Shown: positions 1-64,000 of the stretch, in pieces
How the letters are laid out: each line of letters begins with the position of its first letter
Numbering within the stretch: position 1 is the stretch's first letter
Assembly: GCF_900087055.1 (NCBI RefSeq)
Contig: NZ_LT575468.1
Coordinates: forward strand, 62,001 to 126,000
DNA: 64,000 bases
Source of the DNA: Plesiomonas shigelloides
Lineage (GTDB): Bacteria > Pseudomonadota > Gammaproteobacteria > Enterobacterales > CAMTGL01
Direction of reading: 5' to 3'
The notes under the pieces: model-generated
Seen by the model: only the letters and a program-made list of their open reading frames with translations
Database searches by the model: none
What the model was told of the DNA's origin: nothing
Program-made: the position numbers and the translations under genes

Positions 1-1
1 C

Positions 2-688
2 GTGATGCGCGTTCCGGGTATGAATACCGGTGTGGCGATGATTTTTGTGTCCGCCCACGGCGAGAACAGCATTGGCATCGCTGCTGAAGCCAACGCTGCG
101 TTGACTCCTGATCGCTTACAGCCTCATCTGGATCTGATCCGGGATGCTGATGCGTTGCTGATGCAGCTGGAAACTCCATTGGATACCATCATGGCGGCAG
201 CCAGCGCGGCGCGCGCCGCGGGTACCACCGTGATTTTAAACCCTGCGCCGGCCCATGCGCTGCCTGATAGCCTATTGGCGCAGGTGGATATCATTACTCC
301 GAACGAAACCGAAGCCGAATGTCTGACCGGCATCAAGATTGATTCGGATGCCGATGCGGCCCGCGCTGCCGCCATGCTGCACGGCAAAGGGATCCGTACC
401 GTGCTGATCACCTTGGGTGCGCGCGGGGTGTGGTTTAGCGAGCAAGATAATGCGGGCGTGCTGATCCCCGGATTCCGCGTGCAGGCGCTGGATACCACCG
501 CCGCCGGCGATACCTTTAATGCCGCGTTTGTGACTGCCATGCTGGAGCAAAAACCGCTGGCCGCTGCGATCCGTTTTGCCCATGCGGCCGCCGCGCTGTC
601 GGTGACCCGTTTTGGCGCCCAGCCTTCGATCCCGTGGCGCAATGAAACCGATTACTTCTTGCAACAGCAACCGACTACGGCGCTGTAA
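2..688 (+). CDS. rbsK: Ribokinase, C-terminal part (5' end outside the window)
   Basis: Ribokinase phosphorylates D-ribose to ribose 5-phosphate in the cytoplasm, the first step of ribose use. The visible 228 residues are the C-terminal three quarters of a PfkB-family sugar kinase. They begin in the region that normally reads TGVA-I-V followed by GEN-I, and contain NPAPA, the TPNETEAE stretch, and the anion-hole/catalytic-base motif TTAAGDTFNAAF near the C-terminus. The frame is open to the left edge, so the apparent GTG/ATG start at the edge is not the true start; a full ribokinase has about 310 residues. The gene lies 2 bp upstream of rbsR on the same strand, matching the rbsK-rbsR end of the E. 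coli ribose operon. Confidence 0.93.
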   Translation: MMRVPGMNTGVAMIFVSAHGENSIGIAAEANAALTPDRLQPHLDLIRDADALLMQLETPLDTIMAAASAARAAGTTVILNPAPAHALPDSLLAQVDIITPNETEAECLTGIKIDSDADAARAAAMLHGKGIRTVLITLGARGVWFSEQDNAGVLIPGFRVQALDTTAAGDTFNAAFVTAMLEQKPLAAAIRFAHAAAALSVTRFGAQPSIPWRNETDYFLQQQPTTAL

Positions 689-690
689 TT

Positions 691-1698
691 ATGGCGACCA
701 TGAAGGATGTTGCCCGTCTGGCGGGCGTTTCAACCTCCACCGTCTCGCATGTGATTAATAACAGTCGCTTTGTGAGTGATGAGATCCGTGCGCGGATCAT
801 GGCGGCGGTGGAAACGTTGAATTATTCCCCGTCGGCACTGGCGCGCAGCCTGAAGGTCAATCAAACCCGCACCATCGGGATGCTGGTGACCACCAGTAAT
901 AACCCGTTTTTTGCCGAAGTAGTCCGTGGCGTCGAGCAGACTTGCTACGAGCGCGGCTACAATCTGGTGCTGTGCAATACCGCCGGCGATCCAAAGCGGA
1001 TGAGCCACAGTCTGGATATGCTGCTGCAAAAGCGGGTCGATGGCTTGCTGATGATGTGCAGCGAATCGCGGGTGGATGTCTCGGATGTGTTTCGTCGCCA
1101 TCCGGCCATTCCAATGGTGGTGATGGATTGGGGTCCGCTCGGTATCGCCGCCGATTTGATTCAGGATAACTCCGAATACGGTGGCTATCTGGCCACCCGC
1201 TACCTGCTCGCGCAGGGCCATCGCCGGATTGGCATTATCACTGGGCCTTTGGATAAGCAGCCATCACAAGGGCGCTTACAGGGTTATCGCCGTGCGCTGC
1301 AAGAAGCCGGTGTTACCGAATCGGCGCAGTATTTGGCCGAGGGCGATTTTGATTTCGATGGCGGCATCAAGGGCATGCGGCAGTTGCTGGCCTGTGAGCC
1401 ACGTCCGACCGCGGTGTTTGCCGGTAACGATGTGATGGCGGTGGGCGCTTATCAGGTGTTGCATCAGGCGGGATTACGTATTCCGCAGGACATGTCGGTA
1501 CTCGGTTACGATGATATTGAGCTGGCTCGTTATTTGGCCCCAGCGCTGTCGACCATACATCAACCGAAAGAAGATTTGGGGCAATTGGCGGTCGATACCT
1601 TGCTGGCGCGCATTGATGATCGCAGTAAACCGGCGGACATCTTGTTGCTGGAGCCGAGTTTGGTGATCCGCGAGTCGGTAGCCGCGCTCAGCGAATAA
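691..1698 (+). CDS. rbsR: Ribose operon repressor, LacI/GalR family
   Basis: LacI-family repressor of the ribose operon, which releases its operator when ribose binds. The 335-residue protein starts with a helix-turn-helix (MKDVARLAGVSTSTVSHVIN), followed by the hinge region (PSALARSLKVNQTRTIGML) and a periplasmic-binding-protein-like ligand domain containing GNDVMAVGAYQ and GYDDIELARY. Length and sequence are very close to E. coli RbsR (about 330 residues). It starts 2 bp after the rbsK stop, so the two genes are surely cotranscribed, and a strong terminator follows at 1741-1778. Its operator would lie upstream of rbsD, outside the window. Confidence 0.95.
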   Translation: MATMKDVARLAGVSTSTVSHVINNSRFVSDEIRARIMAAVETLNYSPSALARSLKVNQTRTIGMLVTTSNNPFFAEVVRGVEQTCYERGYNLVLCNTAGDPKRMSHSLDMLLQKRVDGLLMMCSESRVDVSDVFRRHPAIPMVVMDWGPLGIAADLIQDNSEYGGYLATRYLLAQGHRRIGIITGPLDKQPSQGRLQGYRRALQEAGVTESAQYLAEGDFDFDGGIKGMRQLLACEPRPTAVFAGNDVMAVGAYQVLHQAGLRIPQDMSVLGYDDIELARYLAPALSTIHQPKEDLGQLAVDTLLARIDDRSKPADILLLEPSLVIRESVAALSE

Positions 1699-1740
1699 CC
1701 ACATGACGCTCCGGTTGCGTTAAACCAATCAGATTTACCA

Positions 1741-1778
1741 CAAGAAGGCCATCCTTTGGGATGGCCTTCTTGTTTTTT
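1741..1778 (+). terminator. Rho-independent terminator of the rbs operon
   Basis: A perfect 14-bp stem (1741-1754 with 1759-1772) with a TTTG loop is followed at once by six T residues. It lies 43 bp after the rbsR stop. It has no T-run on the other strand, so it fits the plus-strand rbs operon rather than the converging bcsC. Confidence 0.93.
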
Positions 1779-1809
1779 CGAGTCTGGCGCTCGTCGCTAA
1801 ATCAGTGCA

Positions 1810-4800
1810 TTAGTCAAAGTCAGCGTATGGCACCAGCGGCTCCGGTGGCAATAACAGATCGCCACTCCAACCATCAAAGCTGTAACGCAGATAGACCAGC
1901 GCATGGTTTGGCGTGTAGGTATCGGATTTTTCCAGATCAAACGCCGCACCGACAAACCAGTTGGGGGTCAGGCGATGCTCTACCAGCATACGGGCACGAT
2001 AGCCAAAACCCGGCTCGCCACCGGGGCCGTAAATGGGATTGATAAACGTGTCGCCACTGCGATTGACCGCCTCTTGCTGTAAATCAGGGCGGTTCGGGTA
2101 GTAAGGCCCACCGTCGGATTTCGGCCATGAGTAGCCGACCGAGGCTTCCATATGTAACGACCAATCTTGCCAGCGCTGACTGTAGCTGACCGGCAGCGAC
2201 AGTGACACATAACGCTGCGGACTGTAGTAACCGCCTTGGCCGAAGGTATAACCGCTCAAGTCTTTGTCGAACGTCCAATACATGGCGTTGGTGCCGACCC
2301 GCAGTCGCCGATGCGGCTCATCAATCACACGATGGTAGACGCCGCCCATCACGCGCAGCCGCGTGTTGTCCTCGACATTCTCGCCGGTCAGTTGATGATA
2401 TTGCAGGCTGCTCCACGCGCCATAGGCTCCGCCTTGGTCGGCGCTCAAGCCCAGTTTGACCCCGGTTGCGCGCACGCCGCCCCAGACCTCGCCTGTATTT
2501 GGATCGACCGTGCCGGCATAGGCTAACAGCGAGTTACTCAGTGGTCGACGTGATAGCACGGCGGACCAGCCCAATTTGCCCAAATCGCCTTCGGTACGGA
2601 TGCCTCCGACCCAGTCTGTGACCTCAAAGCCCAGCGGGGTTACCCCCAGATCGCCTTCCCAGCGCTCCCCGCGCCAGCCGACCGCTAATGCAGTGCCATT
2701 CGCGGTCTGTTGTTCAGAGCCATATTGGCAATTTGGTGTGCACAGCAAGGCGCTGCCAAAATCGGAGGCATCGCGCAGATTGCTTAAATCAATCCGTCCG
2801 GCATCCATATGCACTTGATCGACGCGGAAAAACAGGCGGCCGTCTTGCAGCGGAATAGCGGTTTCCAGCATCACGTTGCCGGCAGTCAGATCGGAGGTAC
2901 CGGCAGTGCCGTTACTGCCCCAGCGATCGTATTCAAGCGTAACGGTGGGGTCTTGTTGGCGATACAGGCTCTCGGCATCGCTGCGGATACTGCGTTGCAG
3001 CCAATCATCCTGGGCATTGACGCGCGTTTGTTGGGTGTACGCCACATCATCCTGCCCGTCACCCAGCTTGGCGAGCTGCATGGCGCGACGGTAATCTTGT
3101 TTGGCTTGTTGCGGATTGCCGGTTTGCCGCTCTAAACGGGCGGCATCGCGGAATAGGCGGGGATCGCTGGCCTGCGCGGTCAGCAGTGGTCGCAGTTGCG
3201 TTTTGGCTTTTTCCGGCTCGCCCAGCTCAGCCCATAATACCGCGCGGCGGCGTTGTAACTCTGGGGTTTGGGCGGTACCTCGTGCCGGCTCGGCTTCAAA
3301 CTGGGTCAGGGCGGTTCGCGCTTGGGTGGTTTTCCCTTGAGCAAGATCCAGCTCAATCAGGCTCAGGCGTGCATCGGCATTTTGCGGCTCCAGTAGCAGC
3401 GCCTGCGCATAATAGCGGCGTGCGCTGTCCCATTGACCGGCTTGCTGCGCCCAATCGCCCAACGTCAGTGGGATTGCGGCCTGAGTTGGATAGGTTTTTT
3501 GCTGCATCTGTAGATAGGCGATCGCGGTTTTGTCTTGGCCGCGGTTTTTCATCGCCCGAGCATTATCCATCACCGCACCGAACTCCAGCCGCGCCGCCAG
3601 CTCTTGCATGCGGTTATCCCACTGTTTTTCTGGGATGCTGCGCAGCTGACGCACTGCCGCTTGCTCTTGGCCTTGGCCGGCTAAAAACAGGCTATATGCG
3701 TAGATCAGATCCGGGTTGCGTGGCGTGCGTTTCAACAAGGGGGCAAAGGTTGCCTCCGGTTGAGGCTGTCCGAGTTGGGCGCGTAATTTGGCTAAGCGGT
3801 AAGTGAGCCAAATATCATCTGGGCGGATTTTCTGTGCCCGCGCCAGTTTGCTTTCGGCTTGTGCCAGCTGATTTTGTCCCGATAAGGTTTCGGCTTCTTG
3901 CTGTAGCGTTTCTGCTTGCTGTTGCAGTTTTTCGGCCTCTTTTTGCAACCGATCGGCTTCAATTTGCTGCAAATCACTGGCAAATAGCTTGCGCTGCGCC
4001 GGCGAGAGGCCCGCGATCAAGGCTTTAGCTTGTTGTGGATTTTTCTCCAGCTGCAGATTGATACGCTTACGTAAAGCGCTGTCATTATCTGGGAAGCGGC
4101 GCTGAATCTCTTGGTAGGCGCGATCGGCCTCAGTAATTTGTCCGCGTTTGGCGGCCAGATCGGCCAAGCCAAGGCTGGCATACGGGTCATTCGGCTCAAT
4201 CGGCAGTGCCGTACGATAGGCTTGTTCGGCTTGCGCCCATTGACCTTTTTCCAGCGCCTGATCGCCGGTTTGGATTAGACCCCAATAACGGGCGGTATTG
4301 ATCAGCGCAGTCCATTTGGCCGCATCGTCGGCGGAGGGGTCATTTTTCTGCGCTTGTTCAAACAAGGCCAACGCTTCGCTATGCCGGCTTTGACGCAGAC
4401 GTAACCGACCCAACTCGCCCAGTAATTCCGGATCATTCGGGTAGCCTTGCAGCGCGCGGCGCAGCTCTTGCTCTATTTGCGCATAATCTTGGCTGTTAGC
4501 CGCCATCTTTTGGTTGGCGCGCTGTTTGGCCTGAAAGGCGGGGTTACTGAGCGTAGCTTGCAAGGTTTGGTAAGCGCTGTGCGCTTCGGCGCTGGCATTC
4601 GGGTAGAGCTGTAAATAGCGCTGCCACAAGGCGGCGGTTTGGTTACTCACCGGCAGGCGTTGCAGTTGATCGTACCAAAGTTGGCCCGCATTGTTACGCT
4701 CTTGTGCGTCATTACTGAGGCGCGTGAGCAGTGCAAAACCGGCTTCGGAGTCGGCTTGCTCGCTAAACAGCTGGCGTGCATAAGCCAGAGCCAGTTGGCC

Positions 4801-5367
4801 GTTGTCTGGATTTTGGCGGCTGAGCTTGGCAATCGCTTGGCGCGCTTGTGCTTGGCTGTCGGGGAGCTGGTTTTTGACTTGCCAGTATTCGAGCGCCAAT
4901 TGCGGGGTGGGGAATGCGCCGCCGAGCAGCTTATCGTACAGTTCGATGGCTTGCTGATAACGACCAGCACGGGCAAACAAGCGCGCCTGTTGTAACTGCG
5001 CTTTGCCTTGCGGCTGCACCAGCGCATAGGCGCGTTGCGATTGTTGATAGGCCGCGGATTGTGGTGCTAGTGCGCGTAAACGCTCTAACGTTGCGGCGGC
5101 TTGCTCCGTTTGGTTTTGGCGCAGTTCAAAGCGCAGCTGCGCGGCTAAGACCTCGGGATTATTGGGCGCAATTTTGCGCAGTCGTTCGAGAGAGTCTTGA
5201 ACCAGATCGTCGCGGTTAGTCGCTTCTCCCAAGGCTACCTGGCTGAGCAGCCACTGGGTCGGCGAGGCAGCTTCTTGCTGCGCCGCCAGTACCGGTGGGC
5301 TGGTCAGTAGCGCTGGCGTCAACGAGACGGCCAGCAGGGAGTAAAGCAGCGGTTTTATTCCTGACAT
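1810..5367 (-). CDS. bcsC: Cellulose synthase operon protein C, outer-membrane exporter with periplasmic TPR domain
   Basis: BcsC carries the cellulose chain across the periplasm and outer membrane. The 1185-residue protein has a signal peptide (about residues 1-28, ending near VLAAQ), a long TPR solenoid (about 35-790; many repeats of the W/A-LG/Y-A-P form) and a C-terminal domain of about 340 residues with alternating aromatic strands typical of the BcsC beta-barrel. E. coli BcsC has about 1157 residues. An unusual stretch of three heptads (L474 to T494) sits between TPRs and explains part of the extra length. The start overlaps the end of bcsZ by 13 bp, which indicates translational coupling. 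It is the last gene of the bcsRQABZC operon. Confidence 0.95.
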   Translation of the reverse strand: MSGIKPLLYSLLAVSLTPALLTSPPVLAAQQEAASPTQWLLSQVALGEATNRDDLVQDSLERLRKIAPNNPEVLAAQLRFELRQNQTEQAAATLERLRALAPQSAAYQQSQRAYALVQPQGKAQLQQARLFARAGRYQQAIELYDKLLGGAFPTPQLALEYWQVKNQLPDSQAQARQAIAKLSRQNPDNGQLALAYARQLFSEQADSEAGFALLTRLSNDAQERNNAGQLWYDQLQRLPVSNQTAALWQRYLQLYPNASAEAHSAYQTLQATLSNPAFQAKQRANQKMAANSQDYAQIEQELRRALQGYPNDPELLGELGRLRLRQSRHSEALALFEQAQKNDPSADDAAKWTALINTARYWGLIQTGDQALEKGQWAQAEQAYRTALPIEPNDPYASLGLADLAAKRGQITEADRAYQEIQRRFPDNDSALRKRINLQLEKNPQQAKALIAGLSPAQRKLFASDLQQIEADRLQKEAEKLQQQAETLQQEAETLSGQNQLAQAESKLARAQKIRPDDIWLTYRLAKLRAQLGQPQPEATFAPLLKRTPRNPDLIYAYSLFLAGQGQEQAAVRQLRSIPEKQWDNRMQELAARLEFGAVMDNARAMKNRGQDKTAIAYLQMQQKTYPTQAAIPLTLGDWAQQAGQWDSARRYYAQALLLEPQNADARLSLIELDLAQGKTTQARTALTQFEAEPARGTAQTPELQRRRAVLWAELGEPEKAKTQLRPLLTAQASDPRLFRDAARLERQTGNPQQAKQDYRRAMQLAKLGDGQDDVAYTQQTRVNAQDDWLQRSIRSDAESLYRQQDPTVTLEYDRWGSNGTAGTSDLTAGNVMLETAIPLQDGRLFFRVDQVHMDAGRIDLSNLRDASDFGSALLCTPNCQYGSEQQTANGTALAVGWRGERWEGDLGVTPLGFEVTDWVGGIRTEGDLGKLGWSAVLSRRPLSNSLLAYAGTVDPNTGEVWGGVRATGVKLGLSADQGGAYGAWSSLQYHQLTGENVEDNTRLRVMGGVYHRVIDEPHRRLRVGTNAMYWTFDKDLSGYTFGQGGYYSPQRYVSLSLPVSYSQRWQDWSLHMEASVGYSWPKSDGGPYYPNRPDLQQEAVNRSGDTFINPIYGPGGEPGFGYRARMLVEHRLTPNWFVGAAFDLEKSDTYTPNHALVYLRYSFDGWSGDLLLPPEPLVPYADFD

Positions 5368-6473
5368 GAAGAACTACCTTGTAAAATCAATTCTCCTTGC
5401 GGGGAGAAACGATAACGTCCGTCCAGCCATCCCTGTCCGAACAGTGTTAAGACCGTATTGTAATAGGCATCCGCAGCGGGAGGCTGTTGCTCCACCCGCT
5501 GTTGCTGGCGCTGTAAGGCGCTTGGATCCGATTGCCGACTCAGCAGGGGCAGCAATGCCGCGGAAAAGCCGACCGGACCGTCACCATTAACCTGTAAGGT
5601 GCGGGTATTGATGCTTTCTGGCGGCAAGGGATGCTGCTGCAGATAGTCCGCCATCGGGGCAAAGTGCTGTTGTAAGGCCTGCGCCTGCGGGTTTTGCGGG
5701 TCGAGCATCCCCACCCACAGATAGACCCGAATGGCATCATAGCTGCCAGTCCAGCCACTGCCGCTTTTCTCTTGCCAGGCACCGGCGGTAGTCCAATTAA
5801 TCCAGTTGGGGGCAAAGCCGCGCGGCGCACTTTCTTGCAGTAAACGCTGGGTGGCGGCACGCATTGCTGGCCACACTTGATGCGGATACTGCATGGCTAA
5901 ACGGTCGATGATAAAGGGGGGCAGATAGCTGGGGTTCAGCGTCCAGCTGTCATCGTGGTGAAAGCCATGGGCGCCCGGTAGTAGCATTGGGCCCAGCTGG
6001 GGCAACGTTGCTACTTCGTGGCGGATAATCTGCTGCAACAGCAGGGCGCTGCGGCTTTGGTAGTCGCGAATTTTCCACAGCCGTCCGGCTTCGCTTAAGG
6101 TATACGCAATCCACAGATCCGAGTCTGCCGCCGAGTTGCTGTCCAGCACCTCGCCTTGGCCGGTTTTGTTTAAGCCCCATAACCATGCGGGTAGATGGGT
6201 GGCCAGATCGCCGTGCGCCAGATGGATTTCGGTCCAGCGCAACAGACGGCGAAAGGTGGGCTGATCGCCAGCCACCAAGGCAAAGAACAGCGCGTACGAT
6301 TGCCCTTCGGAGGTGGTGATCAGGCGCGGGTCACTGCGATCAATGACCCGCCCTTGCGGGTCAATGAAGTTGCGCTTGAACGCTTCCCATGCCGGCCATG
6401 TGCAGCTGGCACGGACGCTCGTACTGCTGAGCAGTAACATCAGCAGCAGTGCCGCCGTGCGTCGGTATCTCAT
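5355..6473 (-). CDS. bcsZ: Periplasmic endo-1,4-beta-glucanase of cellulose synthesis (GH8)
   Basis: BcsZ is the glycoside hydrolase family 8 cellulase found in cellulose operons; it trims glucan chains in the periplasm and is needed for normal cellulose output. The 372-residue protein has an N-terminal signal peptide (about 1-22), the GH8 signature TSEGQSYALFFALV with probable catalytic acid E56, and SYDAIRVYLW, which contains the region of the catalytic aspartate. Size matches E. coli BcsZ (about 368 residues). It lies 15 bp after bcsB and overlaps bcsC by 13 bp, so it is part of the same transcript. Confidence 0.95.
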   Translation of the reverse strand: MRYRRTAALLLMLLLSSTSVRASCTWPAWEAFKRNFIDPQGRVIDRSDPRLITTSEGQSYALFFALVAGDQPTFRRLLRWTEIHLAHGDLATHLPAWLWGLNKTGQGEVLDSNSAADSDLWIAYTLSEAGRLWKIRDYQSRSALLLQQIIRHEVATLPQLGPMLLPGAHGFHHDDSWTLNPSYLPPFIIDRLAMQYPHQVWPAMRAATQRLLQESAPRGFAPNWINWTTAGAWQEKSGSGWTGSYDAIRVYLWVGMLDPQNPQAQALQQHFAPMADYLQQHPLPPESINTRTLQVNGDGPVGFSAALLPLLSRQSDPSALQRQQQRVEQQPPAADAYYNTVLTLFGQGWLDGRYRFSPQGELILQGSSSCQE

Positions 6474-6488
6474 GGCCGTGCCTGCTCC

Positions 6489-8837
6489 TTATTTGTGCTG
6501 GTCATCCAAACGACGACGGGTCACCCAGCGCATGGTATTCCACAGGGCGATACTCACCAGCACCACCGCGACGGCCGCGATCAGCGCCAGTAATAGCGGG
6601 TAGGAGGAGAGGTGATACCACACCAGCATCCACCAAGGCAGTTGACCGACGTAGTACAACTCGCCAACCCGCTCGCTGTTAATTTGCCCATCTCGGAAGA
6701 CCACCACCGAGCCGCTCATGGCACTGACTTTACCCGAATCATTCAGCCCTTGCGTGATCAGCGCCAGATTTTCGCTGTTGGACGCCAGCATCGCCACCAC
6801 GCTGCGCTGGGTGCCAAATGGCGACTCAAAACCGATCATCGCCGCGATATTACCTTCTGAGCGAGTATCCACTCGGCTGGCCGCTTTCACATTCGGGTTC
6901 GGCTCTTTGGCAGGCGTGGGGTTGATTTCTCGTACCTGACGCAGTGGTTGGTTAAGCCAAGCGCGGGTTTGTTCAATCAGACCACTGTGATCTTTTTGCA
7001 GTAACGGATCGCCGGACGCCAACTGACCAATCAGCAAGAGATCTTTATTGGCTTCTTTGGCTTGCTGCCAGTTATCGGTGATGCTGACTTGCACCGCCGG
7101 ATAACCGGTCGAGGCGCCCATCTTACCCATCACACTGAGCAGTAATCCCAGTTCGGATGGGGTGGGTTGGGCTGGCATCAGCACCAGCGTCTGTGACAAG
7201 TCGGCCAAGCGCGTAAACGGATAGCCAACATTGGCAAAGGTGCGTAAATCCGGCATGGCGATATAGTGGTGATAGCCACTGAAATCGATGGTGGAGCTTG
7301 GCTCAATCGCCGCATGTACATTGGGCGTGATGTTGGTAACGCACATGCCCTGTGGGCCGCCATTGGTGTAGGAGCCAAAGGCAAAATCAAAGCGCAGTTG
7401 GTTGCGTGAACCAATTTTCAGGGCGGGGATCAGCACATCGCTATCACGGCTGAACATATCCGTCAGAATAGGCAAGCGCAGGCGCTCGGAACTACCGCCT
7501 TGGCCAGAGTCACGCAGTAAAAACGCCTGCACGAACTGATCATTGATGCTGACGTTTAGCCGTGAGCTATCCATGGTGACCGGTGGCGTGTAGCGGTATT
7601 GCAAGTTAAGCGGAATACCGGGGCTGCGCCACGTAAACAGATCTGGCGGCACATTCATGGTCAGGGTGATGGGGTTCGGCGTCAGACCGGAGACCTGCAA
7701 CTGCTGCGGGTAATCCATCAGCTCGCTGAACGGAATGGGGCGGTCGGTACGCACCCAGTTCGGGGCGTCATACGGCTGGCGTGGCAGCAGGGTTTTCACC
7801 TCGGTGATGGTGGTGGACTGACCTCGTAGTAAGGTGGTGCCAAGAGAAATGCCTTGTGCGGCAGTAAGCAGATCGGCGTCATCACGACCGAGTACCAGCA
7901 GCAGCTTGATATACGGTTTTTGTGGATGGCTGATGATTTCCACGGTTGGCGCTTCAACTGGCGGGTAATCACGCAGGAAATCCGGACGCTGACTGTTGGT
8001 GGCAAACACTATCGCATTTTGCTCTGGCAACTGATTCAGGCTGACGGGGAAGGTCTGTCCGCGCCATTTAGACTGTGCGCCAAACCACGAGGCCAAGGCG
8101 GACGCCGCTTGTTGGGTGACAGTGGACGGCATGCTGGCAAACACAAACGGTAATTGCAGCGGGTTGACATCGCGGGCGTCAAAAAACGGCTCAGGGAACA
8201 GTGATAAATCATTGCTCAGAGCTACGGTTTGCACGTTCAGATCCAAGCGGCTTTTCCGGCTCAAATCCGCCCACAGCACATTGTTGAGCGGGTCTTCGCA
8301 CGGCGCATTGTAATGGCCGATCAGCTCAAAACGGACAGTGTTGAAATCTTTGATAAAGCGCGGATTGAGGCTGACCACATGGTCCACCTCTTTACCCATC
8401 TGCTCTTGTTGAATGGGGATCACCTGCATCAGCTCATCGTTCATGTACACCTTAATCTGCGACATGATCGGTAACATGGCCGGTGACGGGGTAAAAATCA
8501 GATGCAACTTGGCGTCAGTCACTATCTGATCGCTGCGCACGCCAAAATCCATTTGAATGGTTTTAAGCGCATTACGCAGCTCAAGGATCCCGCTTGGCAA
8601 CAGCTGATTAAAGCTCAGGCTCAAGTTTGTCATCGGCGCCTGCTCTCTATTTTCGCTGCTGTTTGGGCTATTAGCGTTGGCCGCACTTGGCGTGGCCGTG
8701 GTGGCCAACGGGGTGCCGGAAGTCGATACGGCCGGCGCCGGCGTATCACCAATATATTCTTGCGCTGCGCACAGCTCAGGGAGCCCCCCGATCATAGCGA
8801 GCGCCAGCAACAGGGTATTACGTGAGAGTGCCATCAT
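6489..8837 (-). CDS. bcsB: Cellulose synthase regulatory/periplasmic subunit B
   Basis: BcsB is the periplasmic, membrane-anchored partner of BcsA that guides the nascent glucan and is needed for catalysis. The 782-residue protein starts with a signal peptide ending around residue 25 (LCAAQE) and then a low-complexity A/S/T/N-rich linker (about 28-65). A large carbohydrate-binding/flavodoxin-like region follows, and a single transmembrane helix near the C-terminus (LLLALIAAVAVVLVSIALW) precedes a short basic tail. Two ATG codons are adjacent (8837 and 8834) and overlap the bcsA stop codon, so translation is coupled. Similar in length to E. coli BcsB (about 779). Confidence 0.95.
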   Translation of the reverse strand: MMALSRNTLLLALAMIGGLPELCAAQEYIGDTPAPAVSTSGTPLATTATPSAANANSPNSSENREQAPMTNLSLSFNQLLPSGILELRNALKTIQMDFGVRSDQIVTDAKLHLIFTPSPAMLPIMSQIKVYMNDELMQVIPIQQEQMGKEVDHVVSLNPRFIKDFNTVRFELIGHYNAPCEDPLNNVLWADLSRKSRLDLNVQTVALSNDLSLFPEPFFDARDVNPLQLPFVFASMPSTVTQQAASALASWFGAQSKWRGQTFPVSLNQLPEQNAIVFATNSQRPDFLRDYPPVEAPTVEIISHPQKPYIKLLLVLGRDDADLLTAAQGISLGTTLLRGQSTTITEVKTLLPRQPYDAPNWVRTDRPIPFSELMDYPQQLQVSGLTPNPITLTMNVPPDLFTWRSPGIPLNLQYRYTPPVTMDSSRLNVSINDQFVQAFLLRDSGQGGSSERLRLPILTDMFSRDSDVLIPALKIGSRNQLRFDFAFGSYTNGGPQGMCVTNITPNVHAAIEPSSTIDFSGYHHYIAMPDLRTFANVGYPFTRLADLSQTLVLMPAQPTPSELGLLLSVMGKMGASTGYPAVQVSITDNWQQAKEANKDLLLIGQLASGDPLLQKDHSGLIEQTRAWLNQPLRQVREINPTPAKEPNPNVKAASRVDTRSEGNIAAMIGFESPFGTQRSVVAMLASNSENLALITQGLNDSGKVSAMSGSVVVFRDGQINSERVGELYYVGQLPWWMLVWYHLSSYPLLLALIAAVAVVLVSIALWNTMRWVTRRRLDDQHK

Positions 8838-11464
8838 AATTCAGCTTCTTGCTTAGAGTTAACGGGATCCGCAACCAGTGTCATTGCCGGCGTTCTGGGT
8901 ATAAATGAGCTAAACCATTCCGTCAGCCATACCGTCAGACGGATCAGCCAAGCGATCGCCCGTGGTGCTTGCTTGGCCATTTGTTTGTACCCGCGCAGCC
9001 CTACCGCGAAGATATCTTGGATACTGCGCATCGGTTGATCTTGCTGATAGCTTTCTTGCCACATCGCCCAAGTGTCGGCACGGGCAAAGGTGCATTGCAC
9101 AAAGTTAATGTGTGACTGCAAATCCATGTGTTCGAGCTGGATCCCGACAAAGTTATTGCGCTGGTTACACACCTTGGCGCGGAACATAAACTCTTGCGTA
9201 CCGCGTTTGAGCATCAACGTCATCGGCTCATTGCTATCAAAGGCTTGCGGATGATCCAATTCCAGTCCCACCCCGCCATCAGAGTAATCCACCATCATGC
9301 AAGGAAAGGCGTGCCCGGTTTTGCGATACAGCACTGCCGGCAAGCGGATCTGCACGCGGTGCGTTTTCCGCACCTGTTTCACCTCTGAGGCCACCGCCAC
9401 AGCGCCGCCTAATAACAGCAGGTTATACAAGGTCCACAGCAAACTGATCACCACGGTTATCGCTTCATCGGCGGGGCCCCAAATCAGGCGATAGCCAGCA
9501 AACAGTACGCCGAGGAAATTCAGCATAGCGAGCACTAAAAATGGCTTGGAGATATCCCAATCAAAATATTGCTCGTCGATCAGACCGCCTTTGGCGGTAA
9601 CGTTAAAGGAGCCTTTGCGGGGGTTGAACAACGCCACCGTGGTTGGGCGAGCGATATACCACGACAGCACGGTTTCGTAGATCTCACTCCAAAACGAGTA
9701 GCGGTATTTTCCTTGGATCCGCGAGTTGGTCATGCTGGCGTGCGTCATGTGTGGGATTACGTACAGCATAATCATCACCGCTGGGGCATAGATGATGTAA
9801 GAGTGGAAAATCAAAAACGCCAACGGGGCGGTCAGGTACACCAACCGCGGGACTCCGGACAAAAAGTGCAGCATGGCATTGGTGTAGCACAAGCGCTGTG
9901 CCCAAGATAATCCTTTTCCAAACAATGGGTTATCGAGGCGAAAGATCTGCACCATACCACGCGCCCAGCGGATCCGTTGGCCGACGTGCGCCGATAAACT
10001 TTCGGTCGCCAGCCCTGCCGCTTGGGGAATGCGAATGTAGGCCGAGCGATAACCGTGGCGATGCAGTCGCAAAGAGGTGTGCGCATCTTCGGTCACGGTT
10101 TCGACAGCAAAGCCGCCAATCTCCTCCAACGCGGTGCGACGCAACACGGCGCAGGAGCCACAGAAGAAGGTCGCATCCCAAGTGTCATTACCGTCTTGCA
10201 CCAAGCCGTAGAACAGGGTGTTCTCGTTCGGGGTTTTGCGGAAGTTGCCCAAGTTACGCTCAAACGGATCGGGCGAGAAAAAGTGATGCGGAGTTTGCAT
10301 CATCGCCATATGCGGGTCTTTGACGAACCAGCCGAGCGTCATCTGCAAGAATGAGCGGGTCGGGATGTGGTCGCAGTCAAACACGGTGACGAATTCGCCA
10401 TGGGTTTTCTTCAGTGCCGCATTCAGGTTACCGGCTTTGGCGTGGAAATTGTTATCCCGGATCAGGTAGTGGACGCCCACTTCTCTGGCAAAGTCAGCCA
10501 GATAGCTACGCCGGCCATCATCCAGAATATAGATGTTGAGCTTCTCTTGCGGCCAATCTAGGCCCAGTGCGGCGTAGACCGTCGGGCGGATCACCGACAA
10601 ATCTTCGTTATAGGTGGGGATGTAGATATCCACGCTCGGCCACAGCTTCGGATCTGACGGCAGCGGATAGGGGCTGCGGTGCAGTGGCCAGATAGTCTGG
10701 AAATAGCCCAGCATCAGCACCAGCCAAGAGTAGGTTTCGGCTGCCAGCAGGCCAAGACCGAAGCTTAAATCCAGTGGGCTGTCCCAGTTCAAGGTTTGGG
10801 TATAGCGCCACCACAGGTAGCGACAGGAGATCACCACCGACAGCACAATCATCATCATGCTGGGAAAACGCCCCGGGACATTGCGGATCAGCAGAGCCAG
10901 CACCCACAAAATCACCACAAAGGTCAGCTGAGCCAGCATGCCGAACGGCTCGGTGATACACAAAATAGCCAAGACCAGCGCCAGCACTAAGATGCCCCAC
11001 TGCCAGAGTGCGGCCAATTTACTGCGTGCTTGGTGCCAAGGGCCGGTTTGCGTCATCGGCTGCACCCACGGGTGGCTGTGAAATGGAAAGGTATTCAGGG
11101 CGTGATACAGGCGCTGACGTCCACGGCGCAGCAGGGCAAACAGGCGCGCTGATGCCGCGCTCAGGCGCAGGGTGGCTGCAGGGCGCGCACTACGCGCACC
11201 GCGCAGCAGTAACCACAGGGTTTGCAGCAGTAGGCGTAACGGATCGGCAAAGCGGTAGCTGCGTTGCAGCTGCGGATACAGTTGCCGCCGATTTTGTCGC
11301 AGCCAGCACCAGGCGGGGGCTTCTAAACGCAGCACACACCACAGCAGTAACCACCCGGCGGTAATCAGTAGCGCGGGGATCGCCCGCCAATGGCGGTGGG
11401 TGCGCTGATAATAGTCACGAATAGCGGCCGCAGGGCCGGGTTGCAGGAGCAGATGGCCACTCAT
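8834..11464 (-). CDS. bcsA: Cellulose synthase catalytic subunit, c-di-GMP activated
   Basis: BcsA is an inner-membrane GT2 glycosyltransferase that polymerises glucose from UDP-glucose and extrudes the glucan. Visible motifs are DDG in ILDDGRR, DCDH, TED and QRIRW (Q-x-x-R-W), flanked by about eight membrane segments. A C-terminal PilZ domain has R699-K-T-H-R703 and D726-x-S-x-x-G731, the c-di-GMP-binding signature. The ATG at 11464 is chosen (876 residues; E. coli about 872) because it forms an ATGA overlap with the bcsQ stop and has GCAGGGA just upstream. The longer open frame begins with an unlikely TTG inside bcsQ. The end overlaps bcsB. Confidence 0.96.
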   Translation of the reverse strand: MSGHLLLQPGPAAAIRDYYQRTHRHWRAIPALLITAGWLLLWCVLRLEAPAWCWLRQNRRQLYPQLQRSYRFADPLRLLLQTLWLLLRGARSARPAATLRLSAASARLFALLRRGRQRLYHALNTFPFHSHPWVQPMTQTGPWHQARSKLAALWQWGILVLALVLAILCITEPFGMLAQLTFVVILWVLALLIRNVPGRFPSMMMIVLSVVISCRYLWWRYTQTLNWDSPLDLSFGLGLLAAETYSWLVLMLGYFQTIWPLHRSPYPLPSDPKLWPSVDIYIPTYNEDLSVIRPTVYAALGLDWPQEKLNIYILDDGRRSYLADFAREVGVHYLIRDNNFHAKAGNLNAALKKTHGEFVTVFDCDHIPTRSFLQMTLGWFVKDPHMAMMQTPHHFFSPDPFERNLGNFRKTPNENTLFYGLVQDGNDTWDATFFCGSCAVLRRTALEEIGGFAVETVTEDAHTSLRLHRHGYRSAYIRIPQAAGLATESLSAHVGQRIRWARGMVQIFRLDNPLFGKGLSWAQRLCYTNAMLHFLSGVPRLVYLTAPLAFLIFHSYIIYAPAVMIMLYVIPHMTHASMTNSRIQGKYRYSFWSEIYETVLSWYIARPTTVALFNPRKGSFNVTAKGGLIDEQYFDWDISKPFLVLAMLNFLGVLFAGYRLIWGPADEAITVVISLLWTLYNLLLLGGAVAVASEVKQVRKTHRVQIRLPAVLYRKTGHAFPCMMVDYSDGGVGLELDHPQAFDSNEPMTLMLKRGTQEFMFRAKVCNQRNNFVGIQLEHMDLQSHINFVQCTFARADTWAMWQESYQQDQPMRSIQDIFAVGLRGYKQMAKQAPRAIAWLIRLTVWLTEWFSSFIPRTPAMTLVADPVNSKQEAEL

Positions 11465-12231
11465 GATCCCTGCTCCACTCTTTTTTTGCACCAAGTCGCT
11501 AGCGACAGAAAATCCTGAGCGGCCAGCGATTGCGGAGCAAAGTCGGTGATCAGCTGTTTGGTGGCTAGCGCTTCGCGGATCGCTTCATCTTGGTGGATAG
11601 CGCCCGGTACCAGCTTATTGCCTAAGGTGGTCTGCCACAGTTGCCAGATATCGCGCGACAGCTGGGGATAGGTATGGTGACGATTGACGAGCCAATAGTG
11701 ATGATCCAGCGCCGCGGCGTCAGGCGTCACCTGCTGTTGCGTAAGCATCTCGGCTGGATGGGCGGCGCTATACATCAGTGCATGGCAGGCGGGATCCGCT
11801 TCGGTGACATGTAGCCATAAATCGGCGATGTCGTGCGCTTGCTGGGCAAAGGTGAGCGGATAGCGCGGAATATCGAGAATGATCCAAGTGCGCCGATCCA
11901 GCGCCAGACTGCTTACCGCCTGTTGTAGCCAAGTGGAGGGCAGCGTATCTAATGCTGCAAAGTTTGTGGGCCGACCAAATGGCAGTAGCAACAGATTCGG
12001 GTAGCCGGTGGCAAATGCCGCCTGATACCAAGGACGTTGCTCGGTGATAGCTTGCGCCCAACCGGTATTGATATGAAAACCTAATCCGACATGCTGACCC
12101 AGCAGATTATGCGGGCTTAAATCCCACAGTAATACCGGATAGTCCATTGCTTGCAGGGTGGCAGCCAGCCCTGCGGCGACGGTGGTTGTCCCGCATCCTC
12201 CACGGATCCCCTGAATAGCAATGACTGGCAT
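11461..12231 (-). CDS. bcsQ: Cellulose biosynthesis protein BcsQ, MinD/ParA-like ATPase
   Basis: BcsQ is a MinD/ParA-type protein needed for cellulose synthesis in E. coli, where it helps place the synthase complex at the cell pole. The 256-residue protein starts with a deviant Walker A motif (GIRGGCGTTTVAAGLA) and shows the switch-like LLWDLSPHNLL and the Walker B-like WIILDIPR. E. coli BcsQ has about 250 residues and shares the LLPFG and HRDEAM-like regions. Its stop overlaps the bcsA start (ATGA). Unlike E. coli, where bcsR and bcsQ are nearly adjacent, 249 bp of A+T-rich DNA separates it from bcsR. Confidence 0.93.
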   Translation of the reverse strand: MPVIAIQGIRGGCGTTTVAAGLAATLQAMDYPVLLWDLSPHNLLGQHVGLGFHINTGWAQAITEQRPWYQAAFATGYPNLLLLPFGRPTNFAALDTLPSTWLQQAVSSLALDRRTWIILDIPRYPLTFAQQAHDIADLWLHVTEADPACHALMYSAAHPAEMLTQQQVTPDAAALDHHYWLVNRHHTYPQLSRDIWQLWQTTLGNKLVPGAIHQDEAIREALATKQLITDFAPQSLAAQDFLSLATWCKKRVEQGS

Positions 12232-12480
12232 GATTAACCGTTCCTTTTGCTAAATTGTATTGGCTGACTGTTTTTTTATTCTGCTGTGTTGTGGTTATAT
12301 TGGTTTTTTATTTCTTTATTTTTATTTGCGTCGCGTTTTATCGCTGTGTCTCGTGAAATGTTATTCGTCTAAAATCGCATTATTTCTAAATGTATGTAAC
12401 TTTGGGGGGCAACTAATTTTTTGGTTATAAGGGTTCGTCTTTGAAGAATAATTTATTACATCACGTTGGTATTAATACTT
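12232..12480. other. A+T-rich spacer between bcsR and bcsQ
   Basis: This 249-bp stretch is much richer in A+T than the genes around it and contains a run of six G at about 12403-12408. No open frame with a convincing ribosome site and no hairpin with a T-run was found. It may hold a promoter or a processing site for bcsQABZC, but I cannot point to a definite element. AAGGA lies shortly before the bcsQ start. Confidence 0.4.
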
Positions 12481-12681
12481 TCAGGCTGCAGCGGTATGTT
12501 CTGTATCTGGTTCTTTTGGCGTAACCAAACTTTGCGCCAACAGAGGCCAGCGATCGGTAATACCTTTAATCGCTTCTAAGTCTTTGACTTCGAGGTACTG
12601 TAACTGACTGATATGGTAGCAGTTAAGCAGGTTAGTTACGTCCTCACCGGTAGTGCTGTTCGTCAGATTCGTTTGCATCAC
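12481..12681 (-). CDS. bcsR: Small cellulose biosynthesis protein BcsR
   Basis: BcsR is a small cytoplasmic protein that forms a regulatory complex with BcsQ and stabilises the synthase in E. coli. The 66-residue product keeps the family signature near its C-terminus (DLEAIKGITDRWPLLAQS, comparable with the RWPLLAEF end of E. coli BcsR). The N-terminal part is poorly conserved. Two consecutive ATG codons (12681 and 12678) are both possible starts. It is the first gene of the minus-strand bcs operon and diverges from bcsE, as in E. coli. Confidence 0.85.
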   Translation of the reverse strand: MMQTNLTNSTTGEDVTNLLNCYHISQLQYLEVKDLEAIKGITDRWPLLAQSLVTPKEPDTEHTAAA

Positions 12682-12995
12682 TCATTCCTCAGACGCTGCC
12701 GGCACGCGAAAATCTATACACTGAAAGACTTTCTCGATAACACGGAGTGGTTAACGTCAACGGATAACCGCGAGTGGTTTAGGAAAAAAGAATTAAATCA
12801 CTCCTCTTTCTATACTTTAGACAGAGATAACAAATACGCGATAACAAAATCAAATTTTGTAGCAGATTACCGTTATGTTCCTGTTATTACTGTTATGTTT
12901 ATCATCATACGGTGAAAAATAAAACGCACATCTTTAAGACGACGTGTTCTATTATTATAGCACAGCCTAAACGCCATCATTGAGGGGCTAATAGA
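12682..12995. other. Divergent bcsR/bcsE promoter region
   Basis: This 314-bp non-coding stretch lies between the divergent starts of bcsR and bcsE and should carry the promoters of both cellulose operons. It is A+T-rich, especially at 12780-12960. No operator with clear dyad symmetry could be identified. GAGGGG just before 12996 is the probable bcsE ribosome site. Confidence 0.5.
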
Positions 12996-14585
12996 ATGAG
13001 GAATAAGTTTCAGTTAGCCATTGACGCTTTGCCCGTGCATTTTACTCAGTTACGCGAGGGTGGCATTTATTGGCTGACGGTGGATGATGAAGCGGTCGCC
13101 GATCTGTTGCTGGTTTCCTTTATTCAAGGGTTGTTGCCGGATAGCCGTTATTTTCTCACCTCTTCACTGCCGATGACGGAGGCCTTACAGAGTGCGTTGC
13201 ACCACCCGCAGGTGCGGGGTGAACTGTTTGCGTTGACCCAAGATCCACAAGGTGAGTGGCTACGTCGTTTACCGGCTGAGATGGAGTGGTTTGGTATCAG
13301 TAAAGCGGCGGATTTGCTGGTGGTACGTTACCGCTGTGATGGCTTGGAAAAAGACTCAGACGCGCAAGCGGCCCAGTTACTGCGCTTGGATCGTGCGCTG
13401 CAACAGTTTACGCATTGGGCCGAGCAGCAGGAACTGGCGGTATTGGTGATCGGCTCTGGTGCGCACAGCAGTCAGCAGCGCCAGTGGCTCAACCGAGGCA
13501 ATAACTGGCTCAGTGGTTGTGTGCATTTGAGTCGTCAAGGCGAGCTGGTGGATTACGATCTGGCATATTGGCGCAACGAGATGGGCGTTACGTCCGGTAT
13601 GCGTTTGATGCTATTGCAGCGGGATACGCAGCTGGTGCTGCATACCGAGCGGGGTAGCCTGAGCAGTGCCTCTTTGGCCGATGATGATGTGGTGTTGGCG
13701 ATGCAAGAGGTGTTAGCCAATACCATCGCGCCGTCAGCACATTGGAAGCTGTTTCCCGACCGGCCACGTTTGATGGAGGCGGCGCTACAGGCAGTAAAAG
13801 CCACGGTGATTTTTGCGATCACGGAAAGCAGTCAAACCGAAGCGCTGGCCCGCGATATTTACCAGTTACGCACTGAGCGCGGTGCACGCTTGAAGATTGT
13901 GGTGCGTGAAGCGGCTAACTGCTTGCGTAATTTGGATGATCGGCTGTTTTTGAGTGCCGGAGCCAATATGGTGATGCCGTTTGCTTGTCATGTTTCACGT
14001 TTCATCGGTTTGCTGCAGATGGTGCAGGGGCAAGTTTATCCGCACATGATCCGGCCAGAGATTGATAGCTTGCTGGCGGCATCGCAGCCACAACGGCTGA
14101 AAGGATACCTGCCTGCGGCGGAATTTATTCGGCTACTGCAAGATGAAATGCGCCGTAGTTTGACCAGTGAAACGCGCGGGCTGATGTTAATTCTGACACC
14201 GGCCATGAGCTTGAGCATGACCGATGCCTTAGCCCAGTGTGAAATGCGCCGACAAGGCGATGTGCTGACCGTTGCCGATAATCATATCTATGTCTTTTTC
14301 TTTGCCTGTCGGCCCAATGATGCTGAGCGGGCGTTGCAAAATGCCTTTTATCTGCCGGTGAATACCTTATTTACCGAGTCGCAAGTGTTGTCGGTGCGCG
14401 AAGAGATACAAGAGGCGCTGGCTCGTTTGCAACAATTGCCGGAGCAGCCCGATTTTACCGCCGAGCTGACCGCGCGGGCGGGTGTGCGCGATCCGCAATT
14501 ACAATCCAGTAAGGTAGAGATGACTGCGCTGGAGCGCAATCATGCTGCCGTGAAGCCCATAACCTTACCGATTAAGGCCATATAA
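12996..14585 (+). CDS. bcsE: Cellulose biosynthesis c-di-GMP-binding protein BcsE
   Basis: BcsE binds c-di-GMP through a degenerate GGDEF-like (GIL) domain and supports maximal cellulose production by joining the BcsRQ-BcsA complex. The 529-residue protein carries the I-site-like RxGD motif at R419-Q-G-D422 inside EMRRQGDVLTVADN, as expected for the family. The N-terminal region resembles an inactive RecA/REC-like domain. E. coli BcsE has about 523 residues. It diverges from bcsR and its stop overlaps the bcsF ATG (TAATG), so bcsEFG is an operon. Confidence 0.93.
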   Translation: MRNKFQLAIDALPVHFTQLREGGIYWLTVDDEAVADLLLVSFIQGLLPDSRYFLTSSLPMTEALQSALHHPQVRGELFALTQDPQGEWLRRLPAEMEWFGISKAADLLVVRYRCDGLEKDSDAQAAQLLRLDRALQQFTHWAEQQELAVLVIGSGAHSSQQRQWLNRGNNWLSGCVHLSRQGELVDYDLAYWRNEMGVTSGMRLMLLQRDTQLVLHTERGSLSSASLADDDVVLAMQEVLANTIAPSAHWKLFPDRPRLMEAALQAVKATVIFAITESSQTEALARDIYQLRTERGARLKIVVREAANCLRNLDDRLFLSAGANMVMPFACHVSRFIGLLQMVQGQVYPHMIRPEIDSLLAASQPQRLKGYLPAAEFIRLLQDEMRRSLTSETRGLMLILTPAMSLSMTDALAQCEMRRQGDVLTVADNHIYVFFFACRPNDAERALQNAFYLPVNTLFTESQVLSVREEIQEALARLQQLPEQPDFTAELTARAGVRDPQLQSSKVEMTALERNHAAVKPITLPIKAI

Positions 14586-14773
14586 TGGATTTAGTGTCGT
14601 TCAGTCAGGTCACTTTGATCACGGCGATCATTGCCGGTCTGCTGGGGTTTTATCTGCGCCCGATTTGGCAAGTTGCCCAGCGGGTATTGCGCCATATGGT
14701 GCGGCGCCCTCGTTATAACAAGCGCCTGATGACGTTACGACCGTCTAGTTCACGTACTCCGACAGATCAGTAA
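14585..14773 (+). CDS. bcsF: Cellulose biosynthesis membrane protein BcsF
   Basis: BcsF is a 62-residue inner-membrane peptide of the cellulose complex. In E. coli it links BcsE at the membrane with BcsG. One hydrophobic helix near the N-terminus (VTLITAIIAGLLGFYLRPIW) is followed by a strongly basic cytoplasmic tail (RPRYNKRLMTLRP), as in E. coli BcsF (63 residues). The start overlaps the bcsE stop and bcsG follows after 45 bp. Confidence 0.9.
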   Translation: MDLVSFSQVTLITAIIAGLLGFYLRPIWQVAQRVLRHMVRRPRYNKRLMTLRPSSSRTPTDQ

Positions 14774-14818
14774 CCTGTCGGGGCAACTAAGGCTCACCGT
14801 GATTATCAAGGGATGACC

Positions 14819-16516
14819 ATGAGCGATGTGACTCTCTCTCCGTTACCCCCAGCGCTGCGACATTGGCGCGGGCTCGGATTATGGAATTTCTACTTTATTA
14901 CCAAGCTGGTGCTGTTCTGGCAGGGCTTGATCAACTTTCATCCGCTGTACAACTTGGCGCTGGCGGCATGGTTATTGTTCCCTGTGGCACCGCTGTGGCT
15001 GCATCGTGGGCGTCAGTTACTGGCCTTACCGTTTGCGGTGGCGCTGTTCTATTACGATTCGTGGTTGCCGCCCTTTAACCGCTTATTGGCACAATCGTCG
15101 GCGGTAGAGTCGTTCTCGACCGATTATATGCTGGAGCTGGCCGGGCGGTTTATTAACTGGAACTGGCTGGCCGGAGGCTTGACGCTGCTGGTGGTCTACC
15201 TGTTTTTAAGTCAGTTCATCCGTTTTTCGCTGCTGATCTTTAGCACTTTGGCGGTACTAACCCTGTGGCCGTATTTGCAGCCGTGGTGGAGCGTTGAAAA
15301 ACCGCAACTGCAAGCACAGGCGGAGCAGGTTAGCCGCGGTGTCGATAAAGCGGTGAATCGCGCCGATAGTGATATCCGCAGTGCCGAGCAGGCGCTGGCG
15401 GCCACAGGCGCCCCGCCGAGTGATGAGGTACTTAATCGCACGCTGAGTGAGTTTTACCAGCAGCAAAGCCAACTGTTCACCAATTTCCCTGCTGCAGAGG
15501 CGCTTCAAGCGCCGTTTGATGTGTTGATCTTGAATATCTGCTCGCTGAGTTGGTCAGATATGCAGGCGGTTGGGTTGATGGAGCATCCATTATGGCAATC
15601 GATGGATGTGGTGTTTGATGAGTTCAACTCCGCCTCGACCTACAGTGGGCCAGCGATGATCCGTTTGCTGCGCGCTAGCTGTGGTCAGCAGACCAATGCT
15701 GATCTGTTCGCGCAGGCTGATCCACGTTGTTACCTGTTTGATAATCTGCAGAAAATTGGGTTTAGCGAAGCTTGGGCGATGAACCATGATGGGCATTTTG
15801 GTGATTTTGTTGCCGAAGCGCGGAAATTTGGTGGATTGGCGACGGAGCCTATGTCCTTGACCAATATGTCGCCGGTGATGACTTCATTTGATGGGTCACC
15901 AATCTATCGCGATTTGACGGTGTTGGATAACTGGTGGCAGCAGCGTCTGCAGTCAGATAAACCGCGCGAGGTGCTGTATTACAACACCATCACCTTGCAC
16001 GATGGCAATCGCACCATCGATAACCGCGGCCAAACCAGCCGCGCCGACTATAAGCAGAACCTGACCCGTCTGTTTGATGATCTGCAAGCCTTTATCCAGA
16101 AGCTGGAGCAATCCGGTCGACCGGTGATGGTGGTGATTGTGCCTGAGCATGGTGCCGCCTTGACCGGTGATCTGATGCAGATATCGGGAATGCGGGAAAT
16201 CCCGAGCCCATCGATTGTGCATGTCCCTGTCGGGGTTAAGTTAGTGAATGCCAAATCGCGCGTCAGCCAATCGCCGATGCACGTGACGCAGCCCTCCAGT
16301 TATCTGGCCATTTCGCAGCTGGTGGCTGATTTAGCCAATGGCCAAGCGTTCAGTCAGGACAACGTGGATGTGCGTGCTTTGGTGCAAGCATTGCCGCAGA
16401 CGGTGCCTGTGGTGGCTGCGAACGAAGGCAGTGTGATGTTGCGTTATCAGGGCAAAGAGTACCTGACGTTGGATCGCAAAACCTGGACCCTCTATCCGCA
16501 GCAACCGAGCCGTTAA
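14819..16516 (+). CDS. bcsG: Cellulose phosphoethanolamine transferase BcsG
   Basis: BcsG transfers phosphoethanolamine from phosphatidylethanolamine to cellulose in the periplasm. The protein has N-terminal membrane helices (about residues 20-150) and a C-terminal alkaline-phosphatase-superfamily domain. C241 in NICSLSWSD and S276 in SASTYSGPA sit where E. coli BcsG has the zinc/structural Cys243 and the nucleophile Ser278; HDGHFGDF and PEHGAAL add metal ligands. The ATG at 14819 is preferred (565 residues) because AAGGGA lies 5 bp before it; the ATG at 14813 overlaps that site. It is the last gene of bcsEFG, followed by a strong hairpin terminator. Confidence 0.94.
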   Translation: MSDVTLSPLPPALRHWRGLGLWNFYFITKLVLFWQGLINFHPLYNLALAAWLLFPVAPLWLHRGRQLLALPFAVALFYYDSWLPPFNRLLAQSSAVESFSTDYMLELAGRFINWNWLAGGLTLLVVYLFLSQFIRFSLLIFSTLAVLTLWPYLQPWWSVEKPQLQAQAEQVSRGVDKAVNRADSDIRSAEQALAATGAPPSDEVLNRTLSEFYQQQSQLFTNFPAAEALQAPFDVLILNICSLSWSDMQAVGLMEHPLWQSMDVVFDEFNSASTYSGPAMIRLLRASCGQQTNADLFAQADPRCYLFDNLQKIGFSEAWAMNHDGHFGDFVAEARKFGGLATEPMSLTNMSPVMTSFDGSPIYRDLTVLDNWWQQRLQSDKPREVLYYNTITLHDGNRTIDNRGQTSRADYKQNLTRLFDDLQAFIQKLEQSGRPVMVVIVPEHGAALTGDLMQISGMREIPSPSIVHVPVGVKLVNAKSRVSQSPMHVTQPSSYLAISQLVADLANGQAFSQDNVDVRALVQALPQTVPVVAANEGSVMLRYQGKEYLTLDRKTWTLYPQQPSR

Positions 16517-16557
16517 GCTCATTGGTTTCTGCTAGGGGTCAACTCGGGTTTAATAAG

Positions 16558-16603
16558 ACGCCCGTGTGTTTTTCCACCAGAAAGTGGCAGAACACACGGG
16601 CGT
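16558..16603. terminator. Hairpin terminator between bcsG and the converging LysR gene
   Basis: A 13-bp perfect stem (16558-16570 with 16591-16603) carries an inner CCAC/GTGG stem. It lies between two converging genes and is followed on the plus strand by TTGTTTATC. It probably ends bcsEFG and may also stop the LysR transcript. Confidence 0.75.
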
Positions 16604-16641
16604 TTGTTTATCTTTCCTCTGCGTTTCGGCAGCGCTAGCGC

Positions 16642-17541
16642 TTAGAGCAAATATTGCGGGTGAGCCTGAAACCATTGCTGCAGAATTTCGCTGAAAATCT
16701 GAATTTTTCGCGGCACATTGGGCTGCGCCACATGCAGTAAATACAGCGGATGTACACTGGTCTGCCAATCATCGAGTAGAGTGACCAGCTCGCCACGTTG
16801 TAGAGCTGGCGCGGCAATCAGGAGCGGACATTTAGCGATCCCGACATCGGCCATCGCCAATTGCAGCAAACTGCTGTACTGATTGGCGCGTAAACGGCCG
16901 TTCAACGTCAGGCTCACCGCCTGTGCACCTTGGCGAAAATGCCATTGCTCCCAAGCAGGATTATCACCTTGTAAGAAACAGTGCTCGGGCGGCAGTTGCT
17001 GTGGGCTGGCCGGTCGGCCATAACGCGCCAACCAGCGCGGGCTGACCACGACCACATCGCGTAAGTGCCCAAGTAAGCGCGCACTGAGGTTCGCTGGCGG
17101 CGAAGGGGTCGCGCGTAGCGCGATGTCGTGTTCTTCGGCGATTAGGTCTAACGGTCGGTTAGTAAAATTCAGTGCCACCGTGACCTGCGGACAGCGCGTG
17201 GTAAATGCTTGCATGACCGGTCCAATCAACTGATCGCCCAGGCTGGCTGGGCAGGTAAAACGTAAATGGCCGCTCTCTTCCTGCGTCAGTGCCGTGATCT
17301 CCTGCTCGGCCGCACGTAAATCGGCAAAAATCTGCTCGGCCTGTTGGTATAGCTGATGTCCGGCCTCGGTGAGATGCTGGCGACGTGTTGTGCGCTGCAG
17401 CAAACGTGTCTGCAGTGCACGCTCGAGGGCGCTGACATGCCGGCTTAGCATCCCTTTACTGCAGTCATAACTCTCGGCGGCAGCCGAAAATCCACCGGCC
17501 TGTACCACGCGATAAAAACTTTGCAGATGGGTCAGATCCAT
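16642..17541 (-). CDS. LysR-family transcriptional regulator
   Basis: A 299-residue LysR-type regulator. The N-terminal winged helix-turn-helix (about residues 1-60, MDLTHLQSFYRVVQAGGFSA and the ALERALQTRLLQRTTRR recognition/linker region) is followed by a LysR substrate domain with SGHLRFTCPASLGDQL at its start. The overall pattern is that of the large YafC/DsdC-like group often called AaeR/CrgA-like. It diverges from the SDR gene at 17645 with about 100 bp between the starts, so it probably regulates that gene and itself. The inducer is unknown and no symbol is justified. Confidence 0.9.
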   Translation of the reverse strand: MDLTHLQSFYRVVQAGGFSAAAESYDCSKGMLSRHVSALERALQTRLLQRTTRRQHLTEAGHQLYQQAEQIFADLRAAEQEITALTQEESGHLRFTCPASLGDQLIGPVMQAFTTRCPQVTVALNFTNRPLDLIAEEHDIALRATPSPPANLSARLLGHLRDVVVVSPRWLARYGRPASPQQLPPEHCFLQGDNPAWEQWHFRQGAQAVSLTLNGRLRANQYSSLLQLAMADVGIAKCPLLIAAPALQRGELVTLLDDWQTSVHPLYLLHVAQPNVPRKIQIFSEILQQWFQAHPQYLL

Positions 17542-17644
17542 CTATTGGTGCTCCTAGGGAAACAATGCGTTCATTGTAGTCGCTTTTTCTTTATGGGCAG
17601 CGGTCTAGACTGAAAGGACACCCATTGTGGAGGCGGGAGTGAAT

Positions 17645-18247
17645 ATGAAGGTAGTGATTATTGGCGCCAGTGGCACCATCGGCCGTGCAGTACAGCAATT
17701 ATTGCTGCAACAGCAGCATGAGGTGATCGGCGTGCGCCATCAAGGCGGCGAGTGGACGGTGGATATGACCGATGCGGACAGTATTGCGCAGTTGTTTGCG
17801 AGGGTCGGTCACTTTGATGCCTTGGTGGTGGCCAGTGGCGCGGTGGCGTTTAATAGCTTAAGCGCCATGAGTACGGCCGAGTGGCAGGTCGGCTTGAACA
17901 GTAAATTACTTGGCCAAATTCACCTGACGCAGGCGGCGCTGCCGTGGCTCAATGAAGGGGGCTCAATTACGCTGATCAGCGGCATTTTAAGCTCGGAGCC
18001 GATTGCCGGTGGGATCAGCGCGAGTGTGGTCAATGGTGCGGTGGAGCATTTTGTGCGGGCGGCCGCCTGTGAAATGCCGCGCCGGATCCGGATTAATGCT
18101 GTTAGCCCGAGCGTGGTGACCGAGTCGTTGGCGCAATATGGCGCCTTCTTCCCTGGCTTTGAGGCGGTGGATGCGGCGCGCGTGGCCAAGGCGTATTACA
18201 AAGCCTTGGCCGGCATTCAAAACGGCCAGATTTTTCGGGTGGAGTAA
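17645..18247 (+). CDS. Atypical short-chain dehydrogenase/reductase-like protein
   Basis: A 200-residue Rossmann-fold protein of the SDR superfamily with the nucleotide-binding motif GASGTIG (residues 7-13), VVASGAV (NNAG position), N85 and S112. Where classical SDRs have Y-x-x-x-K, this protein has A126-S-V-V-N130, so both catalytic residues are missing. ATG 17645 is chosen because GCGGGAG lies just upstream; a longer GTG-started frame is less likely. The gene diverges from a LysR regulator that probably controls it. Substrate unknown; it may bind NAD(P) without classical dehydrogenase activity. Confidence 0.85.
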   Translation: MKVVIIGASGTIGRAVQQLLLQQQHEVIGVRHQGGEWTVDMTDADSIAQLFARVGHFDALVVASGAVAFNSLSAMSTAEWQVGLNSKLLGQIHLTQAALPWLNEGGSITLISGILSSEPIAGGISASVVNGAVEHFVRAAACEMPRRIRINAVSPSVVTESLAQYGAFFPGFEAVDAARVAKAYYKALAGIQNGQIFRVE

Positions 18248-18267
18248 CTCTGTGCTGAACGAAGCGT

Positions 18268-19674
18268 TTACTCTTCCATCACGTTAATGACCGGCTCTTG
18301 GCGACGGTGCATATTGGCACCGTCGTCTTTTTTCAGCAGTAAGAAGACCAAGCCAGACAGCAAGGTGATCAGCGCCACCGTCAGATAGGTGTGGTGGAAG
18401 GCCGATTGCAGTGACAGACCGCTGTCTTTAAATAACGAGAGGATAGACGCGCCACTGGCAATACCGAAACTGATGGCCAGTTGCTGCGCCACGCTGAGAA
18501 CGGCGTTGCCGCTACTGGCGTTCTGATCGGACAGATTACTCAGCGCCAAGGTATTCATCGAAGTCAGTTGTACTGACATCAGCATCCCGAACAGGAACAG
18601 CACCGGCATCAATAGCCACAGCGCGTGATGTTCATGATAGAACGAGAGTGCGGCGATACAAGCGGCAATCAGCAAGGTGCTGAGCAGCAGCGTGCGGCGG
18701 TAACTAAACCGGCGCAGCAAACGGGTGATAAACGGCTTGGACAAGATAGCGGCCAGCGCAATCGGCGCCATCATCCAACCGGAGACTTCGGCGCTGTAAC
18801 CGAGGCTGACTTGCAGCATCAGGGGCAGCAAAAAGGGGATCCCGCCAGTGCCGAGACGGGAAAACAGGTTACCGCAAATCCCGATACTAAAGGTGCGGAT
18901 CCGGAACAGCTTCAAATCAATCAGTGGCGTAGCGTAGCGTTTAGCATGGCCAATATAGCCGAGCAGCAGCAGCAGCCCCGTGGCGCTGGTCAGGTAGGCT
19001 TGCCAGCGTGCATGGCTGCGCTCACCCAGCATCTCTAATCCCAACGTGATCAGCACTAGCCCCAGACCAAACAGTAAAAAGCCGCGCCAGTCCATGCGAT
19101 GCGTTTGCATGGTGACATTCGGCATGTGGCGGTTGGCATACCATAAGCCGACCAGACCTATCGGCAGGTTAATCAGGAAAATCCAGTGCCACGAGGTGTA
19201 GGTGACCAGCCAGCCGCCGAGCAGTGGGCCGAGCACCGGGCCGATGAGCCCCGGCATGGTGACAAAATTGAGCACCGGTAGCAGTTGATCGCGTGGGTAG
19301 GCGCGGATCAGCGCTAAACGCGCGACTGGCATCATCATGGCGCCGCCGATCCCTTGGAAAATTCGTGAGGCGATCAGCATGCTGAGATTGGCTGACATGG
19401 CGCAGCTTAATGAACCCAGCGTGAACAGCACCACTGCAATTTGGAATACCCGTTTGGTGCCGAAGCGATCGGCCATCCAGCCACTGAGTGGGATCAGCAG
19501 AGCCACGGTCAGGGTATAACTGATGATGGCCGATTGCATGGCAATCGGTGAGCGCTGCAAGCTGGCCGCCATGGCGGGCAGGGCGGTGTTGAGGATAGTG
19601 GCGTCGAGCGTCTGCATGAAAAGCGCCATTGCCGCAATCCACGGTAATCCTGCCATACTTCTGGGGGCTGTCAT
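18268..19674 (-). CDS. mdtD: Major facilitator superfamily exporter, DHA2 family, MdtD-like
   Basis: A 468-residue inner-membrane transporter of the 14-helix DHA2 (EmrB/QacA) type. It contains the MFS loop motif [13 protein letters not shown] between helices 2 and 3 and the motif C-like [17 protein letters not shown] in helix 5. The N-terminus ([18 protein letters not shown]) and the stretch [13 protein letters not shown] closely match E. coli MdtD. In E. coli mdtD lies in the mdtABCD-baeSR region close to yegD; here yegD is the next gene but mdtABC are absent from the window. The substrate cannot be told from the sequence. It converges with the SDR gene, leaving only 20 bp between the stops. 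Confidence 0.85.
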
Positions 19675-19883
19675 GCCGAATCCTCATTCTTCCACTGCTT
19701 AACAGCAGAATTAGACCGGATTTTGGTCAAAAGAGAAAGGGCGAATGTGCTTTGCAGGGAAAGTTGGCATTTTCTGCCACTTGAGGAATGTCGGTGCGCG
19801 ATCCTGTCAGCACACCGGTTATCCCGCGTTAAGCGGTAACCAGCGTGCGAATCACGCAGTCAGCATATTCAGTGCGAAGTGTG
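19675..19883. other. Upstream region of the mdtD-like gene
   Basis: About 210 bp between the start of the minus-strand MdtD-like gene and the ERIC element. It should hold the promoter of that gene, but no clear -35/-10 pair, operator or small gene was recognised. Confidence 0.4.
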
Positions 19884-20009
19884 TATACCTTCCTACTTGA
19901 AGCTGCAGCGGTGTTGGCTACGTTCGTTCACCCCAATCACATAGTTTGCCTATGTTCATGGGATTCACTCACTTGCCGCCTACCTGCAACTTCTCGTTGT
20001 TTGGGTATA
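19884..20009. repeat. ERIC (enterobacterial repetitive intergenic consensus) element
   Basis: An imperfect palindrome of 126 bp, the canonical ERIC length, bounded by TATACC and GGGTATA. Inside are the hallmark ERIC parts: AGCTGCAG, TTGGCTACGTTCGTTCACCCC, the central ATAGTTTGCCTAT, GGGATTCACTCACTTGCC and CCTGCAACTTC. ERIC elements are non-coding, RNA-folding repeats of Enterobacterales and Vibrionaceae. This copy ends 2 bp from the stop codon of yegD and is therefore transcribed into the end of the yegD mRNA, where it could affect stability or termination. Confidence 0.93.
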
Positions 20010-20011
20010 TG

Positions 20012-21367
20012 TTAGCCGCGAAACAGAATATTGGCCCAACGGGTAAGACCGGCGGTGACCGAGCCAAAATCATCACCACTGACCAGCGGGATGCCCGGTA
20101 ACTGCTGTTGCAACAACGCGCGCAGCAGTGGCGAGCGAGCGCTGCCTCCGGTTAAATACACCACATCCGGCATACCGCCGCCGCAGGTTAACGCTTCATG
20201 GACCAGCTCGCTGATTTTTTGCAGCGGTTGGCTGATGGCCTCTTCCAGATCGCTCACCTGCAGTTCGCAGGCGAGCGCTGGAGCGATAAAGTCTAAGTTA
20301 GCCTGACAGCTTGCTTGCTGCGACAGTGCAATTTTGCTCTCTTCGGCGCAGCGCACCAGACGGTAACCGAGACGCTGACGATAAACTTTGAGCAGACGCT
20401 CGAATACCGCCGGCTCGGCGGCATCATGCAGCAAATTACGCAGCACCTGACCGTTGGCACTGCCATAAAAGTCGGCCTGTGCGGGCACATTGTTGATGGC
20501 GATGGCGTTCCAGAACGGTAAGGTCGGCAAGGCAATACCGTTACTTAAGTTGCCTCCCAGCCCCAGATGCGGCATCAGGCGATGAAAGGCCAAGGCGATA
20601 TCCAGATCGTTACCGCCAATGCGGCAACCGCTGTGACCGAGCAGGCTTTGCTGGCGATCGGCGCGTGGATGCCACTGCGGCCCCATCAGCAGCAGTGAGC
20701 AGTCGGTGGTTCCGCCGCCGATATCCGCCACCAGCACGCGCTGTTCGTGCTGTAAGGTGGCTTCAAAGTCCAGTCCGGCGGCGACCGGTTCAAACTGAAA
20801 CTCGACCCGCTGCCAACCGGCGCGGCGCGCGGCGCGCAGCAAAATCCCTTCCGCTTGCTGGTTGGCTTGCTCGCCACCGGTGCCTTGGAAGTTTACCGGT
20901 CGGCCAATCACCACCTCGGTCAGCGATTGCTGTAGCTGTTGCTCGGCTTGCTGGCGGATGTGATACATCATGGCGCACACCAAATCCTCAAACAGCGCCA
21001 CTTGTAGCGGTTTTAAGCCGTTGGCACCGAGAAACGATTTGGGGGATTTTACGAAATAGACTTCGTCTGGCTCGCGCATGTATTGGCTCAGCGCCTGCTG
21101 ACCAAAGCTTAAGCAACCCGGCGTAACCTGAATATCTTCTTCGCGATTACTGCTGATGGCCGAGCGCAGCAATTGGGTGCTGGCCGGGCCATCTGCCGGC
21201 ACTTGCCAGTGGCGGTACAGATACTCACTGACCGCTTCGCGACTCGGCGCGCACAGCATCGACGGCAAATAAGGCGAGTCATTTTCCAGTGTCAGTAGCC
21301 GTGGGCCGTGCTCGGTCATATACCCCATGGAACAGTTGGCGGTACCATAGTCAAATCCGATATACAT
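20012..21367 (-). CDS. yegD: Hsp70-like actin-fold chaperone family protein YegD
   Basis: A 451-residue protein made of the Hsp70-type nucleotide-binding domain without a classical substrate-binding domain, like E. coli YegD (450 residues). Visible are the phosphate-1 loop GFDYGTANCSMG near the start, the phosphate-2 motif VLVADIGGGTTDCSLLLMG and the adenosine motif VVYLTGGSARSPLL near the end. Identity with E. coli YegD is high across the whole length. The cellular role is not established. It is followed directly by an ERIC element and diverges from fabV. Confidence 0.93.
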   Translation of the reverse strand: MYIGFDYGTANCSMGYMTEHGPRLLTLENDSPYLPSMLCAPSREAVSEYLYRHWQVPADGPASTQLLRSAISSNREEDIQVTPGCLSFGQQALSQYMREPDEVYFVKSPKSFLGANGLKPLQVALFEDLVCAMMYHIRQQAEQQLQQSLTEVVIGRPVNFQGTGGEQANQQAEGILLRAARRAGWQRVEFQFEPVAAGLDFEATLQHEQRVLVADIGGGTTDCSLLLMGPQWHPRADRQQSLLGHSGCRIGGNDLDIALAFHRLMPHLGLGGNLSNGIALPTLPFWNAIAINNVPAQADFYGSANGQVLRNLLHDAAEPAVFERLLKVYRQRLGYRLVRCAEESKIALSQQASCQANLDFIAPALACELQVSDLEEAISQPLQKISELVHEALTCGGGMPDVVYLTGGSARSPLLRALLQQQLPGIPLVSGDDFGSVTAGLTRWANILFRG

Positions 21368-21650
21368 CTAGCCTACTCCTGACAGCGGGAAAAAAGGGGG
21401 CAGACTGTAGCGCACTTTGCCGCGTACGCCAAGGTGCTTGCGCCTAACCAAGCGTGCGCCCTTGAGGTGAAAAAAGCAGCAGAACATGCTATTGCTAACG
21501 CTAGGCATACGGTGTTGGGTGAGCCGTTCATCAGGAGCCACATTAACGTAGTCATCAGTAGCAATGCCATCGGCATCAACGATGCGTCGTGCTGCGCACG
21601 AGGGCAAGAGTGCCCCTGCGTGACGTGACGCTGCGGCAAAGAGAGGCAAC

Positions 21651-22811
21651 ATGATCGAACCAAGCATTCAGGGCGTGATTGCCCGTAACAGCCATCCGGC
21701 CGGGTGTGCTGCGTTTTTGCGCAGTTGGGCCGCCCGCTGTACGGCTCCGAACTCAAACTCGGCCTTATCGGCTGGCCCGCGTGTGTTAGTGCTGGGCGCA
21801 TCATCGGGTTACGGTTTAGCACTGCGCACGGTGTTGCTGCAAGAATATGCCGCGCGCACCTTAGGCGTGGCTTATGAGCGTGGGCCATCGGGGCAGTACA
21901 GCGGCTCGGCCGGTTGGCATTTAAGTGCCGCGTTTGCCGAGTTGGCTGCTGAGCAAGGTTTGCCGGGTGAGACGTTGATGCTGGATGCATTTGCGCCGGC
22001 CAGTCGGCAGACGGTGATTGAGACTATCCGGCGTGATTTTGGTCAGGTGGATCTGGTGGTGTACAGCTTGGCCGCCGGTCAGCGCACGGTAGATGGGCGT
22101 AAAGTGCGTTCGGCCATCAAACCGGCGGGCGCGCCTTATCAAGGCTATCAGCTGGATCTGGCGACCGATAAACTGCAACCGGTAACTCTTGAGCCGGCCA
22201 GCAGCCAAGAGATGGCGGATACCGTGACCGTGATGGGCGGTGAGGATTGGCAGCAGTGGATGACGGCGTTGCAAGAGGCTGGCGTGTTGGCCCCCGGCGC
22301 ACGTAGCGTGGCCTTTTCCTATATTGGCCCAGCCAGTACATGGCCGTTATACCGTGATGGCACCTTAGGGCAGGCGAAAGCGGATTTGCATCAGCGGGCG
22401 CAGCAGATTAATGCCCAATTACAAACGCTGGATGGCGGCGCGTGGGTGGTCGTAGCGAAAGCCTTGGTCACCAAAGCCAGTATCTTTATCCCGGGGATGG
22501 CGCCGTATTTGATGGCCCTGTATGCGGTGATGAAAGAGCAAGGCGTGCATGAGGATTGTTTGGATCAAATGCAGCGCTTATGTCACAGCCAACTATTTGC
22601 CGAGCAGGTACATACCGACAGTGACCAGCTGATTCGCCTCGATGACTGGGAGTTGGCTGAGCCTGTACAGCAGGCGGTCGATGCGCGTTTAGCCTTGTTA
22701 AATCCCGATAATTTCATGCAGTACGGCGATTATCAGGGCGTAAAACAGGAATTTTTGGCGATGAATGGATTTGGCATCGCGGGGGTAGATTATTCTGACG
22801 AAGGTGCTTAA
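21651..22811 (+). CDS. fabV: Trans-2-enoyl-ACP/CoA reductase, FabV type
   Basis: FabV reduces trans-2-enoyl-ACP in the last step of the fatty-acid elongation cycle using NAD(P)H; the family is naturally insensitive to triclosan. The 386-residue protein shows the Rossmann motif VLGASSGYGLALR, DLVVYSLAA, VTLEPAS followed by VTVMGGEDWQ, and the FabV catalytic spacing Y-x8-K in LYRDGTLGQAKADL (classical SDRs have x3 or x6). It is slightly shorter and more divergent than typical FabV (about 400 residues). GAGAGG lies 5 bp before the ATG. Monocistronic by position; a long hairpin follows at 22837. Confidence 0.9.
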   Translation: MIEPSIQGVIARNSHPAGCAAFLRSWAARCTAPNSNSALSAGPRVLVLGASSGYGLALRTVLLQEYAARTLGVAYERGPSGQYSGSAGWHLSAAFAELAAEQGLPGETLMLDAFAPASRQTVIETIRRDFGQVDLVVYSLAAGQRTVDGRKVRSAIKPAGAPYQGYQLDLATDKLQPVTLEPASSQEMADTVTVMGGEDWQQWMTALQEAGVLAPGARSVAFSYIGPASTWPLYRDGTLGQAKADLHQRAQQINAQLQTLDGGAWVVVAKALVTKASIFIPGMAPYLMALYAVMKEQGVHEDCLDQMQRLCHSQLFAEQVHTDSDQLIRLDDWELAEPVQQAVDARLALLNPDNFMQYGDYQGVKQEFLAMNGFGIAGVDYSDEGA

Positions 22812-22836
22812 CTGCGCGAGCTAAGCTGAAGATTGG

Positions 22837-22874
22837 TGCGCTACCCCCAAGTCGACACTTGGTTCGGTAGCGCA
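22837..22874. repeat. Long imperfect inverted repeat between fabV and a converging gene
   Basis: TGCGCTACC (22837-22845) pairs perfectly with GGTAGCGCA (22866-22874), and inside it CCAAGT pairs with ACTTGG around a CGAC loop. There is no T-run on either side. It may stop or protect transcripts of both converging genes or be a REP-like palindrome; the sequence does not decide. Confidence 0.6.
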
Positions 22875-22943
22875 TCATCTATACGGTGCAAAAACGCGAT
22901 ACAAAACGTGCGCACTAACCAGAGTAGTGCGGCAGCGTTTTAC

Positions 22944-23630
22944 TTATTCGTCGTGCTCGATCAGCGCGGTAACCGCCGCGGAGGCTGCATCGGGATCCGA
23001 ACGCAAAATGGCATCGATAATGGCCTGATGACGCTCCAGTTTGACCACCGAGTCACGGGTCACGGTACGGAAATAAACCTGGAATACTGCTTTGAACAGG
23101 TTACCGAACGGCGTCAGGAACGGGTTGCCACTGGCAAAATAGATCATCTGGTGGAATTGGGTATCCACTTCAATCCAACGATCTTTATCAAAGCACTCGT
23201 CCAGCGCGCGCATTTCGCCCATCAGCAACGAGAGCTGATGACGGTCTTCCGGTGACGCATATTGCGCGGCCATCGCTGCCGCTTTTGGCTCCAGCATAAT
23301 CCGCAGTAGCTGAAAGTCGTCGACCAATTTTTGCTTGTCGTCCTGCTCTGCCCACCAGGTCAGGAGATCCTGATCCAGGAAGTTCCAGTTACGACGAGGC
23401 ATGACCCGGGTTCCGATCCGCGGGCGTGGTAACAACATGCCTTTTGCGGCCAGCATTTTCACAGCCTCACGGACTGCGGTACGGCTTACCCCGTACATTT
23501 CACCTAATTCCATTTCGCCCGGCAAAATTGCGCCGGGGGCGATTTGACCTGCCAAAATCTGACGTCCGATACTTTCTGCCAACTGATATGACAGATTACG
23601 CTGGGCCGCTTTTTGATGGTGGTGATTCAT
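22944..23630 (-). CDS. GntR-family regulator, FadR/FCD subgroup
   Basis: A 228-residue regulator with an N-terminal winged helix (LPGEMELGEMYGVSRTAVREAVKMLAAKGML) and a C-terminal FCD ligand domain with the acid/His metal-site pattern (EVDTQFHQMI and ERHQAII). FCD-GntR proteins usually sense small organic acids or sugar acids; the closest look-alike I know is the DgoR/UxuR type, but the target is unknown. The ATG at 23630 is preferred over an upstream TTG because GGGAGG lies 4 bp before it. It converges with fabV; no sugar-acid genes are next to it. Confidence 0.88.
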   Translation of the reverse strand: MNHHHQKAAQRNLSYQLAESIGRQILAGQIAPGAILPGEMELGEMYGVSRTAVREAVKMLAAKGMLLPRPRIGTRVMPRRNWNFLDQDLLTWWAEQDDKQKLVDDFQLLRIMLEPKAAAMAAQYASPEDRHQLSLLMGEMRALDECFDKDRWIEVDTQFHQMIYFASGNPFLTPFGNLFKAVFQVYFRTVTRDSVVKLERHQAIIDAILRSDPDAASAAVTALIEHDE

Positions 23631-23741
23631 TTGTCCTCCCAACCGAATGCGGTGGTGTTGTTATAAGAGCCGCCGGCCCATTGTTCGACGGTAATTTTAT
23701 CTATATTAGTAGGATGAAACATTATGAAATAGTGCGAAATA

Positions 23742-24269
23742 CTATGAAATGGAGTGCTTATTTTGTAACAGCCAGCGGGCGATAAAATCGACAAACTGCT
23801 GTGGCTGATTCAGATCCAGTTGCGGTACCGAGACCGGCTGTGGCTCATCAGAGCCGAGCGCAATCACCTGCGCATCCAGCAAACTGGCCAGCGGACGGTT
23901 TACCTCCTGTCGGTAAAGAGCGATTTTGGGGATCGGTTCGTGTTTAAAGCCTTCGACCAACACCAGATCGGTGCGCGTGGGGTCTAACTGACGGCACAGA
24001 AAGTCCAAACTGGCCGCGGGCTCGCGCTCGGGCGGCGTTTCGGTCATCAAAGCCCAGCGTTGATCGCACACCACAATGGTTTGTTCCGCACCGGCTTTAC
24101 GCAGCTCGAAGCTGTCTTTGCCGGGGGTGTCGACATCCACATCGTGGTGGGTGTGCTTGATGAGTGCTGGACGGATCCCCTGTTGGCGTAGCAGAGGCAG
24201 CAGCGCTTTGAGCAAGGTGGTTTTCCCGCTGCCGCTGTAACCCACAATTCCCAAGATCGGCAACGTCAT
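23742..24269 (-). CDS. mobB: Molybdopterin-guanine dinucleotide biosynthesis adaptor protein MobB
   Basis: MobB is a GTP-binding P-loop protein that assists MobA in making the bis-molybdopterin guanine dinucleotide cofactor for DMSO-reductase-family enzymes. The 175-residue protein starts with Walker A GYSGSGKTTLLK (residues 10-21) followed by the conserved KHTHHDVDVDTPGKDSF and LVLVEGFKHEPIPKI. Its ATG overlaps the mobA stop (ATGA), so the genes are coupled. Same order as in E. coli (yihD / mobA-mobB). Confidence 0.95.
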   Translation of the reverse strand: MTLPILGIVGYSGSGKTTLLKALLPLLRQQGIRPALIKHTHHDVDVDTPGKDSFELRKAGAEQTIVVCDQRWALMTETPPEREPAASLDFLCRQLDPTRTDLVLVEGFKHEPIPKIALYRQEVNRPLASLLDAQVIALGSDEPQPVSVPQLDLNQPQQFVDFIARWLLQNKHSIS

Positions 24270-24862
24270 TCCAACTTCTCCAATTCAGACTCTATCATCA
24301 TACAATTATAGGGCGTATTTACGTTAACGAAAGCCGCCGCCTGATCGGAAAAGTCAACTGTTACCGCATGTTGCTGCTGGAAGAAGGCCATCAACCGGCG
24401 CTCACCTTGTTGCAAACTGGCACTGATAGCCGGCAGCAAGCGCTGGTGTAACAGCGCAAACACCGGATGTGCTCGCTCACCATCGTGGGCAATGGCACAA
24501 CTGGCATCCCCTATCTGCTGGGCGAAGCGCGCGACCAGATCGCGTGGCAAAAGTGGGCTATCACAGGGCACACAGACCACATACTCTGTCGTACAGTGTT
24601 GTAAGGCGGTGAGCATACCGGCCAAGGGGCCAGGAAAATCAGGGGTGCTATCGGGATAAACAGGAAAACCACTTTCTGCATAACTATGCAAATTGCGATT
24701 GGCGATAATGTGTAGGCTGCTGACCTGCGGTTGCAGGCGTTGCACGGCATACCAGTATAAAGGATGACCGGCGACCTGACGTAATCCCTTATCGTCGCCG
24801 TCCATGCGTGTAGCTCGGCCTCCGGCCAGAATGGCACCGCTAATCACTGTGTTCACTGCCAC
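24266..24862 (-). CDS. mobA: Molybdenum cofactor guanylyltransferase MobA
   Basis: MobA transfers GMP from GTP to molybdopterin-Mo. The 198-residue nucleotidyltransferase has the N-terminal signature AILAGGRATRMDGDDKGL (residues 11-28), the VCVPCDSPLLP metal-binding aspartate region and the C-terminal FVNVNTP motif, all present in E. coli MobA (194 residues). It is translationally coupled to mobB and diverges from yihD, as in E. coli. Confidence 0.95.
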   Translation of the reverse strand: MAVNTVISGAILAGGRATRMDGDDKGLRQVAGHPLYWYAVQRLQPQVSSLHIIANRNLHSYAESGFPVYPDSTPDFPGPLAGMLTALQHCTTEYVVCVPCDSPLLPRDLVARFAQQIGDASCAIAHDGERAHPVFALLHQRLLPAISASLQQGERRLMAFFQQQHAVTVDFSDQAAAFVNVNTPYNCMMIESELEKLE

Positions 24863-25092
24863 CTTCTTTGCTCGCTGAATTCCGGCTTCATTTTAGCGCT
24901 GCTTTCCAGAATTGAAATATTCAGATACATAATAATTGCATTATCTTTAGCTGCATATAGCGGCAGTTTCACTGCAGAAAGTTGCATTTTAGCCCCAGAT
25001 CTTGTGCTGTGACGGTAAACCCTGCTATTTTTCAGGGATAATAATGCACATACGGCACCCCAGGGTGCGGGAAAACAGAAGGTAAACCTGCA

Positions 25093-25362
25093 ATGAAATG
25101 CCATCGCGTAAATGAATTGATTGAACTGCTGCATCCGGCCTGGCAAAAAGAGCCCGATCTGAACCTGATTGCCTTTTTACAAAAACTGGCGCAGGAAGCG
25201 GGTTTTACCGGTGATTTCAACGATCTGACCGATGATGTGTTGATCTATCACCTGAAAATGCGTGAGGCCGATAAAGCCGCGCCAATCCCAGGTCTGGCCA
25301 AAGATTACGAAGATGACTTCAAAACCGCGCTGCTGCGTGCACGTGGGATCATCAAAGACTGA
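25093..25362 (+). CDS. yihD: Conserved small protein YihD
   Basis: An 89-residue protein nearly the same as E. coli YihD over its whole length ([20 protein letters not shown] and the end [20 protein letters not shown]). Its function is unknown; the family (DUF1040) is restricted to Enterobacterales and close relatives. The position next to mobA and upstream of srkA-dsbA is as in E. coli, although ccoG is inserted before srkA here. A hairpin terminator follows at 25417. Confidence 0.93.
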
Positions 25363-25416
25363 TCGCAGGCGAGCGCCCCGCTTGGCCGTGGGTTAGCGTA
25401 ACGCAAATCAATGCAA

Positions 25417-25447
25417 AACGTCACGTATAGCGCGTGGCGTTTTTTTA
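25417..25447 (+). terminator. Rho-independent terminator after yihD
   Basis: AACGTCACG pairs with CGTGGCGTT (9 bp with one G-T pair, loop TATAGCG) and runs straight into a T-run (25441-25447). It lies 54 bp after the yihD stop. Confidence 0.85.
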
Positions 25448-25674
25448 TGGCCAAAATATGGTTTGCTGGTGATGAGTGCGTCTCGGTAGCCCTTTTTGCC
25501 TTTATGTAAGCAAGGTGATAATAAAAAGTTGCGTTATGTGGGGCGCAGCTGCGTTATACTGGGCGCGAATTTGTGGAGTATTAGCGCAGGTATCGATTCA
25601 GGCGGAACCCAGCCGAACGAGGGAAGCATCTGCGCCTAGCCAGCCGGTGGCGGAGCAAGCGAGGGAGAGCGGGA
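25448..25674. other. Intergenic region upstream of ccoG
   Basis: The remaining 227 bp between the yihD terminator and ccoG should hold the ccoG promoter. I looked for an FNR-type TTGAT-N4-ATCAA site, expected for a cbb3-oxidase assembly gene, and did not find a good match. GAGGGAGAG just before 25675 is the probable ribosome site. Confidence 0.4.
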
Positions 25675-27114
25675 ATGCAGCCAGATCCGCAGCAAAAATC
25701 GACCATTCCGGTCAAGAATGTCAACACGGATATTAACACCTCGGACAGTCCTTCTGGGTTGAAGTATTTTGACCCGAGTCAGCGCCTGTATGTTCGCGCC
25801 GTCAGCGGAACTTATCAGCGTCTACGTCGTTACGGTGGTTGGGTGTTGATGCTGCTGTTTTTCCTGCTGCCGTGGTTACCTTACCAAGGGCGACAAGCGA
25901 TTTTGCTGGATGTGGAGCAGCAACAGTTTCACTTTTTTGCCACCACCTTGTTTCCACAAGATCTCACCTTGCTGGCTTGGTTACTGATCATTGCCGCTTT
26001 TGCCCTGTTTTTTATTACCACCTTTTTAGGCCGCGTCTGGTGCGGGTATTTGTGCCCGCAAACGGTGTGGACGTTCATTTTTATCTGGTTTGAAGAGCGT
26101 TTTGAAGGCACTGCCAACCAGCGTCGAGCATTGGATAAAGCCCCGCGTAGCGCCAATAAAATTCTGCGTAAAACCGCCACGCATCTGTGCTGGCTGGGGT
26201 TTTCCCTGCTGACGGCATTGGCGTTTGTCAGCTACTTTGTGCCAGCGAAAGCACTGTACAGCGAATTTTTCCGCGCCGCCTCTGGCGGGTGGACGGTCTT
26301 TTGGGTGCTGTTTTTTACCGCCTGCACTTACGCCAATGCCGGTTGGATGCGTTCTATCATGTGTACGCACATGTGCCCGTACGCCCGTTTTCAATCAGCG
26401 ATGTTCGATCGCGATACCTTTATCGTGGCCTACGACAGCGCGCGCGGAGAGCCGCGTGGGCCGCGGCGGCGCAAAGTTGATCCGGCGAGCTTAGGCCTAG
26501 GCGCCTGTATCGATTGCGATCTGTGCGTGCAGGTATGCCCGACCGGCATCGATATTCGCCAAGGCTTGCAGTATGAGTGCATCAACTGCGGGGCGTGTAT
26601 CGATGCCTGCGATCAAACCATGCAGCAGATGGGCTATGCACCGGGACTAATCAGCTATACCACCGAGCACAAGCTGGCCGGCCACAAAACCCGCTTACTG
26701 CGACCGAAACTGCTGGGCTATGGGTTGGTACTGGTGGTGATGATCGGGCTCTTTAGTGCCAATTTACTGCGCTTACAACCGGCCAATTTAGAGGTGCTGC
26801 GCGATCGTAATCAGCTGTATCGCATTAACAACGAAGGCGCGATTGAAAATACCTTTATCCTCAAGCTGCAAAATAAAACCCAGCAACCGGTGACGTACCA
26901 GTTAGCGGTGCAAGGGCTGCCGACTGATGTGCAGTGGTTGGGGCCACAGAAAGTGCAAGTGGCGCCTGGTGAGGTGGATACCATTCCGCTGACGTTGGCC
27001 GTACCTGAAGGCGCGGCGTTATCTGCGGTGCAGCCGATCCGCTTTAGTGCTACTGCCGTCAACGGCAACGGCGCCGCAGTGAGTGCGGAGAGTCGCTTTT
27101 TTAGCGAGCGTTAA
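25675..27114 (+). CDS. ccoG: Cytochrome cbb3 oxidase accessory protein CcoG (RdxA/FixG family)
   Basis: CcoG is a membrane-bound ferredoxin-like protein that helps deliver copper to cbb3-type oxidase by reducing Cu(II). The 479-residue protein has about five membrane helices, paired cysteines in CGYLCPQ and MCTHMCPYAR, two [4Fe-4S] motifs (CIDCDLCVQVCP and CINCGACIDACD) and a C-terminal Ig-like FixG domain (about residues 370-475). The family usually sits beside ccoNOPQ, which is not seen here; the gene stands alone between yihD and srkA, a place where E. coli has no such gene. Confidence 0.93.
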   Translation: MQPDPQQKSTIPVKNVNTDINTSDSPSGLKYFDPSQRLYVRAVSGTYQRLRRYGGWVLMLLFFLLPWLPYQGRQAILLDVEQQQFHFFATTLFPQDLTLLAWLLIIAAFALFFITTFLGRVWCGYLCPQTVWTFIFIWFEERFEGTANQRRALDKAPRSANKILRKTATHLCWLGFSLLTALAFVSYFVPAKALYSEFFRAASGGWTVFWVLFFTACTYANAGWMRSIMCTHMCPYARFQSAMFDRDTFIVAYDSARGEPRGPRRRKVDPASLGLGACIDCDLCVQVCPTGIDIRQGLQYECINCGACIDACDQTMQQMGYAPGLISYTTEHKLAGHKTRLLRPKLLGYGLVLVVMIGLFSANLLRLQPANLEVLRDRNQLYRINNEGAIENTFILKLQNKTQQPVTYQLAVQGLPTDVQWLGPQKVQVAPGEVDTIPLTLAVPEGAALSAVQPIRFSATAVNGNGAAVSAESRFFSER

Positions 27115-27279
27115 TTTGGGTACTCAATAGCACTTAACTGGTGTGAAGTGCCGCGTCTTATAGCAGGGCAGCGCGGGATAGGCGCAATTGGCAATTGATC
27201 AATGAATGTTGCCGCCTGCGCTGCGCCGGCTGATTCTGCTATGCTGTGCTCTACTTGATGATGATGGTACAGGCCGACC

Positions 27280-28272
27280 ATGACTGAGCACAGCAGCGCA
27301 TTTGCTTTTCAAACACTCTCTCCCGATCTGATTATGGATGCCCTAGAGGTGGTCGGGATCCGTGTCGATTCCGGTTTGTTGGCTCTTAACAGCTATGAAA
27401 ACCGCGTGTACCAGTTACTGGATGAAGACCGGCGCCGGTACGTGGTGAAATTTTATCGTCCACAGCGCTGGAGTGCGGCGCAGATCCGCGAAGAGCATGC
27501 GTTTGCCTGTGAGCTGGCCGCCGCCGAGATCCCGGTGGTAGCGCCACTGACCCTGCAAGGCGATACCCTGCATCAGCACGAGGGTTTTTGGTTTGCGGTA
27601 TTCCCGAGTGTCGGCGGACGCCAGTATGAAGTGGACAATCTGGAGCAGCTGGAGTGGGTGGGGCGCTTTATGGGCCGTCTGCACCAGCAGGGGCAAAAGC
27701 AGCTGTTTAACGCCCGGCCGACGCTGGGGCTGGATGAATACCTGTATCAGCCGCGCGATTTTTTACAACAATCCGATTTTATTCCGGCCGAATTACGTCC
27801 GGTGTTCTTTGCCGATCTGAATATGCTGATCAACGAAATCGAGCAGCACTGGTATAGCGATTGGCAGCCACTGCGCCTGCACGGTGATTGTCATCCGGGC
27901 AATATTTTGTGGCGCGATGGCCCGCTGTTTGTCGATTTGGATGACGCGCGCAATGGCCCAGCGGTGCAGGATTTATGGATGTTGCTTAACGGTGAGCGGC
28001 ATGAGCGTTTGATGCAGCTGGATATTCTGCTGGAAAGTTATGGCGAATTTTGTGATTTTACTGCGCGGGAATTGCAACTGATCGAGCCTTTGCGTGGTCT
28101 GAGGATGGTGCATTACATGGCGTGGCTGGCTCGGCGCTGGGAAGACCCAGCATTTCCGCGCAGCTTTCCATGGTTTGCTGAGCCGCGTTATTGGGAGCAG
28201 CAGATCTTGGCCTGTAAAGAGCAGATCGCCGCGTTGCGCGAACCGCCATTGCAATTGATGCCAATGTATTAA
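27280..28272 (+). CDS. srkA: Stress response kinase A (YihE)
   Basis: SrkA is a cytoplasmic Ser/Thr protein kinase with the fold of aminoglycoside/choline kinases; in E. coli it protects against stress-induced cell death and belongs to the Cpx regulon. The 330-residue protein shows the nucleotide-binding N-lobe (ENRVYQLLDEDRRRYVVKFYRP), the catalytic loop LHGDCHPGNILW and the metal-binding FVDLDDARNGP. E. coli SrkA has 328 residues. It lies 124 bp upstream of the first dsbA, and the two are likely cotranscribed as in E. coli. Confidence 0.94.
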   Translation: MTEHSSAFAFQTLSPDLIMDALEVVGIRVDSGLLALNSYENRVYQLLDEDRRRYVVKFYRPQRWSAAQIREEHAFACELAAAEIPVVAPLTLQGDTLHQHEGFWFAVFPSVGGRQYEVDNLEQLEWVGRFMGRLHQQGQKQLFNARPTLGLDEYLYQPRDFLQQSDFIPAELRPVFFADLNMLINEIEQHWYSDWQPLRLHGDCHPGNILWRDGPLFVDLDDARNGPAVQDLWMLLNGERHERLMQLDILLESYGEFCDFTARELQLIEPLRGLRMVHYMAWLARRWEDPAFPRSFPWFAEPRYWEQQILACKEQIAALREPPLQLMPMY

Positions 28273-28396
28273 GGCGCGTTTCTTGCGCGCTTCAACCGGC
28301 ATCGTTTGGGTTTAGAGAGAGGCGTGGGTGGCAACCCGTGTGGGTCTGCCTAGCACCATCAGCGTGTTTTTATTGTTTATTTTAAAGGATGTGGAA

Positions 28397-29020
28397 ATGA
28401 AGAAGATTTGGCTGACGTTAGCGGGATTGTTGCTGGCGACTCAAGTGGCTGCCGCCGAGTTTACTGAGGGTAAACAGTATGTGGCTTTGGAGCGTCCGGC
28501 TACTGCCAGACCGGAAGCCATTGAGTTTTTCTCCTTCTACTGCCCAGCGTGTTTTGCGTTTGAAAATACGTTCCATATTCCGCAGATGATCCGCTCTGAA
28601 ATGCCGACAGATGGCCAGTTCAAGCAATACCACGTTGATTTTCTGGGCCCATTGGGTAAAGACCTGAGCCAAGCGTGGGCGGTGGCCAATGTGTTGGGTG
28701 TGGAGCAGAAAGTAGCACCGGTGCTGTTTGAAGGGATCCAGAAAACCCGTAGCATCAAAACGCCAGCCGATATCCGCGCCGCGTTTGAAAAAATCGGTGT
28801 GAAGGGTGATGAGTATGATGCCGCGCTGAGCAGCTTTATGGTGAGCTCGTTTGTCGCGCAGCAAGCTAAAGCAGCGCAGGACTTCCAAGTGGAAGGCGTG
28901 CCATCTATCTACATTAACGGCAAATTTCGCATCGAACCTCGCGGTTTTGACGCGAAAAACAATGATCAATTTGTGCAGCAATACGGCGCGTTAGTTAAAT
29001 TCCTGCTGCAACAAAAGTAA
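28397..29020 (+). CDS. dsbA: Periplasmic thiol:disulfide oxidoreductase DsbA, paralog with CPAC active site
   Basis: DsbA introduces disulfide bonds into proteins in the periplasm and is reoxidised by DsbB. This 207-residue paralog keeps a signal peptide almost the same as E. coli DsbA (MKKIWLTLAGLLLA, cleavage near A19/A20) and a thioredoxin fold with helical insert. Its active site is C49-P-A-C52 instead of CPHC; the cis-proline loop is EGVPSIYING. ATG 28397 is chosen because AAGGATG precedes it and the signal peptide begins there. A second dsbA follows 172 bp downstream. By position after srkA this copy is the E. coli dsbA counterpart, but the loss of the active-site histidine should change its redox potential. 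Confidence 0.92.
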   Translation: MKKIWLTLAGLLLATQVAAAEFTEGKQYVALERPATARPEAIEFFSFYCPACFAFENTFHIPQMIRSEMPTDGQFKQYHVDFLGPLGKDLSQAWAVANVLGVEQKVAPVLFEGIQKTRSIKTPADIRAAFEKIGVKGDEYDAALSSFMVSSFVAQQAKAAQDFQVEGVPSIYINGKFRIEPRGFDAKNNDQFVQQYGALVKFLLQQK

Positions 29021-29064
29021 GTTTGAGCGTCTGGTTGCCGTGGTAACCGAGCACAATCGTAAAG

Positions 29065-29095
29065 CGCGTCCAGCATTCGTGGTGGGCGCGTTTTT
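29065..29095 (+). terminator. Probable terminator between the two dsbA genes
   Basis: CGCGTCC (29065-29071) pairs with GGGCGCG (29084-29090), 7 bp including one G-T pair, and is followed by TTTTT. It suggests the second dsbA has its own promoter in the about 95 bp that follow. Confidence 0.65.
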
Positions 29096-29192
29096 CTTTA
29101 CATAACTTTTCTTATCTCGCCCTTGCTGGCGCCAGTCCGCCCCCGTAAAGTACTTTCCGTGATTCATATCCTTTGTTGTGGGAGTGTAAATA

Positions 29193-29840
29193 ATGAAGAT
29201 GAAAGTAGGGATGCTGGTGGCAACGTTATTATTGGCGGCTCCCGCATTCAGCCCAGCACTGCAGGCCGCGGAATTCACCGATGGCAAGCAGTACACCACC
29301 TTTGATAAACCGGCCACCGCCAAGCCACAAGCACTAGAGTTTTTCTCGTTTTATTGTCCGCATTGTTACGCGTTTGAGTATGACTATGGCCTGCCGGCCA
29401 AGATCGAATCAGCGCTGCCGAAAGACGGTGAGTTTATCCAATATCACGTCGATTTTTTAGGGCCGTTAGGGCCGGATTTGACCCGTGCGTGGGCGGTGGC
29501 GATGGCGCTAGGGGTGGAAAAGCAGATCCAACCGGTGCTGTTTAACGGGATCCAGAAAACCCGCACCATCAACAGCGTGGCTGATATCCGCAATGCCTTT
29601 TTGCAAATCGGGGTAAGTGCACAAGAGTATGACTCGGCGCTGAACAGTTTCATGGTCAACGCGCTGGTCGCCAAGCAACAGCAAGCGGCGCAAGCCTATG
29701 AGCTGCGCGGTGTGCCGACCGTGATCATTGATGGTAAATACCAGATTAACATGGGCGGTTTGCCGGCGGATTCTACCGAGCAGTTTATCCAAAGCTATGA
29801 TGGCGTAGTGAAATTCCTGCTGCAACAGCCGCGCGCCTAA
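29193..29840 (+). CDS. dsbA: Periplasmic thiol:disulfide oxidoreductase DsbA, paralog with CPHC active site
   Basis: Second DsbA of a tandem pair, 215 residues, with a different and longer signal peptide (about 1-25, ending LQA-AE) and the canonical active site C55-P-H-C58. It has the cis-proline loop RGVPTVIIDG and the conserved QYHVDFLGPLG followed by AWAVAMALGVE. In the mature part it resembles E. coli DsbA more at the active site and cis-Pro loop than its neighbour does. GGGAG lies upstream of the ATG. The pair clearly arose by duplication in the DsbA family, but the sequences differ enough that it is not recent. Confidence 0.92.
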   Translation: MKMKVGMLVATLLLAAPAFSPALQAAEFTDGKQYTTFDKPATAKPQALEFFSFYCPHCYAFEYDYGLPAKIESALPKDGEFIQYHVDFLGPLGPDLTRAWAVAMALGVEKQIQPVLFNGIQKTRTINSVADIRNAFLQIGVSAQEYDSALNSFMVNALVAKQQQAAQAYELRGVPTVIIDGKYQINMGGLPADSTEQFIQSYDGVVKFLLQQPRA

Positions 29841-29844
29841 GCAT

Positions 29845-29886
29845 CGCTATGTAACAACCGCTATGTAAAAACCGCGATGTAAACGC
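29845..29886 (+). repeat. Three tandem 14-bp repeats after dsbA
   Basis: Three head-to-tail copies begin 4 bp after the second dsbA stop: CGCTATGTAACAAC, CGCTATGTAAAAAC and CGCGATGTAAACGC. No function can be assigned. Confidence 0.7.
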
Positions 29887-29912
29887 AAGGGTGTTGGTCA
29901 GTGACCCCCGCG

Positions 29913-29945
29913 GAGGGTGAGATGCATGGTCTGTGTCTCACCCTC
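29913..29945. terminator. Possible terminator hairpin between dsbA and hdfR
   Basis: GAGGGTGAGA (29913-29922) pairs perfectly with TCTCACCCTC (29936-29945) around a 13-nt loop. It lies between converging genes and is probably a terminator, but only a GTTTT sequence follows on the plus strand. Confidence 0.45.
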
Positions 29946-29986
29946 GAGCTGTTTTCGGCGCTGTTGTGTGCAGTCTATGTTAGCCC

Positions 29987-30829
29987 TCAGATCAATGAGG
30001 GAAACACTGGTGTTTGCAGCAATTCCCGTAGGCGTGCATCGTGTGGGCTATTGGCTGGCCACAGGGCATGCAGGGTAAAGACTTGCGGCGGGAAATCGGC
30101 TTGCACGCGCCACTGCGCCGGTAGTTGGCTTGCCGCCAGCTGATCGGGGATAAAGGCACAGCCCGGCTGATGATGCAGATGCTGCAAGGTTTGCAGCAAC
30201 GACTCACTTTGTAGCCGTGGTGGATGATCCGGCGCAAACCACACCGCTTGTTGCTGGATAAATGCGTTGCCCCAATCGATGCGGCAATATTGCTCAGGGC
30301 GCAGCCGTACCCCGCTCGGCAGGTTAGTGCCCAATTGTAACCGGATTTCACCGCAGGCGAGGGCGTTAATCTCTTCGCTGCGCGGCAGATCGAGGCTGAA
30401 GGCCAAATCACACTCTTGTTCGGCTAACTGACGGCTCACGGAGCGGGAGCTGCTGATCAGGGTGCGCAGCGGTTGCTGTGGGTGTTGTTCGCTGAGCCGG
30501 CCAAGCCAGTCGGTCAATCCCGCCTCCCACAGGCAGGCCGGCGCACTGAGGCGCAGCGGCTGGCCTTGCTGCGGCGATTCGGTCACTTCCTGCCGTGCCT
30601 GCTGCCAGGTTTGCAGTAGGGTACGGGCATACGGCACCAAGCGCTCGCCCGCCGCGGTGAGCTGGATGTTATGGCGATGACGATTGAATAACACCACCCC
30701 CAACTGACTCTCTAGTTGGCGGATCCGAAAGCTCACGGCGGACTGGGTCAGGTACAGGGATTCAGCGGCTTTACCGAAGTGCCGGGTTTTACTCACGGCA
30801 ATAAAGGTTTTCAGTAATTCGGTATCCAC
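29987..30829 (-). CDS. hdfR: LysR-family regulator HdfR
   Basis: HdfR is a LysR-type regulator; in E. coli it represses the flagellar master operon flhDC and is regulated by H-NS. The 280-residue protein begins almost exactly like E. coli HdfR ([20 protein letters not shown], then [20 protein letters not shown]), with the DNA-binding domain in about residues 1-60; the ligand domain is more divergent. It diverges from maoP with 123 bp between the starts, the same arrangement as in E. coli. Confidence 0.92.
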
Positions 30830-30952
30830 GTCCCATCTCCAAAAAAACTCATCATAACGATAAAAATATTTTGTTTTACAGCGGCGTCAAGCCTCACTAA
30901 TACTCCGCGCCATAAACCACACGACCATGATACTTTAGGAGCGTGTCTCATT

Positions 30953-31291
30953 ATGGCGGAAAGCTTTGTAACAACACGTCGCTTCTTCGATAATAAGCAT
31001 TATCCGCGTGGTTTCGCCCGTCATGGCGATTTCACCATCAAGGAAGCACAGATTCTCGAGCGTCTGGGAGCCGCTTTCGATGAGCTGGACTCTGGCAAGC
31101 GCCAGCCGGCCACGGAAGAAGAGCAGCTGTTCGTGGCGGTATGCCACGGCGAGCGTTCAGCAGCAACGGAAAATGAAAAGGTTTGGATCAAGTACCGTGA
31201 CAATACACGGCGTCCGAAGCGTTTTCATACCCTGTCTGGCGGTAAGCCGCAGGCCGATGCCGCCGAAGACTACACCGACAGCGATGAGTAA
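30953..31291 (+). CDS. maoP: Macrodomain Ori organisation protein MaoP
   Basis: MaoP (YifE) together with the nearby DNA site maoS limits long-range DNA contacts in the Ori macrodomain of E. coli. The 112-residue protein has the same length as E. coli MaoP and matches it closely ([20 protein letters not shown] at the start, [14 protein letters not shown] and EDYTDSDE at the end). TAGGAG lies before the ATG. It is monocistronic with a strong terminator, between divergent hdfR and converging comM, as in E. coli. Confidence 0.94.
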
Positions 31292-31297
31292 AACAAC

Positions 31298-31323
31298 CGG
31301 CGCCTGATGGCGCCGTTTTTTTT
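31298..31323 (+). terminator. Rho-independent terminator of maoP
   Basis: CGGCGCC (31298-31304) and GGCGCCG (31309-31315) form a perfect 7-bp stem with a TGAT loop, followed by eight T residues. It starts 7 bp after the maoP stop. Confidence 0.92.
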
Positions 31324-31340
31324 GCCGTACATTGGCGCAC

Positions 31341-32891
31341 TTACTCTGGCTCTGGCATCGATTGGCCATTGGCGACGCGGCCAAGGTGTTGTAAGACGCG
31401 ATCCATGGCGCGATAGCCGAGGGCTTCGGCCAGATGCTGGCGCTGCAAATGCGGCTCGGCGGCCAAATCAGCCAGTGTGCGCGCCACTTTCAAGATCCGG
31501 TGATAGGCACGCACCGACAATCCGAGTCGACACAAGGTTTGCTCTAAAAACAGCGCATCTTGGCTGTTTAAATGGCAATCTTGCTCCACTTCACGGCTAC
31601 CCAGTTCGGCATTGAGTTTACCACGCCGCGCCAGTTGCCGCTCGCGACAGCGCAGGATGCGCTCTCGAACCTCGGCACTGCTCTCGCCGCGTTGCGGCGT
31701 CCCGCTCAAACTGCCTTGCGGCAGCAGTGGCACTTCAATCGATAAATCAAACCTGTCTAAAAACGGGCCGGATAAACGGCTTAAATAGCGCAGCACTTGT
31801 TGCGGTGAGCTGCGGTTATGCGTGCCTTGATAGTGGCCGCTTGGGCTGGGGTTCATGGCGGCGATCAGCTGAAAACGGGCCGGAAAACGCACTTTGGCTT
31901 GGGCGCGCGAGATAATGATCTCCCCCGATTCCAACGGCTCGCGCAGTGCATCGAGCACCTTGCGATCAAACTCCGGTAACTCATCCAAAAACAAAATCCC
32001 GTTATGGGCTAGCGAGATCTCACCCGGGCGCGGCAGGCTACCGCCACCGACCAAGGCCGCTTGCGAGGCGCTGTGGTGCGGGGCGCGAAACGGGCGCTGC
32101 TTCCAGTTACCGGCATGAATGTCTTGGTGCACTAACGAGCCAATCGCGGCAGTTTCCAGTGCTTGCGCGTCACTGAGCGGCGGTAACAAGTCACGCAGTC
32201 GGCTAGCGAGCATGGTTTTGCCGGTGCCCGGCGGGCCAAGTAGCAGCAAATTGTGTTGGCCGGCGGCGGCAATTTCCAGCGCCCGTTTGGCTTGCTGTTG
32301 ACCTATGATGTCCTGCAAATCGGCGCTAGATGGCGTTAGCGTGGCACTGGCTGCAAGTGGCGTTTGATGCGCTAGCGGCTGTTTGCCGTTTAAGTGCGCG
32401 CAGACTTGCGCCAGATTTTCCGCTACCAACGGTGCGGCATTGCCCACTAATCCCGCTTGAGTGGCATTGGCAGCCGGTAAAATCAGCTGTCGGCCGGCGC
32501 TATGGGCGGCCATCACCGCGGGGATCACGCCAGTAACGGCGCGCAATTCACCGGAGAGCGCTAACTCGCCAGTAAATTCATAGCGAGCCAGCGCACGGTC
32601 ATCAATTTGCCCTGAGGCGGCCAGAATGCCGAGGGCGATCGGCAAGTCGAAACGGCCACCTTCCTTGGGCAGATCGGCGGGTGCCAAGTTAACGGTAATG
32701 CGCCGAGCGGGAAATTCCAGCCCGCTATTGAGTAGCGCACTGCGCACCCGATCGCGCGCCTCTTTGACCGAGGTTTCGGCCAGACCAACCAGTGTCAGCC
32801 CCGGTAAACCGGCGCTGATATGCACTTCGATGGTAACTGCCGGAGCCTGCACGCCGATGCTGGCGCGGCAGTGAATAATGGCCAGTGACAT
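31341..32891 (-). CDS. comM: Mg-chelatase-like AAA+ protein ComM/YifB
   Basis: ComM is a hexameric AAA+ helicase that promotes branch migration during integration of taken-up DNA in naturally competent gammaproteobacteria; the E. coli homolog is YifB. The 516-residue protein has an N-terminal Lon-protease-like domain (about 1-170), Walker A GPPGTGKTMLASRL, the Mg-chelatase stretch PFRAPHHSASQAALVGGG, Walker B GILFLDELPEF and a C-terminal Mg-chelatase domain. The ATG at 32891 is chosen because the conserved family start MSLAIIH lies there; a longer frame to 33023 adds 44 unrelated residues. It diverges from ilvL as in E. coli. Confidence 0.93.
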   Translation of the reverse strand: MSLAIIHCRASIGVQAPAVTIEVHISAGLPGLTLVGLAETSVKEARDRVRSALLNSGLEFPARRITVNLAPADLPKEGGRFDLPIALGILAASGQIDDRALARYEFTGELALSGELRAVTGVIPAVMAAHSAGRQLILPAANATQAGLVGNAAPLVAENLAQVCAHLNGKQPLAHQTPLAASATLTPSSADLQDIIGQQQAKRALEIAAAGQHNLLLLGPPGTGKTMLASRLRDLLPPLSDAQALETAAIGSLVHQDIHAGNWKQRPFRAPHHSASQAALVGGGSLPRPGEISLAHNGILFLDELPEFDRKVLDALREPLESGEIIISRAQAKVRFPARFQLIAAMNPSPSGHYQGTHNRSSPQQVLRYLSRLSGPFLDRFDLSIEVPLLPQGSLSGTPQRGESSAEVRERILRCRERQLARRGKLNAELGSREVEQDCHLNSQDALFLEQTLCRLGLSVRAYHRILKVARTLADLAAEPHLQRQHLAEALGYRAMDRVLQHLGRVANGQSMPEPE

Positions 32892-33016
32892 AGCGGTGGA
32901 GTGTTCCTTGTGATGAGCGCCTGCGAGGGCAAAAAAAAGAGCTTCATTTTTACCCTTAAAAATCAGTTTGTTATTCAGGCGCTTTTCGGATGCGCGAAGA
33001 TTTTCGCAAAAATAAG

Positions 33017-33046
33017 TTGTCAAAAACTGAACAGCTGTGATACCTC
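33017..33046 (+). promoter_or_regulatory. Candidate promoter of the ilvLGMEDA operon
   Basis: TTGTCA (33017-33022) lies 18 bp before TACCTC (33041-33046), preceded by TG (extended -10). The stretch GATACCTCTTTA resembles the E. coli ilvG promoter area. Weak by hexamer match but well placed, about 95 bp before the leader peptide. Confidence 0.45.
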
Positions 33047-33146
33047 TTTAATTGTGCAAAGCATGACCGGGCTCTCATTGCCGGGGGCGTGGTCAGCTGG
33101 CAAACACAACAACTAAACACAATAAATCCGGGAAAGAATTCGACTT

Positions 33147-33245
33147 ATGCAGTCTATCCGTGCCGTGCTAACCCTAATTATCGTCAACGTGGTGATTATT
33201 ATCTCACCGCGCGGGGTCGCACTTGGCAAACGGCAGACTGACTAA
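33147..33245 (+). CDS. ilvL: ilvGMEDA operon leader peptide
   Basis: A 32-residue leader peptide, the same length as E. coli IlvL, with the regulatory codon cluster LTLIIVNVVIII (Leu, Ile, Val) followed by SPRGVALG, similar to the end PPCGAALG in E. coli. Ribosome stalling at these codons when charged Ile/Val/Leu tRNAs are scarce should favour the antiterminator and allow transcription through the attenuator at 33270. Confidence 0.93.
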   Translation: MQSIRAVLTLIIVNVVIIISPRGVALGKRQTD

Positions 33246-33269
33246 CAGACAGGCAAGCCGGAAAACGAG

Positions 33270-33303
33270 AAGCCCCCGCACCGAAAGGTCCGGGGGCTTT
33301 TTC
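33270..33303 (+). terminator. Attenuator terminator of the ilvGMEDA operon
   Basis: AAGCCCCCG (33270-33278) pairs with CGGGGGCTT (33291-33299), with an inner ACC-GAAA-GGT stem, and is followed by a T-run. It starts 25 bp after the leader-peptide stop, the classical place of the ilv attenuator. Confidence 0.93.
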
Positions 33304-33345
33304 GTACAGGAACACCGGTGGCCATATTCACAAGGAGTACAGAGC

Positions 33346-33393
33346 ATGAGTGACACGCCAAGCATCCGTACCCGCCATGAGCAGATGAGGTAA
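33346..33393 (+). CDS. 15-residue small ORF before ilvG, in the position of ilvX
   Basis: A short frame encoding [15 protein letters not shown] starts at an ATG preceded by an excellent ribosome site (AAGGAG, 8 bp upstream) and ends 4 bp before the ilvG ATG. E. coli has the 16-residue peptide gene ilvX at the same place, between attenuator and ilvG. The peptides do not look alike, so only position and ribosome site support it. It may couple ribosomes into ilvG, which itself has only a weak upstream site. Confidence 0.6.
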
Positions 33394-33397
33394 AGCC

Positions 33398-35074
33398 ATG
33401 ACGGGATCGCAGCGAACGGGAGCCCAATGGGTGGTAGAGGCCTTGCGAGCGCAAGGGGTGGAGACAGTGTTCGGTTATCCGGGCGGTGCGATTATGCCGG
33501 TGTATGACGCCCTGTATGATGGTGGCGTCGAGCACCTGCTGTGCCGTCATGAGCAAGGGGCGGCGATGGCGGCGATCGGTTATGCCCGGGCGAGCGGTCG
33601 CGTTGGGGTCTGTATCGCCACGTCTGGCCCAGGTGCCACCAATTTGATCACCGGTTTGGCCGATGCGTTGCTGGATTCGGTGCCGGTGGTGGCGATCACC
33701 GGCCAAGTGGCCAGCCCACTGATTGGCACCGATGCCTTTCAGGAAGTGGATGTGCTCGGTCTTTCTTTGGCTTGTACCAAGCACAGTTTTTTAGTGCGTC
33801 GTCCTGAGGAGCTGACCTCGGTACTGGCCGAAGCCTTCCGCGTGGCCAGCAGTGGCCGTCCGGGGCCGGTGTTGGTCGATATTCCCAAAGATATTCAACT
33901 GATGGCTATTCGTCCGCAGCCGTTGGCGGTGGCCGATGTGCCGCAGCCTAGCTGCCCACCATCGGCACTGGCGCAGGCCCAGCAGTTGCTGCAAGCCGCG
34001 CAGCGCCCGATGCTGTATGTCGGTGGTGGCGTAGCCTTGGCCGGCGCGAGCGCGCAGCTGAATGCCTTACTGCGCCACTGCGCCATACCGTCGGTGGCGA
34101 CTTTGAAAGGCTTGGGCGCGGTCGATCCGCACCATCCGTACTACTTAGGCATGCTTGGCATGCACGGCAGTAAAGCGGCCAATCTGGCGGTGCAGCAGTG
34201 CGATTTATTGCTGGTAGTCGGAGCGCGTTTTGATGACCGGGTGACCGGCAAGTTAGACACCTTTGCCCCTGACGCCAAGGTGATCCATCTGGATATCGAC
34301 AGCGCCGAGTTTGGCAAATTGCGCCGTCCCGATGTGGTATTACACGGCGATCTGCGTACGTTACTGCCAGCCCTCAGTGCTGCACTGACCGCGCCGCTTA
34401 GCATCGCGCCGTGGTTGGCGCAGATTGATGGGCTCAATGCCGAGCACGCGTGGGATTATGCCGCGGCAGAGCACGGTGAGCGCATTGATGCTCCGGCGTT
34501 GCTGCGCACTCTGTCACAGCGTCGTCCACGCACCAGTGTGGTGACCACCGATGTGGGCCAACACCAGATGTGGGTCGCTCAGCATATGCAGTTTACTTCT
34601 CCGCACGATCTGCTGACCTCCGCCGGTCTGGGCACTATGGGCTTTGGGTTACCGGCAGCGGTGGGCGCGCAGATGGCGCGGCCACAAGATTGCGTGATCT
34701 GCGTTTCCGGCGATGGCTCGTTCATGATGAACGTGCAAGAGCTCGGCACCCTTAAGCGCCGGCGTCTGCCGGTAAAAATCGTACTGCTGGATAACCAGCG
34801 TCTGGGCATGGTGCGGCAGTGGCAATCGCTGTTTTTTGCTGGCCGTTTTAGTGAAACCGATTTATCGGATAACCCCGATTTTCTGACGTTGGCATCGGCG
34901 TTTGGCATCCCAGGTCAGCAAATTTGGCGCCAAGATCAAGTGGCCGATGCGCTGGAAACTATGCTGGCAAGCCCAGGCCCTTATCTGCTGCACGTACGGA
35001 TTAACGAACAGGACAACGTCTGGCCACTGGTTCCACCGGGCGCCGGAAATGACACTATGCTGGAGGCGCTGTGA
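33398..35074 (+). CDS. ilvG: Acetolactate synthase II large subunit (intact)
   Basis: IlvG condenses pyruvate with pyruvate or 2-oxobutyrate, the first common step of valine and isoleucine synthesis, using thiamine diphosphate and FAD. The 558-residue protein has the conserved [29 protein letters not shown] with the ThDP glutamate, FAD-region PKDIQ and the ThDP motif [20 protein letters not shown]. The frame is intact, unlike the frameshifted ilvG of E. coli K-12, so the valine-resistant isozyme should be active. Its stop overlaps the ilvM start. Confidence 0.96.
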
Positions 35075-35397
35075 TGACATCCCCAATGAGCCATACCCCG
35101 ACAAGCCACAGTGCGATGCACACGTTGGTGGTCGATGCGCGTTTTTGCCCCGAAGTGGCCGAGCGTGTATTACGTGTAACACGGCATCGCGGTTTTCAGG
35201 TCTGGGCCATGAATATGGTGCTGGCAGACGCCGCGGATCGTGTCAATATTGAGCTCACGGTCTGCAGTGAGCGGCCGGTGGAGCAGTTATCCGCCCAGCT
35301 GGGTAAATTGATTGATGTCGCCAGTGTCTGTCTGCGGGCTGTACAGTCTGACAGTAACGGTATGTTGGCCGCCCCCCACCCGATGATCCGTGCTTGA
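35074..35397 (+). CDS. ilvM: Acetolactate synthase II small subunit
   Basis: IlvM is the ACT-domain regulatory subunit of acetolactate synthase II. The 107-residue product has an N-terminal extension of about 15 residues compared with E. coli IlvM (87 residues), followed by the homologous [19 protein letters not shown] and VNIELTV then LGKLIDVA. The ATG at 35074 overlaps the ilvG stop (TGATG) with GGAGG 7 bp upstream; an internal ATG at residue 15 would give a product of the usual family length. Coupled with ilvG. Confidence 0.92.
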
Positions 35398-35425
35398 AGC
35401 ACGGCCAAGCGACAAGGATGAAATG

Positions 35426-36352
35426 ATGAGCAAGAAAGCAGATTTTATTTGGTTTAACGGTGAGATGGTGCCTTGGGCTGAGGCCAAAGTACACGTATTG
35501 TCCCACGCCATGCACTATGGCACGTCGGTGTTTGAGGGGATCCGCTGTTACAACACGCCAAAAGGCCCGGTGGTCTTCCGTCACCGTGAGCACATGCAGC
35601 GCTTGCTGGACTCCGCCAAAATCTACCGTTTCCCGATCCCTTATTCGTTAGAGCAGCTGATGGAGGCATGCCGCGCCACCTTGCGCGACAACCATCTGGA
35701 GAGCGCCTACATTCGTCCGCTGGCCTTTATCGGTGATGTGGGATTAGGGGTCAATCCACCACCGGGCTATCAGTGTGACTTGATCATCGCCGCTTTCCCG
35801 TGGGGCGCCTATCTGGGCGAAGAAGCGCTGCAACAAGGGGTGGATGCGATGGTGTCGTCGTGGAATCGCGCTGCACCCAACACCATTCCGACCGCGGCCA
35901 AAGCTGGCGGTAACTATCTGTCTTCCTTGTTGGTGGGCAGCGAAGCGCGCCGTCATGGTTACGCCGAAGGCATTGCGCTGGATGTGCGCGGCTATGTTTC
36001 GGAAGGGGCGGGTGAGAACCTGTTTGTGATTAAAAACAACGTGATTTATACCCCACCATCGACTTGCGCTTCACTGCCGGGGATTACTCGCGATGCGATC
36101 ACCACCTTGGCGCGCGATCTGGGCTACGAAGTACGCGAAGAAGTGATTGCCCGCGAAGCGCTGTATCTGGCCGATGAAGTATTTATGACCGGCACTGCCG
36201 CGGAAATCACTCCGGTGCGCAGTATTGATGGTATCGAAGTCGGTATTGGCCGCCGCGGCCCTGTGACCGAGCGTTTGCAACAGGCGTTCTTCGGGCTGTT
36301 CAGTGGCGAAACCGAAGACAAGTGGGGCTGGTTGGATCCGGTGAATCCGTAA
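35426..36352 (+). CDS. ilvE: Branched-chain amino acid aminotransferase
   Basis: IlvE is a class IV PLP aminotransferase making Ile, Val and Leu from the keto acids. The 308-residue protein matches E. coli IlvE (309) nearly throughout: [28 protein letters not shown], the PLP-lysine region [12 protein letters not shown], and [15 protein letters not shown]. Of several in-frame starts, the ATG at 35426 is preferred because AAGGA (35414-35418) stands 7 bp before it; the one at 35423 is only 4 bp away. Third enzyme gene of ilvGMEDA. Confidence 0.96.
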
Positions 36353-36494
36353 GTCTGACTACTTGTACACGCAGTTCTGTACTAGTAACAGCATAAGCTT
36401 TGCGGCGGCCTGTTGGCCGTCGTGATAGTGCAGCCGATACCGTTTTTCTACGGCGCGCGCGAAGCGCCGCCGTCTCAACACAGGGATGATTTTC

Positions 36495-38345
36495 ATGGCG
36501 AAGTACCGCTCCGCAACCACCACGCATGGCCGTAATATGGCGGGCGCGCGCGCACTGTGGCGTGCCACCGGCATGCAAGAAAGTGATTTTGGTAAGCCGA
36601 TTATTGCGGTGGTGAACTCCTTTACCCAGTTTGTGCCGGGCCATGTGCACCTGCGTGATTTAGGCGCGTTGGTGGCCGGTGAAATTGAAGCGGCGGGCGG
36701 GGTCGCCAAAGAGTTCAACACCATCGCGGTGGATGATGGGATCGCCATGGGCCACGGCGGCATGCTGTATTCCCTGCCCTCGCGAGAGTTAATTGCCGAC
36801 TCGGTCGAGTACATGGTGAACGCCCACTGCGCCGATGCCATGGTGTGTATCTCCAACTGCGACAAAATCACCCCCGGAATGCTGATGGCTGCGCTGCGCC
36901 TCAATATCCCGGTGATCTTTGTCTCCGGCGGCCCGATGGAAGCCGGTAAAACTAAACTCTCGGATCAAATCATCAAGCTGGATCTGGTCGATGCCATGAT
37001 CCAAGGCGCCGATCCCAAGGTTTCCGATGAACAAAGCCAACAGGTCGAACGCTCGGCCTGTCCAACCTGCGGCTCTTGCTCGGGCATGTTTACCGCCAAC
37101 TCCATGAACTGCCTGACCGAAGCCTTAGGCTTGAGCTTACCGGGCAACGGTTCACTGTTGGCGACCCACGCCGATCGCCGTGAGCTGTTCGTGCAAGCTG
37201 GCCAGCGCATTGTGAGTTTGACTAAGCAATATTACGAACAGGACGATGCGCGCGTGCTGCCACGCAGCATTGCCAGTAAGGCGGCGTTTGAAAACGCCAT
37301 GGTGCTGGATATCGCCATGGGCGGCTCTACCAACACCGTATTGCACCTGTTAGCGGCGGCGCAGGAAGCGGAGGTCGATTTTGGTATGGATGATATCGAC
37401 CGCTTATCACGCCAAGTGCCGCACCTGTGTAAAGTCGCGCCAAGCACCCAGAAATATCACATGGAAGACGTCCACCGCGCGGGTGGTGTGATGGGGATTC
37501 TTGGTGAGCTTGATCGTGCCGGTCTGCTCAACCGCGAAGTGCGCAATGTGCTGCAACTGAATTTAACCGATACGCTGGCGCGCTACGACATCATGCAAAC
37601 GGACGATCCGGCGGTGCGCGAGATGTTCCGCGCTGGCCCAGCCGGTATTCGCACCACGCGCGCCTTTTCCCAAGCCTGCCGCTGGCCAACACTGGATGAC
37701 GATCGCGAGCAGGGCTGTATCCGTCGCCGCGAACATGCGTACAGCCAAGATGGCGGGTTGGCGGTGTTGTCCGGCAATCTGGCGCAAAACGGCTGCATCG
37801 TCAAAACCGCTGGGGTAGAGGCGGAGAATTTACTGTTCCGTGGTCCGGCGCGGGTATTTGAAAGCCAAGATAGCGCGGCGGAGGCGATTTTGGGCGGTCA
37901 GATCAACGCCGGTGATGTGGTGCTGATCCGCTACGAGGGGCCAAAGGGCGGACCGGGGATGCAAGAGATGCTGTACCCAACCAGTTACCTCAAATCGATG
38001 GGATTGGGCAAAGCGTGCGCCCTGATCACCGATGGCCGTTTTTCGGGCGGCACATCTGGGTTGTCGATTGGTCACGTATCGCCAGAAGCGGCCAGCGGTG
38101 GAGTGATTGCGCTGGTGGAAGAAAGCGATCTGATTGCCATTGATATCCCGCAGCGCAGCATCGTGCTGGAGGTGGATGAGGCAACGTTGGCCGCCCGAGC
38201 TGCGGCCATGCAAGCGCGCGGTAAGCAGGCGTGGAAGCCGGTCGATCGCCAGCGTCCTGTATCGCTGGCGCTGCGCGCCTACGCCAGTTTGGCCACCAGT
38301 GCCGATCGCGGTGCGGTGCGCGATCGCAGCAAGCTAGAGGAGTAA
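36495..38345 (+). CDS. ilvD: Dihydroxy-acid dehydratase
   Basis: IlvD dehydrates 2,3-dihydroxy-3-methylvalerate and -isovalerate to the keto acids, with an iron-sulfur cluster. The 616-residue protein equals E. coli IlvD in length and shows [12 protein letters not shown] and [18 protein letters not shown], which hold the cluster cysteines, and [20 protein letters not shown]. The ATG at 36495 matches the family start [13 protein letters not shown] and has AGGGA upstream; 142 bp separate it from ilvE without a clear terminator. Followed 3 bp later by ilvA. Confidence 0.96.
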
Positions 38346-38348
38346 CCT

Positions 38349-39896
38349 ATGTCGCAAGCGGATTTTCTCAGCGCGCAGCCACAAGCGTTAGAGTACCTAC
38401 GCGCGGTGGTGCAAGCGCCGGTGTATGAGGTTGCGCAGGTCACCCCGTTACAGACGATGGATAAGCTCTCGGCGCGTCTCGGTAACTGTGTGTTGGTCAA
38501 ACGCGAAGATCGCCAGCCGGTGCACAGCTTTAAGCTGCGTGGGGCGCACGCCATGATTGCTACGTTGTCGCCGGCACAAAAAGCCGCAGGGGTGGTTGCT
38601 GCCTCGGCCGGTAACCATGCTCAAGGCGTAGCGCTGTCGGCCAGTCGCCAAGGCTTGAAAGCCTTGATTGTGATGCCGCGGACTACCCCAGATATCAAGG
38701 TGGAGGCAGTGCGCGGCTTTGGTGCTGAGGTATTGCTGCACGGCGATAACTTCGATGAAGCCAAGGCCAAGGCGATAGCCTTAGCGCACGAACAAGGGCT
38801 GACCTTTATCCCTCCGTTTGACCATCCGGCGGTGATTGCCGGGCAAGGTACACTGGCGCTGGAATTATTACAGCAAGACGTGCATCTGGATCGGGTGTTT
38901 GTGCCGGTCGGCGGTGGTGGTTTGGCGGCGGGTGTGGCGGTGGTGATCAAGCAGTTGATGCCGCAAGTCAAAGTGATCGGCGTTGAATCGGAAGACGCTG
39001 CCTGTTTGCAGGCGGCATTAGAAGCCGGTGCGCCGGTGGATCTGGCGCGAGTTGGCATGTTTGCCGATGGCGTGGCGGTGAAGCGTATCGGCGACGAGAC
39101 CTTCCGCCTGTGTCAGCACTATCTGGATGACGTGGTGACGGTGGATAACGATGCCATCTGTGCGGCGATGAAAGATTTGTTTGACGATGTGCGTGCGGTT
39201 TCTGAGCCTTCTGGCGCCTTATCGCTGGCTGGGCTGAAAAAATATGTCCAGCTACACGGCATCCAAGGTGAGCGGTTGGCGCATGTGTTGTCTGGTGCCA
39301 ACCTCAATTTCCATGGTCTGCGTTATGTTTCCGAGCGCTGTGAGCTGGGCGAGCAACGCGAAGCCTTGCTGGCGGTGACTATTCCTGAGCGCAAAGGCAG
39401 CTTCCTGCAATTTTGTCAGTTGCTGGGCGGGCGTTCGGTCACCGAGTTTAACTACCGCTATGCCGATCCGGACAACGCCAGCATTTTGGTTGGGGTACGC
39501 TTAACCCGCGGTATCAGTGAGCGGCAAGAGATTGTCAGCGAGCTGCGTGCGGGGGGTTATGACACCCTTGATTTATCCGATGACGAGTTGGCTAAACTGC
39601 ACGTGCGTTACATGGTGGGCGGCCGTCCGGCGCAGGCCTTGAGTGAGCGGCTGTACAGCGTGGAGTTTCCCGAGTGTCCGGGGGCGTTACTGCGCTTTTT
39701 GCAGATGCTGGGTACGCGCTGGAATATCACCTTATTCCACTACCGTAACCACGGCGCCGATTACGGTCGGGTACTGGCCGCCTTTGCCTTGCCACCAGAT
39801 GAGCAGTCAGCCTTTGACCGTCATCTGCAAGAGCTGGGTTATGTGGCCCATGATGAGACCGATAACCCCGCGTTTCGTTATTTTCTGGCTCGTTAA
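38349..39896 (+). CDS. ilvA: Biosynthetic threonine deaminase
   Basis: IlvA makes 2-oxobutyrate from threonine, the committed step of isoleucine synthesis, and is feedback-inhibited by isoleucine. The 515-residue protein has the PLP-lysine motif HSFKLRGAH, the glycine loop PVGGGGLAAG and two C-terminal ACT-like regulatory domains (about 325-400 and 420-500), so it is the allosteric biosynthetic type (E. coli 514 residues). Last gene of the operon, followed by a terminator at 39937. Confidence 0.96.
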   Translation: MSQADFLSAQPQALEYLRAVVQAPVYEVAQVTPLQTMDKLSARLGNCVLVKREDRQPVHSFKLRGAHAMIATLSPAQKAAGVVAASAGNHAQGVALSASRQGLKALIVMPRTTPDIKVEAVRGFGAEVLLHGDNFDEAKAKAIALAHEQGLTFIPPFDHPAVIAGQGTLALELLQQDVHLDRVFVPVGGGGLAAGVAVVIKQLMPQVKVIGVESEDAACLQAALEAGAPVDLARVGMFADGVAVKRIGDETFRLCQHYLDDVVTVDNDAICAAMKDLFDDVRAVSEPSGALSLAGLKKYVQLHGIQGERLAHVLSGANLNFHGLRYVSERCELGEQREALLAVTIPERKGSFLQFCQLLGGRSVTEFNYRYADPDNASILVGVRLTRGISERQEIVSELRAGGYDTLDLSDDELAKLHVRYMVGGRPAQALSERLYSVEFPECPGALLRFLQMLGTRWNITLFHYRNHGADYGRVLAAFALPPDEQSAFDRHLQELGYVAHDETDNPAFRYFLAR

Positions 39897-39936
39897 CGGC
39901 GTTATTGCCCACTTAACCACCAAGATTGCCACTCAG

Positions 39937-39968
39937 AGCCATCCCTGTTAGGGATGGCTTGTATTTTT
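39937..39968 (+). terminator. Terminator of the ilvGMEDA operon
   Basis: AGCCATCCC (39937-39945) and GGGATGGCT (39951-39959) form a perfect 9-bp stem with a TGTTA loop, followed by TTGTATTTTT. Confidence 0.87.
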
Positions 39969-40024
39969 GCTGTGGTGCGGTTGGGGTTTTCTTATGAGCA
40001 GTGCTACGCGAGGAGGATAGGGGG

Positions 40025-40912
40025 TTATGGCGCGCTGACCGTATTCCAAAACGCGGCTAATAGCGGCTCATGTAAGCGTTTTTTCTGCGCGCAGACCCCC
40101 AGATCAAACGGCACAAAATCCAGCGATTCCCCTTCCAATTTGGCCACTCGATCGCGCACCGGGCTGTTTTCTACCACCACGGTGGGAATGGCGGCCACCC
40201 CGCAACCGAGCGCCACCATTGACACTATGGCTTCATGGCCGGCGACGGTCGCATATATGTGCGGATGTGTGACATGTCGGAGGCGCAGCCACTGCTCGAT
40301 ACGCCGCCGCGCTGGGCCGTGCTCCGGCAAGATAAACGGCACCTGTGCCCACGGCACCGGTTGTTGTAAGACTTGTTGGCGTACCTGACAGGCTATGGTG
40401 GGGATCACCAGCGCCAGCGGAATTTCGCCCAGTGAGACAAACGCCGCCGAGGCCGGTAGCGGCTCGGGACGGGCGGCGATCGCCAAATCTGCCGCATCTT
40501 GCAACACGCGCCCCACCGCATCGGCCGCATCGCCGGTGCTGAGTTTGATCTCCACTTTCGGGTAACGCAGGCGAAAACGGTCCAAAATGGCCGGCAAGTG
40601 GCTGTAGGCGGCGGTCACCGAGCAGAACAGACGCAGCTCCCCTTGCAGATCATCGGCTTGTGGGCGCAGCTGATGTTGTAGCTGCTGCCAATTGAGCAAG
40701 GTTTGCTCGGCAAAGTGGCGCAGCTGACGACCGGCATCGGTTAGGGTGACGCTACGGTTATCGCGCACAAACAACGGTTGCCCCGCTTCCTCTTCTAGGC
40801 GCTGAATTTGGCGCGATAAGGTGGAAGGGCTGACATGGCAAGCTTGGGCGCTGCGGCCAAAATGGCAGCTGTCGGCCAGATGCAAAAACAGTTTCAAATC
40901 ACGCAGATCCAT
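40025..40912 (-). CDS. ilvY: LysR-family activator of ilvC
   Basis: IlvY binds acetolactate or acetohydroxybutyrate and activates the divergent ilvC gene while repressing itself. The 295-residue protein starts MDLRDLKLFLHLADSCHFGR with the LysR helix-turn-helix (ACHVSPSTLSRQIQRLEEE) and is similar to E. coli IlvY (297) along its length, including LILP-like FILPEHGPARRRIEQWL. It diverges from ilvC with a 301-bp intergenic region holding an inverted repeat of the LysR type at 40983. Confidence 0.94.
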   Translation of the reverse strand: MDLRDLKLFLHLADSCHFGRSAQACHVSPSTLSRQIQRLEEEAGQPLFVRDNRSVTLTDAGRQLRHFAEQTLLNWQQLQHQLRPQADDLQGELRLFCSVTAAYSHLPAILDRFRLRYPKVEIKLSTGDAADAVGRVLQDAADLAIAARPEPLPASAAFVSLGEIPLALVIPTIACQVRQQVLQQPVPWAQVPFILPEHGPARRRIEQWLRLRHVTHPHIYATVAGHEAIVSMVALGCGVAAIPTVVVENSPVRDRVAKLEGESLDFVPFDLGVCAQKKRLHEPLLAAFWNTVSAP

Positions 40913-40982
40913 CTGCCACTCTCCATGGGGTTAGTGTTGCTGGCCGTGCGAGGAGATACGAGTATTGGCCGCATCACGTACG

Positions 40983-41014
40983 TTGCAAATAATGCAATAC
41001 CATATTCGGAATAT
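40983..41014. promoter_or_regulatory. Candidate IlvY operator repeats between ilvY and ilvC
   Basis: TTGCA-N5-TGCAA (40983-40997) is a perfect LysR-type inverted repeat, resembling the TTGCAA-containing operators of E. coli ilvYC. A second dyad, ATATTC-G-GAATAT (41002-41014), follows 4 bp later. They lie 71-102 bp upstream of the ilvY start codon. The second dyad is less certain as an operator. Confidence 0.65.
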
Positions 41015-41213
41015 ATCAATTTAAGCAACGACAATCTTCGCCTAGTATCAGATTAACGCCACCGATTGCTTACGCGCGGTTTACATCGTTAACCCTGCGG
41101 CAACAGCCATCGGCGCCGGTCACAGTGGCCGGAGAATGGAATTGATGCTTACCCGAAAGCCTTAGCGCGGCGCTGCTTGCAGTGCCACGGACCTGAATCA
41201 CGGAGAGTTTGTC

Positions 41214-42692
41214 ATGGCTAACTATTTTAATACCTTGAATTTACGCCAGCAGCTGGCGCAACTGGGCAAATGTCGCTTTATGGCGCGCGATGAGTTTGCG
41301 GCCGGCGCCGAGTACCTGAAAGGCAAAAAAGTGGTGATTGTTGGCTGTGGCGCTCAAGGTCTGAATCAGGGCCTCAACATGCGTGATTCGGGTTTAGAGG
41401 TGGCGTATGCGCTGCGTGATGAAGCGATTGCGGAGCGCCGTGCGTCGTGGAAAAAAGCCACCGACAACGGTTTTGTGGTCGGCACCTATGCAGAGCTGAT
41501 CCCGCAAGCCGATCTGGTGGTGAACCTGACCCCAGACAAGCAGCACTCCGCAGTGGTGCAAGCGGTTATGCCACTGATGAAGCAAGGCGCGGCCTTAGGT
41601 TACTCGCACGGTTTTAACATCGTGGAAGTAGGCGAGCAGATCCGTAAAGACATCACCGTGGTGATGGTGGCGCCGAAGTGCCCGGGTACTGAAGTGCGCG
41701 AAGAGTACAAACGCGGTTTTGGTGTGCCGACCCTGATTGCGGTGCACCCAGAAAACGATCCACAGCGCGAAGGCTTGGCGATTGCCAAAGCGTGGGCGGT
41801 GGCGACCGGTGGCGATCGCGCCGGGGTGCTGGAGTCCTCTTTTGTCGCCGAAGTGAAGTCGGATTTGATGGGTGAGCAGACCATTTTGTGCGGCATGCTG
41901 CAGGCCGGTTCGTTATTGTGCTATGACCAGCTGGTGGCGGAAGGTACCGATCCGGCTTATGCCGGTAAGTTGGTCCAGTTCGGTTGGGAAACCATTACCG
42001 AAGCGCTCAAGCAAGGCGGCATCACCTTGATGCTGGATCGTCTGTCGAATCCAGCCAAACTGCGCGCCTTCGCGCTGTCTGAGCAGATTAAGCAGATTTT
42101 GCGTCCGCTGTTTGAAAAACACATGGATGACATCATCAGTGGTGAGTTCTCTGCTGGCATGATGGCCGATTGGGCTGAAGATGATGTCAAACTGCTGACC
42201 TGGCGTGCCGAAACCGGTGACAGTGCGTTTGAAAATGCGCCGGTCTATAGCGGTAAGATTGAAGAGCAAACCTACTTTGACCAAGGCACCGTGATGGTGG
42301 CGATGGTTAAAGCCGGGGTGGAATTGGCGTTTGAGACCATGGTGGCGTCCGGTATTTATCCAGAGTCGGCATACTATGAATCACTGCACGAGTTGCCGCT
42401 GATTGCCAACACTATTGCTCGTAAGCGTCTGTATGAGATGAATGTGGTGATCTCCGATACCGCAGAATACGGAAACTATCTGTTTGCCAATGCCGCAGTG
42501 CCATTGCTGCGCGATCAGCTGATGCCAACTTTGCAGCAAGGCGATCTGGGTCAGCCAGTGCCTGCCGCTGGGGTGGATAACGCCGCGCTGCGCGCGGTCA
42601 ATGAAGCGATCCGCAACCACCCGATTGAGGTGATTGGCCAGACTCTGCGCGGTTATATGACCGACATGAAGAAAATCAGCGTGGCCGGTTAA
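41214..42692 (+). CDS. ilvC: Ketol-acid reductoisomerase (class II)
   Basis: IlvC isomerises and reduces acetolactate/acetohydroxybutyrate with NADPH in valine and isoleucine synthesis. The 492-residue protein is the long class II form (E. coli 491) with the NADPH-binding motif [20 protein letters not shown], the [18 protein letters not shown] region, and a duplicated knotted C-terminal domain. A terminator follows at 42745. It is divergent from its activator gene ilvY. Confidence 0.97.
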
Positions 42693-42744
42693 GTGGCGCC
42701 CTACACCATAACGTTTTCCGCTAAATCACATTAAGTAAACTGTT

Positions 42745-42768
42745 GCCCGGCTTTGGCCGGGCTTTTTT
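42745..42768 (+). terminator. Rho-independent terminator of ilvC
   Basis: GCCCGGC (42745-42751) pairs with GCCGGGC (42756-42762) around TTTG, followed by six T residues. Confidence 0.93.
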
Positions 42769-42933
42769 ACACCCGTTCTACTTGCCGCTTACCTGCAATG
42801 CCACGTGGCTTTGGTTTGTGCCGCTGATGAGGTGTGTTACGGATTGCGGCCCCTTTTTTTCGTGATCGAACCCGCTTCTTGCGGTCAAGTGATTGCCGCC
42901 GCGCAGGCTTGGCGTTATGCTCGGGAGGTTAAA

Positions 42934-43087
42934 TTCTCAGGGCGGGGTGTAAGTCCCCACCGGCGGTATCTGTCTTATGCCAGCGGCATAACGGCAGCAG
43001 CCCGCGAGCGCCTGCCACACCTTGGCAGGGTCAGCAGATCCGGTGAGAAGCCGGGGCCGACGGTTATAGTCCGGATAGAAGAGAGTG
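42934..43087 (+). ncRNA. FMN riboswitch (RFN element) of ribB
   Basis: The conserved RFN parts follow in order: CTCAGGGCGGGGTG with AGTCCCCACCGGCGGT (42936-42968), a variable hairpin, AGCCCGCGAGCG, CAGCAGATCCGGTGAGA, AGCCGGGGCCGACGGTTATAGTCCGGATAGAAGAGA in pieces to about 43086. FMN binding is expected to turn off ribB. The distance from the end of the element to ribB is about 250 bp and holds no obvious hairpin with T-run, so the mode of control (termination or translation) is not clear from sequence. Confidence 0.95.
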
Positions 43088-43339
43088 ACGACACGCAACT
43101 ACACTGCCAATGGCAGCTGGTTGTTATTGTCTGGTGATCGGCCAATCGGCTGCGCTTACTGGTCTGTATTTGGCTTTTGCTGTCAAATCGTGATGGCGAG
43201 AGGTGAAATACCGTGGTGAGCGGGCGGTAGATCGCGGGCGCCGTTTGGCGGTGCGCGCAGGGTCGATAACCTGTAACTCCCTCTTGTTGTGCCCTGATTC
43301 TGGTAATCCATAGTATTTGCATGAAGGACGTTTTTTACC

Positions 43340-43990
43340 ATGAATCAGTCACTGCTTAGTGCTTTTGGCTCCCCGATTGACCGCGTTGAACAAGGTTTAG
43401 CGGCACTGCGTGCTGGCCGCGGTGTATTGGTGCTGGATGATGAAGATCGCGAGAACGAAGGCGATCTGATTTTTGCCGCCGAAACCATTACGCCAGAGCA
43501 AATGGCGCTCACGATTCGTCATGGCAGCGGCATTGTGTGCCTGTGTATCACCGAAGCGCGTCGTCGTCAGCTGGAGCTGCCGATGATGGTGGAAGTGAAC
43601 TCCAGCCAGAATCAAACCGCCTTTACCGTGACCATTGAAGCGGCGCACGGTGTCACCACCGGCGTTTCAGCGCAAGATCGCGTGACCACAATTCGCGCGG
43701 CGATTGCCGATGATGCGCGTCCGTCCGATATTCATCGCCCAGGACACGTGTTTCCACTGCGCGCCCAAGATGGCGGCGTGTTGGCGCGTCGCGGTCATAC
43801 CGAAGCGACCATCGATCTGATGCGTCTGGCGGGCTTTAAACCGTACGGCGTCTTGTGTGAGCTGACCAACGATGATGGCAGCATGGCGCGCACGCCTGAG
43901 GTCATTGAATTTGCCCGCCAGCATCAGATGCCGGTTCTGACCATCGAAGATCTGGTGGCTTACCGCGAAGCGTATCCATTTGCGGAGTAA
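43340..43990 (+). CDS. ribB: 3,4-dihydroxy-2-butanone 4-phosphate synthase
   Basis: RibB converts ribulose 5-phosphate into the four-carbon precursor of riboflavin plus formate. The 216-residue monofunctional protein (E. coli 217) carries the acidic metal-binding loop [16 protein letters not shown] (residues 32-47) and the catalytic [11 protein letters not shown] region. GAAGGA precedes the ATG. It is controlled by the upstream FMN riboswitch, and followed by a hairpin at 44080. No GTP cyclohydrolase II domain is fused. Confidence 0.96.
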
Positions 43991-44079
43991 TGCTTGGGGT
44001 TTGGGCTTAACTGTTTGAGCCATCGCCTGCGCGGACAATCGCTTCGCGTTTACCCCAGTATAAGTACGCAGCCTAGATA

Positions 44080-44102
44080 AAGGCCGGCATGTTGCCGGCC
44101 TT
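44080..44102. terminator. Bidirectional terminator between ribB and the HD-GYP gene
   Basis: AAGGCCGGCA (44080-44089) and TGCCGGCCTT (44093-44102) form a perfect 10-bp stem with a 3-nt loop between two converging genes. T-rich tails are short on both sides. Confidence 0.7.
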
Positions 44103-44133
44103 GTGCTGTTTGGTTCACCGGAGTCAGATGCGA

Positions 44134-45546
44134 TTAGGCCGCATCATTGGCAGTCGGCATAAAGCGCTGGATATCCACCTCATCAATTTGTTCTGGACGC
44201 ATGTAACGGCGTGCGTACTCGTACCAAATCCCGCTACTGAGGAACAGGGCAAACAGCTGCGGATCCAGATGCTGACCTTGCACCATATTAGCCATAATAC
44301 CGAGTGATTCACTCAAGGTTTTCCCTTTCTTATACGGTCTATCGACCGCGGTTAAGGCTTCAAACACATCGGCAATCGCCATCATGCGCGCGGTCAGGCT
44401 CATTTGCTCGCCGGTCAGGCGGCACGGATAGCCTTTACCATCCATGCGCTCATGGTGTCCGCCGGCAATTTCCGGTACATGCGACATGTTGCGCGGGAAA
44501 GGCAGGGTTTTTAGCATCACGATGGTTTGCACGATGTGCTCGTTGATCTTGTAGCGCTCCTCATCGGTCAGCGTGCCACGGCGAACACTCAGGTTATACA
44601 GCTCGCCACGGTTATACAGGTAATGCGGCGCCTGCATATTAAAGCCATAGCCTTGTGGTAGCTGATCGCGCGCTTCGCGTGGGAACAGGTGATCATCGCG
44701 GTCGGCCAGCAATGGCTCCCAAACCGGCAGTGTTGGCGCTGGGGTGCGTTTTTTGCGTTGCAACTCTTCGTGGGATACGCCAATTCGGTCATCCAGTGTG
44801 CGCAGCCAGCGCCGTTCGGCAATCTGTTGTAGGCGCTGTAAATGCTCATCCGACATAAACTCACCACCGATATTGCAGGTAGCGATAAAGCGAAAATCTT
44901 CATCCAATTGCACGATGGCGGTTTGGTACTGCTGCTCGACGGATGATGGGTCGATGCCCTGTAATTGCTGCTCCAATGCGTGGATTTTGGCATCACGCTT
45001 CAGTACTTCAATGCGCATTCGGATCTCGTGCAGCCGATCGTAGATGGTCTCCAGCTTCGTGGCTTTATCCACCACAAACTCCGGTGTGGTGACTTTGCCG
45101 CAGTCATGCAGCCAACTGGCGATGTGCAGCTCTTCACGCTCATCGGCACTTAAGCTGAACTCGGCAAACGGACCGGTTTTGGCCTCGACCGCCGCTTCGG
45201 CCAACATTTCGGTCAGCACAGGAACACGCTGGCAGTGGCCGCCTGTGTAGGCACTCTTGGCATCAATGGCTCCGGCCATCAGCTGGATAAACGCATCCAA
45301 CAGGTTTTTTTGCTCTTGTAACAGACGCTGGGTTTCCACTGTCACCGACAGGTTACCGGCTAAGGCTTCCACCAGTTTGAGTTTAGCCGGTTCGATATGC
45401 TGATCGGCACTGAACGGGTTGACCAGTACCAGCAAGCCAATCAGTTGATCATTGCGATTGCGCATCGCGACCAGCACTGACTCCAACGGCCCAAGGGCTT
45501 TACTGAGCGCCAGCAGCTCCGGCGTGCTATCGGCTGAAATCTGATG
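44134..45546 (-). pseudogene. C-terminal GAF-end/HD-GYP half of an interrupted c-di-GMP phosphodiesterase gene
   Basis: This segment continues, in the same reading frame, the sensor gene that stops at an amber codon (45547-45549). Directly after that codon the frame reads HQISADSTPELLALSKALGP, completing the GAF domain, and goes on through the HD motif SWLHDCGK to the GYP motif GHHERMDGKGYP. HD-GYP proteins hydrolyse c-di-GMP. About 130 residues are inserted between the HD and GYP parts. From an internal ATG at 45486 a 450-residue protein could be made, but without its sensor and membrane anchor. The rest of the frame is intact, so the break is recent, a sequencing error, or read through. Confidence 0.85.
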
Positions 45547-47076
45547 CTAGTGCAGCATTGCGCCTTGTAAGGCTTGTTGCAGCAAGGCGCTAGTGGTGTG
45601 GTTCAGGTGAATCGGCGGCAAGGCGCTGGCATCTAGCCGCTCTTCGCGCCATTGCCACAGGGCGGGGGTCAGGGTGGTGCAATCACGGTCGGGCAGGTAA
45701 ATCACCCCGCCGGCCATGCCGACCAGCCGGGTGGTTTCTTGCATTAAGCCAGCCAGCAAGGTAGTGAAGTCGCGCTCGGCGGCCAACGAGTTACCAATAC
45801 GCAAGAATTGTTGGATGGTACTACGCATCTTGTTCATGGTTTGTGCCAGCTCATCGATTTCCAGCACGATGGAGTTAACCGGCTTTTGGCTATCGAAGCT
45901 AAAGCGGCGAATTTGCTCGGCATTTTGTCGTAGCTGATTCAGTGGCTTGGCAATGCGGTAGGCAATCCACCAGGTGATTGGCAGCGAGGCCAGCAGAACC
46001 AGGCAGGCAATCAGCGTGGATTGATTACGGGTATCGATGGCGTTTTCTAGCATTACGTCAGCAGGGGTAGCAATGGCTAGACGAAATACGCCATGAGCAT
46101 TATGGATAGGGAGTACCGAACCAAACCAAGGCTGCTGGTGATAAGTAAAAAGCAGATGTTGTTCTTGTTCACGTGGAGCATTTTGCGTGGCGCTGAGTAA
46201 TTCAGACAACGGTGGATTGGGGAAGGTCTCGACTGACGCCATGCTGATCTGGCGCTCCGCATTCATGCGGATCACTTCCCGTGGGTCAAGGCTGGCGATG
46301 ATAGTGTCTTGCGGGCTAATCAGCGCCATTTTACTGCCCGCTGGCAGCTTTTGGGCGCGCAATAAATCACTGAAGGTGCGCAGTGAAATATCAATGCCAA
46401 TCACCGCGTGCTGATTTTTGGCTCGCCGGCTGAGGGTGGTACCGATTTCCCGTGATGAGGCAAACACATACATCGGCGACATAATTTGCTGATCCGTATT
46501 CACGCTGGCTTGATACCAACCTCGCTCACGCGGATCGTACAGGTACTCGGGTTTGTCGTCGTTACGCAGCAGATTGAGCTGGTCATCAAAATAGAGAAAA
46601 TTACGCCGGACTTGGCTCGGATTTTGTTCATTGTGATCGATGCTTTGCACCAGCCAATCAGCATTGTGCGGAGCTTGCCAGTTGGTGCGATTAAGTGAGG
46701 TTAGGCGGCGCATCAGCAGCATATCGCCATCGGCATAACCGGCGTATACCGAGTTGGCGTAGGGGCTACTGCGTAAAATTTCGCGCAGGCGTGGCAGCGA
46801 GTCAAAGCGCTGCTCTAGCGTCTGGTAGGTGGTGATCGGCATGGTGGTCAGCAGGTTGACCGCTATCCCCATGGTTTGGGTCGCGAGATCTAACTCAGAT
46901 GCGGCATTGTTGCCGATATAGTTATATTGGGCGCGTGCATTATCAATATTCAATTGATTGGCGCGGTAATAATTGAAGCCGATTAATACCGCACCGACGA
47001 GGCACATCAGCAGACTGAACAGGGTGGCAATTTGAATTTGTAGCGGGAAGCGTCGGTTACGCCAAAAGGAGGTCAT
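45547..47076 (-). CDS. N-terminal dCache-HAMP-GAF sensor part, ended by an in-frame amber codon
   Basis: The 509 residues form a membrane sensor: a transmembrane helix near residues 15-35, a periplasmic double-Cache-like domain (about 40-340, with YDPRERGWYQ and VIGIDISLRTFSDLL), a second membrane helix (LIACLVLLASLPITWWIAY), a HAMP segment (RIAKPLNQLRQNAEQI) and the beginning of a GAF domain (IGNSLAAERDFTTLLAGLMQE). The protein ends abruptly at TAG inside the GAF domain; the same frame continues to 44134 with an HD-GYP domain, giving a 980-residue protein if the amber codon were a sense codon (CAG by one transition). A truncated receptor without output would be non-functional. Confidence 0.85.
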   Translation of the reverse strand: MTSFWRNRRFPLQIQIATLFSLLMCLVGAVLIGFNYYRANQLNIDNARAQYNYIGNNAASELDLATQTMGIAVNLLTTMPITTYQTLEQRFDSLPRLREILRSSPYANSVYAGYADGDMLLMRRLTSLNRTNWQAPHNADWLVQSIDHNEQNPSQVRRNFLYFDDQLNLLRNDDKPEYLYDPRERGWYQASVNTDQQIMSPMYVFASSREIGTTLSRRAKNQHAVIGIDISLRTFSDLLRAQKLPAGSKMALISPQDTIIASLDPREVIRMNAERQISMASVETFPNPPLSELLSATQNAPREQEQHLLFTYHQQPWFGSVLPIHNAHGVFRLAIATPADVMLENAIDTRNQSTLIACLVLLASLPITWWIAYRIAKPLNQLRQNAEQIRRFSFDSQKPVNSIVLEIDELAQTMNKMRSTIQQFLRIGNSLAAERDFTTLLAGLMQETTRLVGMAGGVIYLPDRDCTTLTPALWQWREERLDASALPPIHLNHTTSALLQQALQGAMLH

Positions 47077-47267
47077 AGTAATCCGCCCTGAAATAATACA
47101 TCTGGAGATGAAAATGGCTGGCTATTGCGCTGTTCTGCCGCTCTCTGTGTCGACCTTATTAAAAGAAATGTAGTCATAAATAGCCACTTATGCCGTTTCT
47201 TTTTTGTTCGGTACTGTGAGCTGTACGAGATGTTATCTGATCGCTGACGGTTGCTGTTGCACGCTAT

Positions 47268-47296
47268 CCTAACGGCATAAATTGGTTGCCGTTAGG
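47268..47296. repeat. Perfect 10-bp inverted repeat downstream of zupT
   Basis: CCTAACGGCA (47268-47277) and TGCCGTTAGG (47287-47296) surround a 9-nt spacer. It lies between the end of zupT and the start of the broken sensor gene. No T-run follows on either strand; a terminator of zupT or a regulator site for the sensor gene are both possible. Confidence 0.5.
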
Positions 47297-47332
47297 AATG
47301 AGAATGGACTTCTTTGACGTTATACATATTTG

Positions 47333-48136
47333 TTACAGCAGTGCCAAACTAAATCCCATCACCGCCATACCACACAGAACGCCGTGGCTCGGGTTGGCTT
47401 CTGGCGCCAGATCTTTGGCCAGTGGCATCAACTCATCCACCGATAACGCCACCATGATCCCGGCTACTGCCGCCATAATCAGCGCCATCAACACTGGCGA
47501 AATGATCGGGCCCAGTACTAAGGCGGCCAGCAAGCCACCGGCAATTTCAGCAATCCCGGATAAGCCCGCCCAGAAAATTGCTTGGCGTTTAGAGCCGGTT
47601 GCGGCGTAGACCGGTGCGGCCACCGCTAGACCTTCTGGAATATTGTGAATCGCCACGGCCAGCGCGATCCCTAATCCTAGCTCCAAGTTACTGCTGGCGG
47701 TGATGTAGGTGGCAATGCCTTCTGGGAAGTTGTGCAAGCTAATGCCGAGCGTCAGCAGCATGGCGGTACGGCGCAGTTTTTTATCGGACATCACGCCTTG
47801 CTTGGCCGATGACAGCATCAGGTCATGGGCATGGTCGTGTGGCAACATACGGTCTAAGGCAAAGTAACCGAGCAGACCGGCAATAAAGGCCGCGTAACCG
47901 GCCAGCGCCGACACGCCAGGCGTGGTTAGCGCCGCGGGCAGCATTTCCATCAGCGCAATCAGCAGCATGATCCCTGCGGCAAAACCCAAGGCAAAGCTTA
48001 ATACGCGGTTAGAGGGTTTGCGACCAATCACCCCAGCTAGCGCACCGACAAACGTCGCGCCACCGGCCAGCAGTGTCAGTACCAAAGGGACTGTCTGGAC
48101 GGAGGTAAACAGAGCGGGGAGAGTCAGTGTAGTCAT
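47333..48136 (-). CDS. zupT: ZIP-family zinc (divalent metal) transporter ZupT
   Basis: ZupT is an inner-membrane importer of zinc, iron, manganese and cobalt. The 267-residue protein has eight hydrophobic segments and the ZIP signatures [13 protein letters not shown] and [11 protein letters not shown], whose His, Asn and Glu residues form the metal site; a short loop HDHAHD lies before TM4. E. coli ZupT has 257 residues and also sits next to ribB. A Fur-like box lies 22 bp upstream of the start codon, suggesting iron-dependent repression. Confidence 0.95.
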
Positions 48137-48157
48137 CGGCGCGCCTCATGCTGCAAT

Positions 48158-48172
48158 TGATACTTATTATCA
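48158..48172 (-). promoter_or_regulatory. Fur-like box upstream of zupT
   Basis: On the minus strand the sequence reads TGATAATAAGTATCA, matching the 7-1-7 Fur consensus TGATAATNATTATCA at all but one position outside the centre. It lies 22-36 bp upstream of the zupT ATG, where a promoter would be expected. A Zur or MntR site is possible but fits less well. Confidence 0.6.
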
Positions 48173-48418
48173 TTTATTGCAGTGTAGCGGGATTACTGTT
48201 GAAAAGACAACCGGTGTGAAGAATAAAACTGATAGTTAAAACCGATTAATCGGGGGAATGGCAAGGCAATAGCACCTCGATGAGAGGACGCTGGATAGCA
48301 GCCTACGGCAAATCGAGCTGATTTACCGTATGGCTGCGCGCGATGACAGCGGCACTGTAACCGTAACGCAGAGCCACGCAGTGCGTGGGTGCTACGTTAG
48401 GGCCGTGTTAGGGCAGTG

Positions 48419-48691
48419 TTAGTCGCGTGGCTCGGCTGGGGTCTCGCCGGCTTGACGCGCTTCTAGCTCAGTCAGACGGGCTTCCAGCTGCATCAGCTTT
48501 TCGCGGGTGCGCAGCAACACTTGGGTCTGCACATCAAATTCTTCGCGGTTAACCACATCCAGCTTGGCCAGTTGGGCTTGCAGAATTTGGCGGATCTTTT
48601 TCTCGGCTTCCTCGCCGAAATCGCGGATCCCCTTGGGCATAGATTCATGCACCTGACGGGCAATCTGCTCGATTTTTTTCGGATCAATCAT
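48419..48691 (-). CDS. ubiK: Ubiquinone biosynthesis accessory factor UbiK
   Basis: UbiK (YqiC) is a small coiled-coil protein that supports aerobic ubiquinone synthesis together with UbiJ. The 90-residue protein is almost the same as E. coli UbiK in its first 75 residues ([20 protein letters not shown], then [17 protein letters not shown]), with the C-terminal coiled coil [15 protein letters not shown]. The ATG at 48691 is chosen because AGGAGG lies 7 bp before it; an ATG at 48697 lies too close to that site. The ribB-zupT-ubiK grouping is as in E. coli. Confidence 0.95.
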
Positions 48692-49033
48692 CGTCATTCC
48701 TCCTGAGATAGACTTCTATTGTACGGTAACTGAGGCGCGATAGGTAATGACTGCGCACCATGGCAGTGATGATTCGCACGCTTTCGCCGGTTGCTTTGCG
48801 CAATCGCGCAAGATGGGGATTGAGTGTCGCGGCGGTGGGTATAGAAGGATAGGTCTGCGGGAAAGAAGCGAAAAAACGACGGCCGAAAAAAAAGCCATCT
48901 TCTTATGAAGATGGCTTTAACGCATGACTCACAGGCTGCGCTGTCAGACCGTGCATCTCTGATGCGTCGCAAGAAGCGATGAGTCAATCATCGACAACGC
49001 CCGTGGCCGCCAGCATAGACGGCCTGTGGGTGA
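48692..49033. other. Intergenic region between ubiK and the RND operon
   Basis: About 340 bp. It holds the ubiK promoter and ribosome site on its left side and the terminator of the RND operon at 48886-48918. Open frames in it have no ribosome site and no recognisable product. Nothing else was recognised. Confidence 0.5.
48886..48918 (-). terminator. Rho-independent terminator of the RND efflux operon
   Basis: AAAGCCATCTTC (48891-48902) and GAAGATGGCTTT (48907-48918) form a perfect 12-bp stem with a 4-nt loop. Read on the minus strand, the stem ends in a run of T residues (48886-48890). It lies 116 bp after the stop of the RND pump gene. Confidence 0.92.
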
Positions 49034-52000
49034 TTATTCCTGCGTACGGTTTTCACGGTGGGCGGCACGCGCCTCATCCACACGCTGTAGCTTTTCCAGA
49101 TCTTTATCTTCCACGAACACCGGCAGCGGTTTGTGCTGGCTCGCCAGGAAGGTGTAGATCACTGGCAGAACGAACAGGGTGAACAGGGTACCGATCGCCA
49201 GACCGGCGACGATTACGATCGCCATACTGAAACGCGCCGCGGCGCCAGGACCGGCCGCATACAGCAGAGGGATCAGACCGGCAATCATCGCCGCAGTGGT
49301 CATCAGGATTGGACGCATCCGCACTTCGGCGGCCGCCATCACCGCATCCATCCGGTTGCGGCCATGCATCAACTGCTCTTCTTTGGCCACTTCACAGATC
49401 AGAATACCGTGCTTGGTAATCAGACCGATCAAGGTGATAAGGCCAACCTGCGAGTAGATGTTCATGGTGGCAAAGCCCCATGCCAAGGCGACCAAGGCAC
49501 CACACACCGCCAACGGTACGGAAACCAGAATGACCAGAGGGTCACGCACGGATTCAAACTGGATGGACAGTACCAAGAAGATCACCGCCAGTGCCAGACC
49601 AAAGGTGCCCATCAGTGCATTACCTTCGGTAACGAACTGGCGTGATTCACCCATAAAGTTATAGCTATAACCTTGTGGCATGCTTTCGCTGGCTTGTGCT
49701 TCGATCCAGTTTACGGCGTCACCCATGGTCACACCCGGAGCTAGAACTGCACTCAAAGTGGCGGAGTTCATCTGGTTAAAGTGTGGCAGTGATGGTGGCG
49801 CTGAGGTCACGGTGATTTTCACCAAGTTGCTCAGTGGTACCGACTCACCGTCAGAGGCTTTCACATACAGCTGGTTCAGCAGATCCGGGTTCAGACGGTA
49901 CTTACGCTCCATCTGTGGGATCACCTGATACGAACGGCCATACAGGTCGATACGGTTGATATAACCACCGGCCAACATGGTGGACAGGGCATTACCGATA
50001 TCCTGCATGGTCACGCCATAGGCACCGGCTTTATCCTTATCGATCTTGATGTTCAGGTTGGCGGAGTTGTAGTTCAGATCCATAGAGGAATACACGAACA
50101 TACCGTTATGCTGAATTTTGCCCAGCATATCCGACGCAATCTGGAACAGGCTTTCGAAGCTGTTCGGTGTGGTGATCACGAACTGGAATGGCAGACCGCT
50201 GGATGCCCCCGGCAGGGATGGCATCTGGAACGCGGTAATCGACATTGCCGGTACGTCTTTCACCAACTTGGTCACCCGGTTAGCAATTTCTTGCTGGCTG
50301 GCCGAGCGATCACTCCATGGCACCAAGGTCGCCAGACCCAGCGCTTGGTTGCTGGTTGGGATCCCGGAGAACAGCTGTGAGTATTGCACCTCAGGCTGCT
50401 CCGACAGGATTTTGTTTACCGGCGCCATGCTTTGCTGGATGAAGTCCAGGTTGGCATTCGATGGCGCGGTACCCATCAGCATCACGACGCCGTTATCTTC
50501 GTTCGGTGCCAGTTCACTTGGGATGAACTTAAACAGCACCGGCAGCGAGATAAACACCAATACGGCAAACGCAATCACCACACTGCGGTGCTGCATGATA
50601 GCGCGCAGCGCATTCATGTAGCGGGCGGTCAGGTTTTCCAGCAGATGGTGAACGGTTTCCTCGAATTTGCTTGGCTTGTCATTGGCTTTCAGTACGTGCG
50701 CACACATCATCGGCGACAAGGTCAACGCAACGATACCCGACACAAATACTGCACCAGCCAATGTCAGGGCAAACTCTTTAAACAGAGAGCCGGTCAAACC
50801 ACCCATCAGGGCAATTGGCGCATACACCGCACCCAGCGTCAGGGTCATCGAGATAACCGGCACCGCAATCTCACGGGTACCGATGATGGCGGCGCGGAAC
50901 GGGGATTCGCCTTCCTTAATATGCCGGTCGACGTTTTCCAAGACCACGATGGCGTCATCCACCACCAGACCGATTGCCAGTACCATCGCCAGCAGCGTCA
51001 TCAGGTTCAAGGTAAACCCGAACAGCTGCATCATCATGGCCACACCAATCAGTGACAGCGGGATGGTGACCACTGGGATCAGTACCGCACGCAGCGAGCC
51101 CAAGAACAAGGTGATCACCACCAGTACGATCACACCGGCTTCCACGATGGTTTTCACCACTTCGTGGATAGAGTCGTTAATCGCAATGGTGGAGTCGTAC
51201 ATGACGCGCATCTTGATGGTGCTCGGCATGTTACGTTCCATGTCCGGCAGCAGCTTCAGCACATCTTGCGCTACGGTGATCGGGTTGGCCGATGGTGCAC
51301 CGTTAATCGCCAGTACTACCGCTTCTTTACCGTTGGCACTCGCACGGTACAAGTCAGAGCTCTTATCCATGGTGACTTTCGCAATGTCCGACAGACGAAT
51401 GACTTGTCCATCGTTGTTGCTGATCACCAGGTTTTGCATCGACTTAACGTCATTGACCTGCGTATCGGCGTTGCCGTTGTAATACACGAAGTAACCGTTG
51501 GACTGACCGGCGGCAGACTGGTAGTTGTTCGCCGACAGAACGCGGGCTAAATCACTACCGGTAATACCGAAGGCCGCCATCTTGGCTGGGTTTGGCCAGA
51601 CACGCATGGCGTAATCCGAGCCCCCGTACAGGTCAACCTTGGCTACCCCGTTAACGGTGAACAGCATAGGTTTTACCACGCGGTTCAGGTAGTCGGTGAT
51701 CTGACTGGAGTTGATGGCATCACTGGTAAAGCCGATATACAAAATACCGGTACTGGAGCCGGTGGAACTGGTAATGGTCGGATCCTGCGCCTCTTTTGGC
51801 ATCTGGGATCGTACCGAGTTCACCTTAGCCAGAATATCGGCCATTGCCGCATCCGGATTGGTATTCAGCTTCATGTAAACGGTAATCACCGATGACCCCA
51901 TCAAACTGCTGGAGGTCATGAAATCGATGTTATCCGCTTGCGCAATCGCCTGTTCCAACGGGGTGGTGATAAAACCTTGGATCAGGTCAGAACTGGCCCC

Positions 52001-52156
52001 GAAGTAGCTGGTGCTGACCGTGATCACGGTATTCGTCATTTCCGGATACTGACGCACCTGCATTTTAATGAGAGCTTGCAGGCCGAGCAGGGCGATCAGA
52101 AAACTGATCGACGCTGCCAGTACCGGCCTGCGGATAAATATGTCGGTAAAACGCAT
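49034..52156 (-). CDS. RND multidrug efflux pump, inner-membrane transporter (HAE1 family)
   Basis: A 1040-residue proton-driven RND pump expected to form a trimer with the adaptor encoded upstream and an outer-membrane channel of the TolC type, which is not encoded here. It starts MRFTDIFIRRPVLA, has twelve membrane helices in two halves and two large periplasmic loops. The proton-relay pair is seen in GLVVDDAIVVLENVDRH and the TM10 lysine in GLITKHGILICEVAKEEQ; KHGILI instead of the KNAILI of AcrB puts it in a side branch of HAE1. The substrate cannot be told. Third gene of the tetR-adaptor-pump operon, 18 bp after the adaptor. Confidence 0.94.
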   Translation of the reverse strand: MRFTDIFIRRPVLAASISFLIALLGLQALIKMQVRQYPEMTNTVITVSTSYFGASSDLIQGFITTPLEQAIAQADNIDFMTSSSLMGSSVITVYMKLNTNPDAAMADILAKVNSVRSQMPKEAQDPTITSSTGSSTGILYIGFTSDAINSSQITDYLNRVVKPMLFTVNGVAKVDLYGGSDYAMRVWPNPAKMAAFGITGSDLARVLSANNYQSAAGQSNGYFVYYNGNADTQVNDVKSMQNLVISNNDGQVIRLSDIAKVTMDKSSDLYRASANGKEAVVLAINGAPSANPITVAQDVLKLLPDMERNMPSTIKMRVMYDSTIAINDSIHEVVKTIVEAGVIVLVVITLFLGSLRAVLIPVVTIPLSLIGVAMMMQLFGFTLNLMTLLAMVLAIGLVVDDAIVVLENVDRHIKEGESPFRAAIIGTREIAVPVISMTLTLGAVYAPIALMGGLTGSLFKEFALTLAGAVFVSGIVALTLSPMMCAHVLKANDKPSKFEETVHHLLENLTARYMNALRAIMQHRSVVIAFAVLVFISLPVLFKFIPSELAPNEDNGVVMLMGTAPSNANLDFIQQSMAPVNKILSEQPEVQYSQLFSGIPTSNQALGLATLVPWSDRSASQQEIANRVTKLVKDVPAMSITAFQMPSLPGASSGLPFQFVITTPNSFESLFQIASDMLGKIQHNGMFVYSSMDLNYNSANLNIKIDKDKAGAYGVTMQDIGNALSTMLAGGYINRIDLYGRSYQVIPQMERKYRLNPDLLNQLYVKASDGESVPLSNLVKITVTSAPPSLPHFNQMNSATLSAVLAPGVTMGDAVNWIEAQASESMPQGYSYNFMGESRQFVTEGNALMGTFGLALAVIFLVLSIQFESVRDPLVILVSVPLAVCGALVALAWGFATMNIYSQVGLITLIGLITKHGILICEVAKEEQLMHGRNRMDAVMAAAEVRMRPILMTTAAMIAGLIPLLYAAGPGAAARFSMAIVIVAGLAIGTLFTLFVLPVIYTFLASQHKPLPVFVEDKDLEKLQRVDEARAAHRENRTQE

Positions 52157-52174
52157 GCTTCCTTTTCTCCCGGA

Positions 52175-53281
52175 TTAGAGCATCGGCGGCTGCGCTGGAA
52201 CAACCAGCGGATCATCGTTCACAACATGCACTTTGCTGTCGTTACTCAGACGAACCTGACCAGTGGTCACCAGACGTTCACCGGCTTGCAACCCGTCCAG
52301 AATATGGACGCTATCGCCGCGACGATCGCCCGCCTTCACTGTCAGCTGTGCGGCACGCAGTACGCCATCCTTTTCCTTCAGCACGTATACGGTTTCCCCG
52401 TATAGCGTGAAAGCAACCGCGGTCTGTGGGATCACGATCTGATCTTTTAGCGTTGGCAGAATGATTTTGGCTTGGGCAAACATACCGGAGCGCAGACGAC
52501 CGTCGTTGTTCGGAATGTCAGCTTGCACTTCAATCAGACCACTTTGTGCGGTCACTGCCGGTTCAATGGCGGTGATTTGGCCGCTAAATGGCACTTTTGG
52601 ATAGGCGTCCACGTAGATATCGATCGGCTGACCGGTATGGATACGGGAAATTTCGGTCTGCGGTACGGTGAAACGCAGTTTCATCACCGACACATCTTCC
52701 AGACGCACAATGTTGGTGCCTGGTTGCAGATATTGACCGAGGTTAACGTTACGGATCCCGACGATACCGCTGAACGGCGCGCGGATTTTGTAGTGAGCGA
52801 TGGTCGCTTTCAGGCTGTCAATTTGAGCCAGCAGAGACTCATAGTTCGCTTTGGCCTCATCCAAGTTGGACTTCGACACGAACTTGGTCTTGGACAGCTC
52901 TAAATAACGCTGGTAAGTCGCACGTACCGCAGGCAGCTTAGCTTGTGACGCCTGCAGGTTAGCCACTTCCACGCTGTCATCCAGCTGCACCAGAACCTGA
53001 CCGGCTTGCACCTTATCACCGGACTGGAAGTTAATCTGCTTGATCAGACCGGCCGTCTGAGTGGAGACGTTCACCCCTTGATTCGGATCGATAAAACCGA
53101 TCGCTTCAATGGTTGGGGTCCAGTCGGTCGCTTTGACGTCAACCGCAGTTACCGGATAATCCGGCTCCGGACGATTGGCCAAAGCATTGGCAATCATGTG
53201 TTGTTTGAATATGTTAAAGCCAATGACGCTGCCCAGCAGCACGATCACCAGCAGTAACATCCCTGCGACCCATTTTTTCAT
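52175..53281 (-). CDS. RND efflux periplasmic adaptor (membrane fusion protein)
   Basis: A 368-residue membrane fusion protein that joins the RND pump to the outer-membrane channel. It has an N-terminal membrane anchor (about residues 5-28, with no lipobox cysteine), a lipoyl/barrel-sandwich domain (GLIKQINFQSGDKVQAGQVLVQLDD and APFSGIVGIRNVNLGQYL), an alpha-helical hairpin between them, a beta-barrel domain and a C-terminal membrane-proximal domain. It belongs to the same operon as the TetR gene upstream (41 bp) and the pump downstream. Confidence 0.94.
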   Translation of the reverse strand: MKKWVAGMLLLVIVLLGSVIGFNIFKQHMIANALANRPEPDYPVTAVDVKATDWTPTIEAIGFIDPNQGVNVSTQTAGLIKQINFQSGDKVQAGQVLVQLDDSVEVANLQASQAKLPAVRATYQRYLELSKTKFVSKSNLDEAKANYESLLAQIDSLKATIAHYKIRAPFSGIVGIRNVNLGQYLQPGTNIVRLEDVSVMKLRFTVPQTEISRIHTGQPIDIYVDAYPKVPFSGQITAIEPAVTAQSGLIEVQADIPNNDGRLRSGMFAQAKIILPTLKDQIVIPQTAVAFTLYGETVYVLKEKDGVLRAAQLTVKAGDRRGDSVHILDGLQAGERLVTTGQVRLSNDSKVHVVNDDPLVVPAQPPML

Positions 53282-53322
53282 CTTTTTTGATGCTCCGTAT
53301 TAAAATACCGCTCAAGTTTGTT

Positions 53323-53904
53323 TTATTCGTTATCCGCTGCCGTCTGGCAGATAGACCGCCAGCTGGCCTGAATCGTGCGCTCTAGCATCGCATCATCCAG
53401 CTCGATGCCTGTCGCGTGTAACCGCTTGAAGAGGGAATAGGCCGTTTCCAGGCTTAAGGTCGACAGCACTTGCCTCGGTAAATCGAGAATTTGCTGGCTG
53501 GCTATCCCCTCTTCCAATAAGGCAAACCAGACCGCGTAGCGTTGCAGCTGCTCTTCCCACGCCGGTTGAGAAAAACCGGGTACGTTATCATACTGCTGCT
53601 GATTGTTGATTTGGTCCGGATATTGGTTACAAAAATTCCAGATATTTAACCATAACTGCCGATAACGGGCGAACAGTGAGCCACTGGTCGCCACATTGGC
53701 GCAGATCTTTTCGGCAATCCGATCCCGGATGGTGTTGCACAGTTGCACCAGCAAGTCTTCTTTGTCTTTAAAGTGACAATAAATGGTGCCGGTGGCTATC
53801 CCCGCTTCACGGGCTACTTTGTGCATCGACAACCCTTGAAATCCATGGGTTGCCAGTACCACCTCGGTGGCTTGCAAAATCTGTTGTCGAGTATCCAGCA
53901 TCAT
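53323..53904 (-). CDS. TetR-family repressor of the RND efflux operon
   Basis: A 193-residue TetR/AcrR-type regulator with the N-terminal helix-turn-helix TRQQILQATEVVLATHGFQG then LSMHKVAREAGIATGTIYCHFKDKEDLL, and a ligand-binding C-terminal domain without close similarity known to me. The two start codons (53904 and 53901) are adjacent. It is the first gene of the tetR-adaptor-pump operon and has a near-perfect 20-bp palindrome across its own transcription start, so it probably represses the whole operon including itself until a ligand, perhaps a pump substrate, binds. Confidence 0.93.
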   Translation of the reverse strand: MMLDTRQQILQATEVVLATHGFQGLSMHKVAREAGIATGTIYCHFKDKEDLLVQLCNTIRDRIAEKICANVATSGSLFARYRQLWLNIWNFCNQYPDQINNQQQYDNVPGFSQPAWEEQLQRYAVWFALLEEGIASQQILDLPRQVLSTLSLETAYSLFKRLHATGIELDDAMLERTIQASWRSICQTAADNE

Positions 53905-53939
53905 CCGCCAGCGTTATGATTTGTTACAGTTAAGGGAAT

Positions 53940-53959
53940 CACTGAATGATCGTTCAGTG
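53940..53959. promoter_or_regulatory. Operator palindrome of the TetR repressor
   Basis: CACTGAATGATCGTTCAGTG is a 20-bp palindrome with perfect 7-bp arms and a GATC centre, only one pair imperfect. It overlaps the expected transcription start of the minus-strand promoter at 53965-53993, an ideal repressor position. The pattern resembles operators of AcrR/TetR regulators of other RND pumps. Confidence 0.82.
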
Positions 53960-53964
53960 GCGAT

Positions 53965-53993
53965 ATTGTAAGCGTAATTTTGCGACCTGCCAA
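53965..53993 (-). promoter_or_regulatory. Sigma-70 promoter of the tetR-adaptor-RND operon
   Basis: On the minus strand TTGGCA (53993-53988) is followed after 17 bp by TACAAT (53970-53965). Transcription would begin near 53958, inside the operator palindrome and about 55 bp before the tetR ATG. Confidence 0.75.
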
Positions 53994-54159
53994 ACAAAAC
54001 TGCATGCTCTGATATTGCAATTTGTGCGATTGCTGCGTGTTGAGTACAGTTGTAAGTTATCGCCTTTCATCCCCATCAGTGTGGTTTTTTGTTAGAATCG
54101 CCGACCGACTAAGAATAAGTTGGACTATGTTTGCAACAGTTACGCGGAGAGCCGGAAAA

Positions 54160-56190
54160 ATGCGTTTAAATCCCCGTCAGCAGGAAGCAGTTGAATTTGT
54201 CAGCGGACCCTGTCTGGTGCTGGCTGGCGCCGGCTCGGGAAAAACCCGCGTAATTACTAACAAAATTGCCCACCTGATCCGCGGCTGCGGTTATCAGGCG
54301 CGCCACATTGTGGCGGTGACCTTTACCAACAAGGCCGCGCGCGAGATGAAAGAGCGGGTAACGCAGACGCTCGGTCGCGGTGAAACCAAAGGCTTGTTGG
54401 TGTCCACCTTCCACTCTCTGGGCTTGGAAATATTAAAGCGCGAATACAAGGCGCTGGGGCTGAAAGCCGGTTTTTCGCTGTTTGATGATCAAGACCAAAT
54501 GGCGTTGCTCAAAGAGCTGACCGAAGACAGCCTCAAAGGCGATAAAGACCTCCTTAGCCAGTTGGTGCAAAAAATCTCCGGCTGGAAAAATGACATGATC
54601 TTGCCCGAGCAGGCTAAAGTGCGCGCCAAAGGTGAGCTCGATATTCTGTTTGCCCTGTGTTATGAGCAGTATGCGCGCCAACTACGTGCCTGCAATGTGC
54701 TGGATTTTGACGATCTGATTTTGCTGCCAACCTTATTATTGCGTACCCAAGAAGAGGTGCGAGAGCGTTGGCAAAATCGGATTCGCTATTTATTGGTGGA
54801 TGAGTATCAAGATACCAACACCAGCCAGTACGAGCTGGTGAAATTGCTGGTCGGCGCGCGCGCCCGTTTCACCGTGGTAGGGGATGATGATCAGTCGATT
54901 TACTCATGGCGCGGCGCGCGTCCGCAGAATTTAACCTTACTGCGCCAAGATTTTCCGGCGTTGAAAGTGATCAAACTGGAGCAGAACTACCGCTCCTCGC
55001 AGCGCATATTAAAATCGGCCAACATCCTGATTGCCAACAACCCACATGAATTTGAAAAGCAGCTGTTCTCCGAGCTCGGTCCCGGTGAGATGCTGCGTGT
55101 GCTGCAGGCTAACAATGAAGAGCATGAGGCAGAGCGGGTGGTGGGTGAGATTATCGCGCACCGTTTCTTGAACAAGACCCAATATAAAGATTACGCCATT
55201 TTGTACCGCGGTAATCACCAGTCGCGCACGCTGGAAAAGATGCTGATGCAAAACCGCATTCCGTACAAGATCTCGGGTGGCACTTCCTTCTTTGCTCGCG
55301 CCGAAATCAAAGACATCATGGCCTACTTGCGCCTGCTGATTAATCCTGATGATGACACCGCGTTCCTGCGCGTAGTGAATACCCCACGGCGTGAAATCGG
55401 TCCGGTGACCTTGGAAAAGCTCGGGACGTGGGCGCACAGTCGTGGCAATAGCCTGTTTGCCGCCAGCTTTGATTTGGGATTGGAGCAGCACTTGCATGGG
55501 CGTGGGCTGGAGGCTCTGCGGCAGTTTACGCGTTGGATCATCGAGATTGCCGATCGCGCCCAGCGTGGCGATCCGGTCGCCGCGCTGCGTGATTTGGTGC
55601 ATGGCATCCATTATGAAAGCTGGCTCTACGAGACCTCCGCCAGCCCGAAAGCGGCCGAGATGCGCATGCGCAACGTTTCGACCCTGTTTGGCTGGGTGAC
55701 CGAGATGCTGGAAGGGAAAGACGGCGAGGAGCCCATGACCATCAATCAGGTGGTGCAGCGCCTAACCTTGCGCGACATGTTGGAGCGCGGTGAAGATGAC
55801 GCCGAAGCTGATCAAGTGCAGTTAATGACGCTGCACGCCTCGAAAGGACTGGAGTTTCCGCATGTCTTCTTAATTGGGATGGAGGAGGGGATCTTGCCAC
55901 ACCAGACCAGTTTGGATGAAGACAATGTGGAAGAAGAACGCCGTTTGGCGTATGTCGGGATCACTCGCGCCCAGAAGACCTTGACCTTTACCCTATGTAA
56001 AGAACGCCGCCAGTACGGTGAGTTGCTGCGCCCAGAGCCGAGTCGCTTCTTGCACGAACTGCCGCAAGATGACGTAGAGTGGGAAGTGCGCAAAGCGCCA
56101 GTCAGCGCTGAACAGCGCCAGCAGCGTGGCCGCCAAGGGGTAGCCGGATTACGCGAGATGTTGGCGCAGGCAAAAAAACGGCCCGAGTGA
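54160..56190 (+). CDS. rep: ATP-dependent DNA helicase Rep
   Basis: Rep is a superfamily 1A 3'-5' helicase that clears proteins ahead of replication forks. The 676-residue protein (E. coli 673) begins [20 protein letters not shown] and shows Walker [12 protein letters not shown], motif II DEYQDTN, motif [16 protein letters not shown], motif [13 protein letters not shown], motif [15 protein letters not shown] and motif [11 protein letters not shown]. The ATG at 54160 is chosen by the family start; a longer frame from 54022 adds 46 unrelated residues. In E. coli rep follows ilvC-ppiC; here ribB to the RND operon lies between. Confidence 0.96.
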
Positions 56191-56256
56191 TCTTACTGGC
56201 CATGCGCTTAGTGTTTACGCATATAAGCGTCTACTCATGTAAGTGACTACAGAGAT

Positions 56257-56280
56257 AAGTGCCTAATTATTTAGGCGCTT
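56257..56280. terminator. Possible terminator between rep and rfaH
   Basis: AAGTGCCTAA (56257-56266) pairs with TTAGGCGCTT (56271-56280), 10 bp with one G-T pair and a 4-nt loop, between converging genes. No real T-run on either side, so the call is uncertain. Confidence 0.45.
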
Positions 56281-56344
56281 ATAAATGCGGAAGACGCTCG
56301 CAACGGGCGTGCGCACGATGACATTGGAATGCCGGAACGCTGGA

Positions 56345-56821
56345 TTATTCCACTCGATGACGGGAAGCCAACAGACGATGATCTTGCAGTAATTGCAAAA
56401 AGCGTAGCGCACGAACTTCCCCACTGCTTTCTTGCTCGATATCCGCCAAGGCCTGTTGTAAGGCGGTACACATCGGCTGACTACAGACTTTGCCCTCTTC
56501 CGGTAGTGCAACCAGCGGATTGTAACGTCGCGCTAAATCGATCAGCACCTCATCCGGTACTCTCGCCAACGTTTCGCCAAAACGCACCAAACGCGCCACG
56601 CCGCGCGTAGCTTGCACTCGCGTGACACTCAGCTGATCGGGATTAAAGTGCACAAACAGGTAATTGGCAAACAGTGCTTCGGCCTCTTCCTGCCATTGAC
56701 CGCGACGCTGTTTTTTTACCGTCAGCATCGGACAAAAATAGCGGATATTTTGCAACTCCAGATGCTGTGCCGCCCGACTTTGCTGTCCGCGTTTACAATA
56801 AAGAAGATACCAGGCGTCCAT
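56345..56821 (-). CDS. rfaH: Transcription/translation antiterminator RfaH
   Basis: RfaH is a NusG paralog that is recruited at ops sites in the leader of long operons (O-antigen, LPS core, capsule), prevents Rho termination and helps ribosome loading. The 158-residue protein (E. coli 162) has the NGN domain WYLLYCKRGQQSRAAQHLELQ then CPMLTVKK and NYLFVHF, the linker, and a C-terminal KOW-type domain in its last 50-60 residues. A perfect ops site lies about 1.2 kb away in front of wzz, on the other strand. In E. coli rfaH is far from the O-antigen genes. Confidence 0.94.
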   Translation of the reverse strand: MDAWYLLYCKRGQQSRAAQHLELQNIRYFCPMLTVKKQRRGQWQEEAEALFANYLFVHFNPDQLSVTRVQATRGVARLVRFGETLARVPDEVLIDLARRYNPLVALPEEGKVCSQPMCTALQQALADIEQESSGEVRALRFLQLLQDHRLLASRHRVE

Positions 56822-57013
56822 AGATAGTTTTGTGATGAAAATAATTAATGAAGTATGCCACAGAGTGGGTAGCCGGTCAGTCTTTGGGTGTGATGTAACA
56901 GTCAGTTTAATTAATGAGAGGGCAGCACAAAGTACCGTTCGCGCAAAATACCGCCGGTAAATCGTCAGTTAGAGCTAGAGTCATTTAGCGCAAACAATCA
57001 TGAAGAGACATAT

Positions 57014-57037
57014 AAAGGAGGCACCGAGGCCTCCTTT
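57014..57037. terminator. Probable terminator hairpin after the cytochrome c gene
   Basis: AAAGGAGGC (57014-57022) and GCCTCCTTT (57029-57037) form a perfect 9-bp stem with a 6-nt loop. It lies 62 bp after the stop of the minus-strand cytochrome gene and about 190 bp upstream of rfaH. T-tract: short on the plus side, absent on the minus side. Confidence 0.6.
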
Positions 57038-57098
57038 TATCTATTTGCCTATTTGCGCGGTATTTTTCTTTATATGCTGATTAGCAGTATCGCGTAGC

Positions 57099-57539
57099 TT
57101 ATAACCCGCTCGTCATGTATTCGATCGCAGCTTTGATTTCATCATCACTACAATCGGTACAGGTTCCGCGTGCCGGCATCTGATTTAAACCGGCGATGGC
57201 ATGTTTTTGCAGGGTATCGATACCTTGCTTCAGACGTGGCGCCCACTGCGCAGCATCACGAAATTTTGGTGCGCCTAAGGCTCCGCTGCCATGACAGGCG
57301 ATACAGGCGCCGTTATACACCTGCTCACCGGTACGCGGCCCGCTCGGTTTAGCGGTAGCCGCAGCATCAGCTAGATACACCCCGCCGACCGGTTTGATGC
57401 GTTCGCTAATTGCATCATCTGACATATCGGCTGCGGCAACCCAGCAGGATACGCCCAGCAGCAGGAAGGTCAGCAGAGTTAACGCCGCCTGGCGAGGCTT
57501 AGCGCAGATAGACTTGGCACGCACGAAGACAGTGTTCAC
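57099..57539 (-). CDS. Cytochrome c5-like c-type cytochrome
   Basis: A 146-residue periplasmic monoheme cytochrome. It has a signal sequence with a membrane segment (about residues 17-37, ending WVAAAD), the heme-binding CIACH (in YNGACIACHGSGALGAPKF) and a probable methionine ligand in LNQMPARG. The C-terminal pair TCTDCSDDEIKAAIEYM is typical of cytochrome c5, which is found next to rep in several gammaproteobacteria. It probably carries electrons to a cbb3-type oxidase, which would fit with ccoG elsewhere in the window. Maturation by the Ccm system is required. Confidence 0.9.
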   Translation of the reverse strand: MNTVFVRAKSICAKPRQAALTLLTFLLLGVSCWVAAADMSDDAISERIKPVGGVYLADAAATAKPSGPRTGEQVYNGACIACHGSGALGAPKFRDAAQWAPRLKQGIDTLQKHAIAGLNQMPARGTCTDCSDDEIKAAIEYMTSGL

Positions 57540-57788
57540 AGATTTTCTCCCTAAATAACCAGCGGCTTCCTTTTATCCTGCGTTCATTCTTAATCGGTCT
57601 GAGCAGGGCTGTGAACCGCAGCGGTTGAATATTGACCACTCGGTTGTGTTGCCAGATTATAAGGTAATCGTAAATAAATTGAAGCAATTGCGCGCGATTC
57701 TTTTTTGCAAGGCCGCTAGCGTGCGACAGCTTGTACAGCTCCGCCTCACAGAATTTACAAACATACTGTTGTCTTTTTGACGGCGGAT
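57540..57788. other. Region between the cytochrome gene and the O-antigen promoter
   Basis: About 250 bp upstream of the divergent cytochrome gene. It must contain that gene's promoter; no clear hexamers, dyads or small genes were identified. Confidence 0.4.
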
Positions 57789-57817
57789 TTGGCCTTCCAC
57801 AGGCATTGCTTTATAAT
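57789..57817 (+). promoter_or_regulatory. Candidate promoter of the O-antigen gene cluster
   Basis: A perfect -10 TATAAT (57812-57817) is preceded at 17 bp by TTGGCC (57789-57794). Transcription from about 57824 would give a leader of about 245 nt before wzz, with the JUMPstart/ops element in it, as usual for RfaH-controlled operons. Confidence 0.6.
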
Positions 57818-57966
57818 CTGCACTCCAAATTCTGCGGGCTATCCGCCGGTTTGCAACAGGGAAGTGGGAGGTGGTATATGCCTCTTCACATGGAGTGTTC
57901 TCGATCATGTCCTCTAATCCCAGATATCACTTGTTGTATCGCAGTTGGCGATATCCTGTTTCTGCG

Positions 57967-58004
57967 CAGCGCTTTGGGAGCTGAAACTCAAGGGCGGTAG
58001 CGTA
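57967..58004 (+). promoter_or_regulatory. JUMPstart sequence with ops element (RfaH recruitment site)
   Basis: The 38-bp stretch follows the JUMPstart consensus: CAGCGCTTTGGGAGCTG, then AAACTCAAGG and the ops core GGCGGTAGCGT (57993-58003), which is a perfect match. In the nontemplate strand ops pauses RNA polymerase and binds RfaH. It lies in the leader of the cluster, 65 bp before the wzz ATG. Confidence 0.96.
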
Positions 58005-58068
58005 CTTTTTTGTCAGGCTTATTCTTCATTTTTATTTTTAACCCATTGATAAATAATGGATTGATTTC

Positions 58069-59175
58069 ATGTCAAAAGCATCTGAACCACAACAGACCCC
58101 TTATCTGATCCCGCAAGGGGTCTATCCAACTTATATGCCAAAAGCAGAGGATGAAATCGATCTTTTCGAGCTTTTAGGCACCTTGTGGAAGAAAAAATGG
58201 GTTATTTTATGTGTCACGTTGCTGACTACGGGGTTAGCAGCAGTGTATGCCTTTACCGCAAAAGAGCAGTGGACGGCTAAAACCTATATTCAAGCACCAC
58301 GTATTGCTGAATTAGGCAGCTATCTTAAATTTCGCCAAGCGTATGCCCGAATATTAAATCAACCGTTAGATACGAATGCGTTGGCTAATGGGTTGTTTTC
58401 CGATTTGATTTTGATTGCTGAATCGCCAGACACCAAAGTTAAATTTCTAGAGAGTACTGAGTATTATAAAAAGGAAACAAATAATTTATCTACTGAACAA
58501 GATAAGAAAATTTGGTTAGCTGAGCAAGCGAATAAAGGTCTTGTGATTACGCCACCAAAGGAAAAGGGAAATACAAGTTACTACATAATACAAGCATCGG
58601 CAGACTCAGCGCAAGAGGCATATAAACTACTGCAGGGATATCTAAATAATGTTAATAATCAAGCTGTAACATTAAGTCTTGATGAGTTTGGTCAAAATGT
58701 TAATACTCTTTTGGTTAATCTAAATAAAGAAATTATTGACATAGATTTCCAGAGAAAATCAGAAAAGCTTGATCAAATAGCTCATATTCAGCGAGATTTA
58801 ACAACTGCGGAACAAGCCGGAATCATTGATTATCGCTCTAGCAAAGGCGGCTTCGATAATGCGCAAAGTAGCTATAAGTTCTTGCTCGGCGAAAAACTGT
58901 TATCAGCAGAGCTAAAAGCAACTAAAGATGCGCCAATTATTTACCCATTTAGATATTACGAAGTGAAACGTCAAATTGATGAGTTAGAAGGAATGTTACG
59001 CGATAACATTCAGGCGCAAGCATATCGATATCAAATGAAGCCATCTGAGCCAGTTATAAAAGACAAACCCAACAAAGCATTAATTTTGATTCTTGGTGCA
59101 TTACTAGGGGCAATGTTTGCTATAGTTGGTACATTAGTTTATGCGACATTAAAAGATAAAACCAAGTTAGATTAA
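58069..59175 (+). CDS. wzz: O-antigen chain-length determinant Wzz
   Basis: Wzz is a polysaccharide copolymerase of the inner membrane that sets the number of O-units joined by Wzy. The 368-residue protein has a cytoplasmic N-terminus, a membrane helix at about residues 43-63 (WVILCVTLLTTGLAAVYAF) after the typical DEIDLFELLGTLWKKKW, a large periplasmic helical region, and a second helix near the C-terminus (ALILILGALLGAMFAIVGTLVYA) with the proline-rich entry PSEPVIKDKPNKA. First gene of the O-antigen cluster. The A+T content rises clearly from its middle onward. Confidence 0.94.
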   Translation: MSKASEPQQTPYLIPQGVYPTYMPKAEDEIDLFELLGTLWKKKWVILCVTLLTTGLAAVYAFTAKEQWTAKTYIQAPRIAELGSYLKFRQAYARILNQPLDTNALANGLFSDLILIAESPDTKVKFLESTEYYKKETNNLSTEQDKKIWLAEQANKGLVITPPKEKGNTSYYIIQASADSAQEAYKLLQGYLNNVNNQAVTLSLDEFGQNVNTLLVNLNKEIIDIDFQRKSEKLDQIAHIQRDLTTAEQAGIIDYRSSKGGFDNAQSSYKFLLGEKLLSAELKATKDAPIIYPFRYYEVKRQIDELEGMLRDNIQAQAYRYQMKPSEPVIKDKPNKALILILGALLGAMFAIVGTLVYATLKDKTKLD

Positions 59176-59243
59176 ACTGGGTTACGTATTGTTGTGTCAA
59201 TGCGAAATAGATGTTCTATGTGCACTTTATAATGGATAAGAAA

Positions 59244-60524
59244 ATGAAATTCGATACTTTGAATGCGAAAATTGGGATTATAGGCCTTGGTTATGTTGGA
59301 TTGCCTCTTGCTGTTGAGTTTGGAAAGAAAGTAACGACGATTGGATTTGATATTAATAAGTCTCGTATTGATGAATTGCGAAATGGTCACGATAGTACAT
59401 TAGAGTGCTCAAATTTAGAGTTGTTAGAAGCAACTAAATTGACGTACGCCTGTTCATTAGATGCACTAAAAGAGTGTAATGTATTTATTGTAACTGTTCC
59501 AACTCCAATTGATAAACATAAACAGCCAGATCTAACACCTCTAATTAAAGCATCTGAAACATTGGGTAAGATAATAAAGAAAGGCGATGTTATTATTTAT
59601 GAGTCAACAGTTTACCCTGGAGCGACAGAAGAAGATTGTATACCAGTTGTAGAGAAAGTATCAGGTCTTAAGTTTAATATTGATTTTTTTGCCGGTTATT
59701 CACCTGAGCGTATTAATCCTGGGGATAAAGAGCATCGTGTAACTAATATCCTTAAGGTGACCAGTGGATCTACACCGGATGTTGCTGAGTATGTAGATCA
59801 GCTATATAAATTAATAATTACTGTCGGTACGCATAAAGCATCATCGATAAAAGTAGCAGAGGCTGCAAAAGTAATTGAAAACACGCAGCGAGATGTCAAT
59901 ATTGCATTGATTAATGAGTTATCTATTATATTTAATAAGTTAGGGATTGATACCTTAGAGGTTCTTGAGGCTGCAGGTACGAAGTGGAATTTTTTACCTT
60001 TTAGGCCCGGTTTAGTAGGTGGCCACTGTATAGGTGTAGATCCTTATTATCTTACACATAAAGCGCAAAGTGTCGGCTATCATCCAGAGATGATTTTAGC
60101 CGGACGTCGTTTAAATGATAGTATGGGGCAGTATGTCGTTTCCCAGTTAGTCAAAAAAATGTTGAAACAACGGATTCAAGTTGAAGGGGCGAATGTGTTA
60201 GTGATGGGGCTTACATTTAAAGAGAATTGCCCAGATCTACGAAACACTAAAGTGATTGATATTATTTCAGAGTTAAAAGAATACAATATCAATATAGATA
60301 TTATAGATCCATGGTGTTCTACCGATGAGGCACAACATGAATATGGATTAACTTTATGTGAAGATCCTAAAGTTAATCATTATGATGCAATAATTATCGC
60401 TGTTGCACACAATGAGTTTCGCGAGATGGGAGAGAGCGCTATTCGTGCATTAGGTAAAGACGAGCACGTTTTGTTCGATTTAAAATATGTGCTTGATAAA
60501 AAAAGTATCGATATGCGCTTGTAA
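59244..60524 (+). CDS. wbgT: UDP-N-acetylhexosamine 6-dehydrogenase (WbgT/TviB/WbpO family)
   Basis: This enzyme oxidises C6 of a UDP-HexNAc with two NAD+, giving UDP-HexNAc uronic acid for the O-unit. The 426-residue protein has the NAD-binding [40 protein letters not shown] and the catalytic cysteine C262 in [15 protein letters not shown] 59244 has GGATAAG upstream; upstream starts (59211, 59232) lack a ribosome site. With the following 4-epimerase it resembles wbgT-wbgU of the P. shigelloides O17 locus and tviB-tviC of the Vi antigen, leading to UDP-GalNAcA. The symbol rests on this similarity. Confidence 0.88.
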
Positions 60525-60604
60525 GAGTGATTAAAAAAATCAAATCCTCTTTGATATGATACACCTCAGCATTTTATGCTAGGTTTAGCACTTGATTAAT
60601 ATAC

Positions 60605-61642
60605 ATGGATATTTATATGTCTCGCTATGAAGAGATTACACAGCAGTTAATTTTTTCACCGAAAACTTGGTTAATTACTGGTGTCGCTGGCTTTATAGGA
60701 TCAAATCTTTTAGAAAAGTTACTTAAATTAAACCAGGTTGTTATTGGGTTAGATAACTTTTCCACGGGACATCAATATAATCTTGATGAAGTTAAAACAT
60801 TAGTTTCCACTGAACAGTGGAGTCGATTTTGCTTTATAGAAGGTGATATTCGAGATCTCACTACCTGTGAGCAAGTTATGAAAGGTGTTGATCATGTCTT
60901 ACATCAGGCTGCGCTAGGTTCTGTACCTCGTTCAATTGTTGATCCTATAACAACCAATGCAACTAATATTACTGGATTTTTGAATATCTTACATGCGGCT
61001 AAAAATGCACAAGTACAAAGTTTTACTTATGCTGCATCAAGCTCAACTTATGGAGATCATCCCGCACTACCAAAAGTAGAGGAAAACATTGGTAATCCAC
61101 TTTCTCCTTATGCAGTTACTAAATATGTTAACGAGATTTATGCTCAGGTATATGCTCGAACATATGGTTTTAAAACTATTGGATTACGTTATTTTAATGT
61201 ATTTGGTCGTCGTCAAGATCCTAATGGAGCTTATGCTGCAGTAATTCCAAAATGGACAGCAGCAATGCTTAAAGGTGATGACGTATATATTAATGGCGAT
61301 GGTGAAACGAGTCGTGATTTTTGTTATATAGATAATGTTATACAAATGAATATATTATCTGCATTAGCGAAGGACAGTGCTAAAGATAATATATATAATG
61401 TTGCAGTTGGTGATAGAACAACATTAAATGAATTATCTGGTTACATTTATGATGAGCTTAATTTAATTCACCATATCGATAAATTGAGCATTAAGTATAG
61501 AGAGTTTAGATCTGGAGATGTTAGGCATTCTCAGGCTGATGTTACTAAGGCTATAGATTTACTACAGTATAGACCAAATATAAAAATCAGAGAGGGATTA
61601 CGACTTTCAATGCCGTGGTATGTGAGATTTTTAAAAGGCTAA
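60605..61642 (+). CDS. wbgU: UDP-N-acetylglucosamine 4-epimerase (WbgU/TviC/WbpP family)
   Basis: An extended SDR that interconverts UDP-GlcNAc and UDP-GalNAc (or the uronic acids). The 345-residue protein has the Rossmann motif G26-V-A-G29-F-I-G32, [13 protein letters not shown], and the catalytic Y169-A-V-T-K173, followed by [23 protein letters not shown], very characteristic of the WbgU/WbpP group. Its length and its first residues ([10 protein letters not shown]) match my memory of P. shigelloides WbgU, but many other residues differ, so it is probably another serotype. It lies 80 bp after the dehydrogenase. Confidence 0.9.
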
Positions 61643-61730
61643 ATTATATTAACATGAATAAATAATCTATTTCACCTCTGTTATTAATGCAGGGGTGAAA
61701 ATCTATGTGTTTATTCTAAATGGTCAGTGT

Positions 61731-62996
61731 ATGTTTAGAAAAATGATTGATGCAGGTGGTACATTTTTACTTAAAGCAATATTTCAAATAGGAGTTTTTG
61801 TTTATTTCGCACATGTGTCAGATATTACTACATTTGGTATTATTAGTTATGTGTTTACTGTTTATTGGTTTGTGCTTAACTTCTCTGATTATGGATTTAG
61901 AACAAAATTAGTGAAAGATATTTCTGATAATAGTTATTCTGCATCAGAATTATTATCCAGAAGTGATGGAGTTAAAACATATGTTTTTTTCTTCATTTTT
62001 ATAATCTTCATGTTTTATTCTTATGTTTCTGATTCAATTTCATTAACTCTGCTTGTTTATATTTCATCTGCATATTTTGTTTGTATTTCAAGTGGTAGAT
62101 TTAGCTTGCTACAGGCTGTTGGTCGGTTTAGATGTGAATTATATATAAATATCTACTCAACAATTATATATATTGGGTGTAATTTATTTTTATCTCTGTT
62201 TATCGAACCTCTATATTATAGTGCGATATCAATATTCATATACTCAATTTCGCTTTTGGTTTTCTCATCACATAAATGCAATGTGCCATGTTTTCATATA
62301 AAAAGACCAAGTCTTTTAGTTTATAAAGATTTTTTGGATGCAACTCCGTTCGCTATTCTGGTGTTACTAAATGTTGTTTTATCTAGTATTGACCTTTTTA
62401 TATTAAAAGAATATTTCTCTTATAATAGTGTTGCTATATATCAGGTGGTAACTAGGGTTAATACCGGTCTAATGATAGTGTTTAATGTTATTTATACTGT
62501 TTTATTGCCTTCATTTTCTTATTATCTGAAAAATTCTGAATGGGGTAATATAAGGAAATTACAACGATATATATCACTGTTAGTCTTATTACTATGTTTA
62601 TGCTATTATTTTTTTGGCATCTATTTCGTAGGGATATTGTTTGGTGATGAGTATAAGGTAATATCTTCTGCAACATTTTTGATAATGTTTATGGCTCTTA
62701 TTAAATATAATTTTTGGCTAATAAATGAACTTTATCTTGTGTGTAGTGGAAATCAAAGCGAGCGAGTTAAATCGTATTGTATTGGTGTGGTCATTTCAAT
62801 AGCGGTTTTCTTTTATTTTATACCTCGGTATGGATGGAGTGGGGCGGTTTTTGGAAGTGCCATTGCAACATTAGTAATTGGAATATTTTATATTATTTCT
62901 GTGAAAAAAGATTGTGGGAAAATTCTTCATGATAAGTATTCACTAATGATGATCTTTGTCCCAATTTTCTTTTATTTTATTATTAATGGTCAGTAG
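61731..62996 (+). CDS. wzx: O-antigen flippase Wzx
   Basis: A very hydrophobic protein with about twelve membrane helices of the polysaccharide-transport (MATE/MOP) superfamily, expected to flip the lipid-linked O-unit to the periplasmic side. The N-terminus (GTFLLKAIFQIGVFVYFAHV) and the ISYVFTVYWFVLNFSDYGFRTKL pattern are typical of Wzx. The start is uncertain: an ATG at 61731 gives 421 residues, while GTG codons at 61707 and 61695 lie nearer to an AGGGG sequence and would add up to 12 residues. Wzx proteins vary widely, so the substrate cannot be read from it. The gene is strongly A+T-rich. Confidence 0.85.
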   Translation: MFRKMIDAGGTFLLKAIFQIGVFVYFAHVSDITTFGIISYVFTVYWFVLNFSDYGFRTKLVKDISDNSYSASELLSRSDGVKTYVFFFIFIIFMFYSYVSDSISLTLLVYISSAYFVCISSGRFSLLQAVGRFRCELYINIYSTIIYIGCNLFLSLFIEPLYYSAISIFIYSISLLVFSSHKCNVPCFHIKRPSLLVYKDFLDATPFAILVLLNVVLSSIDLFILKEYFSYNSVAIYQVVTRVNTGLMIVFNVIYTVLLPSFSYYLKNSEWGNIRKLQRYISLLVLLLCLCYYFFGIYFVGILFGDEYKVISSATFLIMFMALIKYNFWLINELYLVCSGNQSERVKSYCIGVVISIAVFFYFIPRYGWSGAVFGSAIATLVIGIFYIISVKKDCGKILHDKYSLMMIFVPIFFYFIINGQ

Positions 62997-63079
62997 CGGT
63001 TGTTATATTAATCTGTTGTTGTTTTATATCGTTCCATTAATATGTTTAGACTCGATTGGAAGTCTAATAAAGGTTAAGT

Positions 63080-64000
63080 ATGTTAATATACCTATATCCT
63101 GTACTTTTGTTATTTAATATCCTTCCGGTTTTTTTTTATGGACAAATGAACTCTGATTTAGAGCGTTTTTTTGGAGTTCCTATTGGCTATATTTCAGATT
63201 TAATATTTTATTTCTTTGTTGCTTTAACATCTATAATAACGTTGAGGTTTCACGTTTCTCTGTGGACAAAGAAATTATTATTTTTAGGCATCATATTCCT
63301 GATTTATATCAGCATTCAGATGTTGTTGTTATCAGCGGATATCTCAGGTGTCGTAATTTTATTATCGTTTTTTTCTAATTTTATAGCTTTGGTTCTTTTG
63401 GTATCATTTTGCATTGGTAAAGATGAGCTTTATTTAACTCATTCGGTTAGAAATATAAATGTTGTAATGTGTTTTGGTATTATCTGTGGAGTTGTAAAAT
63501 TATTTATTGGTTATTCTGAAGATAGTAATTTTATAGTTTATTTAAATAGAAATGCCACCGCAATTATAGTAGTGTGCTTTTATTGTGTATATTCATACTT
63601 TTATCGTGGTCGAAAGTCTTGGTATGTCTCATCTGTATTGTACTCTCTGTTCTTTCTTTTTCTAGATAGCCGAGCAGGAATAATATCATTTGCTATATCG
63701 TTGTTTTTTGTTTTTCTTCAGTTAACAAAGAAGGAAAAGTTATTAATATCATTGTTTTTTGTTCCTCTTCTAACTTTAGGTATTTCTTTTACTGATATAG
63801 GCACTCGTCTTGAACGAATGCTGTCTTCGTCACAGGTTATATTCTCTGGTGGTAACACTCTTACAAAAAGTCAGAATGATTATCGTCGAGTTGAGTTAGT
63901 ATTTATTGGGGTTGATGTTTTAAAAGAAAATTATTTAATTGGCACTGGATTAGGTGTTGCAAATTATGTAAAGGCTATAGATAAAAAGTTTTTAGGAAGT
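63080..64000 (+). CDS. wzy: O-antigen polymerase Wzy (3' end outside the window)
   Basis: From the ATG at 63080, preceded by AAAGG, an open frame runs without a stop to the window end (307 codons). The product is a chain of hydrophobic segments beginning MLIYLYPVLLLFNILPVFFY, with the ligase/polymerase-type SRAGIISFAI (S197-G200) at a periplasmic loop border and YRRVELVFIGVDVLKENYLI then GTGLGVANYV, the pattern of the Wzy_C family (N-x-R-x-x-W/E, x-G-x-G-x-G). Next to wzx inside the O-antigen cluster it should be the polymerase rather than the ligase WaaL. The C-terminal part is missing. Confidence 0.85.
   Translation, partial: MLIYLYPVLLLFNILPVFFYGQMNSDLERFFGVPIGYISDLIFYFFVALTSIITLRFHVSLWTKKLLFLGIIFLIYISIQMLLLSADISGVVILLSFFSNFIALVLLVSFCIGKDELYLTHSVRNINVVMCFGIICGVVKLFIGYSEDSNFIVYLNRNATAIIVVCFYCVYSYFYRGRKSWYVSSVLYSLFFLFLDSRAGIISFAISLFFVFLQLTKKEKLLISLFFVPLLTLGISFTDIGTRLERMLSSSQVIFSGGNTLTKSQNDYRRVELVFIGVDVLKENYLIGTGLGVANYVKAIDKKFLGS

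Follow-up and report, generated by a model that had tools for sequence, protein, structure and literature searches.

Tandem dsbA genes with CPAC and CPHC active sites downstream of srkA in Plesiomonas shigelloides

Plesiomonas shigelloides carries two complete DsbA precursor genes, dsbA1 and dsbA2 (copies 1 and 2), which lie head to tail downstream of srkA on the + strand of the 64-kb window (the whole stretch of DNA that was analysed). The first encodes a CPAC active site and the second a CPHC active site. The dipeptide between the two cysteines of DsbA is the textbook redox rheostat, and it has mostly been studied through made mutants. Our comparisons incline us towards a scenario in which the housekeeping dsbA gene behind srkA was duplicated in tandem on the Plesiomonas lineage, which would have produced two periplasmic thiol oxidases that are both recharged by the cell's single DsbB and share out their substrates. 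Copy 1 would have kept the srkA slot while swapping His32 for Ala, together with Y34F, R148E and changes at residues 159-164, and would most likely still be an oxidase, with altered kinetics and other preferred substrates. Copy 2 would have retained the standard CPHC centre. As a DsbA duplication the Plesiomonas pair is ordinary; its greater interest is that CPAC/CPHC splits have arisen at this locus several times separately, and this is one of them. Studies of Plesiomonas dsbA must treat two genes.

Two DsbA genes at the srkA locus

The genes and their active-site codons are located as follows, with the mature residues of both copies numbered as in E. coli DsbA.

27280..28272, + strand: homologue of srkA (stress response kinase A) encoding 330 aa, immediately 5' of the dsbA pair
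28397..29020, + strand: dsbA1, a 207-aa DsbA precursor with C49-P-A-C52 (mature C30-P31-A32-C33)
28541..28552, + strand: CPAC active-site codons of dsbA1, TGC CCA GCG TGT
29193..29840, + strand: dsbA2, a 215-aa DsbA precursor with C55-P-H-C58 (mature C30-P31-H32-C33)
29355..29366, + strand: CPHC active-site codons of dsbA2, TGT CCG CAT TGT

The two proteins are identical at 117 of 209 positions (56%) and their genes are separated by 172 bases. The ORF finder picks a GTG at 28328 as the start of dsbA1; the ATG at 28397 has AAAGGA before it and opens an E. coli-like signal peptide. The open reading frames and codons agree with the original prediction, which had described two complete head-to-tail precursors with these motifs at these coordinates, and had placed copy 1 in the srkA-dsbA slot with an E. 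coli-like signal peptide. A further gene (25675-27114, + strand), whose product is presumably a CcoG/RdxA-like ferredoxin, lies between a yihD-like ORF and srkA. The gene order here otherwise follows that of E. coli, mobB-mobA-yihD-srkA-dsbA.

Both copies score above the PF01323 cut-off of 25.6 bits (78.2 bits for copy 1 and 84.3 bits for copy 2). The NCBI DsbA equivalog model NF008198 covers residues 1-207 of the 207 residues of copy 1 with 292 bits (cut-off 279), and copy 2 falls slightly below that cut-off with 271.2 bits. The AlphaFold model of copy 1 (pLDDT 91.7) superposes on E. coli DsbA (4wet) with Z 29.0 and an rmsd of 1.5 Å over 186 residues and shows the same fold, a thioredoxin fold with the inserted helical domain; the model of copy 2 has a pLDDT of 90.9. 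The CXXC motif and the cis-proline loop (Val-cisPro) are found in both copies, and E24, E37, V150, cis-P151 and F174 are retained in both copies of both Plesiomonas genomes compared. The CPHC motif expected of class Ia, E. coli-type DsbAs is present in copy 2 and replaced by CPAC in copy 1. Judged by sequence and predicted fold, copy 1 is a DsbA, but one outside the standard CPHC type.

The P. shigelloides genome is a single 3.4-Mb contig with a completeness rating of 100%, and it contains two DsbA genes and one DsbB gene above Pfam cut-offs. The single PF02600 match over the cut-off has an E-value of 2.3e-45, and its frame contains CVMC and two further loop cysteines, which would be the working ones. 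The MAG that represents the second Plesiomonas genome yielded no DsbB match, but its completeness is only ~75%.

The intergenic region

Two terminator-like hairpins were found around dsbA2:

29062..29093, + strand: terminator-like hairpin between dsbA1 and dsbA2, -20.7 kcal/mol, z -4.1, followed by TTTTTCTTT
29913..29945, + strand: terminator-like hairpin 3' of dsbA2, z -4.1

The hairpin between the genes was missed by a simple terminator scan, probably because its stem has an internal mismatch. Strong hairpins also occur in the dsbA1-dsbA2 gap of the second Plesiomonas genome, one of them followed by TTTTT. The presence of hairpins with T-runs between the genes in both genomes suggests that dsbA1 and dsbA2 are probably transcribed separately, in line with the terminator at about 29065 and the separate expression that had been proposed for this locus. 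No match to a sigma-70-type promoter was found in the dsbA1-dsbA2 gap of the window. CpxR-box-like sites show no excess across the 64 kb (43 matches against 39 expected); one such site with a single mismatch (29097-29111, - strand) lies within the gap.

Conservation in a second Plesiomonas genome

The array of srkA, a CPAC copy and a CPHC copy is present in both of the two Plesiomonas genomes compared. The MAG proteins are 77% (copy 1) and 71% (copy 2) identical to those of the window, and dN between the two genomes is 0.081 in srkA, compared with 0.146 in copy 1 and 0.227 in copy 2. For copy 1, pN is 0.133 against a pS of 0.746; the synonymous sites of dsbA are near saturation between these genomes, which makes omega imprecise. 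Relative-rate counts for copy 1 and copy 2 were alike against all eight outgroup rows tried, and so revealed no rate difference between the copies. These substitution counts indicate that both copies are under purifying selection and evolve at similar rates. No 20-codon block stood out strongly as a candidate for gene conversion between the copies (30-47 of 60 bases identical).

The CPAC motif is kept in copy 1 of the second genome, so its absence from other isolates, which would have counted against specialisation, was not seen in the one further genome compared. We rejected a sequencing or assembly error as the origin of CPAC because the identical array and motif recur in the second genome with a copy 1 that is 77% identical, and we rejected a pseudogene because the frames are intact and pN is far below pS. 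An error or a decaying copy is, on this evidence, extremely improbable.

Phylogeny of CPAC and CPHC DsbAs

A DsbA phylogeny was reconstructed from 80 rows, 27 of them CPAC, in a sample picked for CPAC, and was run with and without the active-site columns. The four Plesiomonas proteins formed one clade inside the enteric DsbA group, with support of 99/91 when the active site was included and 98/90 when it was masked. The duplication is therefore older than the divergence of the two Plesiomonas genomes, and the enteric rows sampled do not share it. This supports the paralogy that an alignment and tree of Plesiomonas and its relatives had been proposed to examine. On this tree the His-to-Ala change of copy 1 predates the split of the two genomes.

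Forcing all 27 CPAC rows to be monophyletic lowered the log-likelihood by 243 (p-AU 2.6e-53, active site masked), and a single ancient CPAC paralogue as the source of all CPAC DsbAs was therefore rejected. The masked 80-row tree requires at least seven changes between CPAC and other motifs, with the direction of change not inferred; this number is no rate, since the sample was chosen for CPAC, and several CPAC rows sit on long branches where their placement is unsure.

Residue changes accompanying Ala32

Copy 1 differs from copy 2 in both genomes at several positions near the active site. Its residues there are A32, F34, E148 (in the cis-Pro loop), F159, R160, E162 and R164; apart from H32, their counterparts in copy 2 are Y34, R148, Y159, Q160, N162 and G164. 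Residues 159-174 lie near the DsbB groove. Taken together, the copy-1 changes would fit an altered substrate surface. In E. coli DsbA the cis-Pro loop contacts substrate, and the same source describes position 148 as one that varies and that exerts its effect via the backbone (PMC13269488). Residue 148 also varies among relatives (14 R, 14 Q and 1 S in 29 rows), and this variability together with the backbone role suggests that R148E may matter little. At conserved columns, derived changes number eight in copy 1 and three in copy 2, a difference that is not significant (p = 0.23). E148 is not the common residue of the CPAC copies in Pseudoalteromonas, Rheinheimera and Neiella; F34 is common to the Rheinheimera and Neiella CPAC copies, and 56 of 57 Pseudoalteromonas rows have Asn there. 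The CPAC lineages therefore have no common set of accompanying changes.

The two copies could also be redundant: each would be a general oxidase recharged by DsbB, their substrates would overlap, and both would have been retained for dosage or to allow separate regulation, with Ala32 as a tolerated variant. Such redundancy is possible, though we doubt it. The similar rates of the two copies and the intergenic hairpins of both genomes, which point to separate control, would agree with it. However, two bases must change to turn His into Ala (CAY to GCN), and each copy has kept its own residue since before the two genomes split. His32 is moreover found in all 29 best-scoring enteric DsbA rows (L006-L034), although more diverged rows of the enteric group vary (CLHC, CSHC and CSYC, with CPSC in a second copy). 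Second DsbA paralogues with CPSC, CGPC and CAPC were also observed elsewhere in enteric genomes (L074, L075 and L076, in G337, G310 and G018).

Redox properties of CPAC DsbAs

The sole redox potential of a CPAC DsbA found in the literature searched is that of M. tuberculosis Rv2969c (MtbDsbA; Cys89-Pro90-Ala91-Cys92), which at -99 mV is more oxidising than E. coli DsbA (PMC3792642). According to the available text of that report, MtbDsbA has no insulin-reductase activity, does not couple to E. coli DsbB and does not restore E. coli motility (PMC3792642). Chlamydia trachomatis DsbA (CtDsbA), with CSAC, has a potential of -229 mV, a value for which its authors hold the uncharged dipeptide partly responsible (PMC5193440). 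The contrast between -99 mV for CPAC and -229 mV for CSAC implies that Ala at the second position does not alone fix the potential. Since MtbDsbA is distant and without coupling to E. coli DsbB, its value is a caution and not a prediction for copy 1. No paper giving the redox potential of DsbA H32A, H32S or H32L was found in the literature searched, which left out most subscription papers.

Copy 1 could instead be a weak oxidant, a reductase or isomerase-like, with copy 2 as the general oxidase. The CtDsbA potential and its partial attribution to an uncharged dipeptide would agree with this, as would the shift of E. coli DsbA from -122 to -220 mV on changing CPHC to CPPC (Bessette 2001, as cited in the available text of PMC3792642), and an acidic side chain at position 148, close to the thiolate, would be expected to reduce oxidising power if it has any effect. 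MtbDsbA argues the other way, though as a distant guide, and so does copy 1 itself: it occupies the housekeeping slot, the DsbA model spans its entire length, and a Pfam scan gave only PF01323 and PF13462, with no DsbC/DsbG-type N-terminal dimerisation domain.

Five genomes (G005, G252, G085, G271 and G361) carry one DsbB each and only CPAC DsbAs in a DsbA profile search at E 1e-10 or better, which suggests that a CPAC DsbA may be able to act as the main oxidase. Their existence also counts against a weakly oxidising copy 1, which we consider unlikely, and, like the strong oxidant MtbDsbA, it would also be compatible with redundant copies. The original prediction had read CPAC as a change of role. 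As altered substrate choice this idea survives, in that the surface changes would fit it; as a weaker oxidant or an isomerase-like protein it is not supported, in view of MtbDsbA (-99 mV, no insulin reduction) and the five CPAC-only genomes with DsbB. The accompanying idea that copy 2 alone keeps the general oxidase function is not supported either: it is copy 1 that occupies the position next to srkA, it has the higher NF008198 score (292 against 271.2 bits) and it is not evolving faster. Two DsbB-fed oxidases that divide their substrates would remain our preferred account of the Plesiomonas pair.

Several of the loci with CPAC DsbAs deserve separate description. In genus g50, the loci L216, L217, L218 and L236 (G361, G271, G085, G252) belong to genomes with one or two DsbAs each, all FSFWCPAC, and one DsbB. 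G005, a 96% complete MAG, has DsbB and a single srkA-linked CPAC DsbA (L071:3497-4129, - strand), and a search at E 1e-10 gave no further DsbA. An Idiomarina MAG of unstated completeness has one CPAC DsbA and a DsbB, and Vibrio sp. PID17_43 has a lone CPAC copy at srkA, with CPHC and CGHC relatives elsewhere in its genome.

Recurrence of CPAC-containing pairs

Recurrence was surveyed with the pattern (F/Y)F-x-F-(Y/F)-CPAC, x being mostly Ser, in one genome per species; the pattern is blind to FSFWCPAC. It matched 98 stretches, which come from one exact pattern and so give no CPAC frequency. A DsbA-like ORF was present in 88 of them and two such ORFs in 71, and CPAC stood beside CPHC or CGHC in 66, with srkA in view upstream in 63 of these 66 pairs. 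The pairs comprise 57 from Pseudoalteromonas, in which CPAC is second, and seven from Rheinheimera, one from Neiella and one from the Plesiomonas MAG, in which CPAC is first; the Pseudoalteromonas species are too closely related to count as independent, and two of the 57 stretches (L135, L179) come from a single MAG (HyVt-346). The open frames abut in the Pseudoalteromonas and Rheinheimera pairs (gaps of -16 to +35). The other stretches included ten without a DsbA, 12 with a lone CPAC frame and no srkA in view, four with a lone CPAC behind srkA, four with the first copy cut at the locus end, one without a readable motif (L162) and one CPAC/CPAC (L151). An additional locus of the Rheinheimera clade (L164), initially scored as a lone CPAC at the locus edge, is a CPAC then CGHC pair and stands outside the 66.

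When 394 genomes of the order were scanned with a shorter CPAC pattern, 40 of them contained it, at 44 places in all, and nine of the 31 places examined lie in DsbA-like frames. Among 55 genomes chosen for a census, 17 adjacent DsbA pairs were counted, leaving aside partial matches at the contig ends of G091. Five are CPHC/CPAC (three in a Pseudoalteromonas-like genus, g85, and two in family f14), and the rest are CPAC/CGHC (1), CPAC/CPAC (3), CPHC/CGHC (2), CPHC/CPSC (1) and CPHC/CPHC (5). Tandem dsbA genes are often found without a CPAC outcome, and CPAC is one common outcome among several dipeptide combinations. Since other bacteria have acquired CPAC independently, the motif seems to be functional rather than defective.

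Further variants were seen alongside these pairs. Both tandem copies of Pseudoalteromonas luteoviolacea HI1 (L151:2739-4019, + strand) are CPAC, so that the histidine was apparently lost there on yet another separate occasion. In genus g15 (family f15), four of the five genomes sampled (L211, L212, L213, L072) have srkA-linked tandem DsbAs that are both CPHC, a duplication without histidine loss. In family f27, DsbA-like frames of ~500 aa (L105:1764-3296, + strand, in G295; L104:2192-3655, + strand, in G340) carry SPSC or SPSS where CXXC would stand and end in a long, repetitive tail rich in Pro, Glu and Ala, with the frame in L104 running to the contig end; these paralogues are apparently dead or altered.

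We tentatively suggest a wider pattern, a parallel two-oxidase periplasm, in which the srkA-dsbA gene would have been duplicated in place in several lineages, with one daughter changing His32 to Ala and substrates or redox windows being divided. If true, these natural replicates would allow a direct in vivo test of the role of the DsbA dipeptide. Side-by-side pairs that differ at His32 and are under selection in several unrelated lineages would form a natural experiment on redox potential, speed or substrate choice. No account of CPAC/CPHC DsbA pairs was found in the literature searched, which did not reach most subscription papers, and no paper on the Plesiomonas gene was found among the titles and abstract openings searched. 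Madonna et al. 2006 announces 'a novel disulfide oxidoreductase enzyme' from P. haloplanktis TAC125 (known here from its reference in PMC1766363), and this P. haloplanktis DsbA paper may already describe one such pair.

Comparison with known DsbA systems

The Plesiomonas copies resemble E. coli DsbA and the close enteric DsbAs (class Ia) in signal peptide, fold and the residues E24, E37, V150, cis-P151 and F174. The neighbouring srkA gene is likewise shared with E. coli. Copy 1 differs from E. coli DsbA by A32, F34 and E148, and both copies have Q58 for K58 and one residue fewer in loop 1.

MtbDsbA shares the CPAC active site with copy 1 (PMC3792642), but it is distant, has a second disulfide (PMC5193440) and Thr before the cis-Pro, and recognises VKOR peptides, as far as the available text of these reports goes. 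CtDsbA has Ala at the second dipeptide position, as copy 1 does, but lacks the Pro and is of class II type, with its potential of -229 mV, according to the text available (PMC5193440).

The closest parallels in gene arrangement come from other tandem pairs. The Pseudoalteromonas tandem is srkA-linked, with one CPHC or CGHC copy and one CPAC copy, as in Plesiomonas; it differs in that CPAC is the second gene, the frames abut and the proteins are distant in the tree. The Rheinheimera and Neiella tandems share with Plesiomonas the order of srkA, CPAC and then CPHC or CGHC, but form clades separate from it.
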